Of a stretch of 64,000 nucleotides of DNA, positions 1 to 64,000 are shown piece after piece; positions within the stretch are counted from its first letter, which is position 1, and each line of letters starts with the position of its first letter. Below the pieces are notes generated by a model. That model was not told the origin of the DNA. It saw only the letters and a list, made by a program, of their open reading frames with translations, and made no database searches. Source of the DNA: Alphaproteobacteria bacterium (GTDB taxonomy: Bacteria > Pseudomonadota > Alphaproteobacteria > UBA2966); assembly GCA_021296255.1 (NCBI GenBank), contig JAGWAU010000009.1:1-64000 (forward strand), read 5' to 3'. The translations under genes and the position numbers were made by a program.

Positions 1-747
1 GCCCGATATCAGGAGACCGGCCAGGTCACGCCGGCGTTCCGGCTCGGCGGCGACGTCGTCGCAGCCATCCGCGAGAGAGCGGAAAGGCTGTTCGCGGCGC
101 GGCCGGATCTCGATCACGACTACATCCCGAACGTGATAGAGGTCGACCCGGCCGGGAACTGGATCGAATTCGGAACCCGGACGCGGATCCTCGATTCGAT
201 CTGCCAGCTCATCGGCGAGAACGTCATCCTGTGGGGATCGGCGTTTTTCGCCAAGAAGGGCGAGGGCAAGAGAACGCCCTGGCATCAGGACGCCGCCTAT
301 TGGCCCATCGTGCCGATGGCGGCCTGCTCGGCGTGGATCGCCTTCGATCATGCGACGCCGGAGAACGGCTGCATGCGGGTCGTTCCCGGGTCGCACAAGG
401 TCGGACGGCAGCTTTCCCACTTTGCCAGTACCGCGGACGACATCGTCCTGAAGCAGGAGCTGTCCGACGGCGAGCTGCCCGACACGGAGCCGTTCGACGT
501 CATCCTGGAGCCCGGCATGGTGTCGTTCCACCATCCCCTGGTCCTGCACGGCGCCGAGCCGAACACGTCGGGCGCCCGCCGGGGCGGGCTGGCCTTCCGC
601 TACATGCCGACGACGTCGCATTTCGACCGCGAGCTCGAAATCCGGCAAAACACTCAGGGCAAAGCCTACAACCCGACGCGGCAGCTTCACCTCGTGCGCG
701 GCGTCGACGTCTGCGGCCGAAACGATATCTGGCGGCCCGCGGCGTAG
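1..747 (+). CDS. Phytanoyl-CoA dioxygenase (PhyH) family protein, 5' end outside window
   Basis: The frame is open from base 1, so the gene starts upstream of the window; the GTG at 133 is only an internal codon. The product looks like an Fe(II)/2-oxoglutarate-dependent oxygenase of the PhyH superfamily: the metal-binding HxD appears in 'WHQDAAYW', the distal His in 'HPLVLHGAEPN', and the following Arg-rich stretch (GARRGG) fits 2-oxoglutarate binding. The motif spacing is normal for the family. Members hydroxylate small substrates such as acyl-CoAs, phosphonates or ectoine; nothing here identifies the substrate. The family call is strong, the function open. Confidence 0.85.
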   Translation, partial: ARYQETGQVTPAFRLGGDVVAAIRERAERLFAARPDLDHDYIPNVIEVDPAGNWIEFGTRTRILDSICQLIGENVILWGSAFFAKKGEGKRTPWHQDAAYWPIVPMAACSAWIAFDHATPENGCMRVVPGSHKVGRQLSHFASTADDIVLKQELSDGELPDTEPFDVILEPGMVSFHHPLVLHGAEPNTSGARRGGLAFRYMPTTSHFDRELEIRQNTQGKAYNPTRQLHLVRGVDVCGRNDIWRPAA

Positions 748-1049
748 GTCCACCATCCGTTCGCGAGCGGGAGTCCTCCGGCATTCCGCGTTGGTGAAGC
801 CGGGTCGTCACCCGGCGGCGCCGGCCGCGCCGACGACGGTTGCCGTGCAGTGCGGTTCCGGCACCGGCTCGCCGTGCTCGCGCGAGGCGGATGTCGAGAC
901 ATATGATATACAAACGGGATCACGATCATGCGGGCGATCCGGAAAGGCGGGATTTCCGCCGACGGGAGGAGTCGGCCGGAGATCCGACGGATCGGCGCGA
1001 GCGGCAACGGGCCGAGCGGCTGCAGGAAACCGGAAGGAGGACACCGACG
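748..1049. other. Intergenic stretch without a recognisable gene
   Basis: About 300 bases between the dioxygenase gene and a small unknown gene. A TATGAT hexamer at 902-907 resembles a -10 box but has no -35 match at normal spacing. The open frames across this stretch look like compositional artefacts of high G+C. Confidence 0.4.
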
Positions 1050-1283
1050 ATGAGCGATGAAACCGAGACGAACTGTGAAGTCATAACCTGCGGCGTATCC
1101 ATCAGTGCGGACAGAGCCCGCGTGTCCATCTATCTCGGCAGCACGGAGTCCGACAGATCCTTCGAGTTCGTCATGCCGAAGGATTTGGCCTTGCACATGT
1201 CGAACACCATCCAGAGGCTGGCCAATCCGGCCGGTGTTCAACGCGGTGCCGCGCGCGGCGCAAAGGCCTTCATCAAGTCTTGA
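1050..1283 (+). CDS. Small unknown protein, 77 residues
   Basis: I do not recognise this family. The start ATG at 1050 was chosen because a good ribosome binding site (GGAAGGAGG) lies 8-9 bases upstream; longer readings of the frame have no such site and are Arg/Pro rich. The product is soluble and mixed in character, with no signal peptide or membrane segment. It begins MSDETETNCEV and has two Cys near the N-terminus, followed by a beta-like stretch and an amphipathic segment. A rho-independent terminator lies downstream (1438-1470), which suggests a monocistronic unit. Confidence 0.55.
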   Translation: MSDETETNCEVITCGVSISADRARVSIYLGSTESDRSFEFVMPKDLALHMSNTIQRLANPAGVQRGAARGAKAFIKS

Positions 1284-1437
1284 GCCGCCTCGGGACTTCG
1301 ACGCGCCCACCGTCGTCAAGCGCCCGGCGAGTCCCGGCCCGGGACCGCGCCCGCCCGCGCCGACGTTCTGCCGGACCGGGCTTGCGCCCCATGCCGGGCG
1401 CCGGTAGGTTTCCCGCACCCAATGACGCAGCTTGAGG

Positions 1438-1470
1438 CCCGGACGCCCGCCCATGCCCGTCCGGGTTTTT
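1438..1470 (+). terminator. Rho-independent terminator
   Basis: An 8-bp GC stem (CCCGGACG at 1438-1445 with CGTCCGGG at 1458-1465) is followed directly by TTTTT (1466-1470). It would end transcription of the 77-codon gene. It is the only structured element I see between 1284 and 1619. Confidence 0.7.
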
Positions 1471-1619
1471 CGCAACCGCGGTACGGCGTGACCGGCCGGG
1501 AGGCATTTCTCGCCGGTCACCGCTCCGGGAAGGCGGCATGCCGCGGCGCAGACCCTGTCGATGCCGGCCCGGGATCACGCTCGAGAGGCTCGGGATGACG
1601 GGGAACGGGTCGGCGCAGG

Positions 1620-2285
1620 ATGGTGAGTAGTCGGATGCAACAGGAGAACGCTGGACCGGGGCACGGGCTTGCCCTTTTCATGCGGCGTTGGGCATCGAAC
1701 CCCTACCGGATCGGAGGCATCTTGCCGAGCGCCAGGCCGCTCGCCCGGGTCATGGCCGGCGCGGGCGTGCAGGCGAGGCGGGGCGAGGGGCCGGTGGTCG
1801 AGCTCGGCGCCGGGACCGGAACCATCACCCGGGCGCTGATCGAGAACGGGGTCGGCGAGCGGGAGTTGGTGCTCATCGAACGGGACCGGCAGATGTGCCG
1901 CTGGCTCACGCAGAGGTTTCCGCGCGCGGCCGTCGTCAGGGACGAGGCGGCGCGTCTCGGCATGATTCTGGCTCGGGAGGGCGCCGGCGCGGCCTCGGTG
2001 GTGATTTCCTCGCTCCCTCTTCGCAACATGGGGATGCAGGAGCGGGAGTCGATCGTCGAAGCGAGCCTGGATGCGGTTCCCGAAGGCGGCGCGCTGGTGC
2101 AGTACACCTACGCGCGGCACCCGGCGGTGCCGTGCGCGCGGCTGGGCCTGGAGTGCCGAAGGGTCGGGTTCGTGGCGATGAACGTGCCGCCTGCCGGCGT
2201 GTGGCGGATCACCAGGTCCGGCGCGGCCTCCCGTTTGGCGGCCGCCGCATCGAGCCGCCCCGGTCCCGGCGGATCGAACGGGTAG
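1620..2285 (+). CDS. SAM-dependent methyltransferase, PmtA-like (phospholipid N-methyltransferase / KsgA-like fold)
   Basis: 221 residues. The Rossmann SAM-binding motif 'VVELGAGTGTITRALI' sits near residue 60, followed by the acidic post-II position 'LVLIERD'. The N-terminal 'LFMRRWASNPYRIGGILPSA' matches PmtA-type phosphatidylethanolamine N-methyltransferases, which make phosphatidylcholine at the membrane surface. The catalytic-region motif 'VVISSLPLRNM' is also typical of that group. An alternative start is the ATG at 1635. Substrate assignment is inference from resemblance. Confidence 0.75.
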   Translation: MVSSRMQQENAGPGHGLALFMRRWASNPYRIGGILPSARPLARVMAGAGVQARRGEGPVVELGAGTGTITRALIENGVGERELVLIERDRQMCRWLTQRFPRAAVVRDEAARLGMILAREGAGAASVVISSLPLRNMGMQERESIVEASLDAVPEGGALVQYTYARHPAVPCARLGLECRRVGFVAMNVPPAGVWRITRSGAASRLAAAASSRPGPGGSNG

Positions 2286-2366
2286 AGGTCCTGCGGCCGG
2301 GCGCCGCCGGCGCCGCCCATGCCGTGCCCTGCCGGTAGTTCCCGCTCCTCCGGCGCTCGCGCGAAA

Positions 2367-2627
2367 TCACTGCGAAGCCGGCGTTCCCGTCCTCTTGCCG
2401 CCGCGCGCCGCGGCGACCGCCTCCGCAACGGCCGCCGCGACGGCGAGTCCCGCCGCCACGGCGGCGGCCGTCGCGCTGTCGGCGGTAGCGAAGCCGGCGC
2501 CCTCCGCGGCCGCTCTCCCGGGGGGGGCTTCCGGCCCGAGGTACTGCGCCTGGCCGAGCGCCAGCGTCGGCGCCGCCGCCAGCGCACCGGCCAGGGTCAA
2601 GGACGCCATCGTCTTTCGCAGGCACAT
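2367..2627 (-). CDS. Small secreted Ala-rich protein
   Basis: 86 residues. The start ATG at 2627 has a strong GGGAGG upstream. MCLRKTM followed by a hydrophobic run ending in 'ALGQAQ' reads as a Sec signal peptide with cleavage near residue 25. The rest is low complexity, alternating Ala/Val/Gly in a pattern reminiscent of YjbE-type exopolysaccharide-associated small proteins, and ends in a basic tail (RGGKRTGT). The family link is only a resemblance. A second in-frame start is at 2609. Confidence 0.5.
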   Translation of the reverse strand: MCLRKTMASLTLAGALAAAPTLALGQAQYLGPEAPPGRAAAEGAGFATADSATAAAVAAGLAVAAAVAEAVAAARGGKRTGTPASQ

Positions 2628-2785
2628 TCCGGGCCTCCCGGCAGTCGAGCTCGCGGGACCGCGACCGCCCGGTCGAGGGCGGCCGGGCGAAGATTCGGCG
2701 GGTCCCGCCGATCCGGCGAACCCTATTCGAAATGCCTCGAAACGCCAACGCCGCGCCTGGCGACCCGCCGGACGCCGGCCATATG

Positions 2786-2826
2786 ATCTCCGGCGACGTC
2801 GGTCGCCGCGCGCCGTCCGGCCGCGG
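2786..2826. repeat. Copy 1 of a 41-bp direct repeat
   Basis: This segment matches 3629-3669 at 39 of 41 positions (ATCTCCG(G/A)CGACGTCGG...GGCCGCGG), same orientation. The pair brackets the minus-strand gene at 2940-3461. Confidence 0.8.
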
Positions 2827-2939
2827 AACCCGAGGAGACCGCCCAGGTGCTGTTCCAAAGGCCGCCGTCGAAGAAGCCGAAGGTCGAGAAGGGCGACGAC
2901 TCCCGGCTGACCTGACGAAGCGCCGTCCCGGAACAATCC

Positions 2940-3461
2940 CTATTCGAAGGCAGAGTGCGGTGCGTCGCTGTCATCGACACCGAGGCAGGGCAACCGCGCG
3001 ATCAGCGCGTCCCGAAGTTCAACCGCCGCTACGTCAAGAACATCCTCATGTGAGATGCCGTTCTCGTATGCGGTCATCCTGAACGACTTCTTCTGCTGGG
3101 CAGAAAATGGGAATGTACGAACGTAATTCCGGCAGTGGTCCTGAATCTCGTAGTGTTCCAAGTCTACGACATCAACCTCTACCGTTTTTGCCACATCTTT
3201 CGCCCACTCGGACAGTCCAAGTGCCTCCGATATCTTCCGGCCGAGTTCCGACAGCCTGAGAGGACTGCCCTTCTCCAGGACAGGGGAAGGCAACCGTTCA
3301 AGTATCTTCTTGATGTCCTCTCGAATCTCCTTCGTGAGTTCTTTGAGGGAGGAGCGGTCCAGATTGACGCGTTCAACCCACTGCGCGACCTTGAATATCA
3401 CCGTCACGACAGCAAGTAAGGCGATGACTAGCGTGATGGGGTTGTTGACCCAGGCAGGCAT
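2940..3461 (-). CDS. Unknown protein with an N-terminal membrane anchor and predicted coiled segment
   Basis: 173 residues, family not recognised. Residues about 8-24 (ITLVIALLAVVTVIFKV) form one membrane segment. A charged helical stretch (LKELTKEIREDIKKILERL) follows, then a soluble domain with 'DVVDLEHYEIQDHC'. The start ATG has a GAAGGA about 10 bases upstream. Base composition is visibly less G+C rich than the neighbours and codon choice is more even, which suggests acquisition. The gene is isolated between direct repeats at 2786-2826 and 3629-3669. Topology suggests a cytoplasmic-membrane protein with a large soluble domain; no function can be given. Confidence 0.6.
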   Translation of the reverse strand: MPAWVNNPITLVIALLAVVTVIFKVAQWVERVNLDRSSLKELTKEIREDIKKILERLPSPVLEKGSPLRLSELGRKISEALGLSEWAKDVAKTVEVDVVDLEHYEIQDHCRNYVRTFPFSAQQKKSFRMTAYENGISHEDVLDVAAVELRDALIARLPCLGVDDSDAPHSAFE

Positions 3462-3628
3462 GCAGACGATCCTTCACGAGGCTCGCCCCATCTCCCATCC
3501 ACGACACGCGGGGTTCCGCCTCGGGCAGTGGTAGCGTCAAGCATATATGATGCGCCCTGACCGTGGTACAGCCCCATTTAGGGAAAACCTGCAAAGTGTC
3601 GTCGCATAGTGAGAGACATAATTCCCTA

Positions 3629-3669
3629 ATCTCCGACGACGTCGGTCGCCGCGTGCCGTCCGGCCGCGG
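3629..3669. repeat. Copy 2 of a 41-bp direct repeat
   Basis: Partner of 2786-2826, with two mismatches. It lies just before the dsbA-type gene start. Confidence 0.8.
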
Positions 3670-3718
3670 CCGCGCGCGTATCGCCGTCCGCACGCGACGG
3701 CGTCTTGTGGAGGGTTCG

Positions 3719-4375
3719 ATGAATTCCTATACTCGTACCAGATATTGTGGTTGGGGGAGTGGATTGACGCTAATGAGAGTGCCCTGGCTGGCGGTTTTCC
3801 TGTTCGTCTCGGTGTTGTTCGCGGGCGCCGCGGACCCGGCCCGCTCGGCGCCGGCGCCGGCCGACATGGAGATGGCGTTGGGGCGGGACGACGCCCCCGT
3901 CACGATCATCGAGTACGCTTCGCTGTCCTGCCCGCATTGCGCCAAGTTCCACGAGGAAACGCTGCCGGCCCTGCGGGAGAAGTACATCGATACCGGAAAG
4001 GTCCGGCTGGTGTTTCGCGAGTTCCCGCTCGAACGGACCGCCTTCCTGGCTTCGATCATCGCGCGCTGCGCCGGCGAGAAGCGGTATTTCGCGTTCATCG
4101 ACGCGTTCTTCAAGAAGCAGCGGGCCTGGTACTCCGCGGACGATCCGTTCGAGGCCCTGCTCCGGATCGCCCGTCTCGGCGGCTTGAGCGCCAAGGACGT
4201 CAAGGCGTGCGTCGAGGACGAGGCGTTGGGCGACGGCATCCTCCAGACCCGCCTCGACGCCGAGCAGGAGCACGGGATCAGCTCCACCCCGAGCTTCGTC
4301 ATCGACGGGAAGACCTATCTCGGCGCCCTGACGCTCGAGGAAGTCGAGAAGATCATCATTCCACTGATCCCATAG
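3719..4375 (+). CDS. DsbA/Com1-type thiol:disulfide oxidoreductase, periplasmic
   Basis: 218 residues from the ATG at 3719, chosen for the GGAGGG 6-7 bases upstream; 3773 (MRVPWL) is an alternative. A hydrophobic signal segment (about residues 21-37) is followed by a thioredoxin-fold domain with the redox pair C71-P-H-C74 and the cis-Pro loop 'SSTPSFVIDG'. This is the DsbA-like (Thioredoxin_4) group that oxidises or isomerises cysteines of exported proteins. The gene ends 21 bases before smc, so the two may be co-transcribed, although they are not functionally linked. Confidence 0.85.
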   Translation: MNSYTRTRYCGWGSGLTLMRVPWLAVFLFVSVLFAGAADPARSAPAPADMEMALGRDDAPVTIIEYASLSCPHCAKFHEETLPALREKYIDTGKVRLVFREFPLERTAFLASIIARCAGEKRYFAFIDAFFKKQRAWYSADDPFEALLRIARLGGLSAKDVKACVEDEALGDGILQTRLDAEQEHGISSTPSFVIDGKTYLGALTLEEVEKIIIPLIP

Positions 4376-4396
4376 GGTGAGAGAGGGCGAGCTTCC

Positions 4397-7300
4397 GTGC
4401 ACTTCAACCGTCTACGCCTGTCGGGATTCAAGTCTTTCGTGGACGCCGTCGAGCTGGTCATCGAGCCGGGCCTGACCGGGATCGTCGGCCCCAACGGATG
4501 CGGCAAGTCGAACCTCATCGAGGGCCTGCGCTGGGTGATGGGCGAGACGTCGGCGAAGAAGATGCGCGGGAGCGGCATGGACGACGTCATCTTCAACGGC
4601 ACCAGCGGCCGGCCCGCCCGCAACATCGCCGAAGCCGCCCTGCGGCTGAACAACGCCGACCGCACCGCGCCCGCGCGGTACAACGACCACGACGAGATCG
4701 AGATCGCGCGGCGCATCGAGCGGGGATCGGGATCGGACTACCGCATCAACGGCGACGAGGTCCGCGCCCGCGACGTCCAGCGCCTGTTCGCCGATCTCGC
4801 CACCGGCGCCCATGCCACGGCCCTGGTGGGACAGGGGGAGATCGGGAGCGTCATCGATGCCAAGCCGGAGCAGCGCCGCTCGCTGCTCGAAGAGGCGGCC
4901 GGCATCACGGGTTTGCACTCGCGGCGTCACGAGGCCGAGCTGCGGCTGCGCGCCGCGGAGACGAATCTCGAACGCCTCGACGACGTGATGCAGAACATGG
5001 ACCTCCAGCTTCGCGGCCTGAAGCGGCAGGCCCGCCAGGCGACGCGGTACCGGAACCTCTCGGGACACATCCGCAAGGCGCAGGCGCTGCTGCTGCACTT
5101 GCGCTGGACGGCGGCCGAGGGCGGGTGGGCGGACGCGCGGCGACGCCTCGCCGAAGCCGGGACGCACGTGACCGGGCTCACGCGGGAGGCGGCCCGGGCG
5201 TCCGCCGCCGAGACCGGGAAGGCCGAGACGCTGCCGCCTCTCCGCGAGAACGAGGCCGAGTGCGCCGCGCGCATCCACCGGCTGACGTCGGCGCAGGGAT
5301 GGCTCGACGAGGAGGAACGCCGGGTGCTCGCCCTCGCGGAGCAGCTCCGGACGCGTTTGGCACAGATCGGGGAAGATACGGCCCGCGAGGAAGAGCAAAA
5401 GCAGGAAGCCGCGGCCCGGCTCGAGTCCCTGTCCCTGGAGCGGGAGGAGATCGAGGCCCTTCAGGCCGCACGGGAGGACACCGCCGCGCGGGCGGAGGAA
5501 CGCGCCGAAACGGCCCGGCGGATCCTGGCCGGGCGGGAGCGCGAACTGGAGCTCGAGACGCAGCGCGTGGCGACGGAAGCGGCGCGCCGCGAACGCCTCG
5601 AGGCGGAACGGGCCGACCTCGAGGAGCGGCTCGGGCAGGCGGCGGCCCGCCTGGAGGCCCTGCGGGACGAGCGCCGGGGCCTCGAGGCGGAAGGCGACGG
5701 CGGCGACACGGAGGGCGATGCCGAGCCCGGCCGTCTGCGCGCCTCCGTGGCGGAGGCGCGCGGCGCGGCGGACGACGCCGAGGCGGCCCGGTCGGCGGCC
5801 CAGGGCGAGCAGGCGCGCGCCCGCGACGTCCTGCAGGCGGCCGAAGGGGAGTTCGCCCGGTCCCGCGCCGAGGCGGACGCGCTCATGGATCTGCTTTCGG
5901 TCAACGAGGACGATCTCTGGCCGCCCCTGGTCGACTCGGTCACCGTCGAGCCGGGCTACGAAGCGGCCCTGGGCGCCGCTCTCGGCGACGATCTCGCGCT
6001 GTCCGGCGACGACGGCGCCCCGGCCCATTGGCGCAACCTGCCGCCGCTCGGGAGCGCGCCGCCGCTGCCCTCGGGCGCGGAGCCGCTTTCCCGGAACGTC
6101 AGGGCCCCGGACGCGCTGGGGCGGCGGCTGTCGCAGATCGGCGTGGTGGCGGACCAGGCCACGGGCGACCGGCTGCGTGAAGACATGCGGCAGGGGCAGC
6201 GCCTCGTCACGCGCGACGGCGCGCTGTGGCGGTGGGACGGATATACGGTGCGGTCGGGCGCCTCGACGACCGCCGCGACCCGCCTCTGCCAACGCAACCG
6301 TTTGAAGGCCCTCCAAGACGTGATCGGAACCCGCACGGCGGCCGTCTCCGCCGCCCGCACCGGGTTCGCCGCCGCCCGGGACGGCCGCCCTCGCCGCGGA
6401 CCGCCAAGCCCGCGCCCGCCTGCGGCGGGCCCTCGAGGAGCTGCGGACGTGCGAGGAGCGGCGCGCCGCATCGGCCGAGGCCCGGACGCGGCGCGAGTCG
6501 CGGCTGGCGGCGATCGCCGAGGCGGCCGGCGCGCTCGACGCCGACCGCGAAGCCGCGCGGAAACGCCTGGAGGGCATCGCCGCGGAACTCGCGGCGCTCG
6601 CCGGTCCCGAGGCGCACCGCGGCGCCCTCGACGCGCTGCGCGCCGACGTGGCCGGCCTGCGCGGGGAGGCCGGCGACGCGGCCTCCGAGCTCCGGCGCGT
6701 CGAAGACGAGGCCGCGGGCAGGGCCAAACGCCTCCTCGCCCTCGCCGAGGAACAGGTTTACTGGCGGCAGCGGCTCGAGTCGGCGGCATCCCAGCTCGAA
6801 CGGCTGGCGGCGCGCGAGGCCGAAGCGCGGGAGGCCCTGGCGGACGCCGAGGCGCGCCCCCGGGCGCTCGCGGAGCAGCGCGCCGGGCTCCTGGAGAAGG
6901 CCGCCGCCGCCGAGGCGGAGCGCCGCGAGGCGGCCGACGTCCTCGCCCGCGCCGAAACGGAACTCGACGCATTGTCGCGGGCATCCAGGGAAGCCCAGGC
7001 CTCGCTCGCCGAGGCGCGCGAGGAACGGGTGCGCCTGGAGGGTCTGGTATCCCGGGCCGAGCAGCTCAAGTCCGACATCTCCCGGAACATGGCGGAGACG
7101 CTGGAATGCACGCCCGCCGAAGCCGCGTCGATCGCGGAGGTTTCCGGGGACCGGGAGCCGCCCCGGCCGGAGGCGGTGGAGGGGCGCCTCGAGAGGCTGA
7201 AGCGCGAACGCGAGAACATGGGTCCGGTGAACCTGAGGGCCGATGCCGAGGCCGCGGACCTGTCGGAACAGCTGTCGGCGATGCAGAGCGAGCGCGAAGA

Positions 7301-7844
7301 TCTCGAGGCCGCCATCGCCCGGCTGCGCCAGGGGATCTCCGGCCTCAACCGGGAAGGGCGGGCGCGCATGCAGGCGGCGTTCGAGGCCGTGGACGGCCAT
7401 TTCGGCGAGCTCTTCAAGCGGCTGTTCGGCGGCGGGGAGGCGCGCCTCGAGCTCGTCAACTCCGAGGACCCGCTGGAGGCCGGTCTGGAGATCCTCGCCA
7501 GCCCGCCGGGAAAGCGGCTTCAGGTGATGTCCCTGTTGTCCGGCGGCGAGCAGGCCTTGACGGCGACCGCCCTGCTGTTCGCCGTATTCCTGACCAATCC
7601 GGCGCCGGTCTGCGTGCTCGACGAGGTCGACGCCCCTCTCGACGACGCGAACGTCGAACGCTTCATCGATCTGGTCGAGGAGATCGCCGGCGATACCGGG
7701 ACGCGCTTCCTCATCATCACCCACAACCCCATCAGCATGTCGCGGATGGACCGGTTGTTCGGCATCACCATGGCCGAGCGCGGCGTGAGCCAGCTGGTGT
7801 CCGTCGACCTCGCCCGGGCGGAAGATCTGAGGGCCACCGCCTGA
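4397..7844 (+). CDS. smc: Chromosome segregation protein SMC, interrupted by a +1 frameshift near 6378
   Basis: Reads as one SMC of about 1148 residues, the usual length, only if the frame changes. Frame 2 (GTG 4397 to about 6379) encodes Walker A 'GPNGCGKSN' (residues 31-39), the first coiled coil and the hinge (about 490-640). The frame 4397+3n then stays open by chance to 7951 but gives Arg/Pro/Gly-rich nonsense. From about 6381 the SMC sequence continues in frame 3 ('[14 protein letters not shown]'), with the second coiled coil, signature '[11 protein letters not shown]' and Walker B '[13 protein letters not shown]'. One extra base in CCCGGG (6375-6380) explains it. Since smc is generally essential or near-essential, a sequencing or assembly error is at least as likely as a real mutation. 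SMC compacts and segregates replicated chromosomes with ScpAB. Confidence 0.85.
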
Positions 7845-7903
7845 ACGGCCGGATATCGATTTATTTTATATATTTCAATAGGTTGTCCGTGATCGGGCGG
7901 CGC

Positions 7904-7932
7904 TTGACAGGCTCGGACCCACTCCCTATTGT
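7904..7932 (+). promoter_or_regulatory. Sigma70-type promoter for the F0 ATP synthase operon
   Basis: TTGACA (7904-7909) and TATTGT (7927-7932) are separated by exactly 17 bases, inside the short gap after smc. Predicted transcription starts near 7939, giving a leader of about 55 bases before atpI. A locally A/T-rich stretch (7857-7880) lies just upstream. Confidence 0.75.
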
Positions 7933-7995
7933 GCGCGCGGCTTTTTCGTGATTCCGCCATAGCGGTTGGACGCGGGACGGGACGGGAGCCGGCAG

Positions 7996-8328
7996 ATGGG
8001 CAATCGGCCCGAACGCGACGAAGGCGAGGCCTCGCCCCTCGACGACCTCGGCAGCCGGCTGAAGCAGGCGCGCGGCGCCCGACCTGTCGAACCGGACCCG
8101 GCGACTCCGCGAAGCGGACTGGCCACGGCTCTGCGGCTGGCGGCGGAGATGATCTCGGCCCTGATCGTCGGGGGGGGCATCGGGTGGTTTCTCGACCATT
8201 GGCTCGATACCAGGCCGTGGCTGTTGTTGGTCTTTCTCCTGCTCGGAGCCATTGCAGGCATGTTGAACGCCTACCGCGCCGCCATGCGAATGTCCGCCGA
8301 GCACGAATCGACTCCGCCCGGCAATTGA
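7996..8328 (+). CDS. atpI: ATP synthase protein I (AtpI/F0F1 assembly factor)
   Basis: 110 residues from the ATG at 7996, preceded by a purine-rich GGGAGCC. The charged N-terminal half (LDDLGSRLKQAR) and two membrane helices ('MISALIVGGGIGWFLDHW' and the next hydrophobic run) are the AtpI/AtpZ plan. Family members help assemble the c-ring. It is the first gene of the operon atpI-atpB-atpE-b'-b behind the promoter at 7904. An upstream TTG (7966) would add ten residues. Confidence 0.88.
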   Translation: MGNRPERDEGEASPLDDLGSRLKQARGARPVEPDPATPRSGLATALRLAAEMISALIVGGGIGWFLDHWLDTRPWLLLVFLLLGAIAGMLNAYRAAMRMSAEHESTPPGN

Positions 8329-8362
8329 GTCCCGGCTATTTCGACGTGGTGGCCCCCGGCAG

Positions 8363-9100
8363 ATGGCCGTGAAAGAAAACAGTCCCCTGGAACAGTTCGA
8401 GATCAGCCGGCTGGTGGACATCCAGGTCGGCGGCCTGGACGCCTCGTTCACGAATTCGTCCCTGATGATGGTCATCGTTCTGGCGCTCGCCGTCGTGTCG
8501 CTCGGCGCCGGCATGCGCAGGCGCGCGATGGTTCCCGGGCGCTGGCAGTCGATCGTCGAGCTGACCTACGAATTCATCGCCGACATGCTGCGCGAGAACG
8601 TGGGCAGCGAAGGACGGCGCTATTTCCCGTTCGTCTTCACGCTGTTCATGTTCATCCTGCTGTGCAACCTGCTCGGTCTGGTTCCGTACAGCTTCACCGT
8701 CACCAGCCACATCGTGGTGACCTTCGCGCTCGCCGCGATCGTGTTCGTCGGCGTCACGGTCATCGCGCTGGTCCGCCACGGGGTCAGGTTCTTCACGTTC
8801 TTCGTCCCGCCCGGGCTTCCCGTGGTCCTCGCGCCGCTGCTCGTCCCGATCGAGGTGATCTCCTATCTGGCGCGTCCCGTGACCCTGTCGCTGCGGCTGT
8901 TCGCCAACATGATGGCCGGGCACACCATGCTGAAGGTCTTCGGCGGCTTCGTCGTGGCCCTGGGACTCTTCGGCTTCGCGCCTTTCGTCTTCATCATCGC
9001 GATCTACGCGCTCGAGCTGATCGTCGCGGTGCTGCAGGCCTACGTGTTCACGGTGCTGACGTGCCTCTATCTGAACGACGCGATCCACCTCCAGCATTGA
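8363..9100 (+). CDS. atpB: F0 ATP synthase subunit a
   Basis: 245 residues with about five to six membrane helices. The segment 'LSLRLFANMMAGHT' carries the invariant Arg of subunit a that faces the c-ring carboxylate in the proton path. The C-terminal helix 'AVLQAYVFTVLTCLYLNDA' is also diagnostic. It forms the proton half-channels of the F0 motor with the c-ring encoded next (9158). Start ATG 8363 lies 34 bases after atpI. Confidence 0.95.
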   Translation: MAVKENSPLEQFEISRLVDIQVGGLDASFTNSSLMMVIVLALAVVSLGAGMRRRAMVPGRWQSIVELTYEFIADMLRENVGSEGRRYFPFVFTLFMFILLCNLLGLVPYSFTVTSHIVVTFALAAIVFVGVTVIALVRHGVRFFTFFVPPGLPVVLAPLLVPIEVISYLARPVTLSLRLFANMMAGHTMLKVFGGFVVALGLFGFAPFVFIIAIYALELIVAVLQAYVFTVLTCLYLNDAIHLQH

Positions 9101-9157
9101 GGCCGCGAGCAATCCCGGAACCGCAACACACCAGTCAGCAATAGAAGGACCCAAGAA

Positions 9158-9382
9158 ATGGAACTCGAAGCAGCCAAGCAGATCGGCGCCGGTCTCGCGA
9201 CCATCGGACTCGCCGGCGTCGGCGTCGGCATCGGCAACATCTTCGCGAGCTACGTCGCCGCGGGCATCCGCAACCCGGCCGCCGCGCCGCGGATGTTCGG
9301 GCAGGTGCTTCTCGGCTTCGCGCTGGTCGAGGCGGTGGCCCTGTACGCGCTGGTCATCGCGTTCCTCATCCTGTTCGGCTAG
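9158..9382 (+). CDS. atpE: F0 ATP synthase subunit c
   Basis: 74 residues, two helices with the polar loop 'RNPAA' between them. The ion-binding carboxylate is E58 in '[10 protein letters not shown]'. No Gln/Thr pattern typical of sodium-binding rings is seen, so a proton ring is expected. The GXGXG-type packing motif (GVGVGIGN) lies in helix 1. Spacing and orientation place it in the atp operon. Confidence 0.95.
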
Positions 9383-9416
9383 GCGGGATCGGGACTCCGC
9401 CCCGGAAGCGCCCCTC

Positions 9417-9908
9417 ATGCCGCAACTCGCGACCGCCGACTTCGCGCCCCAGCTGATCTGGCTGGCGATCACCTTCGTCGCGCTCTACCTCGTGATGTGG
9501 CGGGTCGTGCTGCCGCGGATCGTCGACGTCCTCGAGGAACGGCAGCGCCGGATCGACGACGACCTGGTGACGGCGGAAGGCCTGAAGCGCGAGGCCGACG
9601 AGGCCCTCGGCGCCTACGAGAAGGCGCTGGCGGACGCGCGGGCGGACGCGCACGGGACGGCGTCGGAGACGCGGGACGCCATCAAGAAGCAGGCGGCCGA
9701 GCGGGAGGCCGAGCTCGACGCGACGCTCGCCCGCGAAAACGAGGCGTCGGACGCGCGAATCCGCGCCGCGCAGGAGGAGGGCCGGGCGCACGTCCGGCAC
9801 ATCGCCAGCGACGCGGCCCGCGCCGTCACGCGGAGACTGATCGGCGCGGCCGTCGACGACGCGGCCGCCGCCGCCGCCGTCGATGCCGCGTTGGCGGGGG
9901 ACCGATAG
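9417..9908 (+). CDS. F0 ATP synthase subunit b' (second b-type stator subunit)
   Basis: 163 residues: one N-terminal membrane helix (about 11-31, 'LIWLAITFVALYLVMWRVVL') and a long charged helix that dimerises with subunit b to form the peripheral stalk. Two divergent b genes in a row are typical of photosynthetic bacteria and alphaproteobacteria. The stop codon abuts the ATG of the next gene, indicating translational coupling and roughly matched synthesis. Confidence 0.92.
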   Translation: MPQLATADFAPQLIWLAITFVALYLVMWRVVLPRIVDVLEERQRRIDDDLVTAEGLKREADEALGAYEKALADARADAHGTASETRDAIKKQAAEREAELDATLARENEASDARIRAAQEEGRAHVRHIASDAARAVTRRLIGAAVDDAAAAAAVDAALAGDR

Positions 9909-10388
9909 ATGTTCGATGCCTCGTTCTGGGTCGCCGTCGCCTTCGTGGCTTTCGTCGGGATCCTGGTGCGCTTCGCCTACGGGCGGATCATCGGGGCGCT
10001 CGATGCGCGCGCCGCCCGGATCGAGAACGAGATCGAAGAAGCCAGGCGCCTTCGCGAAGAAGCGCGGCAACTGCTGGCCGGCTACCAGCGCAGGCACCGC
10101 GACGCCGTCAAGGAGGCCGACGAGATCGTCGAGCAGGCCAAGGCCGACGCGGAACGGATGGCGGCGCAGGCGGCCGCCGATCTCGAGGCGGAGATCAGGC
10201 GGCGCACCGAATTGGCGCACGCCAAGATCGCGCGGGCGGAGGCCCAGGTGATCGAGGACGTCCGCGACATGGCCGTCGACGCCGCCGTGCGGGCGGCGGG
10301 CCGGCTTGTCCGGGAGCGCCTGGGCGAGGAACAGGCCGGGAAAATCGTCGACGACGCGATCTCGGAACTCGGCCGCAAGATCCACTGA
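9909..10388 (+). CDS. atpF: F0 ATP synthase subunit b
   Basis: 159 residues: a membrane helix at 5-25 (FWVAVAFVAFVGILV) and a long amphipathic stator helix ending 'ISELGRKIH'. It starts directly at the base after the b' stop. It is the last F0 gene of the operon; the F1 genes are not in this window, as is usual when alphaproteobacteria keep them in a separate locus. The convergent gcvP ends 50 bases downstream. Confidence 0.93.
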   Translation: MFDASFWVAVAFVAFVGILVRFAYGRIIGALDARAARIENEIEEARRLREEARQLLAGYQRRHRDAVKEADEIVEQAKADAERMAAQAAADLEAEIRRRTELAHAKIARAEAQVIEDVRDMAVDAAVRAAGRLVRERLGEEQAGKIVDDAISELGRKIH

Positions 10389-10437
10389 GGATTTCCCGAC
10401 CGCGGCGCAGCGGCGCCTCGGCGTCTCCGCCGTCGTA

Positions 10438-13335
<2,898 letters not shown>

Positions 13336-13376
13336 CTTCCTGTTCTCCCTTGTCCGCAAACGCGCCGTGGACCGGA

Positions 13377-13757
13377 TCAGGCCAGGCTCTCCACGAATTC
13401 GGCGTATTCGCCCGCGTTCATGAGCCCGTCGAGCTCGCCCGGGTCGCTCACCTTGATCTTCACGAACCAGCCGCTTCCTTCCGCGTCCCGGTTGATCTGC
13501 GCCGGGTCGTCGCCGAGGGTCTCGTTGACCTCGACGATTTCGCCGCTGACGGGGGCATACACCTCGCTGGCGGCCTTGACGGACTCCACCACCGCCGCCT
13601 CCGAGCCCTTCGATATCGACTTCCCGACATCGGGGAGGTCGACATAGACGACGTCGCCCAGCTGCTCCTGCGCATAGTTGCTGACCCCGACGGTGGCCAC
13701 CTCGCCTTCGAGACGGATCCACTCGTGATCGTCGGTGTATCTGAGGTCGCTCATCAT
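13377..13757 (-). CDS. gcvH: Glycine cleavage system H protein
   Basis: 126 residues. The lipoyl-lysine is K61 in 'VESVKAASE', and the N-terminal 'YTDDHEWIR' is the GcvH signature. It shuttles the aminomethyl intermediate from GcvP to GcvT. Two adjacent ATGs (13757 and 13754) follow GAGGAACGG. It is the first gene after the tandem glycine riboswitch. Confidence 0.96.
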
Positions 13758-13892
13758 CCGTTCCTCTACATCCGTGGCGTTTTCCGCCGGTAACCCGACC
13801 GGGGCGGCGAGAGCGCCGGGCCGCCGGCGCGCGGACCCGTCCGGGCACCGCGCGGCACCCGACCTCCGGTCCGGTCTTGCATGCGTCGACCA

Positions 13893-14160
13893 TTGGGAAA
13901 GGGGTCTCTCAAGGCGGCCTCCGACAGAGCTCTCCGCCCCCTTCGGCGGATTCTGCCCCCTCTGTCACTGGACCTGAGAGATTGACCGGCGCCTATCGGG
14001 TCGGAGACCCTGCCGGCTTTCCCCTTCGGTGGGAGTCACGTCGGCGTCCGGCGGGACTCCACTTTCCAGAGCGCCATCCTCCTGCGGTCCTTTTGCCTGA
14101 GAGTTTCCGGGGCGGTTGCTCCTTCGGCGCCGATTCCCGGGGGAACCGGTCTCTCCCGCA
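13893..14160 (-). ncRNA. Tandem glycine riboswitch
   Basis: Reading the minus strand from about 14160, aptamer 1 shows 'GCGGGAGAGACC', 'GCCGAAGGAGCAA' and 'CTCTCAGGCAAAAGGAC'. After the short linker, aptamer 2 shows 'CCACCGAAGGGGAAA'-type sequence, 'CTCTCAGGTCCAGTGACAGAG' around 13960-13985 and a long GC-rich P3 hairpin. These conserved blocks in duplicate are the gcvT-class tandem architecture. In known examples glycine binding turns on glycine cleavage genes. It sits 136 bases before gcvH and behind the promoter at 14184-14211. Confidence 0.93.
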
Positions 14161-14183
14161 AAGATCGTCTGGCTGTACGTACG

Positions 14184-14211
14184 ATGATAGGGGGCGGCCG
14201 GACGCTGTCAA
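14184..14211 (-). promoter_or_regulatory. Sigma70-type promoter of the glycine riboswitch / gcvHP operon
   Basis: On the minus strand TTGACA (14211-14206) and TATCAT (14189-14184) are spaced 16 bases. Predicted initiation around 14177 would start the transcript shortly before aptamer 1. Confidence 0.75.
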
Positions 14212-14229
14212 CCGCCGGGTCCGACGAAA

Positions 14230-14775
14230 TCAGCGGCGGGCTTCGTTGTATTCGAGCTGTTCGGGCGTGAGCTGGAGACCGACCAGGACCTGATAGTGCC
14301 GACCCCGGTCCCGCTGCGGGAGCGGAATCCTCTGGGTCACGGTCTCCCGGACCGCGATCTTTCGGCGTCCCGCCGGGAACTCGGCGCGGCTCTCGAACGT
14401 CTCCTTGGCGATCACCCGCCCGTCGGGATCCACGACGGCGGCGAAGAACGGAACGGCCGCGGCGCCGGTCTCCGCCGTGGGTCCCCGCGTCGAGACGATG
14501 TCGAAGGACGTCTCCACCTCCACCCGCCCGTCGTCGTAGCCGCAGGCCGACGTCAAGTCCGACACCTGCACCTCGACGACGACGTCGGTGAGGTCGCGGC
14601 CCGGCCCGGGCTTGAACAGGACCAGGCGTTCGCCGGCGGCCAGGACGGCGACGTTCGGGCACGGCGGCGGCGGCGGGCCGGGGTCGAGGACGCCGCAGGC
14701 TGCCGTCGCCAGGGCGGCGACCAGCGCCAGCGCCGTCGCCCGAACGACGCCGGCTGCGCGAGCGTCAGAGGGAAT
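14230..14775 (-). CDS. Putative exported lipoprotein-like protein lacking a canonical start codon
   Basis: From 14571 inward the frame has a GTG, but obvious protein sequence continues upstream: 'VVRATALALVAALATAAC' (an export signal with a Cys at its end), a Pro-rich linker, then 'CPNVAVLAAGERLVLF' and 'GPGRDLTDV'. No ATG, GTG or TTG exists upstream in frame before a stop. The feature therefore starts at an ATT (14775), which is a guess and overlaps the CDGSH gene by 11 bases. The domain pattern resembles an alphaproteobacterial family of outer-membrane-associated lipoproteins I cannot name. The C-terminus ends 'LTPEQLEYNEARR'. The protein is likely real; the start is not settled. Confidence 0.6.
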   Translation of the reverse strand: MPSDARAAGVVRATALALVAALATAACGVLDPGPPPPPCPNVAVLAAGERLVLFKPGPGRDLTDVVVEVQVSDLTSACGYDDGRVEVETSFDIVSTRGPTAETGAAAVPFFAAVVDPDGRVIAKETFESRAEFPAGRRKIAVRETVTQRIPLPQRDRGRHYQVLVGLQLTPEQLEYNEARR

Positions 14776-15004
14776 TGTGCGACCCGTCGCAGTAAGGTTG
14801 GTTTCCGGTCTGCTTGCAGCCGCAGAAGAAAACGGTCTTGCTCTCCTCGGCCTCCAGGATCACCGGCGTGAACGCCGTCGTGTTGTGCGATCCGTCGCAG
14901 TACGGCTGCTTGCCGCTGAGGCCGCAGCGGCACCAGGCATAGCGCTTCCCCTGCTCGACGTCCTCGGCGTAGGGGGCCTTCTGCGCGACAACGGGTTCCG
15001 ACAT
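14765..15004 (-). CDS. CDGSH iron-sulfur domain protein with two domains
   Basis: 79 residues with two complete [2Fe-2S] motifs of the form CxC-x2-S/T-x3-PxCDGSH: 'CRCGLSGKQPYCDGSH' and 'CGCKQTGNQPYCDGSH'. Each gives three Cys and one His ligand, as in mitoNEET-type proteins. Such small double-CDGSH proteins are redox or cluster-transfer proteins of uncertain role. It has no targeting signal, so it is cytoplasmic. Its stop overlaps the proposed upstream extension of the following lipoprotein-like gene. Confidence 0.9.
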   Translation of the reverse strand: MSEPVVAQKAPYAEDVEQGKRYAWCRCGLSGKQPYCDGSHNTTAFTPVILEAEESKTVFFCGCKQTGNQPYCDGSHNSL

Positions 15005-15095
15005 GTCTCCACCACCCTTTCTTGATTGCCCTTGTCACCTTATTACCGGCAGCCCGGACCGGAGTCGAGCCTTATGCGGCCCGCCGGCCGTGCAC

Positions 15096-15135
15096 GCCAC
15101 TTCTCGCCACTTCTCACATCTTCTCGCATCTCGTC
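15096..15135. repeat. Four 10-bp tandem units before ispH
   Basis: The units GCCACTTCTC, GCCACTTCTC, ACATCTTCTC and GCATCTCGTC lie end to end, about 40-80 bases before the ispH start. The 10-base period equals one helical turn, as for protein sites on one DNA face. The first two units are identical; the others drift. Confidence 0.6.
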
Positions 15136-15177
15136 AGGGCCCTCGCCTTCGGATAAACTCCGCCGCGATTCTCGATC

Positions 15178-16122
15178 ATGAACAAGCCGTCTCTGCAAAT
15201 CCTGCTCGCCAGTCCCCGAGGTTTCTGTGCAGGGGTCAGCCGGGCGATCCAGATCGTGGAAAAGGCGCTGGAGATCTACGGCGCCCCCGTGTACGTGCGC
15301 CACGAAATCGTCCACAACCGGTTCGTCGTGCAGGGGCTGGAGGCGCGCGGCGCCGTCTTCGTGGACGAGCTCGACGAGGTCCCGGAGGACGCGGTCGTCA
15401 TATTCTCCGCCCACGGCGTGCCGAAAGCCGTCCCGGCGGAGGCTCGTCGCCGGGGGCTGACATACCATGACGCCACCTGCCCCTTGGTCAGCAAAGTTCA
15501 CGGCGAGGCCGGGCAACATCACGCCGCCGGACGCCAGATCATCCTCATCGGTCATGTCGGCCATCCCGAAGTCATCGGCACCATGGGACAACTTCCCGAC
15601 GGCGCCATCCTCCTGGTCGAAACGGTGCGGGACGCGGAGACCGTCGACGTGAGAGATCCTGGGAATCTGGCCTTCATCGCACAGACGACGTTGTCCGTCG
15701 ATGAAACGGCGGACATCGTCGCCGTCCTTCGCCGACGCTTCCCCGGCCTCGTTGCGCCGCGGTCCGGGAACATCTGCTACGCCACGACGAACCGTCAATC
15801 GGCGGTCAAGCGGATCGCCGAGTCCTGCGACGCCCTCCTGGTGATCGGCGCACCCAACTCCTCCAACTCCCTGCGCCTGAAGGAGACAGCCCAGCGCCGC
15901 GGTTGTGCCCGCACGGCGCTCGTTCAGCGGGCTCACGACATCGACTGGGACGCGTTCGACGGAGTTCAGACGCTCGGCATCACGGCAGGCGCCTCCGCGC
16001 CGGAAGTTCTGGTCGACGAAGTCATCGAGGTCTGCCGGCAACGCTACGAGGTCTCGATCCGCGAGGTTTCCGCCGCGCACGAGGACGTGAGCTTCAAGCT
16101 CCCCCGCGCCCTCGACGCCTGA
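15178..16122 (+). CDS. ispH: 4-hydroxy-3-methylbut-2-enyl diphosphate reductase
   Basis: 314 residues. The three cluster-binding cysteines are C17 (RGFCAG), C101 (DATCPLV) and C200 (ICYATTNRQ). IspH is the last enzyme of the non-mevalonate isoprenoid pathway, giving IPP and DMAPP from HMBPP with a [4Fe-4S] cluster. It heads the run ispH-thrB-rnhA, with 18 bases to thrB. No good Shine-Dalgarno is visible; a TAAACT hexamer near 15157 suggests a short leader. Neighbours do not bear on its function. Confidence 0.97.
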
Positions 16123-16140
16123 TCCGCCGTTCCGACGCCC

Positions 16141-17103
16141 ATGGCCGTCTACACCGAAGTCAGCGATGACGACCTGGAGCGGTTCGTAGCCGAGTACGAC
16201 ATCGGGAAGGTCACCGCGTTCAAGGGGATCGCGGAAGGCGTCGAGAACTCCAACTACCTGTTGCAGACGGAGTCGGGAACATACATCCTCACCATCTACG
16301 AAAAGCGGGTGAAGCCCGAGGACCTGCCTTTTTTTCTGGGATTGATGGACCATCTGGCGGCGGCGGGCATCCCTTGCCCGACGCCGATTCACGGACGCGA
16401 CGGCGATGCCCTTCGCATGCTGTCGGACAAGCCTGCCGCGATCGTGAGTTTCCTCGACGGCGTGTGGCCCAAGGGACGATCTCCCAGGCACTGTGCCGAG
16501 CTCGGCGAAGCGGTCGCCCGCATGCACGTGGCGGGGGTCGATTTCTCGATGCGGCGGGAGAACGATCTGCGTGTCGACGCGTGGCGCCCCCTGTTCGAGT
16601 CCTGTCGCGCCGGCGCCGACGACGTCGTGCCCGGACTCGAGGCGGACATCGCGGCGGAACTCGATCATCTCGAACGATCGTGGCCGAAGGCGCTGCCGGA
16701 AGGCGTGATCCATGCAGACCTGTTCCCGGACAACGTGTTCTTTCTCGGAGGCAGACTCACGGGAATCATCGATTTCTACTTCGCCTGCAACGACTGGTTC
16801 GCCTACGAGATCGCCATCTGCCTCAACGCCTGGTGCTTCGAGCCCGATCACCAGTTCAACATCACCAAGGCGAAGAACCTGTTGTCGGCGTACCGGCGCG
16901 TGCGGCCGTTTTCGGAAACGGAGTTCTCGGCGCTTCCCCTGCTGGCCCGGGGCGCCGCTATGCGTTTTCTGCTGACCCGGCTGTATGACTGGCTCAATCG
17001 GGTCGACGGTGCCTTGGTGAGACCGAAGGATCCCGTCGAGTACCTCACCAAGCTGAAGTTCCATCAAGGCGTGAGCGGACCGAGCGCCTACGGATTGGAT
17101 TGA
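16141..17103 (+). CDS. thrB: Homoserine kinase, APH-fold type (ThrB-II)
   Basis: 320 residues. The kinase-fold catalytic loop is 'H191-A-D193-LFPDN198', with the metal Asp in 'GIIDFYFACND'. This aminoglycoside-phosphotransferase-like class replaces GHMP-type ThrB in alphaproteobacteria and phosphorylates homoserine for threonine synthesis. Its partner threonine synthase is encoded at 22248-23666. The gene ends 6 bases before rnhA, so coupling is likely. Confidence 0.93.
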   Translation: MAVYTEVSDDDLERFVAEYDIGKVTAFKGIAEGVENSNYLLQTESGTYILTIYEKRVKPEDLPFFLGLMDHLAAAGIPCPTPIHGRDGDALRMLSDKPAAIVSFLDGVWPKGRSPRHCAELGEAVARMHVAGVDFSMRRENDLRVDAWRPLFESCRAGADDVVPGLEADIAAELDHLERSWPKALPEGVIHADLFPDNVFFLGGRLTGIIDFYFACNDWFAYEIAICLNAWCFEPDHQFNITKAKNLLSAYRRVRPFSETEFSALPLLARGAAMRFLLTRLYDWLNRVDGALVRPKDPVEYLTKLKFHQGVSGPSAYGLD

Positions 17104-17109
17104 CCGCTC

Positions 17110-17562
17110 ATGTGCGCCGATTTCGTCGATATCTATACCGACGGCGCCTGTTCGGGGAATCCCGGGCGGGGAGGGTGGGGGGCCCTCCTTGTCTATCGAG
17201 GGCGCGAGATGGAGATCTGCGGCGGCGAACGCGATACGACCAACAACCGCATGGAGCTGATGGCCGCCATCCACGCCCTCGAAGCCCTCAACCGGCCGAG
17301 CCGCGTACGGTTGCACACCGACAGCATCTACCTGCGGGACGGGATCACCCGGTGGATCGCGCGCTGGAAGAAGAACGGCTGGAAAACGGCGTCCAAGAAA
17401 CCCGTAAAGAACGTCGACTTATGGCAACGTCTCGACAAGGCCGCGGAAAGCCACGATCTTGAGTGGCACTGGGTCAAAGGGCATTCGGGTCATCGCGGCA
17501 ACGAGCGCGCCGATCGACTGGCCCGGGACGGCATGGCGCGGGGCGGAGGTCCGCCGCCGTGA
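17110..17562 (+). CDS. rnhA: Ribonuclease HI
   Basis: 150 residues, the normal length. The active-site carboxylates D11 ([11 protein letters not shown]), E49 (RMELMA), D71 (LHTDS) and D135 (ERADRLAR), together with H125 (KGHSGH), are all present. It degrades the RNA of RNA-DNA hybrids, removing primers and R-loops. It is third in the ispH-thrB-rnhA run; the alphaproteobacterial thrB-rnhA pairing is common. Confidence 0.97.
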
Positions 17563-17594
17563 GCGGAAAGGAATGCTGGAGGGAGGACGACGAG

Positions 17595-18083
17595 ATGAAG
17601 CGCTACAACTACCGCGGCGTCGATCACGTTCACATCAACGTGACGGATCTCGACCGCGCCATCGACTTCTACACCGGTACGCTGGGTTTCGCGGTCGCCG
17701 GCCGCCGCGACCCCGACAAGGCCTGGCTCAATTTCGGCCAGTACCCCGAGAGCGAGCCCCTGTGGTACCACAACCTGGCGCTCACCGAGGTGCCCGAGAG
17801 AAACGACAGATACTGGAGCCGCACCGGCTTGAATCACGTGGCGTTCGAGCTGGAGTCGCCCGAGGACGTGATGGCGATAGGCGACGATCTCAAGCGCCGG
17901 GGCGTCCGCATCATCCGCGGCCCGGGCGTGCATGCCGAGGACATGACCTATCACGTCTACGTCGAAGATCCGGACGGCAACGTCATCGAGCTCATGGCCC
18001 GCACCGACGACACCCACGCCGAACTGCGCGAGTCCGCGGAATGGGCGCCGCCGCCGGGCTGGACACCGGCGGACGCGGATTAG
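17595..18083 (+). CDS. VOC (glyoxalase/dioxygenase-fold) family protein
   Basis: 162 residues from the ATG at 17595, which follows GGAGGGAGG. It has the paired beta-alpha-beta-beta-beta modules of the vicinal oxygen chelate fold: 'DHVHINVTDLDRAIDFYT' near the start, 'NHVAFELESPED' mid-chain and 'YVEDPDGNVIELM' near the C-terminus. The His and Glu of these motifs are the usual metal ligands (H in DHVHI, H in NHVAF, E in VIELM). Lyases, dioxygenases and resistance proteins share this fold; the substrate is unknown. Confidence 0.85.
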   Translation: MKRYNYRGVDHVHINVTDLDRAIDFYTGTLGFAVAGRRDPDKAWLNFGQYPESEPLWYHNLALTEVPERNDRYWSRTGLNHVAFELESPEDVMAIGDDLKRRGVRIIRGPGVHAEDMTYHVYVEDPDGNVIELMARTDDTHAELRESAEWAPPPGWTPADAD

Positions 18084-18151
18084 ACTCTTTACGATGGGTC
18101 CGAACGCGCCGGCGAATTGTCCCCATTCACCGTCGGTATGGAAGCTATCGA

Positions 18152-18634
18152 CTAAAGGTTCTCGAGGATCTTCTCCGCACTCGAGACCTCGTAGGCGCCT
18201 CCTTCTTCCAGATTCAGCACGCTGACGACGCCGTCGTCGACGACCATGGAATAGCGCCGGGACCGGACGCCCAGCCCCCGTTCGGTGAGGTCGAGCTCGA
18301 GACCCAACGCCTTGGCGAGCACGCCGCTGCCGTCCGCGACCATGGCGACCTTGTCGCTCACATTCTGATCCTTACCCCAGGCATCCATCACGAAGACGTC
18401 ATTCACAGACAGGCAAATGATGGAGTCAACGCCCTTCGCCTTGATCGCGTCGGCACTGTCTACGAACCCGGGCAGGTGCTGAGCCGAACACGTGGGTGTG
18501 AAAGCGCCGGGCAGCGCAAAGGCCACCACCTTCTTGCCGCTGAACAGATCGCCCGTGGAAACCTGCTCGGGACCCGATTCACCCATGACCGCGAGCGTTA
18601 CGTCCGGGATCGAATCACCTACATGCACTGCCAT
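18152..18634 (-). CDS. Peroxiredoxin, Prx5 family
   Basis: 160 residues. The peroxidatic cysteine is C49 in 'LPGAFTPTCSAQHLPGF', the Prx5/AhpE-like signature. A second Cys, C74 (SIICLSVND), is conserved in position but is not a clear resolving Cys. It reduces hydrogen peroxide and alkyl peroxides with thiol donors, probably glutaredoxin or glutathione. It is followed on the minus strand by nothing co-directional; the DsbD-type gene lies upstream on the same strand, and the three-gene neighbourhood with yqgE is seen in related bacteria. Confidence 0.93.
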   Translation of the reverse strand: MAVHVGDSIPDVTLAVMGESGPEQVSTGDLFSGKKVVAFALPGAFTPTCSAQHLPGFVDSADAIKAKGVDSIICLSVNDVFVMDAWGKDQNVSDKVAMVADGSGVLAKALGLELDLTERGLGVRSRRYSMVVDDGVVSVLNLEEGGAYEVSSAEKILENL

Positions 18635-18741
18635 TAAAGCCTCCCCTTCGGTGGCGGGCGAACGAGTCGTGCGCCCTCGATTTCGAGTCCGAGAGATACT
18701 GATAATTCCCGGGATGTCCAGCCCCGGACGAATAGGGTCGA

Positions 18742-19596
18742 TCAGTGCGTGGGAACGACCGTCCGTTCGACCGCGCGGGCCCCGTCGACGAGCGTGATCG
18801 TCAACGGCTGGGGTGTGCCGTCCGCGGATCCCGCACCATCGATCGAGAGCTCCACGACGGCGGTGCGGGGGTCGTCTCCGAGGTCGATCTTCGGCCGCCC
18901 GAAAAACACGTCGGCAGGACCTTCCACGAACACGTCAAGGTCGTCGAACGACGGACGGGCCTCGGCGCGGAGACGCAGGATCTTCCCGCCCGAATCCGCC
19001 GCAACGCTGGCTTCGACGATATCCATGTCGGAGCTGTGGCGGGTGGGAACCCGGGCGGCGAAGTGCCGAATCAGCGCCCGGTGTGCCCTGGTTACCGAAC
19101 CGTCATCGGAGACGCCGGCGGGGATTTCAAGGCGTACGTTCGCCCCCAACGGCACGCAGATGTCCTTGCAGACGGCGTAGTTGACATCGAGATTGATCCG
19201 AACGGACTCGCCCGGGCGCGCCGCGCGCAGGCGTACGGGAAAGACGACCTCGTCTTCATAGCCGTAAGAATCCAAGCCCTCGAACGGGATGCGTTTCGGG
19301 GCCGGCCATGCCAGCGCCACGTTACGGACGTTTCGGGACGCCGACCAATCGAAGGACGTGGGCAGTCCGGCATCGCCGGGATTGCGCCAATAGGTCTTCC
19401 ACCCCTCTCCAAGACGTATCTGTACCCCCACCTCGAGCTCCCCCGAGGCGGTGACCGAATCGTGGGCCGTGACGAGTCGGAGCTGGCTGAAATCCGTTGT
19501 AATCCAATTGCTTGCGGCTGCATGGGCGGGGTGCGCCGAGGTCAGCCCCCCGGCAAGCAGAAGAGTCGTCACGACAACTGGTCGAGTGAGTGGCAT
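18742..19596 (-). CDS. Exported protein with DsbD N-terminal (thiol interchange) domain
   Basis: 284 residues from the ATG at 19596, where a Sec signal peptide begins (LTRPVVVTTLLLAGG... AHAA). The body carries the DsbD-alpha motif 'NYAVCKDICVPLGA' with its redox Cys pair, plus 'GWKTYWRNPGDAG'. The membrane and thioredoxin domains of full DsbD are absent, so this is a stand-alone periplasmic electron acceptor. In known systems it pairs with ScsB/CcdA-type membrane reductants. It lies divergent to yqgE and next to a peroxiredoxin. An in-frame start at 19656 would add 20 residues before the signal. Confidence 0.85.
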   Translation of the reverse strand: MPLTRPVVVTTLLLAGGLTSAHPAHAAASNWITTDFSQLRLVTAHDSVTASGELEVGVQIRLGEGWKTYWRNPGDAGLPTSFDWSASRNVRNVALAWPAPKRIPFEGLDSYGYEDEVVFPVRLRAARPGESVRINLDVNYAVCKDICVPLGANVRLEIPAGVSDDGSVTRAHRALIRHFAARVPTRHSSDMDIVEASVAADSGGKILRLRAEARPSFDDLDVFVEGPADVFFGRPKIDLGDDPRTAVVELSIDGAGSADGTPQPLTITLVDGARAVERTVVPTH

Positions 19597-19660
19597 CGAA
19601 ACCTCGCGAACCTGCCAAGCCCATGATGCAACACGGTGGACGATTGGGGAATTCATGTGT

Positions 19661-19691
19661 TTGTGATCGAGGAACTTCCTTGGTCTATAAT
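19661..19691 (+). promoter_or_regulatory. Putative yqgE promoter
   Basis: A perfect TATAAT (19686-19691) lies 55 bases before the yqgE start, with TTGTGA (19661-19666) at a rather long 19-base spacing. The -10 box is convincing, the -35 weak. Confidence 0.45.
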
Positions 19692-19746
19692 CTCACCGGT
19701 CCATATGTGAGACGACCGTAGTTCGCTTCCAAGTGAGGGTGCCTCA

Positions 19747-20313
19747 ATGGGTCCCGACAGCGGATATCTCGAAGGCCAGATGCTGATCGCTATGCCGGGT
19801 ATGGAGGATCCCCGGTTCCAGCGAACGCTGATTTACATGTGCGCCCATTCGGATCAGGGTGCCATGGGTCTGGTCGTCAACAAGGTGATGAACAACATCA
19901 CGTTCCCGGATCTGCTCGAGCAACTGGGCATCCAGGGCAGCGGTCTCGAGAGAGATATCCAAGTGTTCTTTGGCGGACCCGTGGAACAGAGCCGCGGGTT
20001 CGTACTGCATACGTCGGACTACGTTCAAGATGCTTCTCTCGTCGTCAACGACGTGTATTCGCTGACGGCTTCGGTCGACGTTCTCAAAGCCATCGCCGAC
20101 GGCAAAGGGCCGGACAAGTGCCTGATGGTTCTCGGCTATGCTGGCTGGGCACCCGGGCAACTCGAGTCCGAAATGCAGTCCAACGGCTGGCTGCACGTAC
20201 CGGCGGACGAGGATCTCGTATTCGGACCGGACTGCGAGGCGAAATGGTCCGCCGCGGTCGCCAAGCTCGGTATCGATCTATCGTTGCTTTCGGGCGAGGC
20301 CGGCCACGCGTAG
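19747..20313 (+). CDS. YqgE/AlgH family protein (UPF0301)
   Basis: 188 residues. 'LEGQMLIAMPGMEDPRF' at the N-terminus, 'GAMGLVVNK', 'FFGGPVE' and 'LGYAGWAPGQLESE' are the family motifs. AlgH was named for a role in Pseudomonas alginate gene expression, but the biochemical activity of the family is not settled. Soluble and cytoplasmic. The ATG at 19747 follows a weak AGTGAGGG. Divergent from the DsbD-type gene. Confidence 0.94.
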   Translation: MGPDSGYLEGQMLIAMPGMEDPRFQRTLIYMCAHSDQGAMGLVVNKVMNNITFPDLLEQLGIQGSGLERDIQVFFGGPVEQSRGFVLHTSDYVQDASLVVNDVYSLTASVDVLKAIADGKGPDKCLMVLGYAGWAPGQLESEMQSNGWLHVPADEDLVFGPDCEAKWSAAVAKLGIDLSLLSGEAGHA

Positions 20314-20362
20314 CCTCGCGCCTGCTCCGACGCCGGCGAAAGACCCCGTCCTTCCCCCCCCC

Positions 20363-20956
20363 CTATTCGGGGCGAGGGTCGGTCGAGAGGTAGCTGAACA
20401 GCAGGTGGTCCCGCCACTCGCCGTTGATGCGGAGATATTCGCGTGCGTAGCCTTCCTGCGTGAAGCCGACCTTCGTCAGCAGACGGCGGCTGGCTTCATT
20501 GGTCGGAACGCAGGCCGCTTCGAGCCGGTGCAGGCCAAGCCCGTCGAATACATAGCCTATGATGGCCTGAACGGCGTCGGATATGTAGCCGTTTCGGGCG
20601 AAGCGCTTGCCAACCCAATAGCCAAGGGAAGAGCTCTGCGTGACGCCACGATGCACGTGGCTGAGGTTGAGTCCGCCGACGATGGCGTCGTCGTCCTTTC
20701 GCAAGACGAAGAAGGCGTAACCACGATCGTTCCGTGACTCCTCGGCATAGCGCCGAAGCCGTTGCCTGTAGGACGCCTGGGTCAGTACGTCGCGCGGCCA
20801 GGTAGGTTCCCAGGGAACGAGAAACTCACGGGACTCGGCACGGAGGCGTGCCCAGCTCTCCCAGTCGCGCAGCTCTGGCGGACGCAGATAGACTCTCTTC
20901 CCGACGACCTGATCAGCCGATGTCGCCGGAATCAATCCGCGCAGGAAGGTGCTCAA
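20363..20956 (-). CDS. GNAT acetyltransferase, RimJ/RimL-like
   Basis: 197 residues from a TTG at 20956. It shows the GNAT acetyl-CoA region 'LGYWVGKRFARNGYISDA' and 'GLHRLEAACVPTNEASRRLL', typical of RimJ-type N-terminal acetyltransferases. The start is uncertain: no ATG lies near 'LRGLIPATSADQVVGKRVYL', where homologous sequence appears to begin. It is the last gene of thrC-M16 peptidase-GNAT; it follows the M16 stop by 35 bases. Confidence 0.85.
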   Translation of the reverse strand: MSTFLRGLIPATSADQVVGKRVYLRPPELRDWESWARLRAESREFLVPWEPTWPRDVLTQASYRQRLRRYAEESRNDRGYAFFVLRKDDDAIVGGLNLSHVHRGVTQSSSLGYWVGKRFARNGYISDAVQAIIGYVFDGLGLHRLEAACVPTNEASRRLLTKVGFTQEGYAREYLRINGEWRDHLLFSYLSTDPRPE

Positions 20957-20991
20957 GAAAACGTGTCCCGTATTCCGACAGCTACCCGAGT

Positions 20992-22251
20992 CTAGCCGAA
21001 CCGGCCGGCAATTGCCGGATAACTTTCGAGATGCCCGATCGGGCCGATCGCGGCCACCGCAGGCGCGGCACCGCTCACGATGCGGTTCGCAACCCGTGTC
21101 ACCGCGGCGGTATCGACCGCGTCGATCTTTTCGACGATCTCCGGAATGGGGATCGGACGCCCGTAAATGAGGATCTGCCGGCCCAGCTGTTCGCACCGCG
21201 ACATCGAGCTTTCCAGGGCCATCTTCATTCCAGCCTTGTGCTGCGTCCGGGCACGGGACAGTTCCTCTTCGTTGACGCCCTGGATGATTTCGTTGAGTTG
21301 ATCGCAAACCACGGGGACGAGTTCCCTGACCTCGTCCGGTCCCGTGCCCGCATAGATCCCGAACAAGCCGCAGTCCAGGTAGCCGGACGAAAACGAGAAG
21401 ACCGAATAGGCGAGTCCCCGAACTTCGCGAACCTCCTGAAAGAGGCGGGACGACATGCCGCCGCCGAGGATCGTCGAGAGGATTTGCGCGGCATGGAAAT
21501 CATCGTCGTCGAACGGCAACCCTTGAAATCCCAAGGTCAGATGCACCTGCTCCAGATCCCGCCGTTCGTGCCAGTCGCCGCCGGAAAACCGGCCCGCTTC
21601 ACACGACGTGCCACTGCCCTCCGAGAGTCCGCCGAACCCCCGTTCCACGAGATCGACGAAGGCATCGTGGTCGACCTTGCCGCTCGCGGCCACAACCATG
21701 CCGGCTGCGCGGTAGTGCACGTCCATGTACCCCTGCAGCATGCGGCGGCCGAAGCCGCCGACGCGCTCGGCGGTTCCGAGGATGGATCGGCCCAGCGGCT
21801 GGTCGGGGAACGCAACTTCCTGGAGTCGATCGAAAATCAAGTCGTCCGGCGTGTCCTGGGTCTGGCCGATCTCCTGGATGATGACCGCGCGCTCCCGCTC
21901 GAGTTCTTGATCCTCGAAGGTCGAGTGCTGCAGGATGTCCGCAAGGATATCGACCGCGAGCGGCAGGTCGTCCGCGACGACGCGCGCGAGGTAGGCGGTC
22001 TGCTCCCGGGAGGTATAGGCGTTCAGATGGCCGCCGACCGCCTCGATCTCCTCAGCGATGCCTCGCGCCGTGCGGCGCCCCGTCCCCTTGAACGCCATGT
22101 GCTCGAGCATGTGCGAGATGCCGTTGAGCTCCAATGCCTCGTTCCGGGCCCCGGCATCGACCCAGATGCCGACCGACGTCGTTTCGACGCCCGCCATGCC
22201 GTCGGTCGCGATTCGCAGACCGTTGGGCAGCGTGGTCTCACAGACGCTCAC
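20992..22251 (-). CDS. M16 family zinc peptidase (processing-peptidase-like)
   Basis: 419 residues. The inverted zinc motif HxxEH is H47-M-L-E50-H51 in 'ISHMLEHMAFKGT', with the distal Glu in the following 'ERERAVIIQEI' helix. The length and the two-lobed pattern match single-chain bacterial M16B peptidases related to the mitochondrial processing peptidase beta subunit. The start overlaps the thrC stop by 4 bases. The substrate is unknown. Confidence 0.93.
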   Translation of the reverse strand: MSVCETTLPNGLRIATDGMAGVETTSVGIWVDAGARNEALELNGISHMLEHMAFKGTGRRTARGIAEEIEAVGGHLNAYTSREQTAYLARVVADDLPLAVDILADILQHSTFEDQELERERAVIIQEIGQTQDTPDDLIFDRLQEVAFPDQPLGRSILGTAERVGGFGRRMLQGYMDVHYRAAGMVVAASGKVDHDAFVDLVERGFGGLSEGSGTSCEAGRFSGGDWHERRDLEQVHLTLGFQGLPFDDDDFHAAQILSTILGGGMSSRLFQEVREVRGLAYSVFSFSSGYLDCGLFGIYAGTGPDEVRELVPVVCDQLNEIIQGVNEEELSRARTQHKAGMKMALESSMSRCEQLGRQILIYGRPIPIPEIVEKIDAVDTAAVTRVANRIVSGAAPAVAAIGPIGHLESYPAIAGRFG

Positions 22252-23666
22252 GTCGTTGCTCCCCGTACCTGGCCCGCGGAAACACGTTTCCGAATGTAGT
22301 CCTGAACGGCACCTACGTCGTTGGGCAGTTCATAGAATCTCTCGATACGATCATACAGATCGGAGAGACGGGGTGGCAACGCGGGCCGGACGCCAGTGGC
22401 CTTCTCAACGGCATCGGGAAACTTGGCGGGATGCGCCGTCGCGAGCACGACGACCGGGCTCCGCCCGTCCCGGGGCAGGGCGCGTGCCGCCGCCATGCCC
22501 ACTGCCGTGTGTGGGTCGATCAGGATGCCGTTCTCCCGCCATGCCGCGGCGATGGTTGACAGGGTCTCATCCTCGCTGACGGCGCGGGCGCTGAACAAGC
22601 GACGGAGTCCCGTATGGCATGTGTCCCCAACTCGAAACCCGCCGGAGGTGTCGAGCTGCGACATAAGCGCCGCGACTGCCTTGCCGTCGCGTCCCACTCC
22701 CTCGAAGAGCAGACGCTCGAAGTTGCTCGAGACCTGAATGTCCATGCTCGGACTCATCGTCGGATGTACGTCATCCTTCCGGTACTCCGCACTTTCGAAG
22801 AAGCGGGCGAGGATGTCGTTCCGGTTGGTTGCGACGACCAAGCCCGAGACCGGCAGGCCCATCCGATGCGCGGCGTAGCCCGCATAAATATCGCCGAAAT
22901 TCCCGGTGGGCACGACGAACGTGACGCTACGGTCGGGCGCCCCCAGCGCGACGGCTGCGTGGAAGTAATAGGCGATCTGCGCCATGACCCGGGCCCAATT
23001 GATCGAGTTCACCGCCGTCAATCCGAAAGACTCGCGAAACGCCCGGTCGTTGAACATGGCCTTCACCACAGCCTGACAATCGTCGAACGTTCCCGCCAGA
23101 GCGATGTTGTGGATGTTCGGTTCGGTCACCGTCGTCATCTGACGACGCTGCACCTCGCTGACGCGGTCCTTTGGGTGCAACACGAAGGCGTCCACGCGCT
23201 CTAGTCCCCGGCAGGCGTCGATCGCCGCCGATCCAGTGTCGCCAGAGGTCGCCCCCACGATGGTGATGTGCTCGCCCCTGAGCGCCCGGGAATGACCGAA
23301 CAGGTGCCCGAGCAGTTGCAGGGCATAGTCCTTGAACGCCAGCGTCGGACCATGAAAGAGCTCCAGCAGCCAGCGGTCAGCCGACAACTGTCTCAGGGGC
23401 GCGACCGCGGCGTCATCGAAGCGGGTGTAAGCCTCCGAGATCATGCGCTCCAGATCCTCGGGCGGAATGGCGTCGCCGACGTAGGGGGCCGTGACTCGCC
23501 GAACGACATCCGCGTATGGCAAGCCCGCGAGGTCACGAATCCCTTTTCCGCCGAGGCTGGGCCATTCGTCGGGTACATAAAGCCCGCCGTCGGGCGCGAG
23601 CCCGGTGAGCAACAGTTCATCGAAACTGACGGGTGGGGCCTCGCCCCGTGTACTGACGTAGCGCAC
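22248..23666 (-). CDS. thrC: Threonine synthase
   Basis: 472 residues from a GTG at 23666, where 'VRYVSTRGEAP' begins as in relatives; a TTG at 23681 would add five residues. The PLP lysine is in 'TLAFKDYALQ', and the phosphate-binding 'SGDTGSAAIDACRG' is intact. It converts O-phosphohomoserine, the product of thrB at 16141, to threonine. It is the long (fungal/enteric-type) form. First gene of the run with the M16 peptidase and the acetyltransferase. Confidence 0.96.
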   Translation of the reverse strand: MRYVSTRGEAPPVSFDELLLTGLAPDGGLYVPDEWPSLGGKGIRDLAGLPYADVVRRVTAPYVGDAIPPEDLERMISEAYTRFDDAAVAPLRQLSADRWLLELFHGPTLAFKDYALQLLGHLFGHSRALRGEHITIVGATSGDTGSAAIDACRGLERVDAFVLHPKDRVSEVQRRQMTTVTEPNIHNIALAGTFDDCQAVVKAMFNDRAFRESFGLTAVNSINWARVMAQIAYYFHAAVALGAPDRSVTFVVPTGNFGDIYAGYAAHRMGLPVSGLVVATNRNDILARFFESAEYRKDDVHPTMSPSMDIQVSSNFERLLFEGVGRDGKAVAALMSQLDTSGGFRVGDTCHTGLRRLFSARAVSEDETLSTIAAAWRENGILIDPHTAVGMAAARALPRDGRSPVVVLATAHPAKFPDAVEKATGVRPALPPRLSDLYDRIERFYELPNDVGAVQDYIRKRVSAGQVRGATT

Positions 23667-23681
23667 GCGCCGATGTCTCAA

Positions 23682-24082
23682 GGTCTTTGAAACGGCGGCG
23701 CAACCCTAGTGATGCCCGGCGGCAGGTGCAAGGTAAGGCTATTTCGCGAGGCTGCTCAAAGTCGGGTGCATTGTCGCCCCCGGCCAGTCGAGCCAATTTC
23801 TCGATCTCCATTTTTGAGAGATTCGCGAGGCATTCGCATTTGGCCTCGACCGTTCGTGCGTAGCCCTGCGTCGTGCCCTGCTTGTAGGGGCTAACGATTG
23901 GAGGGCTGTAAAGAAAGCGTCATTTTATCTGTTTTTTCAACAAGTAAGGTTTGTATCATTCAGAATATTTCTAGTGACATCCCGTCTGCGCGGGCCGTCG
24001 ACCGCGCCGGTTGCAGAGGCGACCCGCGCCCGGGTGCATCGAACCCAAGCCACGAGGCAACAGCAGATAGGAGGTATGACCC
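23682..24082. other. Gap between thrC and the nirK fragment, without a clear gene
   Basis: The half near 23910-23980 is A/T rich (a run of six T near 23930), unlike its surroundings. I saw no FNR- or NnrR-type palindrome in front of the nirK remnant. A 64-codon minus frame over 23617-23811 overlaps the thrC start and looks fortuitous. Confidence 0.4.
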
Positions 24083-24348
24083 ATGCTACAGCTGAACAGG
24101 CGTCAGGTTCTGAAGGCCGGCGGCACGCTAGGCGCGGTGTCCGCCATGAGCCCCATGTTGGTGGCCGCGAAGGGCGATGCCGCAGCCAAGGCAGACCTCA
24201 GCGGCCTGCCGCGGGTCAAGCAGGAGCTCGTCGCCCCGCCGTTCGCGCCGGCCCACGAGCAGACCTCCATTGACGGTCCCAAGATCATCGAGGTGGAACT
24301 CACCGTCCATGAGGACAAGAGGGAGATCGACGACAACGGAACCATGGT
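24083..24348 (+). pseudogene. nirK: 5' fragment of copper nitrite reductase (nirK)
   Basis: The ATG follows a perfect GGAGGT. The first ~88 codons read as NirK: a twin-arginine signal 'NRRQVLKAGG', then 'GLPRVKQELVAPPFAPAH' and 'IIEVELTVHEDKREIDDNGTM', the start of the first cupredoxin domain. At the CCATGG around 24341-24348 the similarity stops. The remaining codons to 24433 are the antisense of a different gene. All copper-ligand regions are missing, so it cannot be functional. It shows that the lineage or a donor once had the nitrite-to-nitric-oxide step of denitrification. Confidence 0.8.
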
Positions 24349-24468
24349 CATCTGGATCGCCTCGTGCAGGGTCTCCAGCGTCGCCGACAGCGGCATGTCG
24401 ATGCGCCGCCAGATCCTGGGCTCCAGCTCCTGAAGCTCGATGCGCAGCCGCGCGATCCGCTCGCTCAC
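24341..24468 (-). pseudogene. 5' fragment of a plasmid pRiA4b ORF-3-like gene
   Basis: From a GTG at 24468 the minus strand reads 'RIARLRIELQELEPRIWRR' and 'LSATLETLHEAIQMTM', the N-terminal part of the pRiA4b ORF-3 family (usually about 150-200 residues). Similarity ends at the same CCATGG where nirK breaks, so the two genes are joined tail to tail. The family is commonly found on plasmids and near mobile elements. It follows hicB on the same strand. Confidence 0.7.
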
Positions 24469-24514
24469 CGCCCCGTTCCGTCCCCTTCAATTCGGCCGCC
24501 CCACGGCCGGGGCG

Positions 24515-24952
24515 TCACGCGGCCTCGCCGACAGTCACGGTCACACGCTTCCCGAGCTGGCGCAGAGCGCGATCAAGCGTTGCGGTCTTGGTGCTGTGTT
24601 CGGGGTTCAACATCCGCCGCACCTCGCTCTCGGCGACGTCGAGGTCCCGGGCAAGGCCGCGTTGGGAGACCCCCGCCCGTCTCCATGCCTCGTAGAGCGC
24701 CGCCTTCAACGCGATCTGCACCGGCGGAACGACAAGCGGCCGCCCCTTCCCGCCGCGCGAAGGCTCGGGCAGATCCCCGCCCTCCCGGATCGTGGCCGCG
24801 ATAAGCTCGCGCAGCAGGTCCCTGGCCTCGGCCAGGGCTTCGTCGCGGCTCTCGCCGTCCGTCGCGCCCCACCCGAAATCCGGAAACGCGACGACATGCC
24901 GGCCGTCCTCGTCGCGTACGATCTCGGCGGGATAGTTGTAGGTGTCAGGCAT
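24515..24952 (-). CDS. hicB: HicB-type antitoxin with C-terminal helix-turn-helix
   Basis: 145 residues from the ATG at 24952, behind GGAGGGA. The N-terminal half is the HicB partial RNase H-like fold ('VAFPDFGWGATDGESRDEALAEA'). The C-terminal part is a DNA-binding helix-turn-helix (SQRGLARDLDVAESEVRRML). In HicAB systems the antitoxin binds HicA and represses its own promoter; a perfect palindrome at 25211-25226 is a plausible operator. The order hicA then hicB matches the classical arrangement. Confidence 0.88.
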   Translation of the reverse strand: MPDTYNYPAEIVRDEDGRHVVAFPDFGWGATDGESRDEALAEARDLLRELIAATIREGGDLPEPSRGGKGRPLVVPPVQIALKAALYEAWRRAGVSQRGLARDLDVAESEVRRMLNPEHSTKTATLDRALRQLGKRVTVTVGEAA

Positions 24953-24984
24953 CTCTGCGTCCCTCCGGGGACATATCCGTCGTT

Positions 24985-25197
24985 CTATAATTCCTCCCTG
25001 TCGATCCCAAGGTCGGCGAGCATCCTGGCGAGCAGCCCCTTGCCGATCTCCTTCTTCCGGTCCTTGACCGTCGTTCTGCGACCGCCCGCATAGAGCGTCC
25101 CGTGCGAGCCGACGCCTTCGGAGGCCACGAACCGCACCTTCAGATCCCGGCTCCGCGCCCACTTGCGGACCCTTGCGATGAACTGCCGTTCGTTCAT
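24985..25197 (-). CDS. hicA: HicA-type mRNA interferase toxin
   Basis: 70 residues. HicA toxins are small dsRBD-like RNases whose catalytic His sits in a 'GSHGTLYAG'-type motif, seen here at about residues 30-38. The basic patch 'RRTTVKDRKKEIGKGLL' and the C-terminal 'ADLGI' also match. It ends 32 bases before hicB. The toxin is intact, so the pair is probably active and may stabilise this degraded region. Confidence 0.87.
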   Translation of the reverse strand: MNERQFIARVRKWARSRDLKVRFVASEGVGSHGTLYAGGRRTTVKDRKKEIGKGLLARMLADLGIDREEL

Positions 25198-25210
25198 GTC
25201 GCCACAATGT

Positions 25211-25226
25211 GAATCGGCGCCGATTC
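25211..25226. promoter_or_regulatory. Palindromic operator before hicAB
   Basis: GAATCGGCGCCGATTC is a perfect 16-bp palindrome, placed between the putative -10 box (25233-25238) and the hicA start (25197). This is where autorepression by HicB would act. Confidence 0.6.
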
Positions 25227-25232
25227 GCTCAA

Positions 25233-25261
25233 AGGATAGGTGCGCACATTATTGAGCGCAA
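25233..25261 (-). promoter_or_regulatory. Putative hicAB promoter
   Basis: On the minus strand TTGCGC (25261-25256) and TATCCT (25238-25233) are spaced 17 bases, immediately upstream of the palindrome. Confidence 0.45.
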
Positions 25262-25443
25262 CAATCCTGTCCCGATGACCGCCTGAGGCGCGGACGGCGT
25301 CCTGCCTCGGGCCTTCACCCCGAGGGACGTCGTCGCGCTCATCGATCATGGCGTGTTTCCTCGCCGCCGCTCACGGCGAATATCTCGATCCCCTCGGCCT
25401 GCGTGGCCCCTTCTTCTCTAATGGGCATATGACGCCCGCGCTT

Positions 25444-25707
25444 TCATCCCTTGGGTGTGGTCTCGTCCCCGTCCGAGGGCCGCGGGCCGGGCGGTATGCT
25501 GTGCCCGAGGTGCGGCGGTTTGCGGAAACATCTTACGCCGCACCGCTCCAGGTATTCGACGAGCGCGCGGCCGGCCGGCCTGAGCCGGTCGTGGTCGCCC
25601 GGCACACGCTTCCGCGGCCAGAAGCGCTCCACCTTGCGGAGCCCCTGCTCGACATCGAACAGGAATTCACGTCTCGGGACCGGCTCGAGATCGCGATCGT
25701 CGCCCAT
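25444..25707 (-). CDS. Small unknown protein next to a LexA box
   Basis: 87 residues from the ATG at 25707 (25719 is an alternative). I cannot name the family, but the sequence looks like a real protein: 'PVPRREFLFDVEQGLRKVERF' is an amphipathic start, then 'WPRKRVPGDHDRLRPA' and 'YLERCGVRCFRKPP', with two Cys and a Pro-rich tail. It is soluble and basic. Its start lies 20 bases from the LexA box at 25727-25741, divergent from the SRAP gene, so it should be induced with DNA damage. Confidence 0.55.
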   Translation of the reverse strand: MGDDRDLEPVPRREFLFDVEQGLRKVERFWPRKRVPGDHDRLRPAGRALVEYLERCGVRCFRKPPHLGHSIPPGPRPSDGDETTPKG

Positions 25708-25726
25708 ACGCCCGAGCATGCCAGAA

Positions 25727-25741
25727 GAACATATTGGGAAC
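25727..25741. promoter_or_regulatory. LexA (SOS) box, alphaproteobacterial type
   Basis: GAACATATTGGGAAC matches the direct-repeat consensus GAAC-N7-GAAC (GTTC-N7-GTTC on the other strand) exactly. It lies between two divergent starts: the small gene (25707) and the SRAP gene (25784), whose family is named for the SOS response. Confidence 0.8.
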
Positions 25742-25783
25742 AATTGACCACGTGCCCGAATGCCCGCTATTCTCGCATGGGCC

Positions 25784-26116
25784 ATGTGCGGACGGTTCAC
25801 ACAGCGGTATACGTGGGAGGAGGTTCAGGCTTTTCTCCGCCTGGCCGGGCCGGCCCCGAACCTGCGGCCCCGTTACAACGTGGCGCCCGGGCAGAAGATC
25901 GCGGCGGTGCGCGCGAGCGACGACGGACGCAGGCTCTCCATGTTGCGCTGGGGCCTGATCCCGTCCTGGGCCAGGGAGCCCAACATCGGCTACAAGCTGA
26001 TCAACGCCCGGGCCGAGACGGCAAGCGCCAAGCCTTCATTCCGGGCCGCCTGGCGCGCGCGGCGCTGCCTGATCCCGGCCGGCGGCTTCTACGGCTACCA
26101 AGCAGCGAGGCGGTGA
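25784..26116 (+). pseudogene. Truncated SRAP domain protein (YedK/HMCES family)
   Basis: The first ~100 codons are a clear SRAP: catalytic Cys2 in 'MCGRFTQRYTW', 'RYNVAPGQ', 'LRWGLIPSWA' and 'INARAETAS'. The family is about 220 residues. Here the sequence breaks at 'CLIPAGGFYGYQAARR', where relatives have GFYEW. The catalytic Glu and the later catalytic His are therefore missing. SRAP proteins crosslink to abasic sites in single-stranded DNA; this copy should lack full activity. An upstream ATG at 25760 is not needed. Confidence 0.8.
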
Positions 26117-26327
26117 ACACCGAGGTGATGGTGCGACTGCCAAATTGAACGCCGGCAAGGCTGCGACGATCGAATTTTTGCTCCTGGTCTTCAGGAAGGA
26201 TCGTCGCCAAGGGAGTGCTTGAGGAAGGCGCTTTGTCGTGTAGAGTACATGATGTGCTTCGACATCATTGGCACTTTGCTATGCGTGTTCGCAGCGTTAA
26301 GAAATCACTAGATAGGGGAGAATCTAT

Positions 26328-27422
26328 ATGTATATGGCACGTCGATTTATGATCGCCGTAACGGCTCTGGCATTCGCCGCCGTTTGGGGTCTCGTTGCTT
26401 CGAACGAAACTCAGGCGCAAATGGTAAAGGACGGCAAGATCCACATCATCTACGCCAATACCTATCAGCCAACGTGGCCGGCGACACACATCTACAACCG
26501 CGACGTGGCTCGCAAATTGGCCTCGTTCTCGAACAACCGCATCACCGTCGAAACGTTCTTCGGCAATACCCTGTGCAGTGAGCACAAGTGTGTTGAGCAG
26601 ATGGACCAGAAGTCGGTCGACCTGACCAACATCTCGGTCGGAAATGCCGGTGCTTTCGGCCGAACCCTGGACTTTCTGGTTTTACCCTATCTGTTCGAGA
26701 GCGACGAATCGGGCATCGAGATCATGCACGAGTGGCTGACGGACTATCTCAATGAACAGATGCGGCGGCCGGGTGACATGAACCTTCACATCGTCGGCTG
26801 GATGCCATGGTGCGGCTTCCGGCAATTGTTGCACAACCGCAATAAGGACATCCGGGTTCCCGCCGACCTCAAGGGCTTCAAGATGCGCACCACCAAAAGC
26901 CCCGCCGAGTTCGCGCTCATGAAGGCGTGGGGTTCGGTTGCGGTCCCCTACGACTGGACACAGGTCTACACGGGCCTGCAGTCAGGCATCATCGAAGGCA
27001 TGTTCAACATGGAATGCCACCTCGAGATGAGCGATTTCCACGAGGTGATGAAGCGAAGCACCCACGTCGACGGCGCCTGGCACATCGCAATGATGGTCCA
27101 GAACGCCGCGCGGCGAGAGGCAGAGTTGCCCGATTGGGCGCAGGACGCCATCGACCGCACCGGCCGGTATCTCGATACCACCATCCTCGCGTATGACAGC
27201 TATCTCACCAACGTGACCCTGGATACGCTTGAAGAGAAGCGTGGCGTCGCCATCTATCGTCCGAACCCCGATGAGATGAAGCTCTGGCGGCAAGGCGCGG
27301 TCAGTGTATGGGCCTCGGACGAGTTCAAGCGTACCTACGATCCGAAAATTGTTCGCCGTATCCTCAATGACCAGGGGAACGATGCGTTCATCAAAGAACT
27401 CGAAGCCGCTGGTGCTCTGTAA
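26328..27422 (+). CDS. TRAP transporter substrate-binding protein, DctP family
   Basis: 364 residues; the ATG at 26328 follows AGGGGAG. A signal peptide (to about residue 31, TQAQ) precedes a DctP-type binding protein: 'ADLKGFKMRTTKSPAEFALM' contains the conserved Arg that binds the substrate carboxylate, with 'GLQSGIIEG' downstream. It would deliver an organic acid to a TRAP permease, but no dctQ or dctM gene is nearby. A terminator follows (27446). The enzymes downstream hint that the ligand is a hydroxy or phosphorylatable sugar-acid-like compound; that is inference. Confidence 0.9.
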   Translation: MYMARRFMIAVTALAFAAVWGLVASNETQAQMVKDGKIHIIYANTYQPTWPATHIYNRDVARKLASFSNNRITVETFFGNTLCSEHKCVEQMDQKSVDLTNISVGNAGAFGRTLDFLVLPYLFESDESGIEIMHEWLTDYLNEQMRRPGDMNLHIVGWMPWCGFRQLLHNRNKDIRVPADLKGFKMRTTKSPAEFALMKAWGSVAVPYDWTQVYTGLQSGIIEGMFNMECHLEMSDFHEVMKRSTHVDGAWHIAMMVQNAARREAELPDWAQDAIDRTGRYLDTTILAYDSYLTNVTLDTLEEKRGVAIYRPNPDEMKLWRQGAVSVWASDEFKRTYDPKIVRRILNDQGNDAFIKELEAAGAL

Positions 27423-27445
27423 AGCCAGTTAGTTGTCCAACAGGT

Positions 27446-27477
27446 GGGGATGCCAATTTGGTATCCCCGTCTTTTTT
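27446..27477 (+). terminator. Rho-independent terminator after dctP
   Basis: The stem GGGGATGCC/GGTATCCCC (27446-27468) closes a five-base loop and is followed by GTCTTTTTT. It separates the binding-protein gene from the enzyme cassette, at least partly. Confidence 0.85.
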
Positions 27478-27598
27478 GATACCGTTTGTCGTCTCCCAAA
27501 CGCTATTTGGAGAAGATGTTCATTGGACTGAGAATCCGTTGGGGATTTGGAGCCAACGGGGCAATCCCGGTTCACCCTGTCTGTAAAGTGGATTGACG

Positions 27599-28639
27599 AT
27601 GGGAACGACTGCTGTGCCTGGCCGGCGAACAAGGCCCAGAATCGGAATCCTGCCGGGCGACCCCAACGGAATCGGCCCGGAGCTGTTGGCGAAACTGCTG
27701 GCCGACCTTGACGATGAGGCCAAGGCGGATGTCCTTGTCATCGGTGATAACCACGTCATCGCGGCTGGCGCCCGCACCGCGGGGGTCACGGTCTCACTGC
27801 CCGAGTGGACGGCGGATGCCGAAGCGATGGCGGAGGGCGAAACCGCCCATTTGGTGATGGAGACCATTGCCCCGGGTGACGTGACTCCGGGACGGGCAAC
27901 CGAGGCGGCCGGGCGCTCGATCCTGCAGACCCTCGAGACCGCGGTCGATCTCGCTCAAACGGGCGCCATCGACGGAATCTGCTTTGCGCCGCTCAACAAG
28001 ACGGCTCTGCACCTCGGTGGCATGACGGAAGCCGACGAGATGCAGCACATCGCCGCCCATCTTGGCCTCAAGGGACTTGCCAAGGAACTGAACGCCGTGG
28101 AGGGCCTGTGGACGACCCGAATCACCAGTCACGTCGCCCTGAAGGACGTTGCCGGCCTCATCACTGAAGACGCGATTTTGGCTGCGGTGCGCCGGTTGCA
28201 CGACACCATCTCGGACGCCGGCGTCGAAAAGCCGCGCCTCGCCGTCGCCGCGCTCAATCCTCATGCCGGGGACAATGGCAACTTCGGGCGTGAGGAGATC
28301 GACATCATCGCGCCCGCCGTGGAGCGCGCGAAGGCGGAAGGCTTCGACGTCGTCGGCCCGTGGCCTCCGGACAGCGTCTTCCTGCTGGGCAAGGACGGCC
28401 GAGTCGACGGGATTGTGGCGATGTACCACGACCAGAGCCAGATCGCCATGAAGATGATGGGCTTCGACCGTGGCCTGACGCTACTGGGCGGCCTGCCGAT
28501 GCCGATTACGAGCCCGGCGCAGGGCAGCGCCTACGACATCGTCGGCAAGGGCGTTGCCCGGGTCAGCGCGCTGCGCTTCGCCTTCGATCTGGTCGCAACG
28601 ATCGCGGCCCGCCGGCTTGCTCGGGCGTCCGCCGCATGA
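27599..28639 (+). CDS. PdxA-family NAD-dependent dehydrogenase (PdxA2-like)
   Basis: 346 residues from the ATG at 27599. 'GILPGDPNGIGPELL' opens the fold. The three metal-binding His are in 'TSHVALKDV', 'ALNPHAGDNGNFG' and 'AMYHDQSQIAMK'. PdxA oxidises 4-phosphohydroxythreonine in vitamin B6 synthesis; PdxA2 members act on 4-phospho-erythronate or -threonate in catabolism. Context (TRAP binding protein, lyase-family and dehydrogenase genes) favours the catabolic PdxA2 role, but no DUF1537 kinase is present. It overlaps the next gene as ATGA. Confidence 0.85.
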   Translation: MGTTAVPGRRTRPRIGILPGDPNGIGPELLAKLLADLDDEAKADVLVIGDNHVIAAGARTAGVTVSLPEWTADAEAMAEGETAHLVMETIAPGDVTPGRATEAAGRSILQTLETAVDLAQTGAIDGICFAPLNKTALHLGGMTEADEMQHIAAHLGLKGLAKELNAVEGLWTTRITSHVALKDVAGLITEDAILAAVRRLHDTISDAGVEKPRLAVAALNPHAGDNGNFGREEIDIIAPAVERAKAEGFDVVGPWPPDSVFLLGKDGRVDGIVAMYHDQSQIAMKMMGFDRGLTLLGGLPMPITSPAQGSAYDIVGKGVARVSALRFAFDLVATIAARRLARASAA

Positions 28640-29517
28640 CAGCGGGGCGCGAATTCCGTGACTTGCTGGACGGGGCGAAACCGCTGGTGGCGCCCCATGT
28701 GATGAACCCGCTGACGGCCAAGCTGGCCGAAAGGGCGGGGTTCAAGGCGATCTATCTGGGCGGCGGCCCCCTCGGCTACATCAATACACACCTCGAGGCG
28801 AATTTGTCGCTGGAAGAGGTCGTTCAGCATTGCATCGCCATCCGCAGCGCCTGTCCGCTGCCGCTCGTTCTCGATGGTACCTGCGGCTGGGGCGACCCCG
28901 TCCATCTGCACCGCACCATGGCCATGAGCGAAGCGTCCGGCGCCGCCGGTATCGAGTTCGAGGACCAGTTGCTGCCCAAACGCGTGCATCACCATGTCGG
29001 CATCGAACACGCCATCCCGCAAGACCTGATGGTCGCCAAGATCCGAGAGGCCGTGGCCGCACGCCGCGATCCCGACTTCGTCATCATCGGCCGGACAAAC
29101 CAGATCCGCCGCGGCAAGCACGATGACGCCATACGCCGGGCCGAGGCCTACAAGGAGGCGGGCTCCGATATGCTGTTCGTGCTGGCGCCCACGGCGGAAG
29201 ACCTGCGATTCGTGGGCGAACGGCTGCCCCCGCCGCTGATGCTGCAATCGCTCGGGGGAGGCATCGAAACGTTGGGCATGACCAAGCAGGAACTCTACGA
29301 CCTGGGATATCGCTTCCTGGTCGACCCCTCGTCGCCCCTGCTCGCCATGCACAAGGCGCTACGCATGGCTTATGAGGCCATGGCCCGGGGCGAGCCCGAC
29401 CCGACCGTCGGTGCGGGCAATGCGGCTGCCGAGCAGGACCTCATACACGAGGTCATCGGTATCGACGGGTTGCTCGCGGTGGAACTCGCCACCGTGGAAG
29501 AGGGCGAGGAAACGTAG
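28636..29517 (+). CDS. Isocitrate lyase / PEP mutase superfamily enzyme
   Basis: 293 residues from the ATG at 28636, overlapping the pdxA stop by 4 bases. It has a TIM-barrel pattern: 'FKAIYLGGGPLGY', 'LVLDGTCGWGDP' (metal Asp), 'GIEFEDQLLPKRVHHH' and 'IIGRTNQIRRGKHDD'. Lyases such as methylisocitrate lyase carry KKCGH at the lid; here it is KRVHHH, so the catalytic Cys is missing and the reaction may differ. Oxaloacetate decarboxylases, PEP mutases and hydrolases also belong to the group. Confidence 0.85.
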   Translation: MTAGREFRDLLDGAKPLVAPHVMNPLTAKLAERAGFKAIYLGGGPLGYINTHLEANLSLEEVVQHCIAIRSACPLPLVLDGTCGWGDPVHLHRTMAMSEASGAAGIEFEDQLLPKRVHHHVGIEHAIPQDLMVAKIREAVAARRDPDFVIIGRTNQIRRGKHDDAIRRAEAYKEAGSDMLFVLAPTAEDLRFVGERLPPPLMLQSLGGGIETLGMTKQELYDLGYRFLVDPSSPLLAMHKALRMAYEAMARGEPDPTVGAGNAAAEQDLIHEVIGIDGLLAVELATVEEGEET

Positions 29518-29596
29518 CCTACTCGCCGTTAACTGGCTTCGCCAGGGTTCCCGGAGTAGGAGAAGCCTCACCCAAACCTCACCGAAGGATGATGCG

Positions 29597-30553
29597 ATGA
29601 ACGTTGACGACATTCGGCGGGTGGCCGTGGTGGGCGGCGGATTGATGGGCGCGGGGATCACCCAGGAATTCGCAACCGCCGGCTATGACGTGACGCTGCA
29701 AGACATCGACGACAGTCAACTACAGGCGGCTGCCGCGCGAATCCGGGAGAGCCTGACGCTGCTCGCCGAGTATGAACTGGTCGAGGCAGCGTCAGTCGAG
29801 GCGATCCTTGGGCGGGTGACGTGCACCACGGAACTGCAGGCGGCTGTATCGAAAGCGGACCTCGTCGTCGAGGCGGCCACCGAGAACGTGGAATTGAAGC
29901 AAGAACTGTTCCGCTCCATGAGCGGGTTCTGTCCGGTACACACCATCCTGGCGAGCACGACGTCCGCCATACATCCCGACAAGCTGGCGCAGGCCACCGA
30001 TTGCCCGGAACGCGTCGTGGTCGCACACTTCGCCTTTCCCAACTATCTGATCCCGCTGGTGGAGATGGCGCGCGCCGCTCAAACGTCGGATGAGACGACG
30101 GAGACGGTCTATGCATTGCTGGAAAAGATCGGCAAGCGTCCGATCGTCATGAAAGCGCCCCTGCCGGGGTTCGTCTCAAACCGGCTGCAGATGGCCATGC
30201 TGCGGGAGGCGCTCAACATCGTCTCCCAGGGCGCCGCGGCGCCCGAGGACGTCGATACCGCCGTTCAGAACGCTTTCGGCCGGCGCTATGCGGTCACCGG
30301 ACCGCTGGCGGTGTACGACATGGCGGGACTCAACACTCTGACAAACGTGTGGCGGCAGACCGCCCCCCATCTCGCTACCACTGACGAGCCCTTCAACTAT
30401 ATCCGGGAGAAAGTCGCAGACGGCAAATTGGGCCCGAGCACCGGCGAGGGAATCTTTCACTGGACGCCTGAATCCACCGAGGCACTACGCCGCCGCCTGA
30501 TGGACGGCCTGATCGCCATCGAGCAATGGACCCGCGCGCAAGAAGAGGCGTAA
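29597..30553 (+). CDS. 3-hydroxyacyl-CoA dehydrogenase family protein
   Basis: 318 residues from the ATG at 29597 (AAGGATG upstream). The N-terminal Rossmann motif is 'VVGGGLMGAGITQEFA'. The active-site region 'ASTTSAIHPDKLA' and 'AHFAFPNYLIPLVEMA' keeps the Ser and His of the family; 'NPxx' of classical enzymes is FPNY here. Relatives oxidise 3-hydroxybutyryl-CoA, L-carnitine or L-gulonate. The last gene of the pdxA2 cassette; 79 bases after the lyase-family gene. Confidence 0.88.
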   Translation: MNVDDIRRVAVVGGGLMGAGITQEFATAGYDVTLQDIDDSQLQAAAARIRESLTLLAEYELVEAASVEAILGRVTCTTELQAAVSKADLVVEAATENVELKQELFRSMSGFCPVHTILASTTSAIHPDKLAQATDCPERVVVAHFAFPNYLIPLVEMARAAQTSDETTETVYALLEKIGKRPIVMKAPLPGFVSNRLQMAMLREALNIVSQGAAAPEDVDTAVQNAFGRRYAVTGPLAVYDMAGLNTLTNVWRQTAPHLATTDEPFNYIREKVADGKLGPSTGEGIFHWTPESTEALRRRLMDGLIAIEQWTRAQEEA

Positions 30554-30744
30554 GTCTGCCCGTTCAGTACGCGCGTGAACAGGGATTCGCCCCCCTGACC
30601 GACCCCCACGAAGTGGTCCGGTTTCATTGTTAGTGCATTAACGGTTTACCGACACGAAACGCCCGGACGCAGATCATCCCCACTCGTTGCGACCTCTGGT
30701 CCTTCAGGTCCTCTTCCTCTGTCATTCCGCCGCGCGCTGCCCTG

Positions 30745-31365
30745 TCACGCCGCCCCGGCGCCGCTCGACCACATGCGCTCAGCGATCGCCTGCTCCTCGG
30801 CCCCGACGGCGTCGGCGTAGATCGCCGTGGTCGAGAGCTGGGCGTGGCCGAGCCACTTCTGAACCATGTTGAGAGGGATCCCGGCCTGCACGGCCGCAAC
30901 ACCGAACCCGTGCCGCAGGCCCTTCGGGCTCGCCTGCGGACCGCTGATCCCGGCCATGGACATGACCTCGGACACCCGCCGCCAGGCCGTCGCGCGGCCC
31001 CACGGCCATAGCAAGACGCTCCTGCCTTCGTCGCGGCCGCGCTGCGCCTCCCTGAGCCCGTGCACCAGGTCGAGGGCATCGAGGACCGCCGAGGGCACGG
31101 GCACGGCCCTGTAGAGGCCGCCGCGGCGCTTCTTGAGGCTCTCGAACACGATCGTCCCGCCGGCGAGGTCCACCCGGTCCGCGGTGAGCGCCAGGGCCTC
31201 GCTGACGCGGGACCCCGTGTAGGCGAGCGTCATGCAGAACGTGCGCGCCTGCCTGCCGGCCTTCCCGGCGGCCTTGAGGAAGGCGTCGCGCTCGTCCCTG
31301 GTGAGGTACTTGCGCTGCCCCGTGGCGTCGTGGAGTTGAAACGTGATCCCCGATAAGTGTTTCAC
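30745..31365 (-). CDS. Short tyrosine recombinase (integrase catalytic domain only)
   Basis: 206 residues from a GTG at 31365 ('[15 protein letters not shown]'); a longer start at 31467 is possible. The catalytic residues are R53 ([11 protein letters not shown]), K78/K79, R151 ([10 protein letters not shown]), H174 ([10 protein letters not shown]) and Y183 (AIYAD). Box II reads K-x-x-R in place of H-x-x-R. The N-terminal core-binding domain of phage integrases is missing, so this is either a minimal recombinase class or a reduced copy. It marks the right end of the accessory block. Confidence 0.87.
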
Positions 31366-31432
31366 CTCAGTGTCAAAAAAACCCGGCAGGGTCGGGCTGG
31401 GAGGCGAATCCTGGCGAATCGCGGTGCGATCG

Positions 31433-31459
31433 TGAAACAGAATCACCAATAGTGTTTCA
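31433..31459. promoter_or_regulatory. Inverted repeat TGAAACA-N13-TGTTTCA before the recombinase
   Basis: Arms at 31433-31439 and 31453-31459; a third half-site TGTTTCA lies at 31358-31364, over the recombinase start. The set could be an operator or recombinase-binding arms. Confidence 0.45.
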
Positions 31460-31594
31460 GGCACCATCAGCGAGTGGGCGCAATACCGCCAGAGTTTCGG
31501 GGTCTTCGAGAGTCGGTAGGGTATTCTGGCCGCTGGCGGGCGAGACACCCAGAACAACCACCAGAATCACGAGAAATGATCGGATGACAAACAT
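31457..31594 (-). CDS. Possible 45-residue secreted peptide
   Basis: On the minus strand a frame reads [16 protein letters not shown], then 'VSPASGQ' (a signal-peptidase-like site) and an acidic 22-residue tail ending 'LRPLADGA'. It overlaps the start of the divergent GGCT-like gene by 11 bases. No clear ribosome binding site is visible. The export signal is convincing by eye, but such a short frame can arise by chance; I have no family for it. Confidence 0.35.
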
Positions 31595-32150
31595 TGCATG
31601 CCTTGGCTGGGGATCCTTGGTCTGGGACCCAAGAGATTTACCGATCCGATGGTGCTGGTTCGACGATGGGCCGCTGGTTCCCGTTGAGTTTGCACGGCAG
31701 TCGAAAGACGGTCGAATCACCTTGGTCATAGTGCACGGCGTCAGAGACGTCGAGATCGACCCTGTCCGCTCGCTCTGGGCTCTGATGGACGACAAACGCC
31801 TCGAGAAGGCTAAGAAGCATCTCAGAGCACGTGAAGGAAGCTCGCTCAAAGACATTAAGGAATGGTCCTGCGGATCAGCACCTCCAGATTGCATACCGAA
31901 GCTGGACGATTGGGCACTCGCAAGAAACCTGGATGCGGTCGTCTGGACAGGGTTGCCGCCAAGGTTTGTGGATAAGAAAGATGGCGAGCCTCCCAGCGAG
32001 ATAGAGGTCGTTAGCTACCTTCGACAACTTACTGGAACCAAGCGGGACAATGCGGAACGTTACATTCGCCGAGCACCCCGACAGATTGACACCGCATATC
32101 GGCGGAAGATCGAAGCGGAGCTTGGCTGGGCGCCTAATCGGAACTTTTAG
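31584..32150 (+). CDS. Gamma-glutamylcyclotransferase-like fold protein
   Basis: 188 residues from the ATG at 31584. '[12 protein letters not shown]' resembles the YGSN/YGSL-type start of the GGCT (BtrG/AIG2) fold, and '[18 protein letters not shown]' is the following strand pair. The rest is diverged, with a basic C-terminus. Members cyclise gamma-glutamyl amines; the catalytic Glu cannot be placed with certainty. The base composition is lower in G+C than that of the neighbours, consistent with acquisition. Confidence 0.6.
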
Positions 32151-32355
32151 GTGCCGGGCCCACTCCGGAGACACGCCCTCAGGCGTTCAGGCCGCTGCAC
32201 GGGTTTTTCGATTCATCCCTGCCCGGCGGCTTTCATTGTCATAAAGGACATTTTGTTGAATATTTTCCGAGCCGCCCGCCGGTACAAAACGGCAGGCAGC
32301 TGTTGGAGATACCCGGTCCACAACCGCGCGTATAACCTACCGTCGAGGTTGCGGA

Positions 32356-33510
32356 ATGACTGACGATCGCCGACGAGCCCGCCGAGTAAGAGCTAGCGCA
32401 ATTGTCGTTTCGCTATTGCTGGGCACGACTTGCGGCGGTCTCGCGGACGCCTCCGAGCCGCGCGAGTACCGCTCCGAGAAGCATCCCTTCCGTCTTGTCC
32501 CGGTCGGCGGCCCCTTCGACCAGGCATGGGGCATGACCTTCCTCCCCGGCGGGCGCATGCTTGTGACCGAATTGGACGGCAATCTCCGTATTCTACAGCC
32601 GGGCGAGAGGCCGTCGGAACCGCTTCCGGGGTTGCCGCGGATCGAGTCCTACGGCCAGGGCGGGTTGATGGATGTCGTCCTCGATCCCGGCTTCGCAACC
32701 AACCGGAGGCTCTATCTGAGCCACGTCTGGGACGCTGCGGGCGGCAAAACGACGGCGATCGGCACCGCACGGCTGGACGACGATCGGCTTGGCGGATTCG
32801 GGATTATCTTCATCGGCCGCGCGGGAGGCGGCTCGAGCCGGCATTTCGGTTCGCGGCTGCGATTCTCTGAGGACGGCAAGCTGTTCGTCACCATCGGCGA
32901 TCGCGGCCACCGGCCGAACGCCCAGGATCTCGGCACCCATGCCGGCGCAATTCTCAGACTCAATCCCGACGGCACCGCCCCGGCCGACAACCCCTTTGTC
33001 GGCCGTGCCGGAGCGCTACCGGAAATCTGGTCCTACGGCCACCGCAACCCGCAGGGTCTCGCCTTAGATCCCGCCACCGGCCAGCTGTGGTCGCAAGAGC
33101 ACGGTCCGCGCGGAGGAGACGAGGTCAACCTGATCGAGCGCGGTCGGAACTACGGATGGCCGACGATCACCCATGGCCGCAACTACGACGGCACCAGCAT
33201 CACGAACGAGACCGCGCGTCCCGGCATGGAACAGCCCAAGACCTACTGGGTGCCCTCTATCGCCCCTTCGGGGCTGACCGTCTATCGCGGCAACAAGTTT
33301 CCCCTTTGGAACGGCAACCTCTTCGTCGGGGCGCTGCGCGCGCAACTCCTCGTGAGGCTGGAGATCGACGGCCAAAGAGTGGTCCACGAGGAGCGCCTGC
33401 TCACGGATTTCGGTAACCGGATACGGGACGTGCGCACCGGCCCGGACGGGCTGATTTACTTGCTATTGGACGAGCACAACGCAGCCGTCTGGCGTTTGGA
33501 ACCGCTCTAG
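32356..33510 (+). CDS. PQQ-dependent aldose sugar dehydrogenase, exported (YliI/GdhB-like)
   Basis: 384 residues. The signal peptide ends near residue 32. The six-bladed propeller motifs are complete: 'QAWGMTFLPGGRMLVTE', 'GLMDVVLDPGF', the catalytic-His region 'RHFGSRLRFSEDGKLFVT', 'GDRGHRPNAQDL', 'SYGHRNPQGLALDP' and 'WSQEHGPRGGDEVNL'. Such enzymes oxidise aldoses in the periplasm with PQQ and pass electrons to the respiratory chain. No PQQ synthesis gene lies in the window. Confidence 0.93.
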   Translation: MTDDRRRARRVRASAIVVSLLLGTTCGGLADASEPREYRSEKHPFRLVPVGGPFDQAWGMTFLPGGRMLVTELDGNLRILQPGERPSEPLPGLPRIESYGQGGLMDVVLDPGFATNRRLYLSHVWDAAGGKTTAIGTARLDDDRLGGFGIIFIGRAGGGSSRHFGSRLRFSEDGKLFVTIGDRGHRPNAQDLGTHAGAILRLNPDGTAPADNPFVGRAGALPEIWSYGHRNPQGLALDPATGQLWSQEHGPRGGDEVNLIERGRNYGWPTITHGRNYDGTSITNETARPGMEQPKTYWVPSIAPSGLTVYRGNKFPLWNGNLFVGALRAQLLVRLEIDGQRVVHEERLLTDFGNRIRDVRTGPDGLIYLLLDEHNAAVWRLEPL

Positions 33511-33511
33511 G

Positions 33512-33748
33512 CTACGAAGCCGTCGCAACCGTCACCATCCATGCGTTAAGGTCCTCCCCGCCGGCCTGACAACCATAACCGCGCTCCGGCGCATCGATGC
33601 CGAACGGGCGAATCCGGGTTCCGCCGATCTTGAGCGAGTCGCCGTCGACCACCCCTGCCTGAGCCGACATGTCGGCGTGAATGGGCCATGCCCAAGCTAC
33701 AACCGAGAGCACGATGCAGGTTGCAATGAGGATGGGTGCCGGTCGCAA
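33512..33748 (-). pseudogene. 5' fragment of a thermonuclease (SNase-like) gene
   Basis: After a signal peptide (PILIATCIVLSVVAWAWP) the sequence 'GVVDGDSLKIGGTRIRPFG' and 'IDAPERGYGC' is the beginning of the staphylococcal-nuclease fold, with its first metal Asp and Arg. After about 60 residues it ends in unrelated sequence, so most of the domain and the catalytic Glu are missing. Its stop lies against the 3' end of the PQQ dehydrogenase. Confidence 0.7.
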
Positions 33749-34050
33749 TAATCCATGCTGGTCAGGTGGCGACAGTGGTAGTCTCTAGCTCCCGTTCTTG
33801 GTCTCTGTACCCGAATTGACTTGATGAGTGAGAGAAGAAAATTCTCTCGTTCACTTACGCAGTAGAGCCGGTTGAGTTTGTAAACAACTCACCTCCCAGA
33901 CCGCATCTGGGCCATCGTCGTTTACGAAATCGAGTGGTGTGACGCAGATATCCACATTATCCTATTGGATACAAAGACAAATTTTACTAGTTACAAAACC
34001 TTCATACGCACAATTCTGGAAGCCGCCCTCGCGAACTGAATAGCGGCGAC
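33749..34050. other. A/T-rich intergenic island
   Basis: About 300 bases with a much lower G+C than the rest and no gene that I can support. An imperfect hairpin (GAGAGAA...TTCTCTC) lies near 33831-33850. It may hold the far end of acquired DNA, since core genes resume at 34051. Confidence 0.45.
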
Positions 34051-35544
34051 CTACTTGAGATACCGCGTCCTCAGATGGGTCTTGAAGCCCTCGACATCGA
34101 ATGATCGGCCCGTTGCCCGCATAAGGATCTCCCGCGGCATGTAGCGCGAGCCGCATTCGTGGACGTTCACTCGCAGCCACGAAAGCAGCGGTTCGAAATC
34201 ACCCTTCTCGAGGCCCGGCATGACCCCTGCGTCCGCCGCACGGGCAGCCGCGAATAACTGCGCTGCCGCGATGGCCCCCAGCGTATACGTCGGGAAGTAT
34301 CCGAACCCGCCGCTGAACCAGTGAATGTCCTGCATGCAGCCGTCGCGGTCGTCGTTCGGCTGGACACCAAGGCAGTTCCGCATGCCCTCACGCCAGGCAT
34401 CCGGAAGATCCGCGACTTTCAGGTCTCCGGCGATCAGGGCGCGTTCGAGATGGAAGCGCATGACGACGTGGACGGGATAGGTGACCTCGTCCGCATCGAC
34501 CCGGATGAGACCGGGCTGGACCCGCCGATAGACGCGTATGAGGTTGTCGGCCTGCCATTCGATCCCTTCGCCGCCGAACGTCTCACGGACCAGCCCCGCC
34601 AGGCAGCGGATAAAGGCATCGCTGCGGCACGCCTGCATTTCGACGATCAAGGATTGGCTTTCGTGCATCGACATCCCGCGCGACGCGCCGACGGGCTGAT
34701 GACGCCATTTTTCGGGCAAGCCCTTCTCGTAGAGCGCGTGCCCCGTCTCGTGCAGGATCGCCATCAGCCCGCTGGTGAAATCGTGTTCGTTGTAGCGGGT
34801 CGTCAGCCGCTGGTCTTCGCGAACGCCACCGGTGAACGGGTGATGGCTGGTGTCGAGGCGACCGTGGCCGAAATCGAAGCCGAGATGGCGCATGAGCTTT
34901 TCTCCGAGACGCCGTTGCGCATCGACGGGAAATCGCCCCCGCGGTGGCGCGGCAGAGGGTTCGCCACGCTGCGCCTCGACGACTTCGCCGATGAAACCGT
35001 TCAGGAAGTTCGACAATTCGTCGAAAATCGGCTCGACTTCGGCGGCCCTGGAGCCTGGGTCGTGGATGTCCAGCAACGCATCGTAAGGCGTGCAGCGGAG
35101 GGGCTCGCTCTTCGCTTCAGCCGATTCGCGCGTGAGCCGGACGACCTGCTCCAGATAGGGCCGTACCGCTGCAAAGTCGTCATTGGCGCGCGCCTCCCGC
35201 CAGACGACCTCGCACGTGGAACACGCCTCGCTGAGCGCCCGAACCAGTTCGGCCGGAACGGCATTGGCATGCAGCCAGCGCCGGCGCATCTCGACCAGGT
35301 TGGCTCGTTGCCAGTCGTCGAGACCTTCGGCGTCACCTTCCGCCGCGTCGAGCAATTCGGCGAGACCGGCGCCGGTGAGTATCTCATGACAAACGAGCGC
35401 CAGCTCCGCCAGCTGGTCGCTGCGGGCATTGGCACCCCCCATCGGCATCATGACGGCCGAATCCCAGTGCAGAACCGCCACGGCACCCCGCAGCACCGAG
35501 TGCCGCCGAAAGCGTGTCTCGAGTTCCTCGTAGGCCGTCGTCAT
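34051..35544 (-). CDS. Carboxypeptidase Taq (M32) family metallopeptidase
   Basis: 497 residues. The zinc motif is H265-E266-T-G-H269 in 'AILHETGHALYEKGLP'; 'HESQSLIVEMQ' supplies the third ligand Glu. Family motifs 'HPFTGGVREDQRLTTRY' and 'VDADEVTYPVHVVMRF' are present. It removes C-terminal residues from peptides in the cytoplasm. Its start overlaps the surf1 stop by one base, so it is last in the oxidase operon. Confidence 0.95.
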   Translation of the reverse strand: MTTAYEELETRFRRHSVLRGAVAVLHWDSAVMMPMGGANARSDQLAELALVCHEILTGAGLAELLDAAEGDAEGLDDWQRANLVEMRRRWLHANAVPAELVRALSEACSTCEVVWREARANDDFAAVRPYLEQVVRLTRESAEAKSEPLRCTPYDALLDIHDPGSRAAEVEPIFDELSNFLNGFIGEVVEAQRGEPSAAPPRGRFPVDAQRRLGEKLMRHLGFDFGHGRLDTSHHPFTGGVREDQRLTTRYNEHDFTSGLMAILHETGHALYEKGLPEKWRHQPVGASRGMSMHESQSLIVEMQACRSDAFIRCLAGLVRETFGGEGIEWQADNLIRVYRRVQPGLIRVDADEVTYPVHVVMRFHLERALIAGDLKVADLPDAWREGMRNCLGVQPNDDRDGCMQDIHWFSGGFGYFPTYTLGAIAAAQLFAAARAADAGVMPGLEKGDFEPLLSWLRVNVHECGSRYMPREILMRATGRSFDVEGFKTHLRTRYLK

Positions 35545-36287
35545 CAGTGTTCCTTCGAATGGCGCTTGAGCTCTCTCACCGCAAACGTCAGGTAGATGAT
35601 CACCAACGCGGCCGCCAGTGTGTACCAGGTGATCGCGTACTCGAGATGGTCGTTGCGCAGCTTGGTTCGCGTCTGCCCCCCGACCGGATATCCGCCAGGA
35701 ATGGGCGGGGCGTCGGCCTCGACGATGAACGGCGCGACGGTCGAACCCAGTACGTCCGCCATCTGTTCGATATCGACATGGTGCCAGACGCCGGCCGTCG
35801 GATCGTTCTCGGGCGTGAACCAGCCGCGACGTTTCGAGTCCGTGCGTACGATGCCAGCGACGTCAACGACTCCCTCGATCTGCCCAGCGCGACGGCGTTG
35901 AGGGCTGATCAGCTCGTTCGGCACCCATCCCCGGTTGATCAGGATCACTTGAAATCCCGAGAGAGCCGGGCGAGGTGCAAAGGGTGTCACCACATGAATG
36001 CCGGCCCGGCCCTTCGACGTGCGGGACAGCAGATGAAACTCTTGATCATGCAGGTATTCCCCCCGCACCGCGACGCGACGGAAATTCAGATTACCCGCGG
36101 ACTCGGGCATCTCGTCGAGTGTAGCGACGGCGCGCGCCAGCCGCGCCTCGCGCTCCGCGATCAACGCAGCCTTCCACTTCAGGCGTTCGACCTGCCATGT
36201 CCCCAGGCCCGCGAGCAGCACGACTCCGGGCATCGCCACGATTGTCGGCCACAGGAGAAGACGAAGGCGGGACACCCCGGGGCTCAA
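35544..36287 (-). CDS. SURF1 family cytochrome oxidase assembly protein
   Basis: 247 residues with two membrane helices (near 12-28 and 217-234) around a periplasmic domain. 'LLAGLGTWQVERLKWK' and the C-terminal 'LRNDHLEYAITWYTLA' are the SURF1 signature. In alphaproteobacteria Surf1 binds heme a and delivers it to subunit I. It overlaps DUF983 by 4 bases. Confidence 0.94.
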   Translation of the reverse strand: MSPGVSRLRLLLWPTIVAMPGVVLLAGLGTWQVERLKWKAALIAEREARLARAVATLDEMPESAGNLNFRRVAVRGEYLHDQEFHLLSRTSKGRAGIHVVTPFAPRPALSGFQVILINRGWVPNELISPQRRRAGQIEGVVDVAGIVRTDSKRRGWFTPENDPTAGVWHHVDIEQMADVLGSTVAPFIVEADAPPIPGGYPVGGQTRTKLRNDHLEYAITWYTLAAALVIIYLTFAVRELKRHSKEH

Positions 36288-36646
36288 AGCGCCGGGGGCC
36301 GCTCACCGGCCTGAAAATGATGCCGGAGCGCTATCAGGAGCGACTTCAACACGCGCAGCAGGCCGAGCGAGGCGGCCAGGATCAGGGGAATCCAGACCAC
36401 GAGATGCAGCCAGACGGGCGGCTCGTATCTGATTTCAATCAAGAGCGCGGCGGCAACGATGAGGAATCCGACGATGAGGATGACGAAAACCGCGGGACCG
36501 TCTCCTGCGTCATGGTCGCGCAAGTCCAGGCCGCAGTGACCGCAGGCCTCGGCGACGTTCAGATATCCCGAGTAGAGCCTCCCCTCCCCGCAGCCGGGAC
36601 AGCGGCAGCCGAGTCCGGCGCGGAAGGGGGAAACTCGCCGCCTCAC
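36284..36646 (-). CDS. DUF983 membrane protein with zinc-ribbon
   Basis: 120 residues from a GTG at 36646, overlapping the subunit III stop. Four Cys in two CxxC-like pairs ('CRCPGCGEG' and 'ACGHCGLDL') precede two membrane helices (about 53-72 and 79-97). DUF983 genes commonly lie between subunit III and surf1, which suggests a role in oxidase assembly. That role is not established. Confidence 0.9.
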   Translation of the reverse strand: MRRRVSPFRAGLGCRCPGCGEGRLYSGYLNVAEACGHCGLDLRDHDAGDGPAVFVILIVGFLIVAAALLIEIRYEPPVWLHLVVWIPLILAASLGLLRVLKSLLIALRHHFQAGERPPAL

Positions 36647-37497
36647 CCCTGAAGTGCTACGGCGTTCCAACTCGCCCACCAGTAGACGAAGGTGAACAGG
36701 AACAGCCACACGACGTCGACGAAGTGCCAGTACCAGGCCGCCGCCTCGAAGCCGAAGTGATGATCCGGCTTGAAGTGGCCCTTGTAGGCGCGAATCAGGC
36801 AAACCGTCAGGAAGCACGTCCCGATGATGACATGCGCACCGTGGAAGCCAGTCGCCATGAAGAACGTGGAACCGAAGATCCCGCCGTCCATGGTGAACGA
36901 AGCATGTACATACTCGTAAGCCTGGACGCCCGTGAACGTGACACCGAGGAGAATGGTAAGCCACAGGCCGAAGATCAGGTTGCGGCGGTCGCCTTCCTTG
37001 AGCGCGTGGTGCGCCCAGGTGACGGTGGTTCCCGAGGTCAGGAGGATGATGGTGTTGAGGAACGGCAGCGACCAGGGGTTGAACGGCGTCACGCTGGTCG
37101 GCGGCCACTGACCTCCGGTGTATTCGGCCCGGCCGATCATCTCCATGCTGTTCTCGCTGCCGCCGGGGTAAAGCGAGGCATCGAAAAAGGCCCAGAACCA
37201 AGCGAGGAAGAACATCACTTCGGAGGCGATGAACAACACCATGCCGTAGCGCAATCCGATCTGGACGACCGGCGTGTGGTCGCCGCGAACCTCACCTTCG
37301 TCGACGACGTCCCGCCACCAACCGATCATGGTGTATACGAGGATCGCCGCGCCGATCACGAGCACCCACGGCGTCACATCGTGCATGTAAAAGATCAGGC
37401 CGAACGCCGTCACGAGGGCGCCGAAGGCCCCCACCGCGGGCCATGGACTCGGGTCCACGAGGTGGTAGCTATGTCCTCTTGCGTGAGTGTCAGCCAT
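36643..37497 (-). CDS. ctaE: Cytochrome c oxidase subunit III
   Basis: 284 residues, seven membrane helices. 'HSYHLVDPSPWP' at the N-terminus, 'LITSGTTVTWAHHAL'-like helix III and the 'GFHGAHVIIGTCFL' motif are diagnostic, ending 'FEAAAWYWHFVDVVWLFL'. It stabilises the aa3 oxidase core and the proton uptake path. It follows ctaG by 61 bases. Confidence 0.96.
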   Translation of the reverse strand: MADTHARGHSYHLVDPSPWPAVGAFGALVTAFGLIFYMHDVTPWVLVIGAAILVYTMIGWWRDVVDEGEVRGDHTPVVQIGLRYGMVLFIASEVMFFLAWFWAFFDASLYPGGSENSMEMIGRAEYTGGQWPPTSVTPFNPWSLPFLNTIILLTSGTTVTWAHHALKEGDRRNLIFGLWLTILLGVTFTGVQAYEYVHASFTMDGGIFGSTFFMATGFHGAHVIIGTCFLTVCLIRAYKGHFKPDHHFGFEAAAWYWHFVDVVWLFLFTFVYWWASWNAVALQG

Positions 37498-37558
37498 CTT
37501 TCCTCTTCACTCCTGAGCGTTTGATTCGCTACTTGCCGGCAATCTATCTCATGCGCCG

Positions 37559-38170
37559 TCAGTTGACGGTTCCCCGGCCGGTTTCCAGTGCGGACGTCTG
37601 CCGAGGCTTCGGCGCCGCGGCATCATCGTCTTCCTCGTCCGTCTCGGCCTCGAAGAACGTGTAGGACAACGTGATCGTCTTCACGTCGGACAGGTTGGGA
37701 TCGTCCAGGATCGCCGGATCGATGAAGAACGACACCGGCATTTCGGCGCGTTCCCCAGGTGCCAGAGCCTGACGTTCGAAGCAGAAGCAGTCGATTTTGT
37801 CGAAATACGGTCCCGCTTTGTGAGGCGTGACGTTGAAGGTCGCGGTTCCGGTGATCGCATGCTCCGCCTCGTTACGCGCCTCATAAAACGCGAGCGTTTC
37901 CTCGCCGACCCGCACCACGACCTCGCGCTGCAGCGGGCGGAAGCGCCACGGCAATCCGCCGGACGCATCGGCGTTGAACCGAACGGTCACGAGCCGCTCA
38001 CCCACGGGACCCGGTGCGGCAATCGCCGTCTGCGTGGTGCCACCGTACCCCGTCACCTGGCAGAACAGTTGGTAGAGCGGCACGGCCGCATAGGCCATGG
38101 CCGCCATGCCGGCAACCACACCCGCCAACATCACGGCGGTTCGCCTGTTCCTCCGATTCGGTAGCGCCAT
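37559..38170 (-). CDS. ctaG: Cytochrome c oxidase assembly protein CtaG (Cox11 type)
   Basis: 203 residues: one N-terminal membrane helix (about 12-31) and a periplasmic domain carrying the copper motif 'CFCFE' in 'IDCFCFERQALAPGE'. Cox11/CtaG inserts the CuB copper into subunit I. The acidic C-terminal tail (EEDDDAA) is unusual but harmless. It overlaps the stop of the 40-codon gene before it (TGATG). Confidence 0.95.
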   Translation of the reverse strand: MALPNRRNRRTAVMLAGVVAGMAAMAYAAVPLYQLFCQVTGYGGTTQTAIAAPGPVGERLVTVRFNADASGGLPWRFRPLQREVVVRVGEETLAFYEARNEAEHAITGTATFNVTPHKAGPYFDKIDCFCFERQALAPGERAEMPVSFFIDPAILDDPNLSDVKTITLSYTFFEAETDEEDDDAAAPKPRQTSALETGRGTVN

Positions 38171-38292
38171 CAGCCGCCCGTCTTCAGTTTGACAATTGTG
38201 AGAACGTAGAAGAGGACGACCAGACCGACGAGCACGGCACCCAACAGCATGTTTCGGCCACGGCGGCGCTTATGTTCCTGCGATAGCGGCAT
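38170..38292 (-). CDS. Small single-helix protein of the oxidase operon (CoxF-like)
   Basis: 40 residues: MPLSQEHKRRRGRN, then one membrane helix (LLGAVLVGLVVLFYVLTIV) and the tail KLKTGG. It is placed exactly between ctaB and ctaG, with a 1-base overlap with ctaG and one base after the ctaB stop. Short proteins of this shape occupy the same place in other alphaproteobacteria. It is easily missed for its size. Confidence 0.8.
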   Translation of the reverse strand: MPLSQEHKRRRGRNMLLGAVLVGLVVLFYVLTIVKLKTGG

Positions 38293-38293
38293 G

Positions 38294-39199
38294 TCATCCT
38301 GACAAGCCTGTCAAGATGTCGATCACGAGCAAGGCGAAGATCGAGAACAGGTAAATGATCGAAAATCCGAAAAGGTGTTGCGCCGAACTTTCGTCCCGCG
38401 CGGTTCGCACCCTGATCGCACCCGCTAGGAACAGTGCGCCCAACGCCGCGGCTCCGGCGGCGTAAACCAGCCCCGCAAATCCGAGCACCGCCGGAATCAA
38501 GCTCACCGGCACCAGGATCACGCTGTAAAGAAGGATCTGGCGCCGTGTCTCTTCGAGTCCGGCCACCACCGGCAGCATGGGGACGCCAGCTCGGGCGTAT
38601 TCCCCCGACCGGTAGAGGGCCAGAGCCCAGAAGTGGGGCGGGGTCCAGACAAAGATGATCGCGAACAAAACCACCGGCTCGACCGACATCTCGCCGGTCA
38701 CCGCCACCCAGCCGATCAACGGCGGGAATGCTCCGGCCGCGCCGCCGATCACGATGTTCTGAGGCGTCCGGCGCTTGAGCCAGATCGTATAGACGAACAC
38801 GTAGAAAGCGATAGCCGCGGCAAGGACCGCGGCAGCCGGGATATTGACCGCGAGGCCCATCAACGCCACCGACGCAACTGCCAGTGTCACGCCGAAACCC
38901 AGCGCGTCGCCTTTCGCGATCCGTCCCTGCGGAACAGGCCGCGCGCGGGTGCGTTGCATGACAGCGTCAATGTCCGCGTCGTACCACATGTTGATAGCTC
39001 CGGACGCACCGGCCCCGATGGCGATGCAGAGCACTGCGATTCCGGCGAGCACAGGATGCAGTGTGCCGGGCGCTACCAGCAGTCCCACCAAGCCCGTGAA
39101 CACGACGAGCGACATGACTCGAGGCTTCAACAGCGCCACGTAGTCGGAGGCGCCCGAATCGGCGATCTCCGGGCGAACGTATGCGCTGCTGACGGTCAT
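38294..39199 (-). CDS. ctaB: Protoheme IX farnesyltransferase (heme O synthase)
   Basis: 301 residues, about nine membrane helices. The prenyl-diphosphate motif '[15 protein letters not shown]' and the second Asp-containing loop are present, with '[13 protein letters not shown]' after them. It farnesylates heme B to heme O, the first step to heme A for this oxidase. 29 bases after ctaD. Confidence 0.96.
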
Positions 39200-39228
39200 G
39201 GTCTGATCAGCCGATCACCCCGCGCCAG

Positions 39229-40854
<1,626 letters not shown>

Positions 40855-41697
40855 TTACTCGGCGCGCACACCGATGCTTGCCACCCGAGTCGGATCAGGA
40901 TCCGTATTCCCGGCGAATTCCTTCTTCGCCTTCTCGACCCATGCCGCGAACTCGTCCTTCGACACCGCCTTCACCATGATCGGCATGAACCCGTGGTTGG
41001 ACCCGCACAATTCGGAGCATTGCCCGTAGTACGTGCCTTCCTTGTCGATGCGGAACCAGGTTTCGTTGAGACGTCCCGGAACCGCGTCCATCTTTACCCC
41101 AAACGCGGGCACGGCCCACGCATGGATGACATCGTTGGCGGTCATGAGCAGGCGTATCGTGGTATCGATCGGCAGGACCACAGCATTGTCCGTGGTCAAC
41201 AGCCGGAGGTCGCCATCCTTGAGATCGGCGTCGTCCACCAAGATGGCATCGAAGGTCAGATCGTCGTTATCGGGGTATTCATAGGTCCAGAAGAATTGAT
41301 TGCCCACGACCTTTAGGGTCATGTCCGGGTCCACGGCGCGGTCGGAGTAGTACATCAGCTTGAACGAGGGCACCGCGATCACGACCAGGATGATGATCGG
41401 GATTACCGTCCACAGGACCTCGATCGTCGTGTTGTGCGTCGTCCTGCTCGGCGTGGGGTTCGCTTTTGCGTTGAACTTGATGAAGACGTAGATCATCAGG
41501 GCCAGCACGAAAACGCTGATCAGAGTGATGACGACCAGCAGGAAATCGTGGAACCCGTCGACACGTTCCATGACGGGCGATGCCGCCGGCTGAAATCCCA
41601 TCTGCCAAGGGGTGGGCTGCGCCGCGAAAGCAAGTCCACCACTCAATACGGTTATGGCCGACGCCATCACCGTGGACAGCCACTTGAAGATTCTCAT
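40855..41697 (-). CDS. ctaC: Cytochrome c oxidase subunit II
   Basis: 280 residues: signal-like first segment, two membrane helices (about 52-74 and 92-110) and a cupredoxin domain. The CuA ligands are H192, C227, C231, H235 and M238 in 'CSELCGSNHGFM'. It accepts electrons from cytochrome c. First gene of the operon ctaC-ctaD-ctaB-(coxF)-ctaG-ctaE-DUF983-surf1-M32. Confidence 0.97.
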   Translation of the reverse strand: MRIFKWLSTVMASAITVLSGGLAFAAQPTPWQMGFQPAASPVMERVDGFHDFLLVVITLISVFVLALMIYVFIKFNAKANPTPSRTTHNTTIEVLWTVIPIIILVVIAVPSFKLMYYSDRAVDPDMTLKVVGNQFFWTYEYPDNDDLTFDAILVDDADLKDGDLRLLTTDNAVVLPIDTTIRLLMTANDVIHAWAVPAFGVKMDAVPGRLNETWFRIDKEGTYYGQCSELCGSNHGFMPIMVKAVSKDEFAAWVEKAKKEFAGNTDPDPTRVASIGVRAE

Positions 41698-42046
41698 AAT
41701 GAACCACGTCTCCTCGTTGCCGGGGCCCGAGCGTCAATTTCCGCCGCATGGTCGAACGGACACCGACTTGGTTCGCGAAAACCTGGGACAATTACAGGTT
41801 CGGGCGGCCGACAATCCAGCCGCTTCCGTAACGCACCGACCTGCCTGACAACCAGCCTGCGAGTTGGCCCGGAGAGTACACCAGAGAGAACGCCGATAAC
41901 AAGACTGCGAAATCGACATGAATCCCGCAGGATTCAAAGGCTTGAGAGGTATGAATCGCGTCGCAACCGCACTATGTTTCCGAGTCCCCGGCAGAGGATT
42001 GCCCTCGCTGCCCAGAATGCCGTAGCCATCAATCGGATGCCAGCAC
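41698..42046. other. Divergent intergenic region between ctaC and tldD
   Basis: About 350 bases that must hold the promoters for the oxidase operon and for tldD. GAGGAGAC before ctaC is its ribosome site. I found no clear -35/-10 pair, no operator and no further gene. Confidence 0.4.
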
Positions 42047-43483
42047 ATGACCGAAGCTGCCCACGCAGAACGACTGTTCTTCGATCGCGCAAGTCTCGAC
42101 AAGAACCGGGTCCAAACCATCGTCGACGACGCCTTGGCGGGTGCGGACGATGGCGAGCTCTTCCTGGAGTATCGCCAATCCGAGAGCTTCAGTTGGGATG
42201 ACGGCAGATTGAAGGCCGCGAGCTTCGATACAAGTCAGGGATTCGGCCTGCGGATGGTCTCAGACGAATCGACCGGCTACGCGCACGCTTCGGAACTCAG
42301 CGAAGACGCCATGAAGCGGGCTGCGAGTTCCGCCGCCGCGGTACGCGCCGGCCATCAGGGTTCCCTGGCAGAAGCTCCCAGCGGCACCAACCAGCGCCTT
42401 TACGTCGAAGACGATCCCCTGGCCGCCCTCGACTTCGAAACCAAGGTCAGGCTTCTGTCGGACATCGACAGCTACCTTCGGGACAAAGACGCCCGCGTCC
42501 GGCAGGTATCCTGCTCGCTGTCCGCCTCGTGGCAGGCCGTACAGATCATCAGGGCGGGCGGACTTCAGATCGGCGACGTACGGCCGCTCGTCCGGCTCAA
42601 CGTCTCGACGGTCGTGGGCGAAGGGGGGCGCCAGGAGTCCGGGTCCCGGGGCACGGGGGGGCGGTCCCTTTACGATCGCTATATCGGTCCCGACGTCTGG
42701 CGCGCGGTGGCCGACGAATCGCTGCGCCAAGCGCTCGTCAATCTGGAGTCGATTCCCGCGCCGGCAGGCGAGATGCCGGTGGTCCTGGGGCCGGGCTGGC
42801 CGGGCATCCTGCTGCACGAAGCTATCGGTCACGGCCTGGAGGGCGATTTCAACCGCAAGAAGACCAGTGCCTTCTCCGATCTGCTCGGCGAACGGGTGGC
42901 GTCGCCCGGGGTCACGGTGATCGACGACGGGTCTATCTCAGAGCGCCGTGGATCGCTCACGGTCGACGACGAAGGGACGCCGACGGAAGCCACGGTTCTG
43001 ATCGAGGACGGCATCCTCAAGGGCTATCTGCAGGACAGACTCAATGCCCGTCTCATGGGGATGCGGCCGACCGGAAACGGCCGTCGGCAGGACTTTGCCC
43101 ATTCGCCGATGCCGCGGATGACCAACACGTTCATGCTTGGCGGCGACCGTGACCCGGAAGAGATCCTGGCCTCGGTCGATCAGGGGTTGTACGCGGTCTC
43201 CTTCGGCGGCGGCCAAGTCGACATCACGAGTGGCAAGTTCGTGTTCACGTGCACCGAGGCCTACCGCATCGAGGACGGGAAGATAGGAGCCCCGGTCAAA
43301 GGGGCGACGTTGATCGGCCATGGGCCCGACGTGCTCACCAAGGTGTCGGCCGTCGGCAACGACATGGAGCTGGACCCGGGCGTCGGAGTGTGCGGCAAGA
43401 ACGGGCAAGGCGTGCCTGTCGGCGTCGGTCAGCCGACGCTTCTCGTGGACAATCTGACGGTCGGCGGGACAGAGGCCGTTTAG
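42047..43483 (+). CDS. tldD: Metalloprotease TldD
   Basis: 478 residues. The zinc motif is H257-E258-x3-H262 in 'LLHEAIGHGLEGD', and the C-terminal 'CGKNGQGVPVGVGQPTL' contributes the Cys ligand. TldD and its inactive partner PmbA (TldE, at 48575) form a heterodimeric protease that trims unfolded peptides and peptide antibiotics. The two partners are 5 kb apart here. No strong ribosome site is visible. Confidence 0.96.
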   Translation: MTEAAHAERLFFDRASLDKNRVQTIVDDALAGADDGELFLEYRQSESFSWDDGRLKAASFDTSQGFGLRMVSDESTGYAHASELSEDAMKRAASSAAAVRAGHQGSLAEAPSGTNQRLYVEDDPLAALDFETKVRLLSDIDSYLRDKDARVRQVSCSLSASWQAVQIIRAGGLQIGDVRPLVRLNVSTVVGEGGRQESGSRGTGGRSLYDRYIGPDVWRAVADESLRQALVNLESIPAPAGEMPVVLGPGWPGILLHEAIGHGLEGDFNRKKTSAFSDLLGERVASPGVTVIDDGSISERRGSLTVDDEGTPTEATVLIEDGILKGYLQDRLNARLMGMRPTGNGRRQDFAHSPMPRMTNTFMLGGDRDPEEILASVDQGLYAVSFGGGQVDITSGKFVFTCTEAYRIEDGKIGAPVKGATLIGHGPDVLTKVSAVGNDMELDPGVGVCGKNGQGVPVGVGQPTLLVDNLTVGGTEAV

Positions 43484-43525
43484 GGGAACGCCGAGGTCGG
43501 ACCACGGGCCCGACTCCAATTCGCT

Positions 43526-44884
43526 TCAGTAGGCATATTCCTCGAAGGCAGGATCGACATTTCGATCCCATCGTGTCTCGAAGGCTTGGAGAAGTTCCTC
43601 GGCGGGGGAGACACCGGACTCCGCAATCGTTCGGAGAGGGTTCAAGAAGTGGTCTTCATTGTCCCCCATGCTGTCACGGATACCTCGGCGGCGGAGGCCT
43701 TGACTGCAGATTTCCATCACCTCGAGCGTGATGTCTCTCACGGAACGGCCACGGAATTCCGCTTTCAGCGCCCGGCGCGTGACGTCCGCGTGAAGCGACA
43801 CCACGTCTTCATGACTCCAGTCCTTGCACAACTCAAACGCTGCGTCCAGGGCCGACGCTTCATAGAGCAAACCGACCCAAAGCGCGGGCAGCGCGCACAA
43901 CCTGCCCCACGGCCCACCGTCCGCCCCCCGGAGTTCCAGGAAATGTTTCAGCCGGACCTCGGGAAACGCCGTGGACACGTGGTCTTGCCAGTCCTGCAGC
44001 GTGGGCCGCTCGCCGGGAAGCTCTTCCAGCTTCCCATCGAGAAAGTCGCGGAACGATCGGCCGGCGACGTCGACGTAACGGTCCCGATGGACGAAATACA
44101 TCGGGACGTCCAGCATGTAGTCCGTGTAGCGCTCGAACCCCATGCCGTCCTCGAAGGCAAATGGCAGGAATCCCGTACGGTCGGGATCGGTGTCCGTCCA
44201 CACGTAACCCCGATAGCTCAGGTGACCGTTCGGCTTTCCTTCCTTGAACGGGGAGTTGGCGAACAACGCGGTGGCGATCGGCTGTAGCCTGAGCGCCACC
44301 CGCATCTTTTTCACCATGTCGGCTTCGGATGCGTAATCGAGATTTACCTGAACGGTGCAGGTCCGAAACATCATGTCGAGGCCGAGCGAACCACGAGTCG
44401 GCATGTATCGGCGCATGATGCCGTACCGTCCCTTCGGCATGAGGGGCATATCCTCATACCTCCATTTCGGGTGGTATCCGAGACCGAGAAATCCCACGTC
44501 CAGCTCGGCGCCAATCTGCTTCACCTGGGCCAGGTGCGTGTTCACCTCATGACAGGTTTGATGAAGATTTTCGAGGGGGGCGCCCGAGAGCTCGACCGCG
44601 CCGCTTGGCTCGAGCGTTACCGCCTGTCCGTCCAAGGTCAGTGCTATGACGTTCCCGTCCTCGAACACCGGAGCCCAGTTGAACCGTTGCAGACGTTCCA
44701 GGATGGCGCGAATTCCGACATCGCCTTCATACGGCAGAGGGCGTAGATCACTTCGGCGGTAGGCGAATTTTTCATGCTCGGTCCCGATTCGCCAGTCGAC
44801 GGGCCGCGTGCAGCCGCGCTCGAAATAGGAGACGAGGTCGGTCCGATCGTTGATCAACGGCGACTCGGCGTGTGGACCTGCCAA
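43526..44884 (-). CDS. gshA: Glutamate-cysteine ligase, plant/alphaproteobacterial type
   Basis: 452 residues from a TTG at 44884 (GAGGAATTC upstream). 'RIGTEHEKFAYRR' near the N-terminus, 'MLRTCTVQVNLDY'-type strand ('MFRTCTVQVNLDYASE') and 'FLPFAFEDGMGFERYTDY' are class III GCL motifs. It makes gamma-glutamylcysteine, the first step of glutathione. It follows rsmE by about 110 bases on the same strand. Confidence 0.95.
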   Translation of the reverse strand: MAGPHAESPLINDRTDLVSYFERGCTRPVDWRIGTEHEKFAYRRSDLRPLPYEGDVGIRAILERLQRFNWAPVFEDGNVIALTLDGQAVTLEPSGAVELSGAPLENLHQTCHEVNTHLAQVKQIGAELDVGFLGLGYHPKWRYEDMPLMPKGRYGIMRRYMPTRGSLGLDMMFRTCTVQVNLDYASEADMVKKMRVALRLQPIATALFANSPFKEGKPNGHLSYRGYVWTDTDPDRTGFLPFAFEDGMGFERYTDYMLDVPMYFVHRDRYVDVAGRSFRDFLDGKLEELPGERPTLQDWQDHVSTAFPEVRLKHFLELRGADGGPWGRLCALPALWVGLLYEASALDAAFELCKDWSHEDVVSLHADVTRRALKAEFRGRSVRDITLEVMEICSQGLRRRGIRDSMGDNEDHFLNPLRTIAESGVSPAEELLQAFETRWDRNVDPAFEEYAY

Positions 44885-44994
44885 ATCGAATTCCTCTAGC
44901 CGGATGATTTACCAGGAAGACGGAAAATTTGCGCTCAACTAGCAGTCTCGCCTCTTCACGGCAAGTACCGAATGCGTCATGGCGTATTCGTCCG

Positions 44995-45738
44995 TCACGG
45001 CACGGCCATTCTGGATTGGAGAATTCCGAGCGCGACGGTGGCTGCCGTCTCGCTGCGGAGAAGACGCGGTCCGAGATCGACGCCCAGAACTCCCTCATGG
45101 CTGGCAATGAACGTCCGTTCGGCCAGGTCGAAACCACCTTCGGGTCCGATAAGTACCGCCCATGGACCCTGTAGGTCGGATCCGTTCAGTCCGTCGAGCA
45201 CCTTGGCAATCGGAGGGCTATCACCCGACTCGTCGCACCAGAGGAGCCTGCGGGAAAGATCCAACGATCCCAGAAATCGGTTCAGTGTCACCGGTTCGCC
45301 CACGCCCGGGACGGACAATCGGCCGCATTGCTCGGCGGCCTCCTTCGCACTGGACAGGAGCCGGTCGACGTTGGTGCGCGAAACAACGGTCCGCCGGGTC
45401 ACGACCGGCTGAATGTGTGTGGCACCGAGTTCCGTGGCCTTTTCGGCAAGGGCCGTCATGCGCGCCCGTTTGATCGGCGCGGCTACAATCCAGATATCCG
45501 CGTCGGTCGCCTGGGGCCGCAACATGTCTTGCACGATAATCGCGCAACTCCGGTGCCCCATCTTCGTGACCGTGGCCTGCCATTCCCCGTCACGTCCATT
45601 AAAGAGAACCAAGGAGTCGCCAATGCCAAGGCGCATCACTGTGCCAGCGTAGTGAGCGGCCGCGGAATCCAGATCAAGCGTTGCGCCGCTGGAGAGGGAC
45701 GATTCGACGAACAGCCGGACCTTGGCAACCTTCACCAT
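44995..45738 (-). CDS. rsmE: 16S rRNA (uracil-1498-N3)-methyltransferase
   Basis: 247 residues. The SPOUT-fold C-terminal knot is clear: 'VLIGPEGGFDLAE' and 'DLGPRLLRSETAATVALG'. The N-terminal PUA-like domain begins 'RLFVESSL'. It methylates U1498 in the decoding centre. The ATG follows GAGAAGG. Divergent from ubiA, 68 bases away. Confidence 0.95.
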   Translation of the reverse strand: MVKVAKVRLFVESSLSSGATLDLDSAAAHYAGTVMRLGIGDSLVLFNGRDGEWQATVTKMGHRSCAIIVQDMLRPQATDADIWIVAAPIKRARMTALAEKATELGATHIQPVVTRRTVVSRTNVDRLLSSAKEAAEQCGRLSVPGVGEPVTLNRFLGSLDLSRRLLWCDESGDSPPIAKVLDGLNGSDLQGPWAVLIGPEGGFDLAERTFIASHEGVLGVDLGPRLLRSETAATVALGILQSRMAVP

Positions 45739-45806
45739 GCCTTCTCTCCATGAACAGGTTCGGACGATTCTTGCCGGGGACCCCGAAGCGCGATAGTGCT
45801 AGGCCG

Positions 45807-46766
45807 ATGGGAAGAGATGCCGACGCGCAGATCGCCGACGCCAAGACCGGCAACTGGGTCGATCGCCTTGCCCCAGGCTTCCTGAAGCCGTACCTCAAGC
45901 TCGGCCGGTTCGATCGGCCGATCGGATACTGGCTGCTGTTGTGGCCCTGCTGGTGGTCGGTGGCCCTGGCCGCACGCGAACTCCCCGATGGCTGGCGGTT
46001 TGCGCTTGCCGGCGGAAACGGGTGGCCCGATCCGGTGTTGCTCGTGCTGTTCTATTTCGGTGCCGTCGCCATGCGAGCAGCCGGCTGTGCGTACAACGAT
46101 ATCGTCGACCGCGATATCGACGGTGCCGTGGAGCGCACTGCACTGCGTCCCCTGCCCAGCGGCCAAATCTCGCCCACGCAAGCCGCATTGTTCGGAATAC
46201 TGATGGCGCTGATCGGCTTGGCCGTCCTCGCGACCTTCAACGGCGTCGCGATCATGTTGGGTGTCGCCTCGCTCGTGATCGTCGCACTCTACCCGCACAT
46301 GAAGCGTATGACCCACTACCCACAGGTGGTGCTGGGCCTCGCCTTCAATTGGGGAGCGCTGATGGGCTGGGCCGTGCTGACCGGTAGTCTTCACCCAGCA
46401 CCGGTCGTGCTGTTCCTCGCGGGCATTGCTTGGACGCTGGGCTATGACACGGTTTACGCGCATCAGGACAAGGAAGATGATCTGCTCGTGGGCGTGAAGT
46501 CCATGGCGATCAAGCTGGGATCAACCACGAGACCCTGGCTGGTCATATTTTACGCTGCCTCAATCATCGGAATTCTGGCTGCCGGATGGCTCGTGGACAT
46601 CGGGGTCCCATTCTACGCCGGCATGTTACTCGTCGCGGCGCAGTTTGCTTGGCAAGTTATCGATATCGACATCGACTCACCCGAAGATTGTCTCGGCAAG
46701 TTCCGGTCGAACCATTTGTTGGGAGCATTGGTTTTTCTAGCGATCGCGACGGGCAGCATATTCTGA
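45807..46766 (+). CDS. ubiA: 4-hydroxybenzoate polyprenyltransferase
   Basis: 319 residues from the ATG at 45807 (45750 is an alternative). Both Asp-rich motifs are present: 'NDIVDRDIDGAVERT' and 'DTVYAHQDKEDD'. About eight membrane helices follow. It prenylates 4-hydroxybenzoate in ubiquinone synthesis. ubiD follows 170 bases downstream, the next enzyme type in the pathway. Confidence 0.95.
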   Translation: MGRDADAQIADAKTGNWVDRLAPGFLKPYLKLGRFDRPIGYWLLLWPCWWSVALAARELPDGWRFALAGGNGWPDPVLLVLFYFGAVAMRAAGCAYNDIVDRDIDGAVERTALRPLPSGQISPTQAALFGILMALIGLAVLATFNGVAIMLGVASLVIVALYPHMKRMTHYPQVVLGLAFNWGALMGWAVLTGSLHPAPVVLFLAGIAWTLGYDTVYAHQDKEDDLLVGVKSMAIKLGSTTRPWLVIFYAASIIGILAAGWLVDIGVPFYAGMLLVAAQFAWQVIDIDIDSPEDCLGKFRSNHLLGALVFLAIATGSIF

Positions 46767-46935
46767 CGATTTTATCACGCGGCACGCCGACCGGTCCGGA
46801 GACACCTGACCGGAGAACTCCCGTGCTACCCAAGCCGGGCAAGTCATGTGCCAGCGACATCAAACGGCGTCGCCTGTCGCCCCAAAATCAGGCCGCCGAT
46901 ATACTCCCATGTTCGCCAAACGCCGCGAGCCCGCG

Positions 46936-48444
46936 ATGACATTCGATTCCCTCAGAGATTTCGTTGACGCGTTGGAGCGTACCGGACAACTCGTCCGGAT
47001 ATCGCAGCCTGTCTCGACGGTCCTCGAAATGACCGAAATCCAGACGCGGTTGCTCGCGAATGGCGGCCCAGCGGTGCTCTTTGAAAATCCCGTGGACGAA
47101 GCCGGACGACCGTGCGGGATGCCCGTCCTCGTGAATCTGTTCGGAACCGTCGCCCGGGTGGGACGGGGGATAGACCGTGAGCCCGACGCACTCCGGGAAC
47201 TCGGAGAAACCTTGGCCTTTCTTCGGCAGCCGGAACCGCCGGGCGGATGGCGGGAGGCTCTGACGATGGCGCCCATGCTGAAGACGGCGATGTCGATGAA
47301 GCCCAAGACGGTGTCAAAAGGGCCGGTGCAGGACGTGATCCTGACCGGAGACGAAATCGACCTCTCACGGCTTCCGGTCCAGATATGCTGGCCAGGGGAA
47401 CCGGCCCCCCTCATCACCTGGCCACTCGTGGTGACGAAGGGACCGGGCGACCGAAAGGAGGACGACTTCAATCTCGGCATATACCGCATGCAGGTGACGG
47501 GGCGGGACAGCACCTACATGCGCTGGCTCAAGCATCGGGGCGGCGCCCAACAACACGCACGCTGGAAGGACGAACGCGACGAACCTCTTCCCGCGGCGGC
47601 CGTGATCGGTGCCGATCCCGGCACGATCATCGCAGCCGTGACGCCGGTCCCTGACACCATGTCGGAGTATCGGTTCGCGGGATTGTTGCGGAACGCCGGC
47701 GTCGAACTCGTCGACTGTAGGACCGTACCCCTCAAGGTGCCGGCAACCGCGGAGATCGTCCTCGAAGGTCACGTTTCGCTCGACGAATACGGAGATGAAG
47801 GTCCGTACGGGGACCATACCGGCTACTACAACGCGGTCGAGCCGTTTCCCGTGTTCCGGATCTCGGCGATCACCATGCGGAGAGATCCGATCTATCTCTC
47901 CACCTTCACGGGTCGTCCGCCGGATGAGCCCAGCATCCTGGGCGAGGCGTTGAACGAGCTTTTCGTTCCCCTGCTCCGGCAGCAGTTCCCGGAAATCGTC
48001 GATTTCTGGCTGCCGCCGGAGGCCTGCTCCTACCGCGTGGCGGTGGTCTCCATGAAAAAGGCCTACGCGGGACATGCCAAGCGGGTGATGATGGCCGTCT
48101 GGTCCTACCTGAGGCAGTTCACGTACACCAAGTTCGTCATCGTCATCGACGACGATCTCGACGCCCGGAACTGGACCGACGTGATCTGGGCAATCTCAAC
48201 AAACGTCGATCCGGCGCGCGACGTCACGACGGTGGAAAACACACCCATCGACTATCTCGATTTTGCGTCACCCGAGTCCGGGCTGGGCAGCAAGATGGGG
48301 ATCGATGCCACCACCAAGATTCCACCCGAAACGAAGCGGGAATGGGGGCGCAAGATCCGCATGTCGGATGACATCATCGACCTGGTAACGGAGAAATGGC
48401 CGATACTGGGGTTGCCCGGTGCCGGCAAACCCATCTGGAAGTAA
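46936..48444 (+). CDS. ubiD: UbiD family decarboxylase (3-octaprenyl-4-hydroxybenzoate carboxy-lyase)
   Basis: 502 residues from the ATG at 46936; 46909 would add nine. '[16 protein letters not shown]' (prFMN and metal region), '[21 protein letters not shown]' shortened here as EIVLEGHVS and [11 protein letters not shown], and '[11 protein letters not shown]' are the family motifs, including the catalytic Glu-Arg-Glu network. It decarboxylates prenylated hydroxybenzoate using prenylated FMN from UbiX, which is not in this window. Confidence 0.95.
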
Positions 48445-48574
48445 TGGTGGTTAACTCGGAAGCCTCGGCGGCGGACCTGCGGAACCCGCCCCCGCGCGGG
48501 TTTGGCGCGCAATGCGATCGAGCCCACCCGAGGGTGGCGCGGCAATCGCCGGAACCTATATAACCCTTCTGCAA

Positions 48575-49942
48575 ATGACCGAACCCGCCACGACGTCCAC
48601 GCCATCCGGAGAATCCGCTGCCGAACTGCTGGACGATCTGATCAGGAAGGCGTTGGTGCTGGGCGCCGACGCCGCGGACGCCCTGCGGGTGGGCGGCGTT
48701 TCCCTGGGCGTGTCGCAGCGACTGGGAAAACGGGAAGACCTCGAGAGATCCGAGACCATCGATGTGGGATTCCGCGTCTTCATCGGCAAGCGGCAGGCCA
48801 TCGTCTCGTCCACGGATACCTCGCCGGCAGCCCTCGCCGAACTCGTCGAACGGGCCGTAGCGATGGCTAGGGTGGTGCCCGAAGATCCTTATTGCGGGTT
48901 GGCCGACCCCGATCTCCTCGCGTCGGTGGTGGACGACCTCGATCTGTTCGATGTCCACGAATGCGACGCTGACGAGTTGTACGATCGCGCCGCCGAAGCC
49001 GAGGATGCCGCGCGCGCCCATCCCGGCATCACGAATTCGGAGGGCGCGGATGCGAGCTGGAGCGTGAGGACGGTCGACCTTGCCACCAGCCACGGCTTTG
49101 CGGGCCGCTACCAAACCTCGAGCTATAGCGTAAGTGCCGCTGTGGTGGCGGGCGAAGGTACGGCGATGGAGCGGGATTACGACTATGCCGTGGCGCGACA
49201 TCTCGAGGACCTCGAGGACGCGGCCGACGTCGGCCGGCGCGCCGGCGAGCGCACGGTAAAACGGCTCAACCCGAGGAAGGCGGAAACATCGCAAGTCCCG
49301 GTGGTTTTCGACCCTCGGGTCAGCGGAGGCATCGTCGGACATTTCTCGGGCGCCTTGACCGGCCCGGCCGTCGCACGTGGCACGAGCTTTCTGAAAGACC
49401 GAAAGGGGCGGCAGGTCTTTCCAACGAACGTCACCGTAACCGACGATCCCCACCGCGCGCGTGGCTTGGCGTCGAAGCCGTTCGACGGCGAAGGAGTCTC
49501 CAATCAAAGGACGGTTCTCGCGAAGTCAGGCGTCCTCGAAACCTGGATCCTGGACTCGGCGTCGGCCCGGCAATTGGGCCTGAAGACGACGGGACATGCC
49601 GGAAGAGGCGCCTCTTCGCCTCCGTCACCATCCACGACCAATCTGTACATGGATGCCGGCGAGCCTACGCCACGGGACCTGGTGGCGGATATTTCCAGCG
49701 GGTTCTATGTCACCGAATTGATCGGATTCGGCGTCAACCCGATCACCGGCGACTACAGTCGAGGGGCCGCCGGGTTCTGGATCGAGAATGGGGAGATTTC
49801 CCGTCCCGTCAGCGAAGTGACCATCGCAGGCAACCTCAAGGACATGTTCATGAACCTGGTACCTGCCAACGATCTGAAGTTCCGCTATGCCACGAACGCG
49901 CCGACGCTTCGCATCGACGGCATGACCGTGGCCGGCGCGTGA
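48575..49942 (+). CDS. pmbA: Metallopeptidase-like PmbA (TldE)
   Basis: 455 residues from the ATG at 48575. The fold matches TldD but the HExxxH motif is replaced by 'VSGGIVGHFSGALTG', as in all PmbA proteins, so it is the non-catalytic partner. 'LKDRKGRQVFPTNVTVTDD' and 'TNLYMDAGEPT' are typical. Its partner TldD is at 42047. It overlaps the next gene by GTGA. Confidence 0.94.
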   Translation: MTEPATTSTPSGESAAELLDDLIRKALVLGADAADALRVGGVSLGVSQRLGKREDLERSETIDVGFRVFIGKRQAIVSSTDTSPAALAELVERAVAMARVVPEDPYCGLADPDLLASVVDDLDLFDVHECDADELYDRAAEAEDAARAHPGITNSEGADASWSVRTVDLATSHGFAGRYQTSSYSVSAAVVAGEGTAMERDYDYAVARHLEDLEDAADVGRRAGERTVKRLNPRKAETSQVPVVFDPRVSGGIVGHFSGALTGPAVARGTSFLKDRKGRQVFPTNVTVTDDPHRARGLASKPFDGEGVSNQRTVLAKSGVLETWILDSASARQLGLKTTGHAGRGASSPPSPSTTNLYMDAGEPTPRDLVADISSGFYVTELIGFGVNPITGDYSRGAAGFWIENGEISRPVSEVTIAGNLKDMFMNLVPANDLKFRYATNAPTLRIDGMTVAGA

Positions 49943-50739
49943 CGACCCGCGTCGCGCCGGCCTCCTCGGGCGATCTCAGGGGAGACCATAGGCTCCTCGT
50001 CCACGCCGTGTGCGAGGCGGGCGAGGTCGCGCGGCGGTATTTCGAGGCGGGCGCAAAATCCTGGCAAAAGAATCCCGGCAATCCCGTAACCGAGGCCGAC
50101 ATCGCGGTCGACTTGCTGCTGCGCGAGCGACTCTGCGCCGATCGCCCTGATTACGGCTGGTTGTCGGAGGAAACCGAGGACGACCTTTCCCGCCTCGAAC
50201 GTCGTCGCGTCTGGATCGTGGACCCGATAGACGGCACCCGCGCCTTCATGGCCGGGCGAGCGGAATTCACGATCAGCGCCGGGCTCATCGAGGAAGGCCG
50301 GCCGATCCTCGGCGCCGTCCTCAATCCGATCACGGGGGAGTTGTTCGAGGCGATGAAGGACGGGGGTGCCCGATGCAACGGCGAACGGCTCGAGACTCCC
50401 GATGCCGTGGCCCTGGAAGATGCTCGATTGCTGGCAAGCCGGCGCGCGCTGGAGCGCCGGCAAGGTTTCGGCACTCTGCCCTGCGCTCGATTCAGTTTCA
50501 TCAACTCGATCGCCTATCGCATGTCACTGGTCGCGCAGAATAGATTCGACGCCACGATCTCGCTCGCCAAGAAATGCGATTGGGACATCGCGGCAGCGGA
50601 ACTGATCGTCACCGAGTCCGGTGGACAGGCGGCCACGCCCGACGGCTCTCCTCTCCGCTACAATGGCAGATCCACGGAGCACGCAGGCGTCGTCGCCGCC
50701 GGTCCGAAACTGTTCCGAGAAATTCTGAGCCGCCTGTAG
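49939..50739 (+). CDS. cysQ: 3'(2'),5'-bisphosphate nucleotidase CysQ-like (IMPase superfamily)
   Basis: 266 residues from a GTG at 49939, coupled to the pmbA stop. The metal motifs are 'LSEETEDD', 'WIVDPIDGTRAFMAG' and 'CDWDIAAAELIVTESGG'. CysQ removes the 3'-phosphate from PAP in sulfur assimilation; inositol monophosphatase activity is an alternative in this superfamily. Lipid A genes follow, with 166 bases between. Confidence 0.88.
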   Translation: MTTRVAPASSGDLRGDHRLLVHAVCEAGEVARRYFEAGAKSWQKNPGNPVTEADIAVDLLLRERLCADRPDYGWLSEETEDDLSRLERRRVWIVDPIDGTRAFMAGRAEFTISAGLIEEGRPILGAVLNPITGELFEAMKDGGARCNGERLETPDAVALEDARLLASRRALERRQGFGTLPCARFSFINSIAYRMSLVAQNRFDATISLAKKCDWDIAAAELIVTESGGQAATPDGSPLRYNGRSTEHAGVVAAGPKLFREILSRL

Positions 50740-50905
50740 ACCCCGCTGGATGTGACCATTCAATAGGGGCTTATATTCGAAGGTAGGTAACCGTCTGCCC
50801 CGATCCCTCGCATAAATGGGGGTGACGCCCGAGGCGTCTTGCCGTTTCTTTGGCCCTGGTCTTGAGCTGTGTTACATTCAACTTTGAAAACAAGGGGTTA
50901 GCCAT

Positions 50906-52717
50906 TTGACCAGTGCGCACGCGGAGGGTCCGGTGGGCGATCCGCAACCCATGTCTAGCCACATGCTCGTTGCGCGACTGTATCGCGGCCACATCCGCCG
51001 TCATCTCGACAAGCTGGGTTTCGCGGCGGTCTGCATGATCGTCGTCGCTGCGGCGACCGCGGCCAACGCCTGGTTGATGGAGCCCTTCCTCGACAAGGTC
51101 TTCCTCGAGCGGAGCGAGACGATGCTTCTGCTGGTGCCGCTCGCCGTTCTCGCAGTCACCCTGATCAAGGGTGTTGCCGGGTATCTGCAGGGCTACATCA
51201 TGGCGGCCGTGGGCCAGCGCATCGTCGCCGATGTTCAGATCGACCTCTTCGGTCATTTGATGCACGCAGACCTCCACTACTTCCAGCGGACGACATCGGG
51301 GAGATTGATCTCCAATTTCCTCAACGACGCCAATCTCCTGAACTACGCGGTGTCCAGGGCCCTTACCGGGATCGCCAAGGACTCGTTGATGCTCGCCTTC
51401 TTGGTCGCCCTGATGTTTCACCAGGACTGGCGCCTCGCCACCGTCACCTGCGTTATCTTTCCCGTCGCGATACTGCCGGTTCGGAGTCTTGGCCGGCGGG
51501 CGCGCAAAGCCTCGACGCAAACGCAGGAGCGGACCGGCCGGTTCTCGGCGATCCTGACCGAGACGCTGCAGGCGGCGCGGCACGTCAAGGCCTACGGCAT
51601 GGAGACATACGAATCGGAGCGGGCGCGGGACGCCATCGACGCCCGGCTGCGGGCGATCTACAAGGCCGTGAAGACACGGGCGGCGGCCACGCCGATCATG
51701 GAGACACTGGGCGGGATCGCGATCGCCGCGATCATCTACTACGGCGGCAGCCGGGTCATCGCCGGCGAGACGACGCCGGGAACCATCTTCTCCTTCGTCA
51801 CGGCACTGATCATGGCGTATCAGCCCATGAAGAGCCTCGCCAATCTGAACACGGCGCTTCAGGAAGGGCTCGCCGCAGCGCAGCGGATATTCGCGATGCT
51901 GGACGTCGAGCCCGGCATCAAGGAAAGGCCGGACGCCCGGCCGCTACGACTGAACGGCGGCGAAGTCCGTTTCGAGAACGTCACTTTCGTCTACCCCGAC
52001 GGGCAACCGGCTCTTCTGGACATCGACCTCACGGTGCCGCCGGGTCGCCGCGTGGCGCTCGTTGGCGCCTCCGGTGCCGGCAAGTCGACACTCCTGAATC
52101 TGATCCCCCGCTTTTATGACCCCACGTCGGGCCGGGTGCTGATCGATGACCAGGACATCCGGGAGGTCAGTCTGGGATCGGTCCGTGCCAGCATCGGGCT
52201 GGTCAGCCAGGAGGCAACCCTCTTCGACGACACGGTTCGTGCCAACATCGCCTACGGGCGTCCCGGAGCCGGCTCGGCAGACATCGAAGCGGCGGCCCGC
52301 GCCGCGGCGGCCGACGTGTTCATTCGCGCGATCGAGGGGGGGTATGACGGAGCGGTCGGTGAATCGGGGACCCGGCTTTCGGGAGGCCAGCGTCAGCGCA
52401 TCGCCATCGCCCGGGCCATGCTCAAGGACGCCCCGATCCTGTTGTTGGACGAAGCCACGTCGGCGCTGGACTTGGAGTCGGAACGGCAGGTGCAAGACGC
52501 GCTCATGACGCTAATGGAGGGCCGGACCACCTTGATCGTCGCCCACCGACTGTCGACGATCATCGATGCGGATATCATTCACGTCATTGATCAGGGCCGT
52601 ATCGTCGAATCGGGATCCCACGCGGAACTGATGGCCCGGGCGGGCGTTTACGCGAGGCTCTATCGGTCGCAATCGAAAGCCTCGGACGAAGCCCCGGCCC
52701 TGCAAGCGCGCGCGTGA
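50906..52717 (+). CDS. msbA: Lipid A/phospholipid flippase, MsbA-like ABC transporter
   Basis: 603 residues from a TTG at 50906 (AAGGGG upstream); ATG 50951 is possible. Six membrane helices (to about residue 310) are fused to an ATPase: Walker A 'GASGAGKST' (387-395), signature 'LSGGQRQRIAIARAM' and Walker B 'ILLLDEATSALD', then 'VAHRLSTI'. As a half-transporter it works as a homodimer, moving lipid A core across the inner membrane. The neighbours waaA, lpxK and lpxL support this substrate. Confidence 0.92.
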   Translation: MTSAHAEGPVGDPQPMSSHMLVARLYRGHIRRHLDKLGFAAVCMIVVAAATAANAWLMEPFLDKVFLERSETMLLLVPLAVLAVTLIKGVAGYLQGYIMAAVGQRIVADVQIDLFGHLMHADLHYFQRTTSGRLISNFLNDANLLNYAVSRALTGIAKDSLMLAFLVALMFHQDWRLATVTCVIFPVAILPVRSLGRRARKASTQTQERTGRFSAILTETLQAARHVKAYGMETYESERARDAIDARLRAIYKAVKTRAAATPIMETLGGIAIAAIIYYGGSRVIAGETTPGTIFSFVTALIMAYQPMKSLANLNTALQEGLAAAQRIFAMLDVEPGIKERPDARPLRLNGGEVRFENVTFVYPDGQPALLDIDLTVPPGRRVALVGASGAGKSTLLNLIPRFYDPTSGRVLIDDQDIREVSLGSVRASIGLVSQEATLFDDTVRANIAYGRPGAGSADIEAAARAAAADVFIRAIEGGYDGAVGESGTRLSGGQRQRIAIARAMLKDAPILLLDEATSALDLESERQVQDALMTLMEGRTTLIVAHRLSTIIDADIIHVIDQGRIVESGSHAELMARAGVYARLYRSQSKASDEAPALQARA

Positions 52718-52750
52718 TCTCGCAACGGTCAGCCGGGCCACGTCGCCCGA

Positions 52751-53482
52751 GTGTGTGAAGTGTATAAACGCATCCTGCATATGCCACCGATCCGAGCCAT
52801 CTTGTGCTGGCTCGGCGCCGCCTATATCAGGCTGGTCTATGCGACCAGCCGGTGGGAAACGCGGAACGCCGAGGCCGTAAACGCGCTTTGGGACGCGGAC
52901 TCGCCATTCATTCTGGCGTTCTGGCACGGGCGGCTGTTTATGATGCCGACCGTCTGGCGCAGAGGCGTGCCGATCCGCATGCTGATTTCGCGACATCGGG
53001 ACGGCGAGCTGATCGCCCGTACCGTGCGCCACTTCGGGATCGACACCATCCGGGGCTCCACGTCTCGGGGAGGCGGAGGCGCCTTGCGCGAAGTCGTGCG
53101 CACGTTGAAATCCGGTAAGTGGATCGGATTTACGCCAGACGGACCCCGCGGCCCGCGTATGCAAGTGAGTGACGGCATCATCTCCGTCGCCAGGCTGGCG
53201 GGGGTGCCGATCGTTCCAAGCGCTTGCGCGGTGTCCCACCGCAAAGTGCTCTCCTCCTGGGATCGATTCTCGATTCCTTTCCCATTCTCACGAGGCATAC
53301 ACATATGGGGTGAGCCCCTTTCCGTCCCGGATGATGCGGACGAGGAAACGCTCGAGGCTTCCCGGCGGTCGCTGGAACGGTCTCTCAACGAGATTACGGC
53401 GGCGGCAGACCGGTACTGTGGCGTGGACGTGATCACGCCGGCGCCCATCGCGGCTCCCGCCCGCTCGAACGCTGACACCTGA
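52751..53482 (+). CDS. DUF374 lysophospholipid acyltransferase-type protein
   Basis: 243 residues; GTG starts at 52751 or 52760 and ATG 52781 are all possible. 'ILAFWHGRLFMMP' holds the acyltransferase-like His, and 'WIGFTPDGPRGPRMQVS' is the DUF374 signature. Related genes beside waaA in other bacteria suggest a step in lipid A or core assembly. It overlaps waaA by one base. Confidence 0.88.
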   Translation: MCEVYKRILHMPPIRAILCWLGAAYIRLVYATSRWETRNAEAVNALWDADSPFILAFWHGRLFMMPTVWRRGVPIRMLISRHRDGELIARTVRHFGIDTIRGSTSRGGGGALREVVRTLKSGKWIGFTPDGPRGPRMQVSDGIISVARLAGVPIVPSACAVSHRKVLSSWDRFSIPFPFSRGIHIWGEPLSVPDDADEETLEASRRSLERSLNEITAAADRYCGVDVITPAPIAAPARSNADT

Positions 53483-54777
53483 TGCGGGCTGCCTATCGAG
53501 GTCTGGCTTATCTGGCGACGCCAGTCTTGCGCCTGCTTCTCAAACGCCGCACGGCGAACGGCAAGGAGGACCCAGATCGTGTCCGAGAACGCACCGGCAT
53601 CGCGAGCATGGGGCGCCCCGACGGATCTCTCCTGTGGATTCACGGCGCAAGTGTCGGAGAACTCACGGCCGCGCTACCCCTCGTCCAGGAGCTGATGAAT
53701 CAGCACCTCGCTGACGCTATGCTCGTCACGACGGGCACCGTGACGTCTGCCCGTCTCGCCAAGGAGCGCCTGCCGCCGTCGGCCATTCATCAGTTCATCC
53801 CCCTGGATCATCCAGGCTGGGTACACGGTTTTTATGATCACTGGCGCCCGAATCTTGCCCTGTGGCTGGAAAGCGAATTCTGGCCGAACCTTCTATCGGA
53901 AGCACGGCGCCGTGAGATCAAGGTGATATTGCTGAACGCCCGTATCACGGAGCGAAGCCTTCGAAGGTGGCGGCTTCTTCCAGGTCTGAGCCGATCGGTG
54001 ATGGCCGCTTTCGACCTCTGCTTTGCGGCCGATGACGAACAGGCGGATCGCCTCAAGCTGCTTGGCGCATCGAACGTGCGCGTGATCGGCAATCTGAAAG
54101 ACGCGTCGCCACCTCTGCCCCTCGACGAACGGGAACAACGGGCGCTGCGCGCTGAGGTCAACGGCCGCAAGGTGTGGCTGGCCGCCAGCACACATCCTGG
54201 CGAGGAAGAGGCCGCGGCCCACGTACACGAAGAACTCCGCGAAGAGGTCCCCGGTCTGTTGACGATCATCACACCCCGCCATCCGGAACGAGGGGGCGGA
54301 ATCGTCCAGGAACTCAACGCCCGGGGGCTTGTCTGCGCGCGCAGGTCATTAGCAGAAACCGTTTCCGACGACACCGATGTCTACATCGTGGATACGCTCG
54401 GTGAGCTGGGTCTCATGTATCGTCTGGTTCCGGTGACGTTCATTGGCGGCTCCCTCGTTCCCCACGGAGGTCACAACCTGGCGGAAGCCGCCCGCCTCGA
54501 TTGTGCCATCGTTTGTGGACCGCATCTCCATAATTTCGAGGGTATTTCTCGACGCCTCGCCGAGGCCGCGGCCTTGACGACCGTGAACGATCCCGAAAGT
54601 CTGGCTACCGAAGTCGGGATGCTGCTGCGGGACCACGAAATGACGGAAAAGCGCGCCGCTGCCGCCAAACGCGTTACACGAGAAGACGCCGGCGCCGGGG
54701 AGCGTATCTTGGCGGACATCGTGGAGACGATTCGACGCGCCTTGTCGCAAGGCTCGGACAAGGCCGGTAATCGATGA
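53482..54777 (+). CDS. waaA: Kdo transferase (3-deoxy-D-manno-octulosonic acid transferase)
   Basis: 431 residues. An N-terminal membrane segment is followed by 'LLWIHGASVGELTA', whose Glu is the catalytic base. The second lobe has 'VTFIGGSLVPHGGHNLAEAA', the CMP-Kdo site. It adds Kdo to lipid IVA. The tight spacing with DUF374 (1-base overlap) and lpxK (9 bases) marks an operon. Confidence 0.96.
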   Translation: MRAAYRGLAYLATPVLRLLLKRRTANGKEDPDRVRERTGIASMGRPDGSLLWIHGASVGELTAALPLVQELMNQHLADAMLVTTGTVTSARLAKERLPPSAIHQFIPLDHPGWVHGFYDHWRPNLALWLESEFWPNLLSEARRREIKVILLNARITERSLRRWRLLPGLSRSVMAAFDLCFAADDEQADRLKLLGASNVRVIGNLKDASPPLPLDEREQRALRAEVNGRKVWLAASTHPGEEEAAAHVHEELREEVPGLLTIITPRHPERGGGIVQELNARGLVCARRSLAETVSDDTDVYIVDTLGELGLMYRLVPVTFIGGSLVPHGGHNLAEAARLDCAIVCGPHLHNFEGISRRLAEAAALTTVNDPESLATEVGMLLRDHEMTEKRAAAAKRVTREDAGAGERILADIVETIRRALSQGSDKAGNR

Positions 54778-54786
54778 CCATCGGGG

Positions 54787-55833
54787 ATGGATCGAACGGT
54801 GAAGTCGCCTGAGTTCTGGGAGCGCACGGATTCAATCCTGCCGACGATTCTGGCACCTTTGGGCGGCGTCTACGACGCCTGCGCGCGAGCGCGGACCGCC
54901 CTGACGTCGCCCCAGAGCGCGCCGGTCCCCGTAGTCTGCGTCGGAAACGCCGTGGTCGGCGGCGCCGGCAAGACGCCCTGTGCGATGGCGCTACTCTCGC
55001 GTCTGCGCGCTGCGGGCATCGACGCACAAGCGATCAGCCGCGGATACGGCGGGCGCACTACGGGACCGCACCGGGTCGATGCGGGATCCCAGTCGGCGGA
55101 GGAGGTGGGGGATGAGCCCCTTCTTCTGGCACGGGTAGCACCTACCTGGGTGGCCCGCGACAAGGCCGCGGCTGCCCGGGCCGCGGCGGATGACGGTGCG
55201 CGGGTGGTCGTGCTCGATGACGGGCTGCAAAATCCAGCCCTGAAGAAGGATCTATCGGTCCTCGTCATCGACTCGTCCGTCGGGATTGGAAACGGCCGCG
55301 TCATTCCGGCGGGTCCGCTGCGCGAGCCGCTGACACGGGCCCTCGATCGGGTTCACGCAGCCATCGTCCTCGACGGCACCGGTGCGGGGCAAACCGGCGG
55401 CTGGCCCGAGATGATAGGCCGACTTCATGAAAAGATGCCCGTCCACTGCGCGAGACTTGTCCCCACCGCGACCGCCTTGTCGTTGCTGGAACGTCCGGTT
55501 CTCGCCTTCGCGGGTCTTGGACACCCGGCAAAGTTCTTTTCCTTGCTTCATGGTATGGGCTGCGACCTCGTGGGTACGATTGCATTCCCCGATCATCACC
55601 GATACACCCCCGAGGACATCATGGGGGTCGTCGAGGCTGCGGCTGCCGGTCGGGCGAGGCCGGTCACCACGGCGAAGGACGCCGTGCGGTTGCCGGAGGA
55701 TGCCCGGGTGATGGTCGACGTCATCGAGGTCATCGTCGAATTCCAGGACGAGTCCGGTATCGACAGGCTCTTGCAACCCGTCGTGCAGGCAGCGGCCGAC
55801 CAAACCGGAACACCCGGAACGTGTCTTTCCTGA
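54787..55833 (+). CDS. lpxK: Tetraacyldisaccharide 4'-kinase
   Basis: 348 residues. The Walker A loop is 'GNAVVGGAGKTPCAMAL', followed by 'QAISRGYGGR' and 'VVLDDGLQNPALKKDLSVLV'. LpxK phosphorylates lipid A at the 4' position at the inner membrane. The start overlaps nothing, but the 3' end overlaps lpxL by 13 bases. Confidence 0.95.
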   Translation: MDRTVKSPEFWERTDSILPTILAPLGGVYDACARARTALTSPQSAPVPVVCVGNAVVGGAGKTPCAMALLSRLRAAGIDAQAISRGYGGRTTGPHRVDAGSQSAEEVGDEPLLLARVAPTWVARDKAAAARAAADDGARVVVLDDGLQNPALKKDLSVLVIDSSVGIGNGRVIPAGPLREPLTRALDRVHAAIVLDGTGAGQTGGWPEMIGRLHEKMPVHCARLVPTATALSLLERPVLAFAGLGHPAKFFSLLHGMGCDLVGTIAFPDHHRYTPEDIMGVVEAAAAGRARPVTTAKDAVRLPEDARVMVDVIEVIVEFQDESGIDRLLQPVVQAAADQTGTPGTCLS

Positions 55834-56741
55834 CCGCAGAGGAAATGCGCCGCTGGTCGCGGACCTTCCGCCTGTTACGCAATCTGACGGAGTTCCTGGC
55901 GGTGCTGCTGGCGCTCGTGGCCTTCCGCATCCTGCCGACCGATATGGCGTCCGCTCTGGGAGGCAGGATCGGACGAAGCATCGGGCCGCTACTCCCGGTC
56001 TCGAGACGCGCGCGACGGAACCTGACCAGGGCGTTTCCCGACAAGTCATCGGGAGAGATCGAAGCGATCGTTCTGGGCATGTGGGAGAACTTCGGCCGCA
56101 CCGCCGCCGAGTATCCGCACCTTCGGAGGCTCCGATGCTACGACAATCCGGCGCGGGTCGAGATCAGAGGCGCGGAGATCCTGGATCGGGTGCGGGACTC
56201 CGGCGAACCGCACATCTTCTTCTCAGGACACTTCGCCAATCTCGAGCTCGAAGGAACGGCCGTTACCGGGCGTGGCATGCCGCTTACGATCGTCTATCGG
56301 GCCGCGAACAACCCGTTCGTCGACTACACGCTCCTGATGATAAGAAAGCACGGAATCGGTGCCGAATTCGTCCCCAAGGGCAAAAGAGGGGCTCGGGAAT
56401 TGATCTCGGCGATTGGCGAAGGCCGCCACGTGGGGCTGCTCGTCGATCAAAAGATGAACGACGGGCTTCCTGTTCCTTTTTTCGGGCGCGAAGCCATGAC
56501 GGCACCGGCTCTCGCCCAACTCGCCCTGAAGTCAGATCGGCCAATCGTTCCCTTGCAGATCGAGCGCCTGCGGGGAGCGACGTTTCGGATCACCATTCAT
56601 CCGCCGTTGACCGTTTACAGGATCGGTGATCGGGAGACCGATGTGTTCAACCTGATGGTCCGGGTCAACGAGACTCTCGAAACCTGGATTCGACACCGTC
56701 CCGAGCAGTGGTTCTGGTTGCACGATCGGTGGAGCGACTGA
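55821..56741 (+). CDS. lpxL: Lipid A biosynthesis acyltransferase (LpxL/HtrB family)
   Basis: 306 residues from a GTG at 55821. One N-terminal hydrophobic segment is followed by the catalytic HX4(D/E) motif in 'FFSGHFANLELEG' and 'GLLVDQKMNDGLPVPFFG'. It adds secondary acyl chains to Kdo2-lipid IVA. It is the last gene of the lipid A run. Confidence 0.93.
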   Translation: MSFLTAEEMRRWSRTFRLLRNLTEFLAVLLALVAFRILPTDMASALGGRIGRSIGPLLPVSRRARRNLTRAFPDKSSGEIEAIVLGMWENFGRTAAEYPHLRRLRCYDNPARVEIRGAEILDRVRDSGEPHIFFSGHFANLELEGTAVTGRGMPLTIVYRAANNPFVDYTLLMIRKHGIGAEFVPKGKRGARELISAIGEGRHVGLLVDQKMNDGLPVPFFGREAMTAPALAQLALKSDRPIVPLQIERLRGATFRITIHPPLTVYRIGDRETDVFNLMVRVNETLETWIRHRPEQWFWLHDRWSD

Positions 56742-56763
56742 AAATCTCCGGCGGCGCTTACGA

Positions 56764-57579
56764 CTACCGCTTCGGCATCTCGGGAACGAGGAGCGCCGGA
56801 TCCAACCGCACTTCGAACCAGTTGACGCGCCAATCGAGATGCGGCCCCGTGACCCGCCCGGTGGCGCCTACGGTGCCGACGACGTCGCCCTGTCGCACCG
56901 GCTGGCCCACGCCAACATCGATGGAACCGAGGTGCGACAAGACGGTCGTCACTCCAAAGCCGTGATCGATCATCACCGTGCCCCCGGTGAAGTACAGGTC
57001 CGCCTCGGCCAGGGCGACGATACCGTCGGCCGGGCTGTGGACGGGTGTCCCGGTACCGGCGGCGATGTCGATCCCGTAGTGGGGGCGTCGCGGCTCTCCA
57101 TTGAGCATCCGGCTGCTGCCGTAAACCCCCGTAATGGTGCCGATAACAGGCCAGATGAAGCCCGTCCGATAGTAGGATTGATCGGTATCCAGTCGCCTGG
57201 CGGCAGCGATCCGGGAATTCTCTTGTCGAATGCGCGTCAGGGCTTTCGCGCTCGGGGTCACCATGCGATCGGGCAGGCCATTGATCCGCTGGGTTTCGTA
57301 TCGCCGTGTTCGCACCTGGAGCGGCATCGCCTCCCGCGATCCGTCCAGATAGCGGATATGGAGAGTTGCCTGCGAGGGCGCGTCGCGGCCAAACCCAAAG
57401 ACGAAACCGCCGTCGTCGGCTACCCGCACCGGTCGTTCATTCAGGCGTATCCCCGTTCCAGGGGGCGCCGATCCAAGGGCGAGACCGCCCTGGATCAGGT
57501 TCCCATCGAGCCTGATGCCATTGGCATAGGCGGCGCCGACGCAGACCGACAGGATCAGCGCAAGCGCGAGTCGGACTAT
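56764..57579 (-). CDS. Exported M23 family peptidase without a canonical start codon
   Basis: About 271 residues. 'IVRLALALILSVCVGAAYANG' is split here as a signal ('VRLALALILSVCVGAAY') that begins right after ATC-ATA; the only canonical in-frame start is a TTG at 57699, 40 codons upstream and inside the DUF2093 gene. The ATA at 57579 overlaps the TAG of DUF2093 (ATAG) and has GGGAGG in front, so I place the start there. The catalytic region has 'HYGIDIAAGTGTPVHS', 'VLSHLGS' and 'GPHLDWRVNWF'; the usual HxH is HLD. It cuts peptidoglycan or regulates such enzymes. Confidence 0.82.
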   Translation of the reverse strand: MVRLALALILSVCVGAAYANGIRLDGNLIQGGLALGSAPPGTGIRLNERPVRVADDGGFVFGFGRDAPSQATLHIRYLDGSREAMPLQVRTRRYETQRINGLPDRMVTPSAKALTRIRQENSRIAAARRLDTDQSYYRTGFIWPVIGTITGVYGSSRMLNGEPRRPHYGIDIAAGTGTPVHSPADGIVALAEADLYFTGGTVMIDHGFGVTTVLSHLGSIDVGVGQPVRQGDVVGTVGATGRVTGPHLDWRVNWFEVRLDPALLVPEMPKR

Positions 57580-57824
57580 GATCCAGCCTCCCGGCCGGAT
57601 GCCGCATCCCCAGTCGGTGATTCCGGGCCTCCGGCTTCCGCGGCCCGTCGGGTGGCGGCCCGCGCGTTCAGGTACGCTTCCTGGCGCTCGAAGCTCCAAT
57701 AACGCAGATCCTCAAGCGGAATTCGCTCACCGGTCACGGCGCAGCGTACATAGGTGCCCGGCATGACGATCTCGAAGTCGCCGGAGCGATAGCGCAGTAT
57801 CGCCTCAGAATCCGATCTCAACAC
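57576..57824 (-). CDS. DUF2093 family protein
   Basis: 82 residues. The conserved core is 'GTYVRCAVTGERIPLEDLRYW' split as GTYVRCAVTGE and IPLEDLRYWSFERQEAY. The family is limited to alphaproteobacteria and its role is unknown. It lies between xseA and the M23 peptidase gene, sharing the ATAG junction. Acidic and Gly-rich C-terminus. Confidence 0.9.
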   Translation of the reverse strand: MLRSDSEAILRYRSGDFEIVMPGTYVRCAVTGERIPLEDLRYWSFERQEAYLNARAATRRAAEAGGPESPTGDAASGREAGS

Positions 57825-57838
57825 GCTCGTCTCTTCTC

Positions 57839-59269
57839 CTACAGAAGACGTCCCTGTTTGTCGTCCAAGCCAGACTTCGCCGTCGGCCTGCCGTGTCCGG
57901 AAGTCCCGCCGGAACCGGTCGCTCCGTCCGCCCTGGCTCCCACATGGCCGTCCACGAACTCGATGTCAAGCACCATGCCCGGCATCACCGCCGCCACACG
58001 GGAGAGAACCGTGTCGTCGCTCCGGACCACGGCGTACCCCCGATCGAGGACGTTATGGTAGCCGAGGCTGTCCAACAGCCGGCCGAGGGAGTCCCAACGG
58101 GTCCGCCGGTCCGCGACATGTCGGGACGCCTCGCGCGCCAATTCCCTGGTCAGGCGATCCAGGTTGGATCGGGCCTCCGCGGCCAGCCGTTTCACGTGGC
58201 GTGCGTCAAGGCGGCGGCGGGCCTCCATCAGCGACTGGCGCACGTCTTCGCGACGCTGACGCCAACCCCGCGTCAGACGTTCCACGGAGTCATCGAAGCG
58301 CTGGACGGCGAACTGCAGAACGTCCTTCGGACTTCGCAGACCCCGGTGCAGCCCTTCCAGATACACCCGATGTTCCCGGAACATCCGATGGACGGCACGG
58401 CGGAGGCGTGCCTGCCGATCCTGGACGGAGTCCAGCAACTCCGCGCGCACGGGCACCGCCATCTCGGCCGCTGCCGTCGGCGTCGGCGCGCGCACGTCCG
58501 AGGCAAAATCGATCAGCGTGGTGTCGGTTTCGTGGCCGACGGCCGAGATCAGGGGAATGCCGCTGTCCGCCGTGGCCCGGACCACGATTTCCTCGTTGAA
58601 GGCCCATAGATCTTCGATGCTGCCGCCGCCGCGCGCCACGATCAAAACATCGGGCCGTGGGAGGGGACCATCCTCCGGCGTGTCGTTGAAACCGCGGATC
58701 GCCGCCGCGACCTGTTCCGCCGCGCCCTCGCCCTGGACCAGGACGGGCCACACCAAAACGTGTCGCGGAAAGCGGTCCCGAAGGCGATGGAGAATATCCC
58801 GGATGACGGCACCCGAAGGTGACGTGACCACGCCGATGACATCGGGCAGGAACGGCAGGGGACGCTTGCGGTCGCCGTCGAACAGCCCTTCCGCCGTGAG
58901 CTTTTTGCGCCGTTCCTCGAGCAGCTTGAGAAGCGCGCCTTCGCCGGCAAGCTCGATGCTGTCGATGACGATCTGATACTTCGACCGCGCCGCGTAGGTC
59001 GTGACTCGGCCGGTCGCGACGATCTCGAGACCGTCCTCGGGCTCGATCGACAGCGATCGAGCCGTACCCCGCCAGCATACTGCGTCTATGACCGCATTCT
59101 GGTCCTTGAGATTCATGTAGAGATGGCCGGACGCCGCGCGCTTGAAGCCCGACACCTCGCCACGCACGCGCACCCGGTCGAAGGTGTCTTCCACCGTTCG
59201 CTTCAGCGCGGCGGAGACCTCGCTGACCGTGTATTCGGGGATGTTGTGGAGACTTGTCTGTTCGCTCAT
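57839..59269 (-). CDS. xseA: Exodeoxyribonuclease VII large subunit
   Basis: 476 residues from the ATG at 59269 (59299 would add ten). An N-terminal OB fold ('[19 protein letters not shown]') precedes the catalytic domain '[18 protein letters not shown]' and '[17 protein letters not shown]', then a coiled-coil C-terminus. With XseB it degrades single-stranded DNA. xseB is not in the window. Confidence 0.95.
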
Positions 59270-59421
59270 CGACGGGATTTCAGTCCGGAACGGATGCAAT
59301 GCACGGGATCACCGGCCACGCGTTGTCTTCCATGATCCCTATGATACAAGGAGTGGCAACGGCGCGGAACGCCGTGCCTGGAGCGTATCCTCTTGGGAAC
59401 CCGCGCGCGGAGATTCATGGA

Positions 59422-60696
59422 TTGAATGTACTCGTCGTCGGTTCGGGCGGTCGCGAGCACGCGCTGTGCTGGTGTATCGGTGCGTCGCCCCTGGTCGATA
59501 CGCTTTATTGCGCCCCCGGAAACGGGGGAATCGGGGAGATCGCGAACCGGATCGATATCGGGCCGACCGACATCGACGGCCTGCTCGGGTTCTGCCGGAG
59601 CGAAACGGTCGACTATGTGATCGTCGGTCCCGAGCAGCCCCTCGTCGACGGGCTGGTCGACCGGCTGACCGAGGCCGGCATCAAAGCATTCGGACCCCGC
59701 GCGAGCGCCTCGGCCATCGAGGGTTCCAAGGGATTCACCAAGGACCTGTGCGCCAAGTACGGCATCCCGACCGCCGTCTTCGGGCGATTTTCGGAAGCCG
59801 AGCCCGCCAAGGCTTACATCGCGGCGAACGACGCCCCGATCGTGGTCAAGGCGGACGGACTGGCCGCGGGCAAAGGCGTCACGGTGGCACGGTCGGAAGC
59901 AGAGGCGATGGCCGCGGTGGACGAGGCCCTCGGGGGGCGCTTCGACGGCGCCGGGCATGAAATCGTCATCGAGGAATTTCTCGATGGCGAGGAGGCGAGC
60001 TTCTTCGCGCTTGTCGACGGCAGGTCCGCCCTGCCCTTGGCCTCGGCGCAAGATCACAAGGCGGTGGGCGACGGCGATACCGGTCCCAACACGGGCGGCA
60101 TGGGTGCCTACTCCCCCGCGCCCGTCGTGACGCCGGAGATGCACGACAAGATCATGACGCGCATCATCGAACCGACCGTGTCCGCCATGGCCGCGGAAGG
60201 CCGCCCCTACACGGGATTGCTCTACGCGGGCGTCATGATCGTGGACGGCGAGCCCCTGCTCCTCGAATACAACGCCCGCTTCGGCGACCCGGAATGCCAG
60301 GTGCTGATGCCGCGCCTCAAGTCCGATCTGTTCCCCGCGCTGCTGGCCGCGACGGACGGGGTGCTCGACCAGGTCGACCTGCGATGGCGGGACGACGTCG
60401 CCCTCACCGTCGTTCTGGCGACGCAGGGATATCCGGGTGATTACGAGAAGGGAAGCGAGATCCGGAACGTGAAGTCGGCCGAGGAACTGCCTGACGTCAC
60501 GATTTTCCATGCCGGCACCGAAACACGGAACGGGGCCCTGGTCGCGACGGGCGGGCGGGTCCTCAACGTAACGGCGCTGGGCAAGAGCGTCGCGGAGGCA
60601 CAGGCTCGCGCATACGAAGCGGTCGACGTGATCGACTGGCCGCAAGGGTTCTGCCGGCGCGATATCGGGTGGCGCGCGATGACCCGCGGGGTCTAG
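59422..60696 (+). CDS. purD: Phosphoribosylamine-glycine ligase
   Basis: 424 residues from a TTG at 59422, where '[16 protein letters not shown]' begins as in all PurD proteins. The ATP-grasp region has '[18 protein letters not shown]' and '[15 protein letters not shown]', and the metal site '[12 protein letters not shown]'. It makes glycinamide ribonucleotide in purine synthesis. xseA is divergent; the common purD/xseA pairing supports the assignment. Confidence 0.96.
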
Positions 60697-60702
60697 ACCC
60701 CG

Positions 60703-61782
60703 ATGCCGACGCGAACGGAGCTCTTTTCGGGTACGGAGAACGTACGGGACGGCTACGAATTCGACGTCGCCGGCCTCGAGCGCTTCATGGCGGAGAACGT
60801 CGCCGGGTTCGCGGGACCGGTATCGGTCCGTCAATTCAAGGGCGGTCAATCCAATCCGACGTACCGGATCGACACGAGCGCCGGCTCCTACACCTTGAGA
60901 CGCAAGCCTCCGGGGAAACTCCTGCCCTCCGCCCACGCAGTGGATCGGGAGTACACGGTGATTTCCGCTTTGCATGGGACGGGCGTGCCCGTTCCCGAGA
61001 CCTACGCTCTCTGCGAGGACGAGGCCGTGATCGGCACGCCGTTCTACGTCATGGAGTTCGTCGAGGGGCGCGTCTTTTGGGAGCCCCGGCTGCCGGGCAT
61101 GGAACCCGCCGAGCGCGGCGCCGTCTACGACGCCATGAACGCGGTGATCGCGCGGCTTCACGCCGTGGACTTCGAGGACGTGGGGCTTTCGGAATTCGGC
61201 CGTCCCGGCGGCTTCGTCGGGCGTCAGATCCGGCGCTGGTCGCGACAGTACCTGGAAAGCGGGGAAGAACCGATCGAGGAACTGAACCGTCTTTGCGAGT
61301 GGCTGCCCGAAAACCTTCCCGATCGCGACGAGACGACCGTCGTGCACGGCGACTACCGCATCGACAACATGATCTTCCACGCCACGGAGCCCCGGGTGGT
61401 GGCGGTGCTCGATTGGGAACTCTCGACTCTCGGCGACCCGATCGGCGACTTCGCCTACCACGTCATGCAGTGGCGCCTGCCCCAGCACGTCTTCCGCGGA
61501 TTGCGCGGGATCGACTTTGACGCGCTCGGGATACCCACGGAAGAGCGGTATGTCGCCGCATATTGTGAACGGACGGGACGCGACGAGATCCCGCATTGGG
61601 ACTACTACATGGCGTACTGCATGTTCCGGCTGTCGGCGATCCTGCACGGCATCCTGGTGCGTGTGCGCCGTAGAACGGCTGCCAGCGCGCACGGCGCCGA
61701 AATGGGCGGCCTGGCCCGTCCTATCGCCGAGCTTGCCTGGGAGCAGGTCGAGACGATCGAAGGCCGCGGGCGGGAGATTTAA
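60703..61782 (+). CDS. APH-type phosphotransferase related to the ACAD10/11 kinase domain
   Basis: 359 residues. 'QFKGGQSNPTYRI' is the nucleotide loop, 'TVVHGDYRIDNMIFH' the catalytic loop and 'AVLDWELSTLGDPIGDFAYH' the metal loop. This subgroup matches the kinase half of animal ACAD10/ACAD11, which phosphorylates 4-hydroxyacyl-CoA. An acyl-CoA dehydrogenase of the matching type faces it at 62167. It starts 6 bases after purD. Confidence 0.88.
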   Translation: MPTRTELFSGTENVRDGYEFDVAGLERFMAENVAGFAGPVSVRQFKGGQSNPTYRIDTSAGSYTLRRKPPGKLLPSAHAVDREYTVISALHGTGVPVPETYALCEDEAVIGTPFYVMEFVEGRVFWEPRLPGMEPAERGAVYDAMNAVIARLHAVDFEDVGLSEFGRPGGFVGRQIRRWSRQYLESGEEPIEELNRLCEWLPENLPDRDETTVVHGDYRIDNMIFHATEPRVVAVLDWELSTLGDPIGDFAYHVMQWRLPQHVFRGLRGIDFDALGIPTEERYVAAYCERTGRDEIPHWDYYMAYCMFRLSAILHGILVRVRRRTAASAHGAEMGGLARPIAELAWEQVETIEGRGREI

Positions 61783-61893
61783 CTGCCTGTATCGGTGGTT
61801 CCCGTCGCTCCCGGCGACGGACCTCCGGATCCGTCCGCGATTGACTTTCGTTCCCCCACGAGGAACTGCATTCGAAACGTTGTTCTACATTGT

Positions 61894-61933
61894 GGGACAA
61901 AGCGAGACTAAGCGGGACTAAGCGAGACGACGG
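61894..61933. repeat. Four 10-bp tandem units (G(A/G)GACTAAGC)
   Basis: The units GGGACAAAGC, GAGACTAAGC, GGGACTAAGC and GAGACGACGG lie end to end; the middle two differ at one base. The period of 10 equals that of the array at 15096-15135. Confidence 0.75.
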
Positions 61934-62069
61934 GTGATTCGGACAAGGTTGAACCCCGAGCCGTCACGCGCCTTGCGGTCTTGCCAGCCATAGCTTCAAA
62001 TAAGAACGAAACAGGAACATTACACGCTCTTCGGCATCGCTATAAACCCCTTTCTCCGACCGCACCGAC

Positions 62070-62110
62070 TACCCATGTCTCCGGTCAGAACCGTTACCCA
62101 TGTTCCCGGT
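62070..62110. repeat. Direct repeat TACCCATG(T)(C/T)(T/C)CCGGT, two copies
   Basis: Copies at 62070-62085 and 62095-62110, 14 of 16 identical and 25 bases apart. Short spaced repeats of this kind occur at the ends of some insertion sequences; no transposase gene is near. Confidence 0.6.
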
Positions 62111-62166
62111 TGCTCAGGGTGGGGGGTGTTTGAATGGGGGGTGCCCGGTCGAACTTGAAATGCGGG

Positions 62167-63381
62167 CTAGTTGTATTGCCGCAGTTCGAGGCGGGCGACC
62201 TGGTCGGTGTGCACCTCGTCGGGACCGTCGGCAAGCCGCAGGGTCCGCGCCCAGGAGTAGGACCACGCCATGTGGAAGTCGTCCGACACCCCGCCGCCGC
62301 CGTGGATTTGAATGGCGCGGTCGATCACCCGGCAGGCCATCTGTGGCGCCACCACCTTGATCATGCCGATGTCCTTGCGGGCTTCCTTGGAACCGACGGT
62401 ATCCATGCGCCACGCCGCGTGAAGCGTGAGCAGACGGGCCTGGTCGATCTCCATGCGCGATTGCGCGATCTGCTGCTTGACCACGCCCTGCTCGGCGATC
62501 GGCTTGCCGAACGCGACCCGCTCGCGGGCGCGGCGGCAGGCGGCCTCGAGCGCCCGCTCGGCTTGGCCGATGGTTCGCATGCAATGGTGGATGCGGCCCG
62601 GGCCCAGGCGGCCCTGCGCTATCTCGAACCCGCGGCCTTCGCCGAGCAGCATGTTCGACGCGGGAACCCGAACGTCGGTGAGCCGGACCTCGCAATGACC
62701 GTGCGGCGCGTCGTCGTAGCCGAATACGCTCAACGGACGGACGACTTCGACGCCCGGCGTGTTCATGGGCACGATGATGATGGCGTGTTGCTTGTGACGT
62801 TCGGCGTCCAGGTTCGACTTGCCCATGACCAGCAGCAACTTGCAGCGCGGATCGCCGACCCCGCTGATCCACCACTTGTGGCCGTTGATCACGTAGTCGT
62901 CTCCGTCGCGGAGGATGGTGGTCTGGAGATTCGTCGGATCGGACGACGCGACGGCCGGCTCGGTCATGGCGATGGCCGAGCGGATCTCGCCTTCGAGCAG
63001 GGGGATCGCCCATTCCCGCTTCTGCTCTTCCGTGCCGAACCGCAGCAGGGTTTCCATGTTCCCGGTGTCGGGCGCGGAGCAGTTGAAAGCTTCGGGCGCA
63101 ATGTGGGAGCGGCCCATGACTTCGCACAGCGGCGCATACTCGAGGATCGTCAGCTCGGTGCCGTAGCCTTCATAGGCGATGTCCGCAGGCAGCCAAAGGT
63201 TCCAAAGTCCTTCCGCGCGGGCCTTGTCCTTGATCTCCTCGATGATGGGAGCCGGTTCCCAACGGTCTCCCTTCGCCACCTGCTCGTGGAAAACGCTTTC
63301 GTTGGGATAGATGTGCGCTTCCATGAAGGTGAGAAGACGCTCCTTGATCTCCCGGGTCCGCGGAGAGAGTTCGAAATCCAT
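62167..63381 (-). CDS. Acyl-CoA dehydrogenase (ACAD11-like)
   Basis: 404 residues. '[19 protein letters not shown]' is the FAD/substrate region, '[17 protein letters not shown]' and '[16 protein letters not shown]'-type sequence ('[18 protein letters not shown]') match the ACAD10/11 branch, and '[22 protein letters not shown]' is read here in two parts ([23 protein letters not shown]). It oxidises or rearranges acyl-CoAs. It converges with the APH kinase gene. Confidence 0.92.
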
Positions 63382-63447
63382 GTGTCCCGCCCGTCGTCGA
63401 GTGTGAGGAATAGGTGCCGGAAGTATGCCCCGGCGTATCCGCCGAAT

Positions 63448-63906
63448 TTAGCGTCTGTCCCGGAAAAAGTCGCGCAGCAGCTCCGCGGCGCGCGACTCGT
63501 TCATGCCGCCGTAGACTTCCGGAACGTGATGGCAGGTCCGCTGGGCGAAGATCCGCGGACCGTGCTCGACGCCACCGCCCTTTTCGTCCGGCGTCCCGAA
63601 GTAGAGCCGGCGGATCCGGGCGAAAGAGATGGCCTGGGCACACATGGGGCATGGCTCCAGCGTAACATACATATCCAACCCCTCGAGACGTTCGCTGCCG
63701 ACGGCGCGACAGGCCTCCCGAACGGCCAGCAGCTCGGCGTGGGCGGTGGGGTCCCGGCGTTCGATGACCCGGTTGCCGTCCGCCGCGATCACTCGCCGTT
63801 CAACCGGATCGACGATAACGGCGCCGACCGGGACTTCCCGGCGCGCCGCGGCGCGTTCCGCTTCGCTCAAGGCGAGAAGCATGAATCCGGCTTGACCTTC
63901 CGACAC
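63448..63906 (-). CDS. tadA: tRNA-specific adenosine deaminase
   Basis: 152 residues from a GTG at 63906; ATG 63882 is possible. Zinc ligands are H56 (with E58 in 'TAHAELLA') and C86/C89 in 'LEPCPMCAQA'. TadA converts A34 to inosine in tRNA-Arg(ACG). The length and the motif 'GEHGPRIF'-like tail ('VEHGPRIFAQ') fit. Separate from the acyl-CoA dehydrogenase unit by 66 bases. Confidence 0.93.
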   Translation of the reverse strand: MSEGQAGFMLLALSEAERAAARREVPVGAVIVDPVERRVIAADGNRVIERRDPTAHAELLAVREACRAVGSERLEGLDMYVTLEPCPMCAQAISFARIRRLYFGTPDEKGGGVEHGPRIFAQRTCHHVPEVYGGMNESRAAELLRDFFRDRR

Positions 63907-64000
63907 GATTCGAACCCAGGTGCAATGCCCGTACGCGCGATGCAGTCCGACGCGACGGTGAACGAGACCTGGAATATCACATTGTCGCCGGACGCTCCCC

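Follow-up and report, generated by a model that had tools for sequence, protein, structure and literature searches.

In canonical PdxA and in D-threonate 4-phosphate dehydrogenase (the PdxA2 type), the phosphate of the substrate is held by a His-Thr pair, an Asn and an Arg, which in E. coli PdxA we take to be H136, T137, N283 and R292. Another PdxA-family enzyme, a member of an L-ascorbate pathway, reportedly decarboxylates 2-carboxy-L-lyxonate and is said to use NAD catalytically. The locus described here lies in a 64,000-nucleotide stretch of DNA from an uncultured alphaproteobacterium (contig JAGWAU010000009.1; hereafter the window), in which a PdxA-like gene is accompanied by genes for a receptor, a lyase-family enzyme and a dehydrogenase. 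The lyase-family enzyme resembles 2-methylisocitrate lyase PrpB (PDB 1mum, 3eoo) in fold and at about 30% identity, and the dehydrogenase has its best solved match (191 bits) in the FHMPC dehydrogenase of vitamin B6 breakdown (PDB 4om8).

Gene content of the locus

Four genes, for a receptor, a PdxA-like enzyme, a PEP-mutase/isocitrate-lyase-like enzyme and a 3-hydroxyacyl-CoA-dehydrogenase-like enzyme, lie in that order at positions 26328-30553 of the window. They are listed here with the neighbouring features.

26328..27422, + strand: DctP-type TRAP solute-binding protein without a permease (364 aa; Pfam PF03480, 105 bits)
27442..27472, + strand: terminator-like (Rho-independent) hairpin in the receptor-PdxA gap (14-pair stem and T run; RNA fold -22 kcal/mol, z -3.6)
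27599..28639, + strand: PdxA-family enzyme of a clade without the phosphate-binding residues (346 aa from ATG; PF04166, 282 bits)
28636..29517, + strand: PEP-mutase/isocitrate-lyase superfamily enzyme of a rare subfamily (293 aa; PF13714, 110 bits)
29597..30553, + strand: 3-hydroxyacyl-CoA-dehydrogenase-like NAD-dependent dehydrogenase (318 aa; PF02737 and PF00725)
30745..31557, - strand: tyrosine integrase gene, just downstream of the dehydrogenase (PF00589, 72 bits)
23739..34049, unstranded: 10.3-kb stretch carrying the cassette (blastn/tblastn collinearity with genomes G001, G002, G003 and G005)

The gene group is confirmed as originally observed: the enzyme genes are in tight order, the PdxA-like and lyase-like genes share a 4-bp ATGA overlap at 28636-28639, and all four families are as named. 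The stop of the lyase-like gene at 29517 and the start of the dehydrogenase gene at 29597 are separated by 79 bp. The open frame of the PdxA-like gene begins at TTG 27593, and its start is most likely ATG 27599, because the orthologs align from there; the gap between the receptor and PdxA-like genes is 170 bp (176 bp with the ATG start). This gap contains the hairpin at 27442-27472, which is absent from the original prediction. Chance was rejected as an origin of the four gene calls, since their Pfam scores are far above the cut-offs (27 bits for PF04166, 31.5 bits for PF13714) and dN/dS against a congener is 0.04-0.19.

The PdxA-like enzyme

The protein belongs to the PdxA superfamily in the broad sense, with a PF04166 score roughly tenfold its cut-off and three metal-binding His residues (H180, H224 and H279), and K287 is also kept. 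It thus shares with PdxA2 (PDB 2hi1, 6e85; about 176 bits) the fold, the three metal-binding His and the Lys of the MK motif, whereas the columns of the phosphate-binding His, Thr, Asn and Arg are occupied by E148, M149, T296 and I305 (P0002 numbering). In an alignment of the protein with its relatives at 38-87% identity, all 30 sequences have D-E for the canonical G-H, T or S for the Asn, and no Arg in the "IRTS" segment; the housekeeping PdxA of the source genome (L001) keeps all of the phosphate-binding residues. A maximum-likelihood tree groups all 30 sequences in a single clade, separated from PdxA and PdxA2 at 100/100 support, and the three long branches that join the PdxA side leave this split unaffected. 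Within the clade, the group of the cassette protein forms its own branch and has Gln in the (A)HGTA motif, at a position for which the other clade members use His. A terephthalate dihydrodiol dehydrogenase (TphB) type was considered, and the protein scores lower against TphB (100 bits) than against PdxA2 (176 bits).

The residues and the tree are incompatible with the label "PdxA2" that was originally given to this enzyme. The loss of the phosphate-binding residues across the clade indicates that no kinase is needed and that a missing kinase is to be expected, and the substrate of the PdxA-like enzyme is probably unphosphorylated. The assay on phosphorylated four-carbon acids, which had been proposed as a check, is therefore less promising. 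The absence of a DUF1537 kinase, noted at first for the locus, extends to the whole assembly: no match to the N-domain (PF07005) is present in this 97% complete genome, in a search that does give matches in control genomes. Additionally, no such kinase is annotated in seven neighbourhoods of plasmid PdxA relatives.

D-threonate-4-phosphate dehydrogenase is among the solved relatives with the highest bit scores, which would suit a D-threonate or D-erythronate pathway of the PdxA2 type with a kinase of another kind, or with one missed because of gaps in the assembly. However, the replaced residues, the separation of the cassette protein from PdxA2 in the tree and the genome-wide kinase search all oppose such a pathway, which is mostly refuted and in our judgement highly improbable. 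The original remark that the genes do not fit the threonate and erythronate pathways is borne out.

Relatives in sugar-acid clusters

The close relatives of the PdxA-like enzyme are placed in kinase-free sugar-acid clusters. Relatives on plasmids of Ruegeria, Paracoccus, Sphingomonas and Variovorax (47-52% identity), commonly annotated as 4-hydroxythreonine-4-phosphate dehydrogenase, each lie with a rhamnonate-type dehydratase; the other neighbours vary and include DHDPS-family, aldehyde dehydrogenase, gluconolactonase, YncE/WD40, cytochrome b561, and TRAP or TTT genes. Some of these plasmid clusters appear to resemble the L-ascorbate pathway, which has been published (Stack et al. 2020, doi 10.1021/jacs.9b09863). 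Within the source's own family, four genomes have PdxA relatives immediately downstream of a 3-hydroxyisobutyrate-dehydrogenase-like gene, which indicates that pairing with a hydroxyacid dehydrogenase recurs.

The cassette enzyme shares a supported clade with the PdxA proteins of the ascorbate-like clusters, and it has in common with the ascorbate-pathway decarboxylase the PdxA fold family, an implied unphosphorylated substrate of the sugar-acid type and the lack of a kinase. The locus could on these grounds be a lineage variant of the L-ascorbate pathway, in which the PdxA-like enzyme would decarboxylate 2-carboxy-L-lyxonate and the downstream enzymes would be encoded elsewhere in the genome. 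However, none of the companion genes (WD40/YncE, cytochrome b561, the lyxonate dehydratase type, DHDPS family, aldehyde dehydrogenase) is found in the cassette or around the corresponding gene pair of a congener (G002), and the PdxA-like gene has a PEP-mutase-like partner in place of the dehydratase, DHDPS-family and aldehyde dehydrogenase genes. To this partner the ascorbate pathway reportedly gives no role. The separate branch and the Gln substitution of the cassette group also count against this variant, which we consider improbable, and the Gln for His makes a transfer of the chemistry of the ascorbate enzyme uncertain.

The PEP-mutase/isocitrate-lyase-like enzyme

The PF13714 score and the fold place the third gene product in the PEP mutase/isocitrate lyase superfamily. 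The predicted model (pLDDT 72.5) has the superfamily fold, with 3eoo as its best Foldseek match (E 6e-22, TM about 0.77); the loops 44-55, 83-89 and 113-123 (including the HHH loop) have pLDDT below 50, and the model shows the fold only. The NCBIfam prpB model gives 151 bits against a cut-off of 354, and the models for PEP mutase, phosphonopyruvate hydrolase and CPEP are likewise far below their cut-offs.

As was first noticed, the enzyme has KRVHHH where lyases have KKCGH, with loss of the catalytic Cys, and the change is common to all aligned members of a subfamily. Its seven relatives (50-91% identity; all full-length except one that a frameshift truncates) show PKR[VA]HHHxGIEH with one extra residue, and they share D-x-x-x-G-[WF]-G-D-P (GWGDP/GFGDP), RTN and YLGGG, where the other aligned family members have CGH (one CGS), D-x-D and RTD. 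In comparison with PrpB and the superfamily, the first Asp of DxD, the Glu of EDQ and the Lys-Arg of the gate loop are kept, whereas the second Asp of DxD, the Cys, the Asp of RTD, the FVEAP Glu and the Asn in the next strand (the NM Asn) are changed and the gate loop has an extra His. The absence of the FVEAP Glu and the NM Asn is a feature of the subfamily as a whole. Residues D80, D87, E109, H118-H120, E124, H125, R153 and N155 are invariant in the subfamily.

The changed positions are presumably the catalytic Cys, one Asp of the metal site, and the Glu and Asn that bind the substrate. Their loss would agree with a catalytically dead protein that acts as a regulator or scaffold of the PdxA-like enzyme. 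However, the new residues are invariant, dN/dS between the source genome and G002 is 0.04, which indicates strong purifying selection, and paralogs persist among catabolic genes at other loci: within a Rieske oxygenase/amidohydrolase cluster in the source genome, with CoA-transferase/corrinoid/MTTB genes in G006, and with a dihydroxyacid-dehydratase/MlrC pair in G081. Together, these observations suggest that the activity is changed rather than lost, and a dead enzyme appears unlikely to a considerable degree.

The subfamily is rare, with carriers in 5 of 385 sampled alphaproteobacterial genomes and in 1 of 398 genomes of a phylum-wide draw (the source genome itself). A profile search added two relatives (G217 and G376); when genome contigs were searched with the lyase sequence, only two close relatives, both of the same genus, and one distant relative appeared. 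No match was found in plasmids at 1e-40, and no literature on an HHH-type lyase subfamily was recognised in a limited search. Tentatively, the subfamily may catalyse a reaction new to the superfamily in a rebuilt metal site, possibly rich in His, and together with the phosphate-site-free PdxA it may make up a so far undescribed pathway of two enzymes that acts on a hydroxy acid without phosphate.

The receptor and the dehydrogenase

The claim that the binding-protein gene has no permease is correct: no DctQ or DctM gene adjoins it, and the closest DctM lies at a distance of 92 kb and has a DctP of its own next to it. The source genome contains 30 DctP and 24 DctM matches, and 12 of these DctP matches (one of them a fragment), including the receptor, have no DctM within 10 kb on their own contig; this count is an upper bound, because some lie near contig ends. 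Orphan binding proteins are described in the TTT family (the Bug proteins of Bordetella, AdpC; PMC5812351). The likeness to Bug-type proteins is that many occur per genome and some have no neighbouring permease, whereas the proteins here are TRAP receptors of the DctP type and the scale is smaller (about 12 of 30). Paralogs of the receptor adjoin catabolic genes elsewhere (TauD-type dioxygenase, isochorismatase, 3-hydroxyisobutyrate-dehydrogenase-like), an arrangement suggesting that several receptors use one permease in common; permease genes do adjoin two members of the group, on contigs C86 and C89. R187, the conserved Arg in the KMRTT motif of the receptor, is expected to bind a carboxylate. 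The strength of the terminator in the receptor-PdxA gap indicates that the receptor gene probably has a transcript of its own.

The dehydrogenase belongs to the 3-hydroxyacyl-CoA dehydrogenase family, as indicated by PF02737, PF00725, a GGGLMGAG motif and the His-Glu pair H144/E156. This pair is kept in common with FHMPC dehydrogenase, whereas the NCBIfam equivalog score (218) is below the cut-off of 500.

Conservation of the gene group

In G002, a second species of the genus, the PdxA-lyase pair is collinear over 1886 bp at 78% identity, and dN/dS for the PdxA-like gene is 0.08. The pair is followed there by a dGTPase-like gene, which counts against a four-gene unit, and the dehydrogenase ortholog (70%) is on a different contig, where it begins 134 bases from the edge. 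A decayed copy is present on contig C7 of the source genome: its PdxA is intact (87%), the receptor is reduced to a fragment, and no more than the first tens of bases remain of the lyase gene. The receptor and PdxA genes are thus linked twice in this genome. Neither a kinase nor a TRAP permease is found beside the genes in the relatives, where their presence had been named in advance as refuting the original prediction. The other refuting possibility raised there, isolated positions of the single genes at other loci, applies to the dehydrogenase, the lyase paralogs and the receptor paralogs, and not to the PdxA-lyase pair. The proposal of one cassette is accordingly upheld in part: a second species keeps the pair, and receptor and PdxA genes are linked at two loci of the source genome, whereas the placement of the dehydrogenase in the congener and the strong terminator speak against it. 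As judged from these comparisons, firm support for a unit extends to the PdxA-lyase pair only.

The 10.3 kb (23,739-34,049) that carries the cassette, the integrase gene and a shortened SRAP gene is missing from this position in G001, G002, G003 and G005, in which thrC adjoins the M32 carboxypeptidase and SURF1 genes. An insertion in the source lineage is the simplest reading; tRNA or repeat ends of such an insertion were looked for and none were found. The G+C content is 57% in the receptor region and 64-66% in the enzyme genes. An integrase-associated insertion may have piled up unrelated catabolic genes, of which only the PdxA and lyase genes cooperate, and the absence of the stretch from four relatives, the terminator after the receptor, the difference in G+C and the scattered dehydrogenase, receptor and lyase relatives are all in keeping with this. 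However, the receptor-PdxA-lyase order recurs in the decayed duplicate, receptor paralogs stand beside catabolic enzymes at other loci too, and the dehydrogenase gene is under purifying selection, as indicated by dN/dS against the congener. We regard a chance neighbourhood as a serious but rather doubtful explanation.

Discussion

The genes of the locus may together form a cassette that breaks down, without a kinase, an unphosphorylated hydroxy-carboxylic acid. The acid would probably be small and polyhydroxylated or branched. We judge the truth of this reading of the sequences to be evenly balanced. The periplasmic receptor would capture the acid and deliver it to a TRAP permease encoded elsewhere, presumably a shared one. 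The PdxA-like enzyme, with NAD and a divalent metal, would oxidise and decarboxylate the acid, or alternatively decarboxylate it with NAD used catalytically, as reportedly happens in its ascorbate-pathway relative. The PEP-mutase/isocitrate-lyase-like partner would then split, hydrolyse or decarboxylate the product in its rebuilt active site, and the 3-hydroxyacyl-CoA-dehydrogenase-like enzyme may oxidise an accompanying hydroxyl group. The class of substrate, the order of the steps and the shared permease are what we infer here, and the participation of the receptor and the dehydrogenase in the pathway of the PdxA-lyase pair is the weakest part of the explanation. Of the original idea of a different catabolic route, a kinase-free route is likely, whereas the PdxA2 identity is not retained and the four-gene unit has firm support for the PdxA-lyase pair only.

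The residue pattern provides a simple test that parts the kinase-free clade from PdxA and PdxA2, and it corrects the annotation as 4-hydroxythreonine-4-phosphate dehydrogenase. The lyase subfamily, with an active site altered at several positions under strong selection, could reveal a new C-C bond reaction and is the part of the locus most worth an experiment.

The window cassette lies within a 10.3-kb stretch (window 23739-34049) between thrC and an M32 carboxypeptidase gene, which includes an integrase and is missing in four relatives. A degenerate duplicate of the cassette is present elsewhere in the same genome (G000:C7:65240-66570, corresponding to 8240-9570 of locus extract L004), and consists of a receptor fragment, an intact PdxA gene and a lyase gene reduced to its initial tens of bases. 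The PdxA of this duplicate is 87% identical to that of the window and is still constrained, as indicated by a dN/dS of 0.12 between the two copies.

The window receptor (26328-27422) belongs to a DctP sequence group with further orphan members on contigs C2, C16, C28, C50 and C64 of G000, several of which adjoin catabolic enzyme genes. For about 12 of the 30 DctP matches in this genome, no DctM gene is found within 10 kb on the same contig.

A lyase paralog (74%) shares a cluster on G000:C115 (L039 8208-13305) with genes for Rieske oxygenase, amidohydrolase, SDR and FAA-hydrolase enzymes. Its counterpart in genome G001 is 86% identical and has the orthologous amidohydrolase, SDR and thioesterase genes nearby. 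Genome G006 (C143; L042 9207-14228) carries a lyase relative and, downstream of it, genes for CoA-transferase III, enoyl-CoA hydratase, corrinoid protein and MTTB-type methyltransferase; the gene order is identical in genome G004 (L045), where a frameshift splits the lyase gene.

Kinase-free PdxA genes immediately follow a 3-hydroxyisobutyrate-dehydrogenase-like gene in two further extracts (L133 7025-8907 and L134 7108-9008), both with dihydroxyacid dehydratase and Ldh_2 genes close to the pair. The paired genes overlap by 4 bp in L134, and an RraA-like gene comes next.
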